IMG/VR virus record: IMGVR_UViG_3300030382_003486
Span: 1-29,506 of that record
Length of the DNA: 29,506 nt
Reading direction: 5' to 3' (one strand)
From: a virus
Below are positions 1 through 29,506 of this stretch, one piece after another. A model generated the notes under the pieces. It had not been told where the DNA came from. It searched no databases and saw nothing but the letters and a program-made list of their open reading frames with translations. Numbering within the stretch: the first letter of the stretch is position 1; each line of letters begins with the position of its first letter. Position numbers and translations under genes: made by a program.

Positions 1-283
1 GATGTAGCACAGTTGGCTTTATGCCGGTTAGGCACTACGCTGGTAGGGCTGGTTAGACACAGTTGGCTTATTATCTTATTACTTATTCTTCTCTTACTAA
101 TGATTTATTCTTTTCTTTTATCTTCGCCACTCTTACATCTTACATCTCTTTTCTTTATGTCTCGGCTACATCACACTTGACCCACACACAGCCGTAGAGC
201 GTTGTTCCTGCCCCGCAAGGTGTCTTACCCTGCCTACCCCTGCTCCAAGTTGTTTGCGTGGATTACAGGGGCTTGTATAACAT
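1..283. other. Left-edge region without a supported gene
   Basis: No frame with a start and ribosome-binding site stands out. The outer 70 bases contain a 12-bp direct repeat (CACAGTTGGCTT at 8-19 and 58-69, exactly 50 bp apart) and two related GGTTAGRCAC words. Positions 70-165 are strongly pyrimidine-rich on the plus strand. The region lies beyond the terminator, so it may be an untranscribed spacer or the start of another element outside the window. Confidence 0.4.
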
Positions 284-336
284 AAAAAACGAGCAGGCGG
301 GTTGAGTTTGGTTGCTCTTCCATTATCGCCTGCTCG
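284..336 (-). terminator. Intrinsic terminator of the P7 operon
   Basis: A perfect 10-bp stem (CGAGCAGGCG/CGCCTGCTCG, 290-299 with 327-336) with a 27-base loop is followed on the minus strand by TTTTTT. The long loop makes it less efficient on paper than the terminator at 2925-2965, but position and T run support it. Confidence 0.75.
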
Positions 337-360
337 TCCAACATCAAGGAGGATGTATGT

Positions 361-795
361 TTATTTTATTTGTCTTCGCCCTCTGGCTTCTTGTCCTCTC
401 CGCCAAAGTAAATCTTTAAGCAGTCGTGTTGCTTCTTGCTTTCTATATATATCATCTTCGCCGTTGTCCCAACAATACTGGGTAATGAGCGAATAAATAT
501 ATCCTTTTGTTCTGTCTATAATAACATTCTTATCCATTCCCCAGCCCTTTCCATCTATCCAAAGATAAGCATAATCTTTTTCTTCTCCACTCCAACTTAT
601 ATTATACCTGATAAACTTATCTTTTTTAAGGATTATCTTATATATCTTTTCCCAATCAGCATTATTATCTATATATTTTGTCTTTCCTCGTAAATCTAAT
701 AACGAGGAGGGCAACTTATCATAGTAAGGGTTATGTAATACAACTTTCTCATTTTGATAAGTTGCTGTTTTTGTTCTTCCTCTCAACTGCTTCAT
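361..795 (-). CDS. Hypothetical early protein (144 aa)
   Basis: Unrecognised last gene of the P7 operon. GGGAGGAAG precedes the ATG, inside the end of the 55-aa gene. The N-terminus is basic (MKQLRGRTKTATYQNEK). The middle is rich in Tyr, Trp and Asp (YDKLPSSLLDLRGKTKYID, KDYAYLWIDGKGWGMDKN), and the C-terminus is a basic helix (EATRLLKDLLWRRGQEARGRR). A nucleic-acid-binding role would fit the charges but is not shown. A terminator lies about 25 bases after the stop. Confidence 0.55.
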   Translation of the reverse strand: MKQLRGRTKTATYQNEKVVLHNPYYDKLPSSLLDLRGKTKYIDNNADWEKIYKIILKKDKFIRYNISWSGEEKDYAYLWIDGKGWGMDKNVIIDRTKGYIYSLITQYCWDNGEDDIYRKQEATRLLKDLLWRRGQEARGRRQIK

Positions 796-959
796 TCTTC
801 TTCCTCCCGAACATCGTGGTGTTCGTAATCGCCACCCTTTATGTCGTCAATAGTAAAATCATGGTGATAAAACATCTCAACCGCTTCGTCTTCGCTGGAT
901 GCTTGGACTTGGATTGTTCCCGTTGATAAATAACTATACATTATTTCATAGTTCTTCAT
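792..959 (-). CDS. Small hypothetical protein (55 aa)
   Basis: A 55-codon gene linking its neighbours: TAATG overlap at its start, ATGA overlap at its end, with GGGGGTGA as ribosome-binding site. The product starts MKNYEIMYSYLSTGTIQVQA and continues SSEDEAVEMFYHHDFTIDDI, a strand-strand-helix pattern typical of small phage proteins in which a DEA-V helix follows a beta hairpin. The end is acidic (REEEE). Function unknown. Confidence 0.6.
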   Translation of the reverse strand: MKNYEIMYSYLSTGTIQVQASSEDEAVEMFYHHDFTIDDIKGGDYEHHDVREEEE

Positions 960-1510
960 TAGATCACCCCCACGATTTCTACTCGTTCGCCGTGATGGGT
1001 ATTTACGAGTTCTAAAATGTTTTTTACCGATGCCCGATTAACTTTTCTGTCGGTTAGGTTAAATCCACCTTCGTCTTCTCTGTCCCAAGCACTATCGCCC
1101 AAGCACTCAACCATCGCCCACTTGGCTTCGTTCGCACCCTTACAGATGAAAACATCAAACATAAAGTCGCCATAATCACGGGCATCAAGCACCTCTCTTT
1201 TTATTACATAATGTCGTTTCTTTCCCTCCAAGGATTTTAGTGCCTCTTCTATAGCATCATAGCAACTAACACACTCGTATAGTCCATCGTATAGACACTC
1301 TATTGTTTTACTTATCCACCTGTTATTGCTGGGGTCATCAAGTTGTTGCTCTACAGCATCTACCAACTTGTTGTCCTCAATAAACTTTTTTATTTTCTTT
1401 TCTCTTTCTTTATCCGTTCCCTCAAAGTTGTCCCAGTATTCATCTAACAGGGCTTCCTCAAGGGCATCCATAGTATCTTTTCTATCTAACTTTACTTTTA
1501 TATTAAACAT
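959..1510 (-). CDS. Hypothetical early protein (183 aa)
   Basis: Unrecognised. I prefer the start at 1510 (MFNIKVKLDRKD) because GGAGG precedes it; a frame extended to 1555 overlaps the upstream gene and has no site. The product is acidic and helical in its first 110 residues (DTMDALEEALLDEYWDNFEG, DAIEEALKSLEGKK), then beta-rich with DYGDFMFDVFICKGANEAKW. The pattern near the end (SVKNILELVNTHHGERVEIVGVI) suggests a small alpha/beta domain. The stop overlaps the next ATG as TAATG. Confidence 0.55.
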   Translation of the reverse strand: MFNIKVKLDRKDTMDALEEALLDEYWDNFEGTDKEREKKIKKFIEDNKLVDAVEQQLDDPSNNRWISKTIECLYDGLYECVSCYDAIEEALKSLEGKKRHYVIKREVLDARDYGDFMFDVFICKGANEAKWAMVECLGDSAWDREDEGGFNLTDRKVNRASVKNILELVNTHHGERVEIVGVI

Positions 1511-1511
1511 T

Positions 1512-1835
1512 TTATTGTCCTCCGTTGTTAAAATATTTATGATGATTAAAAACAACGCCCATCTTTAGTTGGTTCGCTATATTCATCATTTCCTCTACAC
1601 TCATCCAACTATTATCTTTAAGCACATTAAACTGCTTATTCTCTTCGTTGGGTTTATTCGCAATAAACTCTGTAATAAGTTTATACATCCATCTCTTTAA
1701 GCCGTCTTGGCTTGCGAATAAGATGCTTCGCTCTTCTCCGTCTTCATCTACATATTCCATTAGATAAAACGGGATCTGTTGTTTAACTTTTGTAGTTAAA
1801 TAATCTTCTTTCCAGTTATTCCAATACTCGTCCAT
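1512..1835 (-). CDS. Hypothetical early protein (107 aa)
   Basis: Unrecognised. It begins at the ATG after the P7 leader and its GGAGG. The sequence starts with an acidic/aromatic segment (MDEYWNNWKEDYLTTKVKQQ), has a strand pair (IPFYLMEYVDEDGEERSILF), then helices (LKRWMYKLITEFIA and VEEMMNIANQLKMG). Its last codons (NGGQ) carry the GGAGG ribosome-binding site of the next gene, which begins two bases after the stop. Confidence 0.55.
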   Translation of the reverse strand: MDEYWNNWKEDYLTTKVKQQIPFYLMEYVDEDGEERSILFASQDGLKRWMYKLITEFIANKPNEENKQFNVLKDNSWMSVEEMMNIANQLKMGVVFNHHKYFNNGGQ

Positions 1836-1854
1836 TTTTTTTCCTCCGTTATTG

Positions 1855-1871
1855 GGGTGTTTTTTTCACCC
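1855..1871 (-). promoter_or_regulatory. P7 leader hairpin
   Basis: Stem GGGTG/CACCC with a loop of seven A residues, within a few bases of the expected 5' end of the P7 transcript. 5' stem-loops of this kind can shield messages from decay, as in T7 leaders. The identical hairpin occurs at 1950-1966 after P6. Confidence 0.55.
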
Positions 1872-1872
1872 T

Positions 1873-1929
1873 CTATAATAAGTAGTATCTCAAAACCTTA
1901 AAAGACATTTTATTTTCATTTATTTTCAT
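1873..1929 (-). CDS. Possible 18-aa leader peptide ORF
   Basis: Tiny ORF with GGAGG about nine bases before its ATG. The product is MKINENKMSFKVLRYYLL. Its last codons lie inside promoter P7, whose bases encode the RYYLL end. A 32-base sequence covering its first ten codons recurs upstream of P5, where a matching frame (2831-2884) gives MKINENKMSFHLSAYYL, but without a ribosome-binding site. The repeat may thus be DNA or RNA regulatory sequence and not protein coding. Confidence 0.3.
   Translation of the reverse strand: MKINENKMSFKVLRYYLL
1874..1904 (-). promoter_or_regulatory. Early-type bipartite promoter P7 with leader hairpin
   Basis: CTTTT at 1900-1904, 11 bases, then ATACTACTTATTATA at 1874-1888 on the minus strand. 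The core plus two upstream bases matches the T7 promoter core TAATACGACTCACTATA at 12 of 17 positions and is followed by GAGGG. A GGGTG/CACCC hairpin (1855-1871) then leads to GGAGG and the 107-aa gene. Confidence 0.65.
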
Positions 1930-1967
1930 TTTTTTTTCCTCCGTTATTGGGGTGTTTTTTTCACCCT

Positions 1968-1998
1968 TTATATATATAGTATCTAAATGGCTGAAAAG
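1968..1998 (-). promoter_or_regulatory. Early-type bipartite promoter P6 with leader hairpin
   Basis: CTTTT at 1994-1998, 11 bases, then ATACTATATATATA at 1969-1982 on the minus strand. A GGGTG/CACCC hairpin with a seven-A loop follows (1950-1966), then a GGAGG site and the ATG at 1929. P6 and P7 are two copies of the same module 95 bp apart. Confidence 0.6.
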
Positions 1999-2001
1999 TC
2001 A

Positions 2002-2784
2002 TCAACCAAGTAAATAAACAGTATTTCCTTCTTTCACTCCATAAACCTTATCGGTTTCCCCAATAGGCAATAACTCACAAATGATATATGGCTCTTCCCT
2101 TTCATTCCATTCTGTAATACCGGTTTGATAGTGGGAGCAAATCTCCAAATCCTCACCCCACTTATCAAGAACATTAGCGAACACCTCGTTATGGCTATAT
2201 TCTTTATCCTGAATATACAAAAACTTAGGGGCTTTTTCGTCTGGCTCTCCACCATAAACCTCTCCCCATATTAAATCGCCTGCTTTTTTATTTCTTATAT
2301 CAATCTCCTCATCGATGTATTCGTTGTTATAACAGACGATTACATCTTGGAGCGGGCTTGTTTCTACCTCATCATATTTATAGTTTGTATCACAGTAGTC
2401 GCCCCACTTACCAAAAAAACCCATACCGGGTTCGTCGTATGTAGCAGCCACCTCAAAACCCATGTCTTCCATTCTCTCATAGAACACCGTTGGGGGACAC
2501 CAAGCAGTCATAAAATAACAACAAAAACTATTGTTTTCTTCATCAAAAGTTATTTCATATAAATCCGCATCCCATTTTGTTCCCCAGTTCGCTGTATTCC
2601 AGTTATTTCCTTCTTCTTTCGGGCGGGGGACAAAACTATTAAATAATAGGTTTTTGCTTTCATCCCAGTCGCTTTCTTTATCTGCCTTTCTCTCATCTAT
2701 CATTATCTTATACTCTTTCATTTTTTTAATCGCATCTGCGCTGTTCGCAACGATCGTCGCATTATTGCTACACCAGTTCGGCAT
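2002..2784 (-). CDS. MPNWC-type protein (YubB/DUF1281-like, Api92-like)
   Basis: 260 residues from the ATG at 2784, chosen because it follows GGAGG and gives the hallmark N-terminus MPNWCSNN. A longer frame from 2874 runs back through the promoter and is not credible. MPNWC proteins with ferredoxin-like domains (YubB/DUF1281 and Api92-like groups) are spread over plasmids and phages; their function is unknown. Further family-like features are WGTKWDADLYEITF and the Trp/Pro-rich TAWCPPTVFYERM, then a GMGFFGKWGDY segment. The C-terminal 60 residues look separate and beta-rich. Promoter P5 drives it alone, and P6 begins immediately after its stop. Confidence 0.75.
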   Translation of the reverse strand: MPNWCSNNATIVANSADAIKKMKEYKIMIDERKADKESDWDESKNLLFNSFVPRPKEEGNNWNTANWGTKWDADLYEITFDEENNSFCCYFMTAWCPPTVFYERMEDMGFEVAATYDEPGMGFFGKWGDYCDTNYKYDEVETSPLQDVIVCYNNEYIDEEIDIRNKKAGDLIWGEVYGGEPDEKAPKFLYIQDKEYSHNEVFANVLDKWGEDLEICSHYQTGITEWNEREEPYIICELLPIGETDKVYGVKEGNTVYLLG

Positions 2785-2828
2785 TTTATTTTTCCTCCAT
2801 AAAAAATCAAGCGTTTTTGTTTTCGCTC

Positions 2829-2859
2829 TATTATAAATAGTATGCTGAAAGGTGAAAAG
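2829..2859 (-). promoter_or_regulatory. Early-type bipartite promoter P5 with leader hairpin
   Basis: CTTTT at 2855-2859, 11 bases, then ATACTATTTATAATA at 2829-2843 on the minus strand. The expected 5' end of the transcript folds as AGCG/CGCT (2824-2827 with 2810-2813) around an A-rich loop. This has the same layout as the GGGTG/CACCC leaders of P6 and P7 but different stem bases. Confidence 0.6.
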
Positions 2860-2924
2860 ACATTTTATTTTCATTTATTTTCATTTATTTTTGAGTGGAT
2901 TTTGAGTGGATTTTTTGATTTTCT

Positions 2925-2965
2925 GAAAAAAAACCCCGCCAACCGGAGGAGGTGCTGGCGGGGTT
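2925..2965 (-). terminator. Intrinsic terminator after the nuclease-like gene
   Basis: A perfect 10-bp stem (AACCCCGCCA/TGGCGGGGTT, 2932-2941 with 2955-2964) is followed on the minus strand by a T run of about nine. It ends the unit driven by P4. Just beyond lie two direct GAGTGGATTTT repeats (2893-2914). Confidence 0.9.
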
Positions 2966-2999
2966 CGGAGGAATGGGCGAGTAGCCCAATAGTGGGCTT

Positions 3000-3587
3000 T
3001 TAGCCCAACGGAGTATTCTTTTTAAATATCTGGGCAGGGAGCTTAATACCAATCGCTTGCTTCCGCCCCTTACAGTTTTCTTTGTAAAATCCACCTCTGG
3101 TGAGGGATACTTTTTCTGATAAACATCTCATAGAGGGTGAGGTTGGCTGTACCTCTGTAATAAACTTTTTCTTTTTTAAGAAGGAATCTTTTAAATCTTT
3201 TAAGGAGCAGTCAAGGTAGGTTTCTAAGGATGCTCTGTCTAATGTGTAGTAAGTAAAGTCATCGTCGCTCATATCCCAGTAGATCCAACCTTCGGCTTTA
3301 TCATTTAGCGTGTCGCTCATACTCCAGTATTCTTTACTGGTGTTTTGGACGAACTCGTGAAAAATGTTATAGCCGTACCTCTGGGCTGAGCATAACTTTA
3401 AATCCCACAGTTTCCCATCGTGATCCACCAAATCTATGTCTGTTTTACTGGTGGCGTTGTTCTTTTTAAATGTTTTATCTATATCTAAAAACACTTTTTC
3501 TGCTAAAACACCTGATTTTCTCATTCCTTTTGTCATCTTACTATCATTATAGTATAGTTTTTGCAAAGTTTTAAGGGTTTTTTTCAT
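3000..3587 (-). CDS. Candidate PD-(D/E)XK nuclease-fold protein (195 aa)
   Basis: I place the start at 3587 (MKKTLKTL). It gives an ATGA overlap with the lipoprotein gene and has GAAGAGG upstream; a start seven codons earlier lacks a site. Residues show an arrangement typical of PD-(D/E)XK nucleases: Glu30 in a helix (GVLAEKVF), Asp52 (TDIDLV), then a strand ending WDLK with Asp62 and Lys64, followed by a polar helix. A beta pair (GWIYWDMSDDDFTYYTLD) follows. The C-terminal 50 residues are basic and Gly/Lys-rich. The match is by motif spacing only and could be chance. If real, a role in DNA cleavage or recombination, or host DNA attack, is possible. A terminator follows the stop. Confidence 0.5.
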   Translation of the reverse strand: MKKTLKTLQKLYYNDSKMTKGMRKSGVLAEKVFLDIDKTFKKNNATSKTDIDLVDHDGKLWDLKLCSAQRYGYNIFHEFVQNTSKEYWSMSDTLNDKAEGWIYWDMSDDDFTYYTLDRASLETYLDCSLKDLKDSFLKKKKFITEVQPTSPSMRCLSEKVSLTRGGFYKENCKGRKQAIGIKLPAQIFKKNTPLG

Positions 3588-3766
3588 TTTTCTTTTACCT
3601 CTTCCCATATAAATGGGTGAAATGTTTTTTGTCTAAACTTATTTTCTATTTTTTCTTTTTCGTATTGTAGTTTGGGGCTCTCGTCTGGTCCGCAAGGGAT
3701 TGAATACAAACTAACACACCCAACTACTATAAAAAATATTATTGTTAAAAATGGTACTTTCATCAT
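3584..3766 (-). CDS. Small predicted lipoprotein (60 aa)
   Basis: The N-terminus MMKVPFLTIIFFIVVGC is a short signal peptide ending in a lipobox (VVG-Cys17), so signal peptidase II processing and lipid attachment are predicted. The mature part is only 44 residues, polar and charged. Small phage lipoproteins act as Rz1-type outer spanins or as superinfection-exclusion factors. No Rz partner is seen alongside, and the promoter suggests non-late expression, which slightly favours exclusion. An AAAAAGGA site precedes two adjacent ATGs. The stop overlaps the next ATG as ATGA. Confidence 0.6.
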   Translation of the reverse strand: MMKVPFLTIIFFIVVGCVSLYSIPCGPDESPKLQYEKEKIENKFRQKTFHPFIWEEVKEK

Positions 3767-3792
3767 GTTATTTATCCTTTTTTGTTTCCTTC

Positions 3793-3823
3793 ATATATAA
3801 GTAGTATCTCAAAATCCCAAAAG
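3793..3823 (-). promoter_or_regulatory. Early-type bipartite promoter P4
   Basis: CTTTT at 3819-3823, 11 bases, then ATACTACTTATATA ending at 3794 on the minus strand. It shares GGGATTTT with P3 between the two boxes. It lies upstream of the lipoprotein and candidate nuclease genes. Confidence 0.6.
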
Positions 3824-3834
3824 CCATAAAAACT

Positions 3835-4554
3835 TTAGATTTTATGTTTTACATCGTGCTTTTTTTTCCAATCTTCTATTTCTTCATCTACTAATGTCTC
3901 CCATTCACCATTAATAAAAAACTGCTTAGAGTGTTCCTTTACTATTTTTAAATACTCAAAGGCGGGGGCGATGCCGACTGCCATTAACTTGATATATTCA
4001 TTTCTGGTTATTTCATCTGTAAGATAAAGGAGGGCGGTTTCTCCGAACTTAGATTGGATTGAGTGTCTCAACTCATTATGTAGATACTTTCCCTCTGCTG
4101 TCTGAAAAGAAGAAGCGTTATACGATCCTTCTCTTACCATTTCTTCGATGATGTGTTTATTCTTTTCTTTTACAGCATCAATATAAATAGAGGTTTGATC
4201 TACTTTTCTCCTGTGTATTCTTGGTACGCTCTGTACAGGCAGGTTGCTCTTGTGAATATGGGAGGCAACATACTTTCTTAATCTAAACTTAAGCCACCAA
4301 GGATTAAGGGTGGGCTTCTTGCCCTGTTCTTGTTCCTCTCTCAGTAGTTCTGCCACACAATAAATAGCACAGTCCTCTGCACACCCAAGTTTATTAATAT
4401 AACTCCAACTCTTCTTTATCACTTTCCAAGTTTTAGCGTGCGTCCATATAATCTTCTTTACGCAATCTGGATGGGTACATAACCCACTGGATAAGGCGTG
4501 CTTCTTAGCGTGTACATCACACCAAGATAACTTTACTGGTTTTTTCTTTGCCAT
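3835..4554 (-). CDS. Hypothetical protein with sigma-factor-like features (239 aa)
   Basis: Last gene of the P3 operon. The N-terminus has a CxxH...CxHxxC arrangement (Cys12, His15, Cys26, His28, Cys31), a possible zinc site. Residues about 57-115 (GCAEDCAIYCVAELLREEQE, NPWWLKFRLRKYVASHIHK, then PVQSVPRIHRRK) follow the order of sigma region 2 and the start of region 3: an acidic helix, a YDPxxG-like gap, an aromatic/basic helix, then a PV-R-I-H phrase. Residues about 171-210 (LTDEITRNEYIKLMAVGIAP, then AFEYLKIVKEH) resemble a helix-turn-helix like sigma region 4. The similarity is weak. A divergent phage sigma factor reading the CTTTT-N11-ATACT promoters is an attractive inference. It could equally be an unrelated DNA-binding protein. 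Confidence 0.5.
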   Translation of the reverse strand: MAKKKPVKLSWCDVHAKKHALSSGLCTHPDCVKKIIWTHAKTWKVIKKSWSYINKLGCAEDCAIYCVAELLREEQEQGKKPTLNPWWLKFRLRKYVASHIHKSNLPVQSVPRIHRRKVDQTSIYIDAVKEKNKHIIEEMVREGSYNASSFQTAEGKYLHNELRHSIQSKFGETALLYLTDEITRNEYIKLMAVGIAPAFEYLKIVKEHSKQFFINGEWETLVDEEIEDWKKKHDVKHKI

Positions 4555-5057
4555 AAATCCGTTTCTTCCTTAATATCATTCTTATCAGCATAAGAAGACA
4601 TCACTATTGTAGTGGAGTTTAACCAGTCGGTAATGTGTTTTACAACTCGCATAAGGGCTAAGTTGTCTCTCCTCTTGGCTTTGCTAAGTTTCTTCTCTTC
4701 TGCTTTAAGCTTAAATAAAAACTCTTTAGTAATAGTTCTGTATGCTCTGTGCTTGGGTTTGAGTGTACTATCTTTCATATTCTTTAAACACTCCAAAGAT
4801 TGTTGTGCTTCTTCCCAACTAATCAGAGCCAAACCTTTGCAGGTTTGTACTAACTCTTTATGTTTAGGGTGTTTCTTATCCCTGAGTTTATTAAAGTAAT
4901 CAAGCTGGGCGAATACAGTAGTAATACACCCTCCCAACATTCCTTCAATAATAAACCCCGGTACGGAGTTATCCGTAAAGGTGATTGGTTCTCCATCGTC
5001 GGTTTCACCAAATGTCACCAAGTTTTCTGTTTCTATCGTTGTTTTAGATCCGTCCAT
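4533..5057 (-). CDS. Hypothetical early protein (174 aa)
   Basis: Unrecognised. AAGGAG lies about ten bases before the ATG. The first 50 residues are mixed and end in a hydrophobic Gly-rich stretch (VPGFIIEGMLGGCITTVFA). The remainder is highly helical and basic (HRAYRTITKEFLFKLKAEEKKLSKAKRR, shown here only as its KEFLFKLKAEEKKL core), ending in a charged tail. It overlaps both neighbours and lies directly before the sigma-like gene. A nucleic-acid or polymerase-binding role fits the charge pattern but is only inference. Confidence 0.5.
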   Translation of the reverse strand: MDGSKTTIETENLVTFGETDDGEPITFTDNSVPGFIIEGMLGGCITTVFAQLDYFNKLRDKKHPKHKELVQTCKGLALISWEEAQQSLECLKNMKDSTLKPKHRAYRTITKEFLFKLKAEEKKLSKAKRRDNLALMRVVKHITDWLNSTTIVMSSYADKNDIKEETDLWQRKNQ

Positions 5058-5374
5058 TTTCTTTCGTTCTCCTTTTTTTGAATGGTTTGAGGGTCTGTTC
5101 CCCTGTCTATTAATATCTGCTGATATAATATTCTTAATGCTTCACTTAACGCTGAGCGCTGATAAGTAAGATATATTTGTGCTTCCCCGTTATGCTTTTT
5201 TATAGCAGCGTTTCGGAGAGCATCAATAAGATTGTGTAGTTTTAATATTCGTTCATAAGTTATTTCTAATGTACTAACTGGTTTTCCAGTTTCATATATT
5301 TTCTCTCTTTTAAAGAGCATATGATTTACTGGATATACACCATAGTCATCGTGTAAGGTCATTGTTTTTATCAT
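5033..5374 (-). CDS. Small helical protein (113 aa)
   Basis: Unrecognised. After an N-terminal part with DDYGVYPVNHMLFKREKIYE, two long helices follow (TYERILKLHNLIDALRNAAI and YQRSALSEALRILYQQILI), then a basic, lysine-rich tail. The start is the ATG of a TAATG junction. It overlaps the 174-aa gene by 25 bases in another frame, typical of compact phage operons. Confidence 0.5.
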   Translation of the reverse strand: MIKTMTLHDDYGVYPVNHMLFKREKIYETGKPVSTLEITYERILKLHNLIDALRNAAIKKHNGEAQIYLTYQRSALSEALRILYQQILIDRGTDPQTIQKKENERKWTDLKQR

Positions 5375-5610
5375 TAGTTTATTTCTTCTTCTTTAATATC
5401 TAGTTTCTGAATGTTTACCACTTGTTCTTCCATTCCGTTTAGCATATGTGTTATCAACTCGTCGATACTTTCAGGTGCTACATCTTTTTTAGTTAGCATC
5501 TCTGTGGTTAAAGTTCCTAACAATCTTAGGAGCAAATAAACTCTAATAGGATCATTTTTGATCCGTGTTATAATAGTTCTGGGAATCATTATAGTTTCTT
5601 GTTTTATCAT
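5374..5610 (-). CDS. Small helical protein (78 aa)
   Basis: Unrecognised. It begins in an ATGA overlap with the 71-aa gene and ends in a TAATG overlap with the 113-aa gene, so it lies firmly in the operon. Predicted helices include RVYLLLRLLGTLTTEML and SIDELITHMLNGMEEQVVN, followed by an acidic tail (DIKEEEIN). No motif or membrane helix is convincing. It could be a partner of a neighbouring product. Confidence 0.5.
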   Translation of the reverse strand: MIKQETIMIPRTIITRIKNDPIRVYLLLRLLGTLTTEMLTKKDVAPESIDELITHMLNGMEEQVVNIQKLDIKEEEIN

Positions 5611-5822
5611 TTGTTTTCATATCTCTTTATTAGTTCAAAGATCCATGATACAGCTTTGTCTTCTGTAGGTGTTAGTTCTCTGTTTTTTATATCGTCGTTA
5701 TAATCACAGTCATCGCTGTGTCTGTGGCAGTTACATCTGGGACAACCGGGATCTAAAGATCCTTTAACCGGGGTTTCGATGTGACGGTATTTGTCTGTGT
5801 AATCAATCTTTTTTTCACTCAT
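5607..5822 (-). CDS. Small Cys/His-rich protein (71 aa)
   Basis: Unrecognised first gene of the P3 operon. The middle contains a tight metal-ligand cluster, CPRCNCHRHSDDC (Cys27, Cys30, Cys32, His33, His35, Cys39), which suggests a zinc-binding knuckle. The C-terminal part (TPTEDKAVSWIFELIKRYENK) is a predicted amphipathic helix. Small zinc proteins of phages often bind host factors or nucleic acid; nothing here decides which. The stop and the next ATG overlap as ATGA, so the following gene is coupled. Confidence 0.55.
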   Translation of the reverse strand: MSEKKIDYTDKYRHIETPVKGSLDPGCPRCNCHRHSDDCDYNDDIKNRELTPTEDKAVSWIFELIKRYENK

Positions 5823-5836
5823 TTTGTTTCTCCTTA

Positions 5837-5867
5837 TATAATAAGTAGTATTCTAAAATCCCAAAAG
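5837..5867 (-). promoter_or_regulatory. Early-type bipartite promoter P3
   Basis: CTTTT at 5863-5867, 11 bases, then ATACTACTTATTATA at 5837-5851 (minus strand). The core is followed at once by TAAGGAG and the ATG of the 71-aa gene. It appears to drive the five-gene operon 5822-3835. A TTTTGGGATTTT stretch shared with P4 shows these copies are homologous beyond the boxes. Confidence 0.6.
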
Positions 5868-5878
5868 CAATAAATACT

Positions 5879-6028
5879 TTAAGTTTTTTCAGTTTTTTTT
5901 CTGGAAAGGATATTATTTTCTATTGTTTTAACTTTCTTCTGAATATCTTGAAGATCCTCTAAAATACTTTCCAGTGCTGCTGCTTGTAATCTCAGATTTA
6001 GTTCTAAAGTTTCAAGTTTCTTTTTCAT
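5879..6028 (-). CDS. Small coiled-coil protein (49 aa)
   Basis: A 49-codon gene behind promoter P2, with AAGGAG correctly spaced before the ATG. The product (MKKKLETLELNLRLQAAALE, then SILEDLQDIQKKVKTIENNI) is a single long amphipathic helix with leucine heptads and a basic tail. It is unrecognised. A small dimeric coiled-coil regulator or inhibitor is plausible. The stop lies about 12 bases upstream of the CTTTT box of promoter P3, so P3 starts a new unit right after it. Confidence 0.6.
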   Translation of the reverse strand: MKKKLETLELNLRLQAAALESILEDLQDIQKKVKTIENNILSRKKTEKT

Positions 6029-6043
6029 TTTCTTTTCTCCTTA

Positions 6044-6074
6044 TATTATAAATAGTATTATAATATATTTTATT
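6044..6074 (-). promoter_or_regulatory. Early-type promoter P2 (no CTTTT box)
   Basis: ATACTATTTATAATA at 6044-6058 on the minus strand matches the shared core exactly, but the position of the CTTTT box reads AATAA instead. It lies about 15 bases upstream of the start codon of the 49-aa gene and directly joins its AAGGAG site, so any leader is very short. Confidence 0.5.
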
Positions 6075-6400
6075 CCTTTTTTTAAGTATTATTTTTATTA
6101 TTATTTTTTTTATTATTTTTTTATTATTTTCTTTCTTTGTTATATAATAGTTAGTTAGTTATAAGGGGGGGGGTGCCCTGTATATGAAGCAACTATTTAC
6201 TCAAAGGATAAGTAGTCAGTGTGTTCGTCTCAATCAAAGGTAAAGCGGGTAGATGGCTAACCGCTAAACTAACTCAATCGACATTCCTGATGAGAACATT
6301 GTTGCTTGTTCTCTGATTCGCTACCAGCGTAATCCGTAGCAGTTGTCGGCTTTCGCTTTACATCAACAACCGTTTCACCACTGGTATCTCTATCTCTCAT
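6060..6400. other. Gene-free AT-rich and structured junction region
   Basis: I find no supported gene here. The left part (6070-6135) is an AT-rich tract built from TTATTATTTTT-like units, followed by a GTTAGTTAGTTA repeat and a run of nine G at 6165-6173. The right part holds several perfect hairpins: GAGAACA/TGTTCTC around 6292-6313, GCTAC/GTAGC around 6320-6341, and AGCGG/CCGCT around 6246-6267. Together they could form a structured RNA from P1, or a replication origin with an easily melted AT tract. A short open frame here has no ribosome-binding site. Confidence 0.4.
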
Positions 6401-6401
6401 C

Positions 6402-6431
6402 ATTATAAATAGTATTATAACAGAGAAAAAG
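6402..6431 (-). promoter_or_regulatory. Early-type bipartite promoter P1
   Basis: CTTTT (6427-6431), 11 bases, then ATACTATTTATAAT (6402-6415) on the minus strand. It lies just past the late terminator and points into the gene-free stretch 6060-6400. No Shine-Dalgarno follows it, so its product may be a non-coding leader or RNA. Confidence 0.5.
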
Positions 6432-6444
6432 AATAAAGTTAAGT

Positions 6445-6482
6445 AAAAAAAACCCCCAACTGAAAAAACTTTCAGAAGGGGG
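6445..6482 (-). terminator. Intrinsic terminator ending the late block
   Basis: On the minus strand a CCCCC/GGGGG outer stem (6453-6457 with 6478-6482) encloses an inner CTGAAA/TTTCAG stem and is followed by eight T residues. It lies downstream of the last virion gene and upstream of the first early-type promoter, so it separates the two transcription units. Confidence 0.85.
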
Positions 6483-6521
6483 CTAAGGGGGTGATCCCTT
6501 AAACGACAGGTGCGAATCCAA

Positions 6522-6590
6522 AGTTGTGAGAGGAAAGATACTTTTTCATTAGGCACAACTGTCTATTCATATAGCTAGTATACTATATGT
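6522..6590 (-). promoter_or_regulatory. Degenerate promoter-like element and 7-bp inverted repeat
   Basis: On the minus strand the sequence GTATACTAGCTATATGAATAG (within 6571-6590) resembles the ATACT-TATA core of the early promoters but lacks the CTTTT box. Just downstream, AGTTGTG at 6522-6528 pairs perfectly with CACAACT at 6554-6560. A transcript from here would run only about 100-130 bases before the terminator at 6445-6482, so a short RNA is possible but unsupported beyond this layout. Confidence 0.25.
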
Positions 6591-6621
6591 TTTCACAAAT
6601 GTTAAGAACTTTCTTAAATGT

Positions 6622-6972
6622 TTATCGTCGTCGCAAATGAACGAAAGTCACTGATGCGGTTGCAACATTAACAACAGTGATAACATCGCCCTGCGCCACA
6701 TTAAGATTGGTGTGGTCAATATCATCCCAGACAAAGCTCATACCGTCGGGATCACCCGCCGCCATCAACGAGCCGTCTGAGGCACGCATAGCACCGCTTA
6801 CTGCGACACCATTCCTGTTCACCGTGATATCAGCATTGACACCGGATTGATCGGTAAGGTATCCATCAACCTTGATGATTTCCCAATGTCCTTCTTCCAT
6901 AGTGAAGGTGCACGTTCCACCAGCATCTGCTCCTGCTTTGAGAGCACAGGTCTGAGTTTGTAGTGTAGCCAT
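6622..6972 (-). CDS. Small beta-rich putative virion protein (116 aa)
   Basis: Unrecognised; last gene of the late block. The chain alternates short strands and turns (CTFTMEEGHWEIIKVDGYL, ADITVNRNGVAVSG, GDVITVVNVATASVTFVHL) and ends RRR, the profile of a small beta-sandwich such as a decoration, fibre-tip or adhesin module. AAGGAG sits at good spacing before the ATG. Its base composition is richer in GC than most of the window and resembles that of the capsid gene, hinting at high expression. A strong terminator lies about 140 bases after its stop. Confidence 0.6.
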   Translation of the reverse strand: MATLQTQTCALKAGADAGGTCTFTMEEGHWEIIKVDGYLTDQSGVNADITVNRNGVAVSGAMRASDGSLMAAGDPDGMSFVWDDIDHTNLNVAQGDVITVVNVATASVTFVHLRRR

Positions 6973-6986
6973 TTATTTTATCTCCT

Positions 6987-7130
6987 TTACGCCTTATTGG
7001 CGTTTCTTTTTTTACTTATTTCTATTGCCGCCAGTTGGCGTAAGGCGGCTTTCTCACTAGAGTGAGTACCTAAAGTTTTATTACCCTCGGCATCTTTTAC
7101 CACCCATTTATTTCCTTGTCGTTTAATCAT
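6987..7130 (-). CDS. Small conserved-type phage protein (47 aa)
   Basis: A 47-codon gene that most gene callers would omit. The product begins MIKRQGNKWVVKDAEGNK, continues TLGTHSSEKAALRQLAAIE, and ends in a basic tail. The pattern of a GNKWxVxDxxGxKxLG hairpin followed by a helix with EKAxLRQLxxIE recurs in tiny phage proteins beside virion genes, where function is unknown. It begins inside the preceding gene (8-base overlap) and ends shortly before the AAGGAG of the 116-aa gene. The coherent beta-beta-alpha pattern supports it as real. Confidence 0.6.
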   Translation of the reverse strand: MIKRQGNKWVVKDAEGNKTLGTHSSEKAALRQLAAIEISKKRNANKA

Positions 7131-7320
7131 CTGGTTTGTCTTCTAGCTTTTCTACTCGGCGTTCCAGTTTTTCTAACTGTTCCCACTTTTCGTCTGCTTT
7201 TACCATCAGTTTTTCTATCATTAATCTAATCAGTGATAGTTCGCTATTAAGTTTCCACCCGATACCACCTATCAACATTAAACAAGTCACCAAACTTGTT
7301 ATCATTTGTACACTCATCAT
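7123..7320 (-). CDS. Membrane-anchored coiled-coil protein, possible lysis protein
   Basis: 65 residues: a hydrophobic N-terminal helix (about 3-24, VQMITSLVTCLMLIGGIGWK) then a long amphipathic coiled coil (LSLIRLMIEKLMVKADEKWEQLEKLERRVEKLED). This resembles a short inner-membrane spanin or a small holin-like protein, but it is too short and too plain to assign. Start: two adjacent ATGs are possible, with GGGAG about ten bases upstream. It overlaps the next small gene by 8 bases. Confidence 0.55.
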   Translation of the reverse strand: MMSVQMITSLVTCLMLIGGIGWKLNSELSLIRLMIEKLMVKADEKWEQLEKLERRVEKLEDKPDD

Positions 7321-7335
7321 GATTGACGACTCCCA

Positions 7336-7704
7336 TTATTTTTCTGTATATGCAATAAAGAATACTTCTGCCCCAGCACCGGAAGTAAGCCCCGGTCGTC
7401 CATTACCTACTTGCATATCAAATGCATGAGTGAATGAACCTGCAACTGCGCCAGACATACTTAAAAACTCAAAGCCGTCACCGCCTGTTGACAAATCAGA
7501 AAAATCACCAATAAATATATCTGGTCCATCTGCTGTTAAACGAACATAGTTAATCGGCTTGGCTCTTATCCCTTGAGCAACTCGGACTGCTTCTATAGAT
7601 GCCATTAAATCAACAAAAGCACCACCACCGACCAAGATAACACCGGTAAAAGTTCCCTCGTTCCATTGGGGCATATGTCCCATTAGTTTTCTATTTAAAC
7701 TCAT
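7336..7704 (-). CDS. Small putative virion protein (122 aa)
   Basis: Unrecognised. I choose the start at 7704 (MSLNRKLMG) because AGGAGA precedes it at the right distance; a start eight codons upstream at 7728 has no such site. The product is Gly-rich with alternating hydrophobic strands (GTFTGVILVGGGAFVDLM, INYVRLTADGPDIFIGDF, GAEVFFIAYTEK), so a small beta protein is likely. It follows the giant ejection protein and precedes a membrane/coiled-coil gene. A structural, decoration or fibre-associated role is possible. Confidence 0.55.
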   Translation of the reverse strand: MSLNRKLMGHMPQWNEGTFTGVILVGGGAFVDLMASIEAVRVAQGIRAKPINYVRLTADGPDIFIGDFSDLSTGGDGFEFLSMSGAVAGSFTHAFDMQVGNGRPGLTSGAGAEVFFIAYTEK

Positions 7705-7744
7705 TTTTATTTCTCCTATTATTACCACCCTTTTAAGCCCGTTT

Positions 7745-10700
7745 CTAAGGTGAGGCGGGTGCTACTACCTCTGACAAAGGTACGGGCATCCTAGACCCCT
7801 TAGCGGGCGCTACAGGGCTAAGTGGAACTCTTGTTCTTCGTCGTTGAATCTCTTTAGATTTTTCATATATCCCAGAACGCTTAAGAGATTTCCACAATCT
7901 TTGTTTCATTGCGGCTTTTTCTCTAGCAACACCTTCATACAAAACACTATACCGCTTCACTGCGAGTTTATATTCTGGTGATTCAGGTCCATAACCATTT
8001 TGTTGTAGAACTTGTAATCTTTTCTTTTGTTTTCTTGTTAAGGAAGCACTCAGTCGTTGTGCGTATTCATCAGCCCAACTATTAAACTTACCTACATCCT
8101 TTTTATTAATATATCTATGCGCCCACGCATATCGGTATCCTGTACCAAATGCCATATTAATCAACTCTCTAACAAATATATGTTCTTGTTGAGGAGAGTA
8201 TTGTTGGTATGCTGCTTTTTTATAGAGTTTAGCCCAAGGTGAAAGAGCAGACCCCTCTCCAGCACTAATAGCTACATCTCCAGCGGCTGCTCTGTATGCT
8301 TCTTCCATTATCTTTTTGGTTGTGCCACCAGCTACTAATGTCCAACCGGTTTCAGCAATAAAACCTTCAATATCTATTCGGGGATTTTTATCAGCTTCCA
8401 ACATAAGATCAAAGAGATCAAAGATAGGATTGCCTGCAACCTGTGCAATCTTAAGTGTATCACTAGGACGCACAAGCCCACCCGCCTTCCATTTAGTATA
8501 TAGCTTTCTTACATCTTGTATTAACGCTCCCTCTTCTTTGCCTTCTAACTTGGCAATCTCGTTTACATTCATAAGCAGTGCGCTCTTAGGTTTTCCTAAT
8601 GCCATACTAAATCCGTTCTCAAGCTTTTCAGCCGCCCAAAATCCAGCACCCATTAAAGCTCTTGTCATAGTTTCTGTAGAACCAAAAAAGTTAATAGCTT
8701 GTTCATCACGATATACCAACGCTAATGGGTCAATATCAGAAACTTGATAAAATAAAGGATTTAATCCTCTCTTATTCCAAGAAAGCATCCTGCGCATATC
8801 CCCTTCATTTTCCTCGTCTTGTGTAGCTGTCGTTGCTAATCCCCGCACCGCTGCTCGTCCTGCTCCACGATTTACATTTATTCTACTAAGTTTCTTTGCG
8901 ATAGTGGGTGAGTTAGTATCGACAATAACATGCTGACTCTTAGCAAAGTGAGAGACAATACCCTTCTTAACAAAGGGAATATCCATCATTTGATATGCCC
9001 AAGTTGTAAAGAGTGAGACAATCCCAAATGGTCCTGCTCTTCTCATCCACTGAAGATAGCCGGGGATGCGCTCATAATCAACAAACTTCTCAGCAGCAAG
9101 GCGAGCGCCACCTTTGGCTGCTAGTTTTGCTATTTGTTGTTCTGTAATGGGGATTCTCTTATTTGCTCTAATCCTAAAATACTCTCCAGTTTCACCTTTT
9201 TCAATCGTTACTTTAAGTGATTCACCAACCTGTAGTTTAACTCGCTTTCCTTTTTCCATATTCTTAAGTAAATCTAAGGTTTCAGTTGCTTCCATCCAAG
9301 TTCCCATAAACTTAAAGAAGTTATCTCCAAAAGTATAAGCAGCATCTTGGGCTGAGTTAAACCGTTTAAGTACATTGGTTATTGTATGAGCCCTTTTAGT
9401 TGCATCTGGTCCTATTTTTCTTCCTGAATGCTCTATAACATCAGTAAGTAAATCACCTTTATTAAGCATAGAAACTTCATTACTAATATTAGTATTATCC
9501 ATAATCCCACTTTCACGAATAGCATCAAAGAGAACTTCTTCTGATACTAACTCAGTAGCAGGATCCCAAGGTTTTGGTTTCCCTTTTGCAAAGCGTGAAA
9601 AAGAACTTTGTAGTGGCATAGCTAGGCGGGGATGTTCTAAAACACCCGTAAGTTCAGGTATACCTGCTTTGGTCATAGCAGATGCGCCTTGTACCAGAGA
9701 ATCAAAAGAAGCAACAACACCATCGAGCGCACCATAATACATATTAAATAGAAGAATGTTTGATTTATAGTTATTGCGTGCAGCGGAAAGATAACGACTT
9801 GTATAACCTCTTTTTGCATGTGCAAAAAATCTATTAAATCCTACCTCTGCTTTCCCGATTGTTTCAAGCGAACGGAGGATACCGGTAAATGCAGAGTTAA
9901 ATGAAGGGCTTACATAAGTATTTTCGCCAATGACAGCCCCTAGTTCTGGAGAAGGTGGGCGATACTTGGATAATGTATCTGCTCTTAAAGCATCGCCAGC
10001 TTCAGCCACACCTTCTATAATAGCATCAAAAAGTTGAGGAGTAGTTTTAATAACAAAAGGAAGTTCTGCACTATCTTTAATACGCTGAACAACTTGTTGA
10101 GGATTAGCTCCTTCGATAGTTTCACGCCTAATATTTTCTCGTAAACTCTCAACAAAAGATGCATTACGCACTCTCATTAAAACTCTATCTCTTATTTCAG
10201 TCATTAAACGATCGTGATATTTAGCACCTTTTTCTAGTCCCAAATATTCATGTAAACTGGAAGCAATCTGATCCATAAATATTTCTTTGCCTCCCAGATT
10301 AATACTTTCTGGGGCTGTTGTAAAAGTTTTTCCTCTGGCTGAAAGTTTAATATGCGGTTTTAATGCTCTATTAATAGCATCCGTATGTCGTTTTTTTCCT
10401 GCCCTTGTGTTTGCTGTTTTAAAAAATGTCTTATACAAATATTCTGAAAAACCCTTTCTTATACTAGGATCCTCTAAGAAAACATCCACATTATCATTAA
10501 CTATTTTTGCTGCACCTTCGGCAATAATAGTTCGGATTTTAGGAGTAAGTTGAGTAGCTATATCAGGTGAAAGATTTGCTTCAAAACTTTCTACAACAGC
10601 GTCAATAAACGCCGGCTCAATAGGATAACGAATGATTTCTTGTGAAGGAACATTTGTTACTCTTCTACCTTTTGGACTACGAAGCTGAAAATCATGCGCT

Positions 10701-12835
10701 GTTAATGTACCTTCTGCCCACTCAGCCAAAAGACCTATACCCTCTGGTGGGAGTTGATTTATTTTTTTTCCCAAGGGAGTGTTAACATCCCTAGCTACTC
10801 TTGTTGCATATGCGATTTTATCGGCTTGCGTTAGCCCTTCTACATCATATTGTAAATCAGATATAATATCTGAAACTGCTGCTCTTATATGTTCAGGTAT
10901 ACCAGCATGTCTGCGTACTGCGCCAACTTCAGTTATTTCTGGGCGTAAGCCAATAGTTTCTTCAACAACTAAACCTTGTTCTCTATTAAAAGTAGCCGCT
11001 ATATCTTGTTTAAGTTGTAGTTTTTTTGCATCTTTAACTGCTTCATATTGAGCTTCACTTAGTTCTTTTTTTCTTATTTCTTCTAGATGTAACTTATCTC
11101 TCTGTTGTTTAAGTAAGTTTCTTTTATTTTGTTGTCTTTTGTTCCAAATATCTGAGAGCTTATTAAAATAGTCAGAATAACCTTGTTGAGCAACTCGTAG
11201 TTCAGCTTCTAGTGCTGGCAAAGTACGGGTTTTCAGAGATTCAGCATATTGTAACTGCTGAACATTAGCATCAGGATTGTTTTCTACCTCTCTAACTAAC
11301 CGATTTACTTCGTCTAAAGCACCCTGTTTTTCCCAGCTAGCATCGTTTAACTTTTTTAGTTTAGTCGCTTGAGCTTTCGTTGGTTCTAATGCTGGGATTG
11401 GTTCAGCTAGTTGTGCTTTAACTTTTGTAAGTCGAGCGGATTCTACCGGCACTCCTTCTACGGGAACTGCTCCTTCTTGAGTTACGACTACTTTAGGTTC
11501 TCGTTCCCAAGTCCCTTCTTCTTTTATTTTGCGTGCTTCTTCTGCTAGTTTTTCAGTAGCTCTTTTTGCTTTAACACGGGTTGCTCTTGCTTCTTCATAA
11601 ATAGTTTCTACTCTTGCTGTTTCTCTAGCTGTGGGTTGTTCTAAGGGATCACGAAATGTCTGGGCAACACGAGTGCGGAGTTCTGTTTTTCGTGGTGGCG
11701 TAACGGTCTTGGGAGGTGCCGGTGGGGCTACATCAGGAGGAGGAGGAATAGGTTGTCCTTTTGAATCTAGGACCACTTCCGGTTGAAGGGCACCATCTGG
11801 CATTTCCCCTTCAATAATCCGAGCTTCGGTATCAGCCAGCCATTTTTTTACTCTAGCATTTTTGATTTTACCAGCAAAGGGAGCTAATGTAAGAAACAAA
11901 GTAAGAGGTCTAGAAGCTAATATTCGTGTTCCCTCTTGTATTTCACCTTGTGCTACTTTACCGAGTGCATCAAATACGATTGGACCAAAGGCAGCAACTC
12001 CCGCAGGAAATGCCTCTCCTCTTTTAAACGCACTTTTAAATGATTCTTCCCACCCTTCTTTGTCCTTTGCAGGAAGTAACGGCAAAATATCCATAGCTAA
12101 TGATTGGATAGTTCCACCCAGTGCTTCTTCTGTATCCTCTTGAATCAAGCGATAAAGATCTTTGTTTTTTCTCTGCATCACCTCATCAGGATTATCACCA
12201 CCTAATCTTTCAGCAATCTCTAAACTAGTTTTAGGATCAAGTTGTACACCAAGCTTCTTACCTAAGATCCTAGCAACACCTACAGGATCTGGAGCTTTTC
12301 TTACTCCAACATCAGCAATACTCATAGCAGATGTGAGGGCAAACATCGGTTGCAGCGCTAGTCGTGCCGTTTCTGCTGCTGCGCCAGCAACAAAACCAGC
12401 AGGACGAGCAAGCTGAGAAGCTGTTAACTCATGCTCTCCCGGTCTAATAGTTTTATATCTGGCTATATCTTTTTCTGTTTCTTCTTTACGATATTCTGGT
12501 TCATCACCAATACCAAACCATCTAGTATACCAAGCTTTCTCTTCAGGAGGACCAGCCGCTCTCATAACGGCTTCACCGGCTTTCGGAGCCATTGGAGGTG
12601 GTTTAGGAGCCGCTACAGGTTTAGGGGCTTCTACGAGCGCAGGAGGGGCTTCTACGGGGGGTGTAGGAGGAGTTGCGACTACAGGTTTAGCACTATAACC
12701 AATCTTTGTTCTAAAATCTTCTTTAGAAAGATCAGAATAAAACTTTCCTTGATATTTATCCAAGAAAGTTTCAAACGGCAGATCATCATAACTTTGAGTA
12801 TGAATGCCTTTAAGTTTTTCTAAAGGTGTAGCCAT
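7745..12835 (-). CDS. Giant internal virion / DNA ejection protein (1696 aa)
   Basis: Largest gene in the window. Residues 1-45 contain two short related phrases (DLPFETFLDKYQGKFYSDL, then EDFRTKIGY), a pattern seen at the start of other large phage virion proteins. A proline-rich linker follows (about 52-85). Hydrophobic or small-residue stretches (GFVAGAAAETARLAL, PLTLFLTLAPFAG) may insert in membrane. Pro-rich and coiled-coil segments span about 360-650. A long helical region runs to the end, with the conserved-looking RNNYKSNILLFNMYYGALDG and a basic C-terminus. I see no lysozyme or transglycosylase motif of the T7 gp16 kind and no polymerase motif. Place and size suggest the largest ejection protein. 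The ribosome-binding site (TTAGGGAA) lies in the preceding gene's end. Confidence 0.65.
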   Translation of the reverse strand: MATPLEKLKGIHTQSYDDLPFETFLDKYQGKFYSDLSKEDFRTKIGYSAKPVVATPPTPPVEAPPALVEAPKPVAAPKPPPMAPKAGEAVMRAAGPPEEKAWYTRWFGIGDEPEYRKEETEKDIARYKTIRPGEHELTASQLARPAGFVAGAAAETARLALQPMFALTSAMSIADVGVRKAPDPVGVARILGKKLGVQLDPKTSLEIAERLGGDNPDEVMQRKNKDLYRLIQEDTEEALGGTIQSLAMDILPLLPAKDKEGWEESFKSAFKRGEAFPAGVAAFGPIVFDALGKVAQGEIQEGTRILASRPLTLFLTLAPFAGKIKNARVKKWLADTEARIIEGEMPDGALQPEVVLDSKGQPIPPPPDVAPPAPPKTVTPPRKTELRTRVAQTFRDPLEQPTARETARVETIYEEARATRVKAKRATEKLAEEARKIKEEGTWEREPKVVVTQEGAVPVEGVPVESARLTKVKAQLAEPIPALEPTKAQATKLKKLNDASWEKQGALDEVNRLVREVENNPDANVQQLQYAESLKTRTLPALEAELRVAQQGYSDYFNKLSDIWNKRQQNKRNLLKQQRDKLHLEEIRKKELSEAQYEAVKDAKKLQLKQDIAATFNREQGLVVEETIGLRPEITEVGAVRRHAGIPEHIRAAVSDIISDLQYDVEGLTQADKIAYATRVARDVNTPLGKKINQLPPEGIGLLAEWAEGTLTAHDFQLRSPKGRRVTNVPSQEIIRYPIEPAFIDAVVESFEANLSPDIATQLTPKIRTIIAEGAAKIVNDNVDVFLEDPSIRKGFSEYLYKTFFKTANTRAGKKRHTDAINRALKPHIKLSARGKTFTTAPESINLGGKEIFMDQIASSLHEYLGLEKGAKYHDRLMTEIRDRVLMRVRNASFVESLRENIRRETIEGANPQQVVQRIKDSAELPFVIKTTPQLFDAIIEGVAEAGDALRADTLSKYRPPSPELGAVIGENTYVSPSFNSAFTGILRSLETIGKAEVGFNRFFAHAKRGYTSRYLSAARNNYKSNILLFNMYYGALDGVVASFDSLVQGASAMTKAGIPELTGVLEHPRLAMPLQSSFSRFAKGKPKPWDPATELVSEEVLFDAIRESGIMDNTNISNEVSMLNKGDLLTDVIEHSGRKIGPDATKRAHTITNVLKRFNSAQDAAYTFGDNFFKFMGTWMEATETLDLLKNMEKGKRVKLQVGESLKVTIEKGETGEYFRIRANKRIPITEQQIAKLAAKGGARLAAEKFVDYERIPGYLQWMRRAGPFGIVSLFTTWAYQMMDIPFVKKGIVSHFAKSQHVIVDTNSPTIAKKLSRINVNRGAGRAAVRGLATTATQDEENEGDMRRMLSWNKRGLNPLFYQVSDIDPLALVYRDEQAINFFGSTETMTRALMGAGFWAAEKLENGFSMALGKPKSALLMNVNEIAKLEGKEEGALIQDVRKLYTKWKAGGLVRPSDTLKIAQVAGNPIFDLFDLMLEADKNPRIDIEGFIAETGWTLVAGGTTKKIMEEAYRAAAGDVAISAGEGSALSPWAKLYKKAAYQQYSPQQEHIFVRELINMAFGTGYRYAWAHRYINKKDVGKFNSWADEYAQRLSASLTRKQKKRLQVLQQNGYGPESPEYKLAVKRYSVLYEGVAREKAAMKQRLWKSLKRSGIYEKSKEIQRRRTRVPLSPVAPAKGSRMPVPLSEVVAPASP

Positions 12836-12838
12836 ACT

Positions 12839-14965
12839 TTATTCCCTAAGTTTTAATGGGTCTTTTGGCTTCGCCTGTGGTACTGCTTTCCGTTTTCGTC
12901 TACGGCGATGACGAACCTTACTAAGATGCATATCCTTAAGATCATCTACTGTAAGACCAACTGCCTTCATATCTTCTTTACTAGGACGATGACCTAAAGC
13001 TAATCTTGTAATAACCTTTGCAGCTTTTTTCCTTCTGTCAGAAAGGTCGCTATGTAAATCATCTATTTTTTGAAAGTTATCTTTAAGTCGTGTTAATCTA
13101 GAAGCTGATTTTTTTGCTGTTGCCCACTCTTTTGCTGCCGTTGCTCTAGCTGGAGAGCCAACTATTGTTGCTTCATATGATGCTTTAAGTTCTGGTAGGG
13201 CATTCTTGGCTCCCATTGCTTGAGTTATGGCATCATTAAGTTTACCCCTACGAGCTTCAATATCTTTCATTTGAGCAGTAATCGGATCAGTAGTGGCTTT
13301 TCGGATTTCAGCAAGATTTGGTTTTACTCTTTTTCTTCCTCTAACTCTCTTTCTTAAGCCAATAATCTTTATTAACTGAGGATTAATAAGTGTTTTAACT
13401 ATTTTAGAAGCTAAAAGACCCCTTCTCGTATAACGCAGTTCTCTTTCGGTAACTGCTTGTTCTGCTGTTAACTGCGCTTTTGCCCCAGTTGCTGCTGTCG
13501 TAGCACGCTTTCCTGCAATCTCGGCTCCGACATATCCCATCTGTTCTCGCTGAGATTTAAGTCGTCCACCCATGCCTGTTTGATAAGCTAAGGTTGCTTT
13601 ATAAATAGCATCAATAGGATCTTTAGCTTTGGCTGGTTTAGGGAAAGATTTAAGAATAGCACTAAGATATGGCTTACGATAACTGCCACTTAATCTTTCA
13701 GCTAAAGTTGTATAGCCCATACCAGTAACAGTATTATTTGCAAATGCTTCTAGAACTTTTTGTTGATTAGCAGAAGATTGAGCCATTCTTGCATAACCAA
13801 TAAGCGCTTCTGCTGAAACAGTTTTAGGAATATTTATTGGTGCTTGAGGTTGTTTGCTAAGTCCTAACTTGTCAAATGCTTTTACATATTCAGCCAAGAA
13901 TGATGCTGCATTTACTGCATCTTTATTCGCCACATCAAAAGCGGCTGACTTGATTGTTGCTGCATCAACGGGACGATCCCTCATAATATCTACTCCAAGA
14001 TTTGAAACAAGCTGTCTAGCTTTTTCTTGTGCTTCTTGTGTCAGTGCCTTCATTGATTTTTGAACGGTTGTCTTGGGTGCCGGTTTGTCTCCAACAGGAG
14101 GTGCTGATTCCACTACTGGCTCTTTTTGTCCCGCTACAGGAGCGACACGACGAGGAGCAACATAGCCGGCTCTAGCAGCAGGAGGAGGAGCCGTTGGCGT
14201 TTTTGCCGTTGCTGATCCACCCGGTGGCGCAGCCCGTGTTGCTGCTTGTGGTAAGTCAACTGCCGGTGTTGCTGGTGCTGACAGAGGGACGGATTCTGTA
14301 GGCTTCTCAACAGCATCTCTTTCTATTGATTTTTTTACTTCTCTGGGAGGACGCATTGCGGGCTGCCGTCCGAGGATTGGTTCACGGGTTGGTTGAGATT
14401 TTGCTGGTGGTGATTCAGCTTTCGCTAATGCCTCTGCTCTTGCTGTTGCTTTTGCTGTAGCTTCTGCATCTGCTGCTGCCTTAGCAGTGGCTCTCTTTTC
14501 TAGTTCAGCCCGCATTTGCTGTTTTATAGAAGGGTCGGGCGTCGGTGCTACTTTTGCTGGTCCAACTGTTGGCGAATCTGGAGCACCCGGCACTTCATCT
14601 TCAGGTGCCGGGGTGGGTCGACCTCCTGTCCACCCCGGCACTGCACCTTTAGGTGGAGGAGGTGGAGGTGCTGCTGCTGCTTTTGCTTTCGCCTTTGCTT
14701 GCGCTCTTTTTTCAGCAGCTTCTTTCTTAAGTTTTGCTTTAGCTTGTTCAGGCGTATCTTCAAGTCCTCCTTCAATAGCAGAAGTAACTGCACCAATAGC
14801 TTTACTAGATACTACTTTGTCTGCTAAATCTATAAACTGACCTATTGCTTTGGCTCCAAACTGTCCTTTCATACCAGCGGGGGTGCCTTTAGCTGTTACC
14901 CTTCTTCCTATACTTTCTCTATCTCTAAAGATTAATCCGCTGGGAAGTTTTACTACTCGTGCCAT
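12839..14965 (-). CDS. Internal virion protein, Ala/Lys/Pro-rich (gp15-like position)
   Basis: 708 residues. A short ordered N-terminus (VVKLPSGLIFRDRESIGRR) leads to a long low-complexity region, about residues 75-320, of Ala/Lys helices broken by proline runs (APPPPPPKG). The second half is predicted helical, with pairs such as YARMAQSSANQQKVLEAF. It ends in a very basic stretch (KVRHRRRRKRKAVPQ) likely to touch DNA. No family is recognised. Size and place match T7 gp15 in the ejection-protein trio. The low-complexity part explains several long spurious frames on both strands. AAGGAGAAAGG gives a clear ribosome-binding site, and the next gene begins three bases after the stop. Confidence 0.6.
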   Translation of the reverse strand: MARVVKLPSGLIFRDRESIGRRVTAKGTPAGMKGQFGAKAIGQFIDLADKVVSSKAIGAVTSAIEGGLEDTPEQAKAKLKKEAAEKRAQAKAKAKAAAAPPPPPPKGAVPGWTGGRPTPAPEDEVPGAPDSPTVGPAKVAPTPDPSIKQQMRAELEKRATAKAAADAEATAKATARAEALAKAESPPAKSQPTREPILGRQPAMRPPREVKKSIERDAVEKPTESVPLSAPATPAVDLPQAATRAAPPGGSATAKTPTAPPPAARAGYVAPRRVAPVAGQKEPVVESAPPVGDKPAPKTTVQKSMKALTQEAQEKARQLVSNLGVDIMRDRPVDAATIKSAAFDVANKDAVNAASFLAEYVKAFDKLGLSKQPQAPINIPKTVSAEALIGYARMAQSSANQQKVLEAFANNTVTGMGYTTLAERLSGSYRKPYLSAILKSFPKPAKAKDPIDAIYKATLAYQTGMGGRLKSQREQMGYVGAEIAGKRATTAATGAKAQLTAEQAVTERELRYTRRGLLASKIVKTLINPQLIKIIGLRKRVRGRKRVKPNLAEIRKATTDPITAQMKDIEARRGKLNDAITQAMGAKNALPELKASYEATIVGSPARATAAKEWATAKKSASRLTRLKDNFQKIDDLHSDLSDRRKKAAKVITRLALGHRPSKEDMKAVGLTVDDLKDMHLSKVRHRRRRKRKAVPQAKPKDPLKLRE

Positions 14966-14977
14966 TGTCCTTTCTCC

Positions 14978-15673
14978 TTAAAATGCAAAGTCGCCTTCAT
15001 CTTCAATGCGTGTCGCTTCATCTTGTAATATCTTTTTCAGAACAGGATCTTCTTCTAAATCTGCTAATGCTTGAATAGCTTTTTGTGCTCCCTCTTCATC
15101 ATCGGGTTCCCAGAAACCTTCACCCTTATGAGCAGCTTTGATTTCTGACATTTGAGTTTGATAAGCAGCGCCCTTGGCTTGTCTATCTTGTAGTTCTGTA
15201 CCTGCTTCTTTCTTAAACTTTTCGCCTTCAAGTTTCTGAACCGAAGCTTCAACCTCAGATTGTCCTGCTTCTCTTTCTTGTCCAAAGCGTTGCTGTTGTG
15301 ATTTTTGTAAGAACTGCTCTTTACCCAATGCTCCACCAACTCCAATCTTAGTTTCTTCTTCACCAAGTTTTTGTCCTGCATCTTGAAGTTGTGCTGATTT
15401 AGCTCCTGAACCAAATCCACCAGCCCCTTGTGCGGCGGCTAATCCTTTTGCAGTCCTTTTCCTTGCTCTAGCTTTTGCAGCTTTAGTAGCCGCATCAATG
15501 GCTTCTGCACCTGTTTTTTCTCTTGTATCGGCTTCACCACGCAAATCACGCAGTTTTTGAGCAGCAGCCTCTGATCTTGTTCCTGCTTCTGTTGCGAATC
15601 TTTTTCCTGCTTTACGGGCTGATGATTTTTCTTCTTGAACTGCCTTTTGTTCTTCTGCGGTTAATATTGCCAT
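14978..15673 (-). CDS. Helical internal virion protein (gp14-like position)
   Basis: 231 residues, almost wholly helical and rich in Ala, Glu, Lys and Gln. Long coiled-coil stretches lie at about 4-95 and 100-170, with a small Gly/Ala-rich interruption (AAQGAGGFGSGAKS). The acidic tail is DPVLKKILQDEATRIEDEGDFAF. No named domain is recognised. It is the first of three helical genes (231, 708, 1696 aa) after the tail genes, matching the relative sizes of T7 ejection proteins gp14, gp15 and gp16 (196, 747, 1318 aa). An internal-core protein ejected with the DNA is therefore plausible. A strong GTAAGGAG site precedes the ATG. Confidence 0.6.
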   Translation of the reverse strand: MAILTAEEQKAVQEEKSSARKAGKRFATEAGTRSEAAAQKLRDLRGEADTREKTGAEAIDAATKAAKARARKRTAKGLAAAQGAGGFGSGAKSAQLQDAGQKLGEEETKIGVGGALGKEQFLQKSQQQRFGQEREAGQSEVEASVQKLEGEKFKKEAGTELQDRQAKGAAYQTQMSEIKAAHKGEGFWEPDDEEGAQKAIQALADLEEDPVLKKILQDEATRIEDEGDFAF

Positions 15674-15692
15674 TGGTTGTTCTCCTTACTAT

Positions 15693-17489
15693 TTACCACT
15701 CACTTTTTGTTAACATCTTCTTACAAACTACTATATATGTAAAACCGGGAGCATTTGGTCCATCTGACCACAAAGCTCTAAAGTTTTCATCTACTGTATA
15801 GCTTACACCATTTACTCTGATTTTAAACTCTAGAAGTTTTTCAACGCCTTTGTTAAAACCTCTACCAGCAGCGACTCCACTATTTACTGATAATGCCATA
15901 CTAGTTCTGACATCACTATCTTTTCCCAACCCTCTACCTACATAGATAGGTATACCTGTTAAATCATATCCTACACCTTGTTGATTGGGAGCAGCACCCG
16001 CACGATAGTTAAGAGGAATGGGCAAAGTAAAAATACTTGGCAAACCTAAATAGTTTGGGTCGGCTGGATGATCTATGCGTTGTGTAAATGGATCAACTGC
16101 TGTATCGATAAGCGCTCCTGCTGTAACAGGATTGCCTGTCCAATAAGCTATTGTTTGTGTACCATAAGTATCACTTCTAGAAGCAGTATGTAAAACAACT
16201 TCAAAATGATATGTACCCGTAGCAGCTACAGCCACTGGAAGCCTATTTTCATGACTAGCAGTTGTTTGAGTTGGGTTAGCTAATGCATCTTTATGTTGCC
16301 AACATACATATATTGCTTCAATAACATAAGGATAATGAATAGGAACTACTCTTCTATCAGCTATAGAATCAAATGTATCATCTGGAAGAATCACATCTGG
16401 TCCTGATACTTTTGTATAAGGAACTTCTGATAAATCATAAGCTCCAAAAGTGTAGTTGTTAATATTATTAAATAAGTTAACAGTAAAAATATCATAAGCA
16501 GCAAGTTTACTTTGTGTTGCTGCTTGAGGTTTAGACCAGAGTGTATTATGTCCACCTTGCAACTTATGCTGAAAACGACTATCTATTGCTTCTATATTCG
16601 GTTGAATCGAAGCTTCATTAATAAAATCACCCGGTGAAACAGCGTTCTGAACAATATTATCAGCTAGATTCCCTTTATAGTTTGCTGGAATGTTTTGTAC
16701 AGATACAGGGTCTGAATCACTTGTTTCATAAGTAAAGGTACGAAGTGGGGTTGTGTATCTTAAAGATACTTGAATATTAGGAAAAAATACCTTTTTCCCT
16801 GTTCCTGTACTTTCAGTAACGCTATCAATCTCTTGACCTAAATATTCTAAAGTTAAACAATATACTCTATCAGGTGGTAAAACTACATCAATGTTATCGA
16901 TAGTATAGGGATTTAAAGACATATTATCAGCCATGAAGGCAGTTCCCGGTATAGTCCAAGAACCTATTTCTTTTTCCCAATGTGTAACATTAGGGTTTAC
17001 AGCAGTCGGGGTTTTACTCCATAATGATAGTTTAAAATCAAACTTACCAGCTTGTGTTTCTGTTGTTCCAAAGTTATAAAAACGATCGTCAACTGTTCCT
17101 ACTGGATCTTTATTAATATATGCTACCCAACTAATAGGTTCATCTCCTTGATCCCAAGAAAATGACATATCTCGTAAAGTATAATATTTACTATCACTAT
17201 TAATATTTTCAGAAAAAGTATCTTGTGGAGGAGCAAGGATAAAAGGAAAACAATATGCTTGATTTATATCTTCGCCGCTTCCGTCTGGTCCTACCGACGC
17301 TTGATAACTAGTAATAGAACTAAGCCAAAAGTTTGTACGAAAACTTGTTTCATAGTTTTCTAAGTTAACATCGTCAACATCACCAACATTTAAACCATTA
17401 TCAACCACTGCAATCTTTAATAAATCATTGAGCGGTTGTGCTGCTAGCTTTGTTCCTTTAACTAATCTTTCTCTGGTTTTTTTACTCAT
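15693..17489 (-). CDS. Beta-rich virion appendage protein (598 aa)
   Basis: Unrecognised 598-residue protein. It begins with a basic helical segment (KKTRERLVKGTKLAAQPLNDLLKIA), then long beta-rich stretches full of Tyr, Thr, Asn and Pro, such as YTLRDMSFSWDQGDEPISWV and TIDNIDVVLPPDRVYCLTLEYL. The C-terminus (VNGVSYTVDENFRALW, then FTYIVVCKKML) is also strand-like. It looks like a fibre, appendage or capsid-associated protein with several beta-sandwich domains. Its ribosome-binding site (GGAGAG) lies inside the end of the 336-aa gene, with an 8-base overlap, so the pair is probably made in fixed ratio. No enzymatic signature is visible. Confidence 0.6.
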   Translation of the reverse strand: MSKKTRERLVKGTKLAAQPLNDLLKIAVVDNGLNVGDVDDVNLENYETSFRTNFWLSSITSYQASVGPDGSGEDINQAYCFPFILAPPQDTFSENINSDSKYYTLRDMSFSWDQGDEPISWVAYINKDPVGTVDDRFYNFGTTETQAGKFDFKLSLWSKTPTAVNPNVTHWEKEIGSWTIPGTAFMADNMSLNPYTIDNIDVVLPPDRVYCLTLEYLGQEIDSVTESTGTGKKVFFPNIQVSLRYTTPLRTFTYETSDSDPVSVQNIPANYKGNLADNIVQNAVSPGDFINEASIQPNIEAIDSRFQHKLQGGHNTLWSKPQAATQSKLAAYDIFTVNLFNNINNYTFGAYDLSEVPYTKVSGPDVILPDDTFDSIADRRVVPIHYPYVIEAIYVCWQHKDALANPTQTTASHENRLPVAVAATGTYHFEVVLHTASRSDTYGTQTIAYWTGNPVTAGALIDTAVDPFTQRIDHPADPNYLGLPSIFTLPIPLNYRAGAAPNQQGVGYDLTGIPIYVGRGLGKDSDVRTSMALSVNSGVAAGRGFNKGVEKLLEFKIRVNGVSYTVDENFRALWSDGPNAPGFTYIVVCKKMLTKSEW

Positions 17490-18492
17490 TCACTCTCTCC
17501 ATCGGCTCTAATACAGCAACATTAAGACACCAAATGTTATTAGCGAATGTAGGACGATAGTTCGTTGCTGTAGTTGAAGGTACTACATTATTATCATTAT
17601 TATAAGTTTGACCTGAAGCTGTACCCACAAACTCAGTAACAGCATTACTTGGAGGAGGTTCTGGTTGTTCCCAAGAAGGTAAAGCAAAAACAAATCGTAC
17701 TCTACTTGTTGCTGGAATAGGAATATTTATATCTGTTATTTTTATTTCACATCCATTTATTTTTTGTAGTGCTGGAGTAAGTGTTGGATTATAAGAAACC
17801 TGTTCATTACTAGCAAAGTTAGTAGGTCCAGTTGTTTCATTCATCATGAATCCCATACTATTGCAAGCCCACAAATGTATTTCATTATTTCTAAGAAATG
17901 TAGTAGTAGTATTTTGTGGATTATCTATAACAACCCACATCACCCAGTTTGATAATCCGATTCCTCTACCTACATCCCAATCATTAGTAAACCATGATTC
18001 CTCTATATCTATACCTTCTATTTTATCATCAAAGAGTCCATACATAACTAGTTCTTGTAAAATAACCGGTTGTTTAAAATATTGAGTTGTAGTCCAATAC
18101 CAGTTTAAACCGTATTCAATATCATCAAGCTCACCGGGCGCATCTATCTTTAGTGGTTGTCCTGTTATTGCAGAAGATATACCCGCTCCTTTAAAACGAA
18201 AAGGATTGTTAGGAGCATTTCCTGCTATAGCTTCAGGTTCTGGCATTCTGCTATTAGGAATACTAAGAAAAGGAGGACAAGCTAAAACTTCATCTTCACC
18301 AATATTGATTCCGCTTGATCTAATCTGAGGAGTAAAACCATAATGAAACTTGTTTTCAACCCACATATCCACATCACGAAACTCTGGATCATTATATCTT
18401 TCTTTAACATTTTCTAATGATTTTTCAATACGAGTACCATCAATAGTAGTTTGTGCGCTGAACTGTTGTTTTGTAATAACTCTTGTACTCAT
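17482..18492 (-). CDS. Beta-rich virion appendage protein (336 aa)
   Basis: Unrecognised 336-residue protein. The sequence is rich in Asn, Thr, Trp and aromatic beta-strand stretches (VENKFHYGFTPQIR, GLSNWVMWVVIDNP, NEIHLWACNSMGFMMN, CEIKITDINIPIPATSRVRF). An N-terminal helix (DGTRIEKSLENVKERYND) may be the attachment segment. It overlaps the downstream 598-aa gene by 8 bases. Both proteins share a loose pattern of an aromatic strand followed by a proline/phenylalanine-rich one (CPPFLSIPN here, CFPFILAPPQ there), so they may be distant relatives. Position between the tail nozzle and the ejection proteins suggests a tail fibre, tail appendage or vertex protein. Confidence 0.6.
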   Translation of the reverse strand: MSTRVITKQQFSAQTTIDGTRIEKSLENVKERYNDPEFRDVDMWVENKFHYGFTPQIRSSGINIGEDEVLACPPFLSIPNSRMPEPEAIAGNAPNNPFRFKGAGISSAITGQPLKIDAPGELDDIEYGLNWYWTTTQYFKQPVILQELVMYGLFDDKIEGIDIEESWFTNDWDVGRGIGLSNWVMWVVIDNPQNTTTTFLRNNEIHLWACNSMGFMMNETTGPTNFASNEQVSYNPTLTPALQKINGCEIKITDINIPIPATSRVRFVFALPSWEQPEPPPSNAVTEFVGTASGQTYNNDNNVVPSTTATNYRPTFANNIWCLNVAVLEPMERVNE

Positions 18493-19133
18493 TATGTTAA
18501 AGTTCCTATATTTGGTATACCGAATAATAAACCGGTTTTATTAATACAATAAGCCGCATTTCCTAATCCTACTCCTGTACCTATATTATTTACAATATTA
18601 CCTGCTGTTCCACTTCCCGGTGCATTTTCTTGAAATATACAACTTACGAAGTTAACTTGGTCAGTAGGACCAGCAATAGAAGTATTAATACTAACATAAG
18701 CAGCATTAGCAGCAGGAGTGCCTACAGCATCTTTCATTGTAGTTGGATATCGTCTGAAAGAGCAGTTATTAAATACAACTCTAGAAACGGTACTAATAGT
18801 AACAAATCTATCAGTATTCTGTTTTGTTTGTTTAAAATGACAGTTATTAAAGATTACTGAAGAACTTGCTAAAATATTAATATGTCCAGTAAAAGTTGCT
18901 CCTGATGCTCCTGTGATTACAGTCATACCTTGTGTGTCAATCGTTGCCCCTCCGTGTTCTCCTGATTCTAAGAAAATAAGATTATCTGTTTCTTTTTCAA
19001 ATACAATAGGATCACCATTTCTAATAGTAACTCCCACTCTCTTACGATTACCAGCCGCCTCGTTTAGAATAGGACGATCTAATAAACCAATCTTATCAAG
19101 AGTTCTTTGAAATACTAAATCTACATCTCTCAT
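18492..19133 (-). CDS. Right-handed beta-helix protein (possible tail spike or appendage)
   Basis: 213 residues. From about residue 60 the chain shows parallel beta-helix rungs ending in Asn/Cys ladders: SVIFNNCHFKQ, RVVFNNCSFRRY and QVNFVSCIFQEN, spaced by variable loops. Such helices are common in phage tailspikes and pectate-lyase-like fibres that bind or cut polysaccharide. The protein is much shorter than classical spikes, so it may be a receptor-binding tip, a plug or an adaptor for one. The N-terminus (VDLVFQRTLDKIGLL) may anchor it to the nozzle. Start and stop both form TAATG overlaps with neighbouring genes. No catalytic residues are identifiable. Confidence 0.65.
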   Translation of the reverse strand: MRDVDLVFQRTLDKIGLLDRPILNEAAGNRKRVGVTIRNGDPIVFEKETDNLIFLESGEHGGATIDTQGMTVITGASGATFTGHINILASSSVIFNNCHFKQTKQNTDRFVTISTVSRVVFNNCSFRRYPTTMKDAVGTPAANAAYVSINTSIAGPTDQVNFVSCIFQENAPGSGTAGNIVNNIGTGVGLGNAAYCINKTGLLFGIPNIGTLT

Positions 19134-22000
19134 TATCGACCCGTCCTTCGTCTTCCTGCAACTTTATTAATGGCTATTTTAATATTTTTAATAATCAGTT
19201 TTTGTGCTTTATCCTGTAAGAAACCAAAGAAAGTATAGTTAACGCTTCCACCTCTTACGCTGTCGCTTGTCGCAATAGTATCTACTTCTTCTGTATCGAC
19301 TAGGAAGTTTCCAGTAGCAGGAGCAATATTACTGCCATATTGAGCCGGCGCAGGTTCAGTAGAGTTAAACAAACGCTTAGTTAAAGTAGCAGGGGCTTGA
19401 GTGTTTAACCATCTATTTCTAATAGAAGCTTTTTCTGCAATCCTTTCTATATCTTGTTTAAGAACACTAGTTCCATCAAAATCTATATTTTGAGTTACAT
19501 AATCTTTATAATCAGAACCACAAATACTGTTCCATAATCCCCATAACCAAGCGGTAGTTACCTTTACCCCCGGTCCTCTAGAAATGATAGAAGAAAAAGA
19601 ACCTCTAGCTTTAACTTGCTGTTGACCTTCTATACCTATTTGTGATGACTTATAAACCCAATCTAATGCTTGAGTTCTCTGAGTATCAGGTTCTAATCTA
19701 TACCAACCGGGATCCCATGCAAACATATTGTAATCTGTAACAACATCTGTTCCTCCTTCACCATCAGATGATTCAAACGTTGATAGCACAGGTGCCTCTA
19801 CAACAATATTAGTTGAAGGCACCTGAGCAAAATCTCTACGGATTCTTTGCAAGGGTAAATATATAACATCATTTTTGTTTCCTTCTTGCAACTGCATAAA
19901 TCCATAAGCTAGCTGTGTACCAGTACCAACAGCATCCCAAGCAATATCAACCCAACCGGTAGTAGGATCATAGTTAACATGTTGAGTAGCTAAACCTAAT
20001 GCTCCCCCGGGATCATATCCATCATATGTACTGGCTCTTTCAGGGGGTAAAAGAAACTCATGAGCATCATTAGCACCTCCTACCCACTCAGGAACTTGCC
20101 ATCTTTGAGCATCAATACGAAAATATAATCTATATTTTAGCAACTGTCGTAAAGGCATGCCACTAGGATTAAGTCCTATAGGAGTGATTCTAATAGGCAT
20201 TAACCAAAGATCACCAGCAGGAAATGGTTGCTCATAATAAAAAGTAGGATTTGCAGTATTATCACTTAAATAACCACCGTGAGGAAAAATCTTATCTAAA
20301 TATATTTCATATCGATTATCAAGAACATTAGTGCTTATGTGTCTATAAGCTCCATATGAACGAATACCTTCATTAAAATCATTTGTATTACCATCTCTAG
20401 CTCCTCCTCTACCTAGTTCAAAAATACGAAATGAAGTATTGTAAGCTAATGGATCATCAAAAAAGTTAGGAGCTTCATAATCAGCAAAATGCATTTTAAA
20501 AGTTTGTTTGCCACCAATAGCAAAAGTTCTCTTTTTAAAACTCACTACTCTGGGATTACTTACCTGAGTCGTTGCACCTATTTTGGGAGGTTCTCCACCA
20601 TCATCTTTAACAATAGAAGTTGTAGACCAAAGATACCAACCATTTTTATATACCCACATAATATTAAGTTTGGGAACAACTAAAATAAGTTGCATTTCTT
20701 TACGATCATATGCAAGATGCATTCCTTCATAGTTCTCATTGGCTTTATAAATAAAATCAGGTCTACCTTCAGCCCCTGCCGGCGCATGTCCTGTTTCTGT
20801 AAAATAATGGGTGACAGGATTAATGGTTTCACCATCAAAAAATCTTTTAATAGGTAAACTTAATATCTCTAGATTTAAACCAGTTGCAGTTTGATACACA
20901 CCATTCTCATCTACCCAAGTAACCAATCCCTCACTTTGTATAACACAAGCTGGAGATAAACATCCTATTTCATCATGAACTTTAACAGCCCGTCCTGCTG
21001 ATAATATAATGCCTTGGCTTGGTGAATAAATAAACATTTCATCTTTAGACCAAACTAAAATATTATTATTTAGATTTTCGATTGCTACAATATCATTTCT
21101 TAGTTCATGAAAAGTAAATGCATTATCACCCATAATAGCGTTAGAAACACCTATATCACTAAAATAAATAGATTTGCCACTGGCATAAACTATTCGTCCA
21201 TTAATACTAGTAGCATCAACAAAATCACTCAGATCACTATTTTGTACATAGACATAAGCATTATCATCTGCAAATATCCCATCTTTGAAGGTAACAGGAA
21301 TAATAAGTCCTGTTTCACCATATGGATTACTTAAAACATCATTAACTTCATTTCTATTATTAGTAGTATTTATTTGTTTTTCTTTATTTGTAGTAAATGC
21401 TGAAGGATTATATTGCCACACACCAAAACTATTTCCAAAATAAACTTTATTCAAATAAGAATGAAAGAAAAAATAGTTTTCGTTAGCAAGTGAAACATCC
21501 ATAAAGTTATATAAGTTATTTCTTGTTTCATAATATCCACGATAGAACTGTTCAGTTTGAAGAGTTTGAGTTTCTTCTGAAGTGTGAACATATAGTATTT
21601 CCTTCCATATGTTATTCGTAGTAACATCATAGATAACAGCACAATAGTAATCAACAAGATCATCATTCACTCTGAACTCATAAGCAGTGTTACCATGTGC
21701 TAAAAATATTGTTATAATCTGTGTATGACCAAACTCAGTTTCAAATATAAATGAACCTAAGATTTGTTTTAAACCAAACTCATAATCTACATCAACATCT
21801 GCTGGCAGTTTTCCATCAATATAGGGAGTTTGCATAGCATTAAGAGGACCACAGAACTCTGCAATAGTTCCGAATCCTTCTCTAGATTCCCAAAAACCTT
21901 TGGATTTAAATAAGTTTTGAATATAGGTTTGATTACAATAAGGGTCTGTCAATGACATTCCCTCACCAATAATATCTACTTCTGGTCTATTAACAGCCAT
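19133..22000 (-). CDS. Tail nozzle / beta-propeller protein (tail tubular B-like)
   Basis: Large 955-residue virion protein, probably the tail nozzle below the adaptor, analogous to T7 gp12 (794 aa). The N-terminus includes CNQTYIQNLFKSKGFWESREGF, a pattern often seen at the start of these proteins. Residues about 240-360 contain a blade-like series (NGRIVYASGKSIYFSDIG, NNILVWSKDEMFIYSP, GLVTWVDENGVYQTATG) typical of phage nozzle beta-propellers. The remainder is beta-rich with many aromatic residues. A basic C-terminus (KIAINKVAGRRRTGR) closes it. The stop overlaps the next ATG as TAATG. No enzymatic domain is apparent. The assignment rests on repeat pattern, length and neighbours. Confidence 0.8.
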   Translation of the reverse strand: MAVNRPEVDIIGEGMSLTDPYCNQTYIQNLFKSKGFWESREGFGTIAEFCGPLNAMQTPYIDGKLPADVDVDYEFGLKQILGSFIFETEFGHTQIITIFLAHGNTAYEFRVNDDLVDYYCAVIYDVTTNNIWKEILYVHTSEETQTLQTEQFYRGYYETRNNLYNFMDVSLANENYFFFHSYLNKVYFGNSFGVWQYNPSAFTTNKEKQINTTNNRNEVNDVLSNPYGETGLIIPVTFKDGIFADDNAYVYVQNSDLSDFVDATSINGRIVYASGKSIYFSDIGVSNAIMGDNAFTFHELRNDIVAIENLNNNILVWSKDEMFIYSPSQGIILSAGRAVKVHDEIGCLSPACVIQSEGLVTWVDENGVYQTATGLNLEILSLPIKRFFDGETINPVTHYFTETGHAPAGAEGRPDFIYKANENYEGMHLAYDRKEMQLILVVPKLNIMWVYKNGWYLWSTTSIVKDDGGEPPKIGATTQVSNPRVVSFKKRTFAIGGKQTFKMHFADYEAPNFFDDPLAYNTSFRIFELGRGGARDGNTNDFNEGIRSYGAYRHISTNVLDNRYEIYLDKIFPHGGYLSDNTANPTFYYEQPFPAGDLWLMPIRITPIGLNPSGMPLRQLLKYRLYFRIDAQRWQVPEWVGGANDAHEFLLPPERASTYDGYDPGGALGLATQHVNYDPTTGWVDIAWDAVGTGTQLAYGFMQLQEGNKNDVIYLPLQRIRRDFAQVPSTNIVVEAPVLSTFESSDGEGGTDVVTDYNMFAWDPGWYRLEPDTQRTQALDWVYKSSQIGIEGQQQVKARGSFSSIISRGPGVKVTTAWLWGLWNSICGSDYKDYVTQNIDFDGTSVLKQDIERIAEKASIRNRWLNTQAPATLTKRLFNSTEPAPAQYGSNIAPATGNFLVDTEEVDTIATSDSVRGGSVNYTFFGFLQDKAQKLIIKNIKIAINKVAGRRRTGR

Positions 22001-22003
22001 ATA

Positions 22004-22720
22004 TTAGTATCCCACATATGTTGCTTCATCAGCCGGAACAACATTACTATCTGCGGCAAAAGATCTGCCGGTTGATAAATAATCTTTTAACTCTTTAGTT
22101 CGGACATCCATCTGTTTTACTAAGATTGGATTACCTGCAAAATCTTTAATCATATAATGTTTACAAGCCAATAATACGATCAAATCCCAGAACCAACACG
22201 ATACTTCATCAATATAAACACCAGCACCAGCAACAATATTACCTAAAGTAAATGGTGAACCAGCATGTCCGATATACTCTACTTTGATATGATCTACAAT
22301 CGTATTAAATAAAAGTTGAGTTCCGTGTAGCATAAAACGATTAACATCATTTCTCATTACTACTAAAGAACGAGAAGGTATTAAATAAAATCTAACAGCA
22401 TTAGGAGCAGTTGCTTCACAACGACTGACTCTCATTAGACGATATAAACGATCAGCCGCTGGCGCTCCTCCCATTATTGTATTGCCAATAAGTGCAGGCA
22501 CAGTAGCTAAATCTAATGAATCAGCATTAATATTAATATAGTTTTCAGTTTTAGTCCAGCCAGCGGCATTACTATCTAGTTCTGCACTTAAAGTCATTAG
22601 TTCTTGCCAGCCAAGATTCAAAAAATCAACAACATTTTGGTCAGACAAAAATGTAGCATCTGCTTCATCTACATACTGTCTAAATAATGCCGCACAGTTA
22701 TCAGTTGGTGTACTTTGCAT
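22004..22720 (-). CDS. Head-tail adaptor (tail tubular A-like)
   Basis: Predicted adaptor ring that docks under the portal and carries the tail, comparable in place and size to T7 gp11 or P22 gp4. In the 238 residues the N-terminal part has the usual adaptor pattern: a helix, an acidic stretch with DEADATFLSDQNVVDFLN, then LGWQELMTLSAEL. A beta-rich middle and a C-terminal helix (LIVLLACKHYMIKDFAG) follow, then a tail with KQMDVRTKELKDYLSTG. The start codon follows the portal TAA without a gap and uses GGAG inside the portal's last codons. The downstream neighbour is the large nozzle protein, which agrees with the gp11-gp12 pairing in T7-like phages. Confidence 0.8.
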   Translation of the reverse strand: MQSTPTDNCAALFRQYVDEADATFLSDQNVVDFLNLGWQELMTLSAELDSNAAGWTKTENYININADSLDLATVPALIGNTIMGGAPAADRLYRLMRVSRCEATAPNAVRFYLIPSRSLVVMRNDVNRFMLHGTQLLFNTIVDHIKVEYIGHAGSPFTLGNIVAGAGVYIDEVSCWFWDLIVLLACKHYMIKDFAGNPILVKQMDVRTKELKDYLSTGRSFAADSNVVPADEATYVGY

Positions 22721-24700
22721 TTATTCTACTCCTTTTCTTCCTATTACTGCTGTATCATTTCCTTGAGGTTGTTGGCGAACTTGCCCTTTAGCTGTTTGAA
22801 ATGCTCTAGAGGCAACTGCCTGTTCCATCGTGCTTTGCATCATTTGTTCTTGTGCATCACCGGAAGAAGGTAGTATTTGTTTTAGCTCTTCACCTTCAGA
22901 ACCGGGTTTAATCGCAGCAGGAAAAACTTTGTATAAAGCTTTATTTAATGCAGGATCATCTGGGGGAGGTGGTTGCCAAGATGTTAAAGCGATAATAATA
23001 TCTCTCATATAATCTCGGATAGGTTCATCTAACTCATAATATGCTTCTGTTTTCATGAAATCACCAAAAACCTTTTTAAATGTTTTTAAATCATCATTAG
23101 CAAAAACTTCAATCTGCGCTCCTTGTTTAACCGCATCTAACATTTCCTGAGTATGATTCATACTAGCAACTTGTTTAAGTACCATTGCATTACCGGTCTT
23201 AAATGAAAGCTCTTGCATAGCAGTCGGTGGTTCAATAAGACCCAGTTCTAAGAGTTCTAATACCTTTCTATCTCTATCTTGTGCTTCATCTCTAAACAAT
23301 GAACCAGCTTCAATAAACACTTCTGGAACATCAACAATATCAGTCGATTTAATCGCTCTAAATGCCATAGAACCCATTCCATCAAACATCTTAATAAAAC
23401 GCTCTTCACTATAAAATCTCTTCATATATGATAGAGCACAAGTAGCCATTTCTTTTACAGCAGCTTCTACATTTTCCTGTGTCATTATTAGTTGAGAAGT
23501 GTCTTGTGCTGCTAACTCTGCAATAGCTTTGCCACTGGTAACTCCAACAGCACGCTTGCCAAGAGTAGTGCTATGAACACCCGCTACATCAAGCATCTCG
23601 CCTTGTAGCTTGGCGATATTTTCCATAACATAGGAAGGTAGCCCTTGTGCAGCTATTTGCTGTGGAGCGCCTCCTGCGGCGTTATAATAGATAATCTCAC
23701 CGGGAGTACCACGAATAGAAGTACCATTAACACCAGCCGTTTTAGGAATAAGCCATTTTGGATTAGACATAAGTGCTACATTATTAATAATCTGATTTCG
23801 TGCTTTATTATAAAGATTTTGAAGATCAATGATACTTTCAATCATCCCTTTTCCCCACAATCTATCGGGTAAGTTAGTATATTTAACTAACTGTACGGGG
23901 GTACGCTTAATGGGAGTATCACTTTTATAAAGATAGTGATTACCTATAACTAAAGCATGTTTACCATCTTGGAAATAAACTTCATAAAGTTCTATACGAG
24001 GAAAGAAGAAGCTTTCACCTTGCCAACTTTGAGTATGAGGAAAAGTGTTGTCTTCAGATTGATCTGTTGCAAGTTCTACTTGATCGTCAATAATACTTTT
24101 CTTTTCTGGAAAAGCTTTTATTAAATCTTTTTTACGAACAATAGAACGAATAGCCACAAATGCACTTTCTTCTACTTTGCTACATCCTGCTTCATAAAAC
24201 ATATCATAAGGAGAAATAACCTTTAACTTTATTTTATTCTCATCAGGATCATAATATTCATGTAATCCCACATTACCGCAAGCGACCATCCACTCCATAG
24301 CTTTTCCTAAATCTCTTTTTACATTCTCAGAATGATAAAAGTATTTAAGAGCTTCTTCACTTGCCTTTGCTTTGGCAATATCTTCATTAGAAGGAGAAGC
24401 AGGCATTACAGTAACACCGGGATAGTTTGTTTGTAAACGAGAAACAACAGACCGATACATATTAAGAATAAGATTAATAACAAGTTGATTACGACCGGGA
24501 GTGGTGCGTAAACTTACATATTGCTGTAAAGATCGATCATAACGAATATTTTGCTGCCCATTTAAGTACATAAGAGATAAATCCCACATACGAACTTGAG
24601 TTAACTTAGCATTTCTAGAGCCAGCTAAAAGGGATGCAATAGCTGTTGGAAAACCATCATCTTCAGTCACCGGATCTTGTCCATCGTTTCCCATTGACAT
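22721..24700 (-). CDS. Portal protein
   Basis: Dodecameric channel at the packaging vertex that binds terminase and the tail adaptor. The 659 residues carry typical portal features: a helix with LSLMYLNGQQNIRYD near the start, a VINLILNMYRSVVSRLQTNYP segment (about 73-93), then MEWMVACGNVGLHEYYDP (about 140-157). The long stem/clip region has WGKGMIESIIDLQNLYNKA and DVAGVHSTTLGKRAVG, followed by a helical crown and a Gln-rich C-terminus. Length and order resemble podovirus portals. AGGAGG precedes the ATG at good spacing; a second in-frame ATG two codons later is less likely. The stop codon abuts the adaptor ATG. Confidence 0.93.
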   Translation of the reverse strand: MSMGNDGQDPVTEDDGFPTAIASLLAGSRNAKLTQVRMWDLSLMYLNGQQNIRYDRSLQQYVSLRTTPGRNQLVINLILNMYRSVVSRLQTNYPGVTVMPASPSNEDIAKAKASEEALKYFYHSENVKRDLGKAMEWMVACGNVGLHEYYDPDENKIKLKVISPYDMFYEAGCSKVEESAFVAIRSIVRKKDLIKAFPEKKSIIDDQVELATDQSEDNTFPHTQSWQGESFFFPRIELYEVYFQDGKHALVIGNHYLYKSDTPIKRTPVQLVKYTNLPDRLWGKGMIESIIDLQNLYNKARNQIINNVALMSNPKWLIPKTAGVNGTSIRGTPGEIIYYNAAGGAPQQIAAQGLPSYVMENIAKLQGEMLDVAGVHSTTLGKRAVGVTSGKAIAELAAQDTSQLIMTQENVEAAVKEMATCALSYMKRFYSEERFIKMFDGMGSMAFRAIKSTDIVDVPEVFIEAGSLFRDEAQDRDRKVLELLELGLIEPPTAMQELSFKTGNAMVLKQVASMNHTQEMLDAVKQGAQIEVFANDDLKTFKKVFGDFMKTEAYYELDEPIRDYMRDIIIALTSWQPPPPDDPALNKALYKVFPAAIKPGSEGEELKQILPSSGDAQEQMMQSTMEQAVASRAFQTAKGQVRQQPQGNDTAVIGRKGVE

Positions 24701-24701
24701 C

Positions 24702-25226
24702 TTACTTTCCTCCTAAAGAGGAGCCGCCGTCATCATCACTTAAAGCACTGAAGATTTCTCCCAAACCTGCTAAACTGTCGCCATTTCCTTTCTTCTTCTT
24801 CTTCTTCTTATTCTGTTCTTCATGCATTTTCATAAACTTCATCATATCAGATTGATTAGATTGCTGATAAGGTACACCTTCAACTTCAGCTTCTTCTCTT
24901 GCTGCTTGTTCTTCTAGTTCTTTGGCTCTTGTTGCGTGAGTATCTTTACCGGGTAAAACTTCTTTCACTTGACCGCCGGCTTTCTTTCCCTGTTGAGCAC
25001 CCTTAATAGCACCCGCAGCCCCGCCAAAATATCCACCAGCAATGCCGCCACCAATAGCGCCTATAGCCGGTAAAACATCTTTAAACTCTTGATAACCAGA
25101 TTTTCCTTGCAGCTTTATATTTGCAGCAGCTTGTCTCTTAGCTTCTATTCCTTTCCTTTTTGCATCATCAGCGGAACTAAACTGTTTTGCACCTGTTTCT
25201 TCTGTTGATAGCTTTTTAGCTGCCAT
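24702..25226 (-). CDS. Glycine-zipper protein upstream of portal
   Basis: Unrecognised 174-residue protein. A charged helical N-terminus is followed by a strong glycine-zipper stretch at about residues 52-85 (LPAIGAIGGGIAGGYFGG). This type of sequence packs helices in membranes and occurs in phage ejection and pore-forming proteins. Then come an acidic helix (about 98-116), a Gln/Asn/Met-rich linker, a run of seven lysines (about 140-146) encoded by an AAG/AAA-rich repeat, and a Gly/Ser/Asp-rich end. The gene ends one base before the portal ATG and contributes its ribosome-binding site. A minor virion protein that enters the host envelope is a reasonable guess. The position between capsid and portal is unusual. 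Confidence 0.6.
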   Translation of the reverse strand: MAAKKLSTEETGAKQFSSADDAKRKGIEAKRQAAANIKLQGKSGYQEFKDVLPAIGAIGGGIAGGYFGGAAGAIKGAQQGKKAGGQVKEVLPGKDTHATRAKELEEQAAREEAEVEGVPYQQSNQSDMMKFMKMHEEQNKKKKKKKGNGDSLAGLGEIFSALSDDDGGSSLGGK

Positions 25227-25413
25227 AATAAATCTCCTTTAAATCATGTATGCTTTCCTGCTCAAGTTCTACATGTTTTATATATTTTTTCTCTTCTTTA
25301 AGTAACTCTGTTTTTAGTTTCACATACTTTCTTAGTTCCAGTAGAAAAAAAGAAATGCCTACAGTCAGCATAAAAGAACATAAAACTATATATAGAACTA
25401 AGATTTCATTCAT
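25216..25413 (-). CDS. Small membrane protein with coiled-coil tail
   Basis: Unrecognised 65-residue protein. Residues about 3-24 (EILVLYIVLCSFMLTVGISFFL) form one hydrophobic helix. The rest is charged and heptad-like (KLKTELLKEEKKYIKHVELEQESIHDLKEIY), so a single-pass protein with a cytoplasmic or periplasmic coiled coil is likely. The gene starts after the capsid hairpin with a weak AAGG site. It overlaps the next gene by 11 bases. It lies in the virion block but could be a minor virion, ejection or lysis component; the sequence does not decide. Confidence 0.6.
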   Translation of the reverse strand: MNEILVLYIVLCSFMLTVGISFFLLELRKYVKLKTELLKEEKKYIKHVELEQESIHDLKEIYYGS

Positions 25414-25427
25414 ATGTATTTTTTACC

Positions 25428-25473
25428 TTAAGGGCGGTTGAGCTACACATAAGCATAACCCAACCGCCCTTAA
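25428..25473 (-). other. 13-bp GC-rich hairpin after the capsid gene
   Basis: A perfect 13-bp inverted repeat (25428-25440 with 25461-25473; arm TTAAGGGCGGTTG) encloses a 20-base loop. It fills most of the gap between the capsid stop and the next gene. On the minus strand the bases after the hairpin are GGT then A6, so it is not a canonical T-tract terminator. It could act as an RNase III site, a 3' stabiliser of the capsid message or a leaky attenuator that sets the ratio of capsid to portal. Confidence 0.55.
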
Positions 25474-25486
25474 AAAAGTAAAGCTT

Positions 25487-26866
25487 TTAAGCAATGCTTG
25501 TTACAACACCATTGGCATTGGGACGCTCTGCATAGATATCACAGTACATTCTGTAGTATCCCTCATAAGCATCAATACCGCCAGCACCGACGCCAGCACG
25601 GGCTAAGATGTTACCATCTAGATCCGCAAAACCGGGCTTCTCAAGTTGCGCTAGCTTCCAACTCTTAGAGTTGAGGAAGTAGTAGCAGTGCTGACCCGCA
25701 TCAACAGAAACCTTAATAGGCGTTCCATTAAAACCGAGACCACTGAAACCACCGTCACCCTTCTTAGCAGCTTCAGTGCTTTTGAAGAGGTTCGCCGCAT
25801 TAACACCAACCAAAAGGTTCGTGTAAGAAGCACGCTGGGCTGGATTCATAATAACCCAATCCGCTTCTTTGCCAGACGAAGTATAAATACTATCAGCAAC
25901 AGCCTGCATCTGACCTAAGTCAAGCGCACTGAAGGTATCATGGTTAACAGCAGCCGCAGTATTATCCGTTGAACGAATACTACCAAGACCAACCTGCAAC
26001 TCAGCACCATCGCCACCGGTAAGATCAGTACGATCAACACCGTGGTGTGCCTGACTACCGAGGTTACTAGCAATACCAGTAATCTCTAAGTTAGCCGCAG
26101 CCAACGCACCAGCACCACCGACGCCTGCTACGATTTCAATCGCTGAGCAACCATCATTTCTGGCGTAAGTCATCACACCAGCACCAACAGCACCACCAGC
26201 AACATTGCCAGTGAAAGTATTAGCAATAGTATTAACTGCCGAAACAGTAATAATATTGGCAGCAGCCGTACCAGTAGGTGGATCATAAGTGTCCATATCA
26301 ATGAAACGAACATTCAAAACACCACCAGCAGCAACTGCCGCAGCACGCTTCCTTTCAAACTCAACGGCATCACCAGAGAAAGGAATATTTAGTAAAATAC
26401 CACCAGAATCGGTGATCGCACCACCACCACCAGCAGTACGCCAGCGGCATTGTGACCAACCTACAACACGACCACCTGAGAAACAGGCGACATTTGCGGT
26501 CTTCTTAACATCCTGAACGAGCTTGCGAAGCTCAAGGTCGATGTAGTTACCAAACGAGTACGCACCCTTCGCAGAAGCGATGGCTGGACCCGTCAACTGG
26601 AAACGCCCATACAGGAACTTCGCATTAATGTGAAGCTCATCGTAGGTTTGTTCCCCGGCTGTCGGAAGAGCGGCACCTTCGCCGGTAAATCCAACACCCG
26701 TGTTACGAGCGACATGGACAGGAACGACTACTCGTTTACCTGACCAATCTAGTTTTGCTTTTTCGAATAGTTCAAGCATAAGAACTTCTTGATTTAACTG
26801 CTCGGCAATCGCTTTGGCGTAAAACTCCTTAAGCACACTGTCGAGGGTCGTAATAGTAGCTGCCAT
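25487..26866 (-). CDS. Major capsid protein (HK97-like fold)
   Basis: Predicted main shell subunit, 459 aa. The N-terminal third carries a familiar capsid pattern: a helix (LDSVLKEFYAKAIAEQLNQE), then RVVVPVHVARNTGVGF, then GEGAALPTAGEQTYDE, then a region rich in aromatic and basic residues (INAKFLYGRFQLTG). This matches the N-arm and E-loop of HK97-type proteins. The C-terminal part (DWVIMNPAQRASYTNLL, then a GYYRMYCDIYAERPNA stretch) fits the A-domain. The middle, about residues 130-300, is Gly/Ala/Thr-rich and probably an inserted or surface domain. The reading frame is visibly richer in GC than its neighbours, suggesting codon use tuned for high expression. The ribosome-binding site is AAGGAGATATA, close to that of T7 gene 10. 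Confidence 0.9.
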   Translation of the reverse strand: MAATITTLDSVLKEFYAKAIAEQLNQEVLMLELFEKAKLDWSGKRVVVPVHVARNTGVGFTGEGAALPTAGEQTYDELHINAKFLYGRFQLTGPAIASAKGAYSFGNYIDLELRKLVQDVKKTANVACFSGGRVVGWSQCRWRTAGGGGAITDSGGILLNIPFSGDAVEFERKRAAAVAAGGVLNVRFIDMDTYDPPTGTAAANIITVSAVNTIANTFTGNVAGGAVGAGVMTYARNDGCSAIEIVAGVGGAGALAAANLEITGIASNLGSQAHHGVDRTDLTGGDGAELQVGLGSIRSTDNTAAAVNHDTFSALDLGQMQAVADSIYTSSGKEADWVIMNPAQRASYTNLLVGVNAANLFKSTEAAKKGDGGFSGLGFNGTPIKVSVDAGQHCYYFLNSKSWKLAQLEKPGFADLDGNILARAGVGAGGIDAYEGYYRMYCDIYAERPNANGVVTSIA

Positions 26867-26893
26867 TTTTATATCTCCTTATAGTTATGTATA

Positions 26894-26911
26894 CTGGATT
26901 ATTGATTCCAG
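26894..26911 (-). other. Small hairpin at the scaffold stop codon
   Basis: A 5-bp stem (CTGGA/TCCAG) with an 8-base loop spans the scaffold stop codon. It lies 28 bases upstream of the capsid ATG. The spacer to the capsid gene then reads CATAACTATAAGGAGATATA, an ideal ribosome-binding site. The hairpin could insulate or stabilise the highly expressed capsid message; this is inference. Confidence 0.3.
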
Positions 26912-27690
26912 TTGGCTTTTAAATAGTCAAAGAAAGCACTCTTAGCTCCATCCATTGTCTTTGGTTTTGACTCTGGACCAAGCGGTGAGCGACCCATATT
27001 AGAACTAGCTGCTGAACCTATGCGTGGAGGTACTGAAGGTGGACTTGCCACTTGCGGTACATTCTGCGTGTATTCAGCAATAGCTTCTTCTTTTAATCCA
27101 TTAATAAATGTAGAATAGCGTTCAGCTATATCTGTAACATCTGTTTCAGGATCATTGATAACAGCTTGGAGTAATACTTCTTCGCTTACATCTGGATATT
27201 TTGAAGTTGCATAATCGAGTTCTTTTTGAAGCTGCACTTCTTGATGTGAAACTTCTAACTCATGAATGCGAGATTCATATACATCCGATTGACTTTCTCC
27301 AACTTCTTCATATCCATCATCATCCCAAATATCGTCATCTAGATATTGTTCTGCTAATGATTTAGCTTCAGTTTGAGAACGATTTGTATTCTCTTGTGCG
27401 GAAAACCTGCTTTGTAATGTAGACAACTGTTCTTCCAAATCGGAAGTTCTGTCTCTTAAATCATTTCTTGCTTCTATAACTGACTTAAAGCGACTATAAG
27501 GTACTGCGTGTCCTTCGTCTTGTGGTTCTTCGGTCGATGCTTCCGATACCTCTTGTTTTACATCTGTTTCATAATCTTCAGTCGTTTCGTGAGAAACTTG
27601 TATGTTATTTTCGCTGTTATCTTCTTCGGCTTTTCCGCTTTCTAAGAAGTTGGCGAGTTCTTCGTGTCGTTCATCTGATAATAAACTCAT
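26899..27690 (-). CDS. Capsid scaffolding protein
   Basis: Predicted internal scaffold that nucleates procapsid assembly and is then lost. The 263 residues have the usual composition. The N-terminus is very acidic (about residues 7-60). Then comes HAVPYSRFKSVIEARNDL at about 61-78, a VPYxRF-type motif that recurs in phage scaffolds. A predicted coiled coil follows (about 78-110), then a second acidic stretch (YLDDDIWDDDGYEE) and a basic/aromatic C-terminal tail (AKSAFFDYLKANWNQ) of the kind that binds capsid protein. The gene sits directly before the capsid gene. GGAGG lies at good spacing before the ATG. The stop codon lies in a small hairpin (26894-26911) that separates it from the capsid leader. 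Function rests on composition and position. Confidence 0.85.
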   Translation of the reverse strand: MSLLSDERHEELANFLESGKAEEDNSENNIQVSHETTEDYETDVKQEVSEASTEEPQDEGHAVPYSRFKSVIEARNDLRDRTSDLEEQLSTLQSRFSAQENTNRSQTEAKSLAEQYLDDDIWDDDGYEEVGESQSDVYESRIHELEVSHQEVQLQKELDYATSKYPDVSEEVLLQAVINDPETDVTDIAERYSTFINGLKEEAIAEYTQNVPQVASPPSVPPRIGSAASSNMGRSPLGPESKPKTMDGAKSAFFDYLKANWNQ

Positions 27691-27756
27691 TTAACGCCTC
27701 CATGTATGACCCGCTTTTTTACAAGGTTGCGTCCTTGTGGTCAGTATTTACCACCC
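27691..27756 (-). other. Intergenic hairpin between TerL and scaffold genes
   Basis: The 66-bp gap holds a 6-bp perfect stem (ACAAGG/CCTTGT, 27721-27726 with 27733-27738) and a 6-base loop. It lies just upstream of the scaffold gene's GGAGG ribosome-binding site. The T run is on the wrong side for a minus-strand terminator. A transcript start or an RNA processing site is possible. A degenerate ATACTGACC sequence precedes the hairpin but lacks the TATA part of the motif seen in the early region. Confidence 0.35.
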
Positions 27757-29361
27757 TCAAATGTTTGAAACGATTTCTTCGAATGGTGTTGGATCTGCAA
27801 AGTACCCTTCGGGCACTTTATTGATAGGACACCCGGTGGCGACTTCGAACTGCATAACCTCAGTAAGATTGACTGGTCTATGCGTTCGTTTGATCTCTTC
27901 TTCATAATAGTATGCTTGTTCCACGCCCATAAGAGCCAAGCCAAGACCAAAGATAAGATCATCGTGGAAACCCTTTTCTGCTTCGGCTTTTCCTTTTTCA
28001 TTATATATAAAGTTCATAAACTCGTATTGTAATCTATCATCACAAATCTGTATTTTATTAGAAGTAATAGTTTCTACGAGTTTAGCTATTAAAACTGGTC
28101 GAGTGCTAGCACTGGTATAAAAACCTAGTTTATTAGTAAAACAACCAGTTAGTTTATCAAACTTAGTTTCTGTATATAGGTAGGGATATTCAGCATGTCT
28201 TAGTTCTTCGATTATTGCTTGTCCATAACTATTTCGTTCACATACTACTAAAGGTCTATATTTTTCAATAACCTTTTGTAGTTGATTGCTATATTCTTTA
28301 AGAGTCACTCTATCATAGAAAGTAGCTACTAGTTTCATATCATCTCTTTCTGTAATATCAATCAAAGCAGCCGCACTAAAATCACCATCAGGAGAACCAG
28401 AAGCAGTGTCAATCCCTAGAATATAAGTTTTATATTTGTTGGGGCGTTGAAATAGTTTCCATCCAAACTTGGTGGGGGGCTTTAATAAGCGTTTTGCAAA
28501 GTGAGGGAATACAAATGTACCAGAAGCAATAAAAGCATCAGCCGCTGTAATAGGATACTCTTGTTTAAAAGTATAGATGTTATTACCGCAGCGAGTTCTT
28601 AGAGTATAAATAAACCAGTTGATTTGTTGTTTTGATAAAGCATGTTCAGAAATATATTCTTTTTCAACATCAGTCATCTTCCATTTTTTAGGAAGTTTTT
28701 TAAGTTTATATTCTTCGTGATCCAACCAAGTTAAGAATAACTTGTTATAAGCATTTTCATCATTCCAAAATAAATAAAAATCATTAAGCCCTTGAGGTGT
28801 TGTTTCAACAATAATAATAGGATTGTTAGAAGCCGTCTGGAATAATGACTGAATAGTTTTATTCATATCATTCCAAAATGCAGCTTCTGATGCGTGAATA
28901 CAGGAGAAGGTTGAACCACGGAAGTTCTGGCTATTGGCAGTTCCAATCTTAATAGAAGAACCAGTAACAAAAGCCAACTCATTAGCACTTGAAGCCGTTG
29001 TTTCTATTTTTAAGAACGAGGGTAAGTGAAGGTAGAAGCGCTGATAAATAGTATAAATGTTTTTTACTGCTGCATGAGTATGAGCAATAACAGCAATCCT
29101 AGTATTAACATTAAATAATGCTTCATGAAAAAAACGGGCTGCAACATAAGTAGAAGACCCCATCTGTCGTGATTTAAGAATCGTTAAAAAAGGATTTTCT
29201 TTCAAGTCCTTATGAATCTTCTTTTGAATATTATTAAGTTTAAGGTTAACAAGGTTTTCATCTTTATCAACAATCTTGAGATAGTTTTCAGCAAAATAAA
29301 TAAAATCATTTTTACATTTTTTTGCTTCTTTAATAATAAGAAGTTTTTCACTTTTTTTCAT
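27757..29361 (-). CDS. terL: Terminase large subunit (TerL)
   Basis: DNA-packaging motor: an ATPase that pumps DNA through the portal, joined to a nuclease that cuts the concatemer. The 534 residues show both halves. A deviant Walker A motif, KSRQMGSST, is at residues 63-71, with the lysine at the front as in many phage terminases. Walker B is FSCIHASEA at about 152-160, with Glu159 as the likely catalytic carboxylate. The coupling motif is VETTPQG at about 185-191. The RNase H-like nuclease has Asp318 (GIDTA), Glu375 (VCERN) and Asp467/Asp468 (GFHDDL). Length is normal for the family. The start follows the upstream stop immediately, with only a weak Shine-Dalgarno, so coupling probably drives initiation. 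No small terminase subunit is visible; it may lie beyond the right edge. Confidence 0.95.
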   Translation of the reverse strand: MKKSEKLLIIKEAKKCKNDFIYFAENYLKIVDKDENLVNLKLNNIQKKIHKDLKENPFLTILKSRQMGSSTYVAARFFHEALFNVNTRIAVIAHTHAAVKNIYTIYQRFYLHLPSFLKIETTASSANELAFVTGSSIKIGTANSQNFRGSTFSCIHASEAAFWNDMNKTIQSLFQTASNNPIIIVETTPQGLNDFYLFWNDENAYNKLFLTWLDHEEYKLKKLPKKWKMTDVEKEYISEHALSKQQINWFIYTLRTRCGNNIYTFKQEYPITAADAFIASGTFVFPHFAKRLLKPPTKFGWKLFQRPNKYKTYILGIDTASGSPDGDFSAAALIDITERDDMKLVATFYDRVTLKEYSNQLQKVIEKYRPLVVCERNSYGQAIIEELRHAEYPYLYTETKFDKLTGCFTNKLGFYTSASTRPVLIAKLVETITSNKIQICDDRLQYEFMNFIYNEKGKAEAEKGFHDDLIFGLGLALMGVEQAYYYEEEIKRTHRPVNLTEVMQFEVATGCPINKVPEGYFADPTPFEEIVSNI

Positions 29362-29506
29362 TTATGGTCTTTTCCACTTCGCTGCTATGTCTGCCAAACC
29401 TTGACTACCTAGATAAACAAGAGCAATAGCAACCCATTCGTCACCAGTAAGAAACTTACCTAACAATAGACCAGTAGCGGAAGCCCAAACAAACAGTTTG
29501 CGGCTC
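29362..29506 (-). CDS. Small membrane protein, possible holin (5' end missing)
   Basis: Only the last 47 residues lie in the window; the start is beyond the right edge. The visible part reads RKLFVWASATGLLLGKF, then a short polar turn (LTGDEW), then VAIALVYLGSQGLADIA, and ends in the basic tail AAKWKRP. This gives two closely spaced hydrophobic segments and a positively charged C-terminus. Small two-helix proteins of this type beside phage structural genes are often annotated as holins or holin-like, so a role in inner-membrane permeabilisation at lysis is a reasonable inference, not shown. Its TAA stop abuts the terminase ATG directly, so the two genes are translationally coupled. No endolysin is visible nearby to confirm a lysis cassette. 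Confidence 0.6.
   Translation of the reverse strand, partial: SRKLFVWASATGLLLGKFLTGDEWVAIALVYLGSQGLADIAAKWKRP

What the first reader, a model, noticed from the sequence alone, without database searches (positions are those of the whole stretch)
3835..4554. Possible divergent phage sigma factor or transcription activator with an N-terminal zinc site
The 239-aa protein shows a CxxH/CxHxxC cluster, then an acidic helix, an aromatic-basic helix and a PV-R-I-H phrase in the order of sigma regions 2 to 3. A helix-turn-helix-like segment near residues 171-210 would be region 4. It lies in an operon driven by the same promoter family it might read, so an autoregulated middle-gene switch can be imagined.
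Basis: inference. Interest (0 to 1): 0.55.

Follow-up and report, generated by a model that had tools for sequence, protein, structure and literature searches.

The report
Probable divergent phage sigma factor
A small, uncultured phage carries a gene whose product probably acts as a stripped-down, hard-to-recognise sigma factor that directs the host's RNA polymerase to a set of phage-specific promoters, but the evidence is indirect and no experiment has been done.

Summary
The gene is real and lies on the minus strand (3835-4554, 239 aa). Four related phage records carry it (42-55% identity), always next to the same upstream gene. Four Cys/His residues (C12, H15, C26, C31) are invariant, so an N-terminal metal site is plausible. 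No Pfam, NCBIfam or PHROG family matches. Sigma HMMs do not pick the protein out of 1039 phage ORFs.

The sigma reading rests on weak, mostly concordant evidence. Two low-confidence AlphaFold models return mainly sigma factors from the PDB (about 9 of 12 rows, then the top five of 29), all at non-significant E-values. Only the C-terminal half (about residues 151-217, region 4-like) is well supported. A profile comparison with 47 sigma factors gives P = 0.005 and aligns D61, W87 and the C-terminal helix-turn-helix with sigma 2.2, 2.4 and 4.2; region 2 alone gives no signal.

The promoter family is solid. CTTTT-N11-ATACT occurs six times exactly (0.19 expected), always intergenic on the coding strand. 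Its core TACTANTTATWNTA occurs only in the four gene-bearing records among 271 loci.

Best reading: a divergent two-domain sigma factor for these promoters (about 0.6). Main rival: an activator working with the host sigma.

The parts
3835..4554 (-). sigma-like gene, 239 aa, ATG start
   Evidence: conserved reading frame in four phage records, 42-55% identity
4462..4521 (-). candidate N-terminal zinc site, residues C12, H15, C26, C31
   Evidence: invariant in 4 of 4 homologues; metal binding itself is inference
4249..4476 (-). region 2-like segment, residues 27-102 (helices 29-39, 43-55, 60-76, 85-102)
   Evidence: HMM-HMM alignment puts D61 and W87 on sigma 2.2 and 2.4; no signal when tested alone; low model confidence
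4222..4248 (-). residues 103-111 SNLPVQSVP, placed like sigma region 3.0
   Evidence: weak HMMER alignment to SigA 'RTIRIPVHMV' with the three-sequence profile; lost with four sequences
3910..4098 (-). region 4-like helix-turn-helix, residues 153-215
   Evidence: pLDDT mostly 75-90 from residue 161; best structural matches are sigma region 4, Z 4-5; hhalign to ECF sigmas P 0.018
4533..5057 (-). upstream neighbour, 174 aa, overlaps the sigma-like gene by 22 nt; function unknown
   Evidence: homologue directly upstream in all four records
5033..5822 (-). three further genes of the same run (5607-5822, 5374-5610, 5033-5374)
   Evidence: the 5033-5374 gene has a homologue in the same place in L002
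5847..5867 (-). promoter-like site CTTTT-N11-ATACT upstream of the run that holds the sigma-like gene
3803..3823 (-). promoter-like site immediately downstream of the sigma-like gene
6411..6431 (-). promoter-like site
2839..2859 (-). promoter-like site
1978..1998 (-). promoter-like site, followed by a GGGTG/CACCC hairpin
1884..1904 (-). promoter-like site, followed by a GGGTG/CACCC hairpin
6044..6057 (-). core element TACTATTTATAATA without the CTTTT box

Best explanation
The gene encodes a highly divergent, phage-borne sigma factor of the short, ECF-like layout: an N-terminal metal-binding extension, a region 2-like helical part, a linker and a region 4-like helix-turn-helix. It would join the host's core RNA polymerase and take it to the phage's own promoters, whose elements are CTTTT, TACTA and TTATAAT. 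Its own operon starts with such a site, so it would amplify its own expression and that of the small genes downstream. Shown here: the gene family, the conserved residues, the promoter family and its co-occurrence with the gene. Weakly supported: the sigma fold, above all region 4. Inferred: zinc binding, core RNA polymerase binding, recognition of these promoters, autoregulation and timing.
For: Foldseek on the first AlphaFold model returned 12 PDB rows with E up to 10, of which 9 are sigma factors (one of these, 9a50, on my recall that RPSB means sigma-B). On the second model the top five of 29 rows are SigH, and ten rows come from sigma-factor or initiation-complex entries. In the viral library 12 of the 50 rows listed, of 76 matches, are named sigma factors. 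VIA-align's best rows are sigma region 4 on residues 145-217, Z 4.4 and 5.1. hhalign of the four-sequence alignment against 47 sigma factors: score 27.7, P 0.0047, against at most 20.0 in 90 column shuffles. Unrelated GerE and TetR sets score 10.6 and 10.5. The alignment is co-linear from region 2 to region 4, with D61 on 'DLxQ' and W87 on 'WIR/WL'. The promoter family is real, and its core was found only in the four records that carry the gene.
Against: No Pfam, NCBIfam or PHROG match. Sigma HMMs rank the four proteins 15th to 330th among the scored ORFs of a 1039-ORF set. The HMMER hits to SigA/RpoD found with three sequences vanish with four. Residues 27-115 alone give no profile signal. 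All Foldseek E-values are above 0.3, and both models are poor (mean pLDDT 59 and 61). Column shuffles have heavy tails: one of 30 shuffles reached 27.8 against the GerE set, and the unrelated portal alignment reached 21-22 against sigma sets. The gene-free relatives are mostly fragments that lack the early region, so the co-occurrence is biased.
Confidence: 0.6

Rival explanations
1. It is a transcription activator with a sigma 4-like helix-turn-helix that works together with the host's primary sigma factor, as T4 MotA does in function: it binds the CTTTT box while host sigma reads the TTATAAT element.
For: Only the C-terminal, region 4-like half is well supported. The sites carry a TATAAT-like element that host sigma could read. 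In L012 two of these sites have a hairpin placed as after a canonical TTAACA-N17-TATAAT promoter.
Against: The conserved TACTA between the boxes is not part of a usual host promoter (general knowledge). The MotA box lies 12 +/- 1 bp from the -10 element (PMC2988021, passages), which fits neither candidate -10 here. Foldseek alignments to SigH run over 158-172 columns, more than a lone HTH.
Confidence: 0.2
2. It is another kind of phage DNA-binding or replication protein with a zinc site and a helix-turn-helix, and the promoters are read by something else.
For: No sequence family supports sigma. I recognised no replication gene in the rest of the record (ORF lists), so a replication protein could be hiding.
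Against: Structure matches are sigma-rich in both PDB and viral libraries. TetR and GerE sets score at background. The gene and the promoter element co-occur.
Confidence: 0.13
3. The sigma resemblance is an artefact of low-confidence all-helical models, and the protein is a helical protein of unrelated fold.
For: Mean pLDDT 59 and 61, Foldseek E-values above 0.3, best Z about 5; Z below 8 may mean only a common arrangement (tool note).
Against: Chance would hardly favour one family so consistently over two models and two libraries, and the profile comparison, made without any model, gives the same C-terminal register.
Confidence: 0.07

Closest known systems
ECF / two-domain sigma70-family factors (SigH, SigE)
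   Same: Helix order and spacing (D61 ... W87-L88; C-terminal HTH at 172-213) align co-linearly; top Foldseek matches.
   Different: No detectable family-level sequence match; an N-terminal C-x2-H-x10-C-x4-C segment; a stretch of about 40 residues between the two parts.
phiEco32 gp36 and phage 7-11 gp47, phage sigma factors (PMC8948821, abstract and passages)
   Same: Phage-borne factor with a dedicated, phage-specific promoter set; 7-11 promoters are bipartite, GTAAtg-(16)-aCTA.
   Different: Different elements and spacing here (CTTTT, then 10-11 nt, then ATACTA, then TTATAAT). Homology to gp36/gp47 was not tested directly.
T4 gp55 late sigma factor
   Same: Phage factor that redirects host RNA polymerase.
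   Different: No similarity by hhalign (P 0.25, 18 columns) or BLASTP. That gp55 has no region 4 is recalled.
T4 MotA with AsiA (sigma appropriation)
   Same: MotA box (a/t)(a/t)(a/t)TGCTTtA resembles the TG-N-CTTTT of several sites (PMC2988021, passages).
   Different: MotA sits 12 +/- 1 bp from the -10 element; the spacing here does not fit. MotA and AsiA were not compared by sequence.

Membership tests
sigma70 family | detectable sequence match to sigma70 region models (Pfam, NCBIfam) | tested here: not met
   no sigma family among matches up to E 10 for four homologues; own sigma HMMs do not rank them
sigma70 family | region 4 helix-turn-helix fold | tested here: inconclusive
   residues 145-217 match sigma region 4 best, Z 4-5; ECF profile P 0.018; below the levels that settle a fold
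sigma70 family | region 2 helical fold with -10 and core-binding surfaces | tested here: inconclusive
   co-linear HMM-HMM register but no signal alone and low pLDDT
sigma70 family | binds core RNA polymerase and confers promoter specificity | not testable with these tools
   needs in vitro transcription
T4 gp55 family | sequence relationship to gp55 | tested here: not met
   (single T4 sequence; no gp55 profile was built)
MotA-type activators | box 12 +/- 1 bp upstream of a TATAAT -10 | tested here: not met
   from CTTTT the gaps to the two candidate hexamers are 7 and 19 nt in the window sites (read); rule from PMC2988021
MotA-type activators | MotA fold | not tested
   MotA was not fetched or compared

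The most novel reading that the evidence does not exclude
A lineage of phage sigma factors that has diverged beyond recognition by sequence, carries an N-terminal zinc site not usual in sigma factors, and reads a three-part promoter (CTTTT near -35, TACTA at about -19 to -15, TTATAAT at -10), with its region 3.0-like SNLPxQxVP segment taking the middle element.
Probability: 0.4. Interest if true: 0.55.

Novelty: new variant of a known kind. Interest (0 to 1): 0.42.

Why it matters
Phage sigma factors are known, but this one is invisible to Pfam, NCBIfam and PHROGs. If confirmed it gives a whole phage lineage a transcription switch, a ready-made set of cognate promoters (six exact sites in one genome, and the core in three relatives) and a metal-site extension whose role is open. 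It would also suggest that more phage regulators hide among 'unknown function' genes.

Tried and rejected
Sequence families: Pfam, NCBIfam and PHROGs gave nothing usable for the gene or its neighbour. Best chance-level Pfam rows for the gene were Fer4_23 (E 0.05) and COG4_C (E 0.08).

PDB by sequence: three of four weak hits with the three-sequence profile were RpoD/SigA (E 0.34-3.2); with a fourth member only one chain, named OT3 (7uek, E 6.7), remained. I therefore give that evidence little weight.

More homologues: eight scans of viral contigs gave, with the window, four members in all; genome contigs, annotated phages and 23 portal-related records gave none. One search covered only with A1, and those records are mostly fragments.

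Rejected: small terminase subunit. The gene lies far from the large terminase and among small genes; this is inference, not a test.

Promoter geometry: three frames are possible (-10 = TTATAAT, -10 = TANAAT just before ACT, or -10 = TACTA). I prefer the first because in L012 the same hairpin starts four nt after TATAAT behind both a canonical promoter and a TACTA-type site. It is not settled: with that frame the ribosome-binding sites in L010 and L062 lie very near the start point.

The sigma HMM ranking and region 2 alone are negative results and are kept.

Literature: four searches (listings only) showed me no description of this family. Passages were read of PMC8948821, PMC7824862 and PMC2988021.

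Full report
WHAT WAS CHECKED. The frame at 3835-4554 is on the minus strand and encodes 239 aa. The window is 29,506 bases of a 33,697-base virus record. Its large terminase is of the T4-like kind and its portal resembles portals of phages of Arthrobacter, Microbacterium, Cellulosimicrobium and Paenibacillus, both at low identity.

IS THE GENE REAL. Homologues were found in three other virus records: L001 (55%), L002 (44%) and L062 (42%). In all four the same gene lies directly upstream, and in L002 the gene before that is also kept. The scans covered viral contigs (eight), genome contigs, annotated phages and 23 related records. The family is narrow in what I could search.

CONSERVED RESIDUES. 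C12, H15, C26 and C31 are invariant in 4 of 4; H28 is not. That pattern (C-x2-H-x10-C-x4-C) is compatible with a zinc site, which is inference. Other invariant residues are E69-E74, L83-P85, W87-L88, F90-R91, L105-P106, P111, G171-E172, D180-I182, E186 and K189-L190.

FOLD. Two AlphaFold models with three and four sequences are poor overall (mean pLDDT 59.2 and 61.3) but better in the C-terminal part. Foldseek on the first gave 12 PDB rows, 9 of them sigma factors, all with E above 1 (one of the nine rests on my recall of what RPSB stands for). On the second, the top five of 29 rows are M. tuberculosis SigH, E 0.35-1.4. In the viral library 12 of the 50 rows shown, of 76, are named sigma factors, the rest mostly unnamed or uncharacterised. 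None of this is significant on its own; the consistency is what counts.

PROFILE COMPARISON. I collected 47 sigma factors (20 RpoD/RpoS/RpoH/FliA type, 8 phage, 19 ECF) and compared them with the four-sequence alignment. Against all 47: score 27.7, P 0.0047; 90 column shuffles reached at most 20.0. Against the ECF set: 21.3, P 0.017, shuffles at most 18.5. Against the phage set: 20.9, within the shuffle range (21.7). Against the RpoD-type set: no signal. GerE and TetR sets gave 10.6 and 10.5. Caution: one of 30 shuffles scored 27.8 against GerE, and the phage's portal alignment scored 21-22 against three of the four sigma sets. Residues 145-220 alone keep a weak ECF signal (P 0.018); residues 27-115 alone give none. 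The low-threshold alignment is co-linear and puts D61 on the Asp of region 2.2 ('DLxQ'), W87 on the Trp of region 2.4 and 172-213 on the region 4.2 helix-turn-helix. Searches with sigma HMMs are negative: they rank the four proteins 15th to 330th among scored ORFs.

PROMOTERS. CTTTT-N11-ATACT occurs six times exactly in the window, all on the minus (coding) strand, in the stretch 1,884-6,431, next to gene starts; 0.19 are expected. It was also the top pattern, poly-A apart, in an unsupervised search of the first 8 kb. The sites share the longer form CTTTT-N11-ATACTA-Y/A-TAT. Some are related by duplication (1904 and 2859 share upstream sequence), so they are not fully independent. The core TACTANTTATWNTA was searched in all 271 loci: 13 match, and all belong to the four records that carry the gene. 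A site in the 33.7-kb record's tail, on the opposite strand, resembles it too (L006:2672). In L012 two such sites lie downstream of the sigma-like gene. The bias to remember: most relatives without the gene are fragments that lack this part of the genome.

HOW IT MOST LIKELY WORKS. If TTATAAT is the -10 element, CTTTT lies near -35 and TACTA at about -19 to -15, where sigma regions 2.4-3.0 would touch it. That is the geometry of a sigma-type promoter with three elements. The -10 frame is supported by hairpins in L012 that start four nt after TATAAT behind a canonical promoter and behind one TACTA-type site, and three nt after the corresponding hexamer behind another. The sigma-like gene is the last of a run of five genes that begins just after one of these sites (5847-5867), so positive feedback is plausible but untested.

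COMPARISON. phiEco32 gp36 and 7-11 gp47 are phage sigma factors with their own promoter sets (PMC8948821); the arrangement here works like theirs, with different elements. T4 gp55 shows no similarity. The MotA spacing rule (PMC2988021) is not met. Because no sigma family model is matched, I do not file the protein as an established sigma70 member; I say that it most likely works like one and probably has a diverged form of the fold.

VERDICT. Observation confirmed; interpretation partly supported. Confidence about 0.6 that it is a sigma factor, 0.2 that it is an activator working with host sigma.

Noticed in passing
L012, minus strand, 6218, 5200 and 3955: Three 5'-leader hairpins share an identical loop TTAGGGATGA while their stems differ in sequence but stay paired; two follow TACTA-type sites and one a TTAACA-N17-TATAAT promoter.
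   Followed up: partly
window 1871-1998, minus strand: Two promoter-like sites are followed by the same GGGTGAAAAAAACACCC hairpin and the same leader, probably a recent duplication.
   Followed up: no
window 4533-5057, minus strand: Conserved neighbour overlaps the sigma-like gene by 22 nt and is next to it in all four records; could be a partner or anti-sigma factor. No convincing family.
   Followed up: partly
window 7745-12835, minus strand: 1696-aa protein without any Pfam match, probably a virion-internal or ejection protein by position.
   Followed up: no
whole 33.7-kb record: I recognised no replication gene in the ORF lists and the window has no tRNA; the record may be incomplete.
   Followed up: no
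window 27757-29361 and 22721-24700, minus strand: A T4-type large terminase together with a podovirus-like portal, both very distant from cultured phages.
   Followed up: partly
L062:2113-2774 and 4443-5078; L002:3257-3556: Proteins that look like GIY-YIG homing endonucleases inserted in the relatives (label recalled, no family search run).
   Followed up: no
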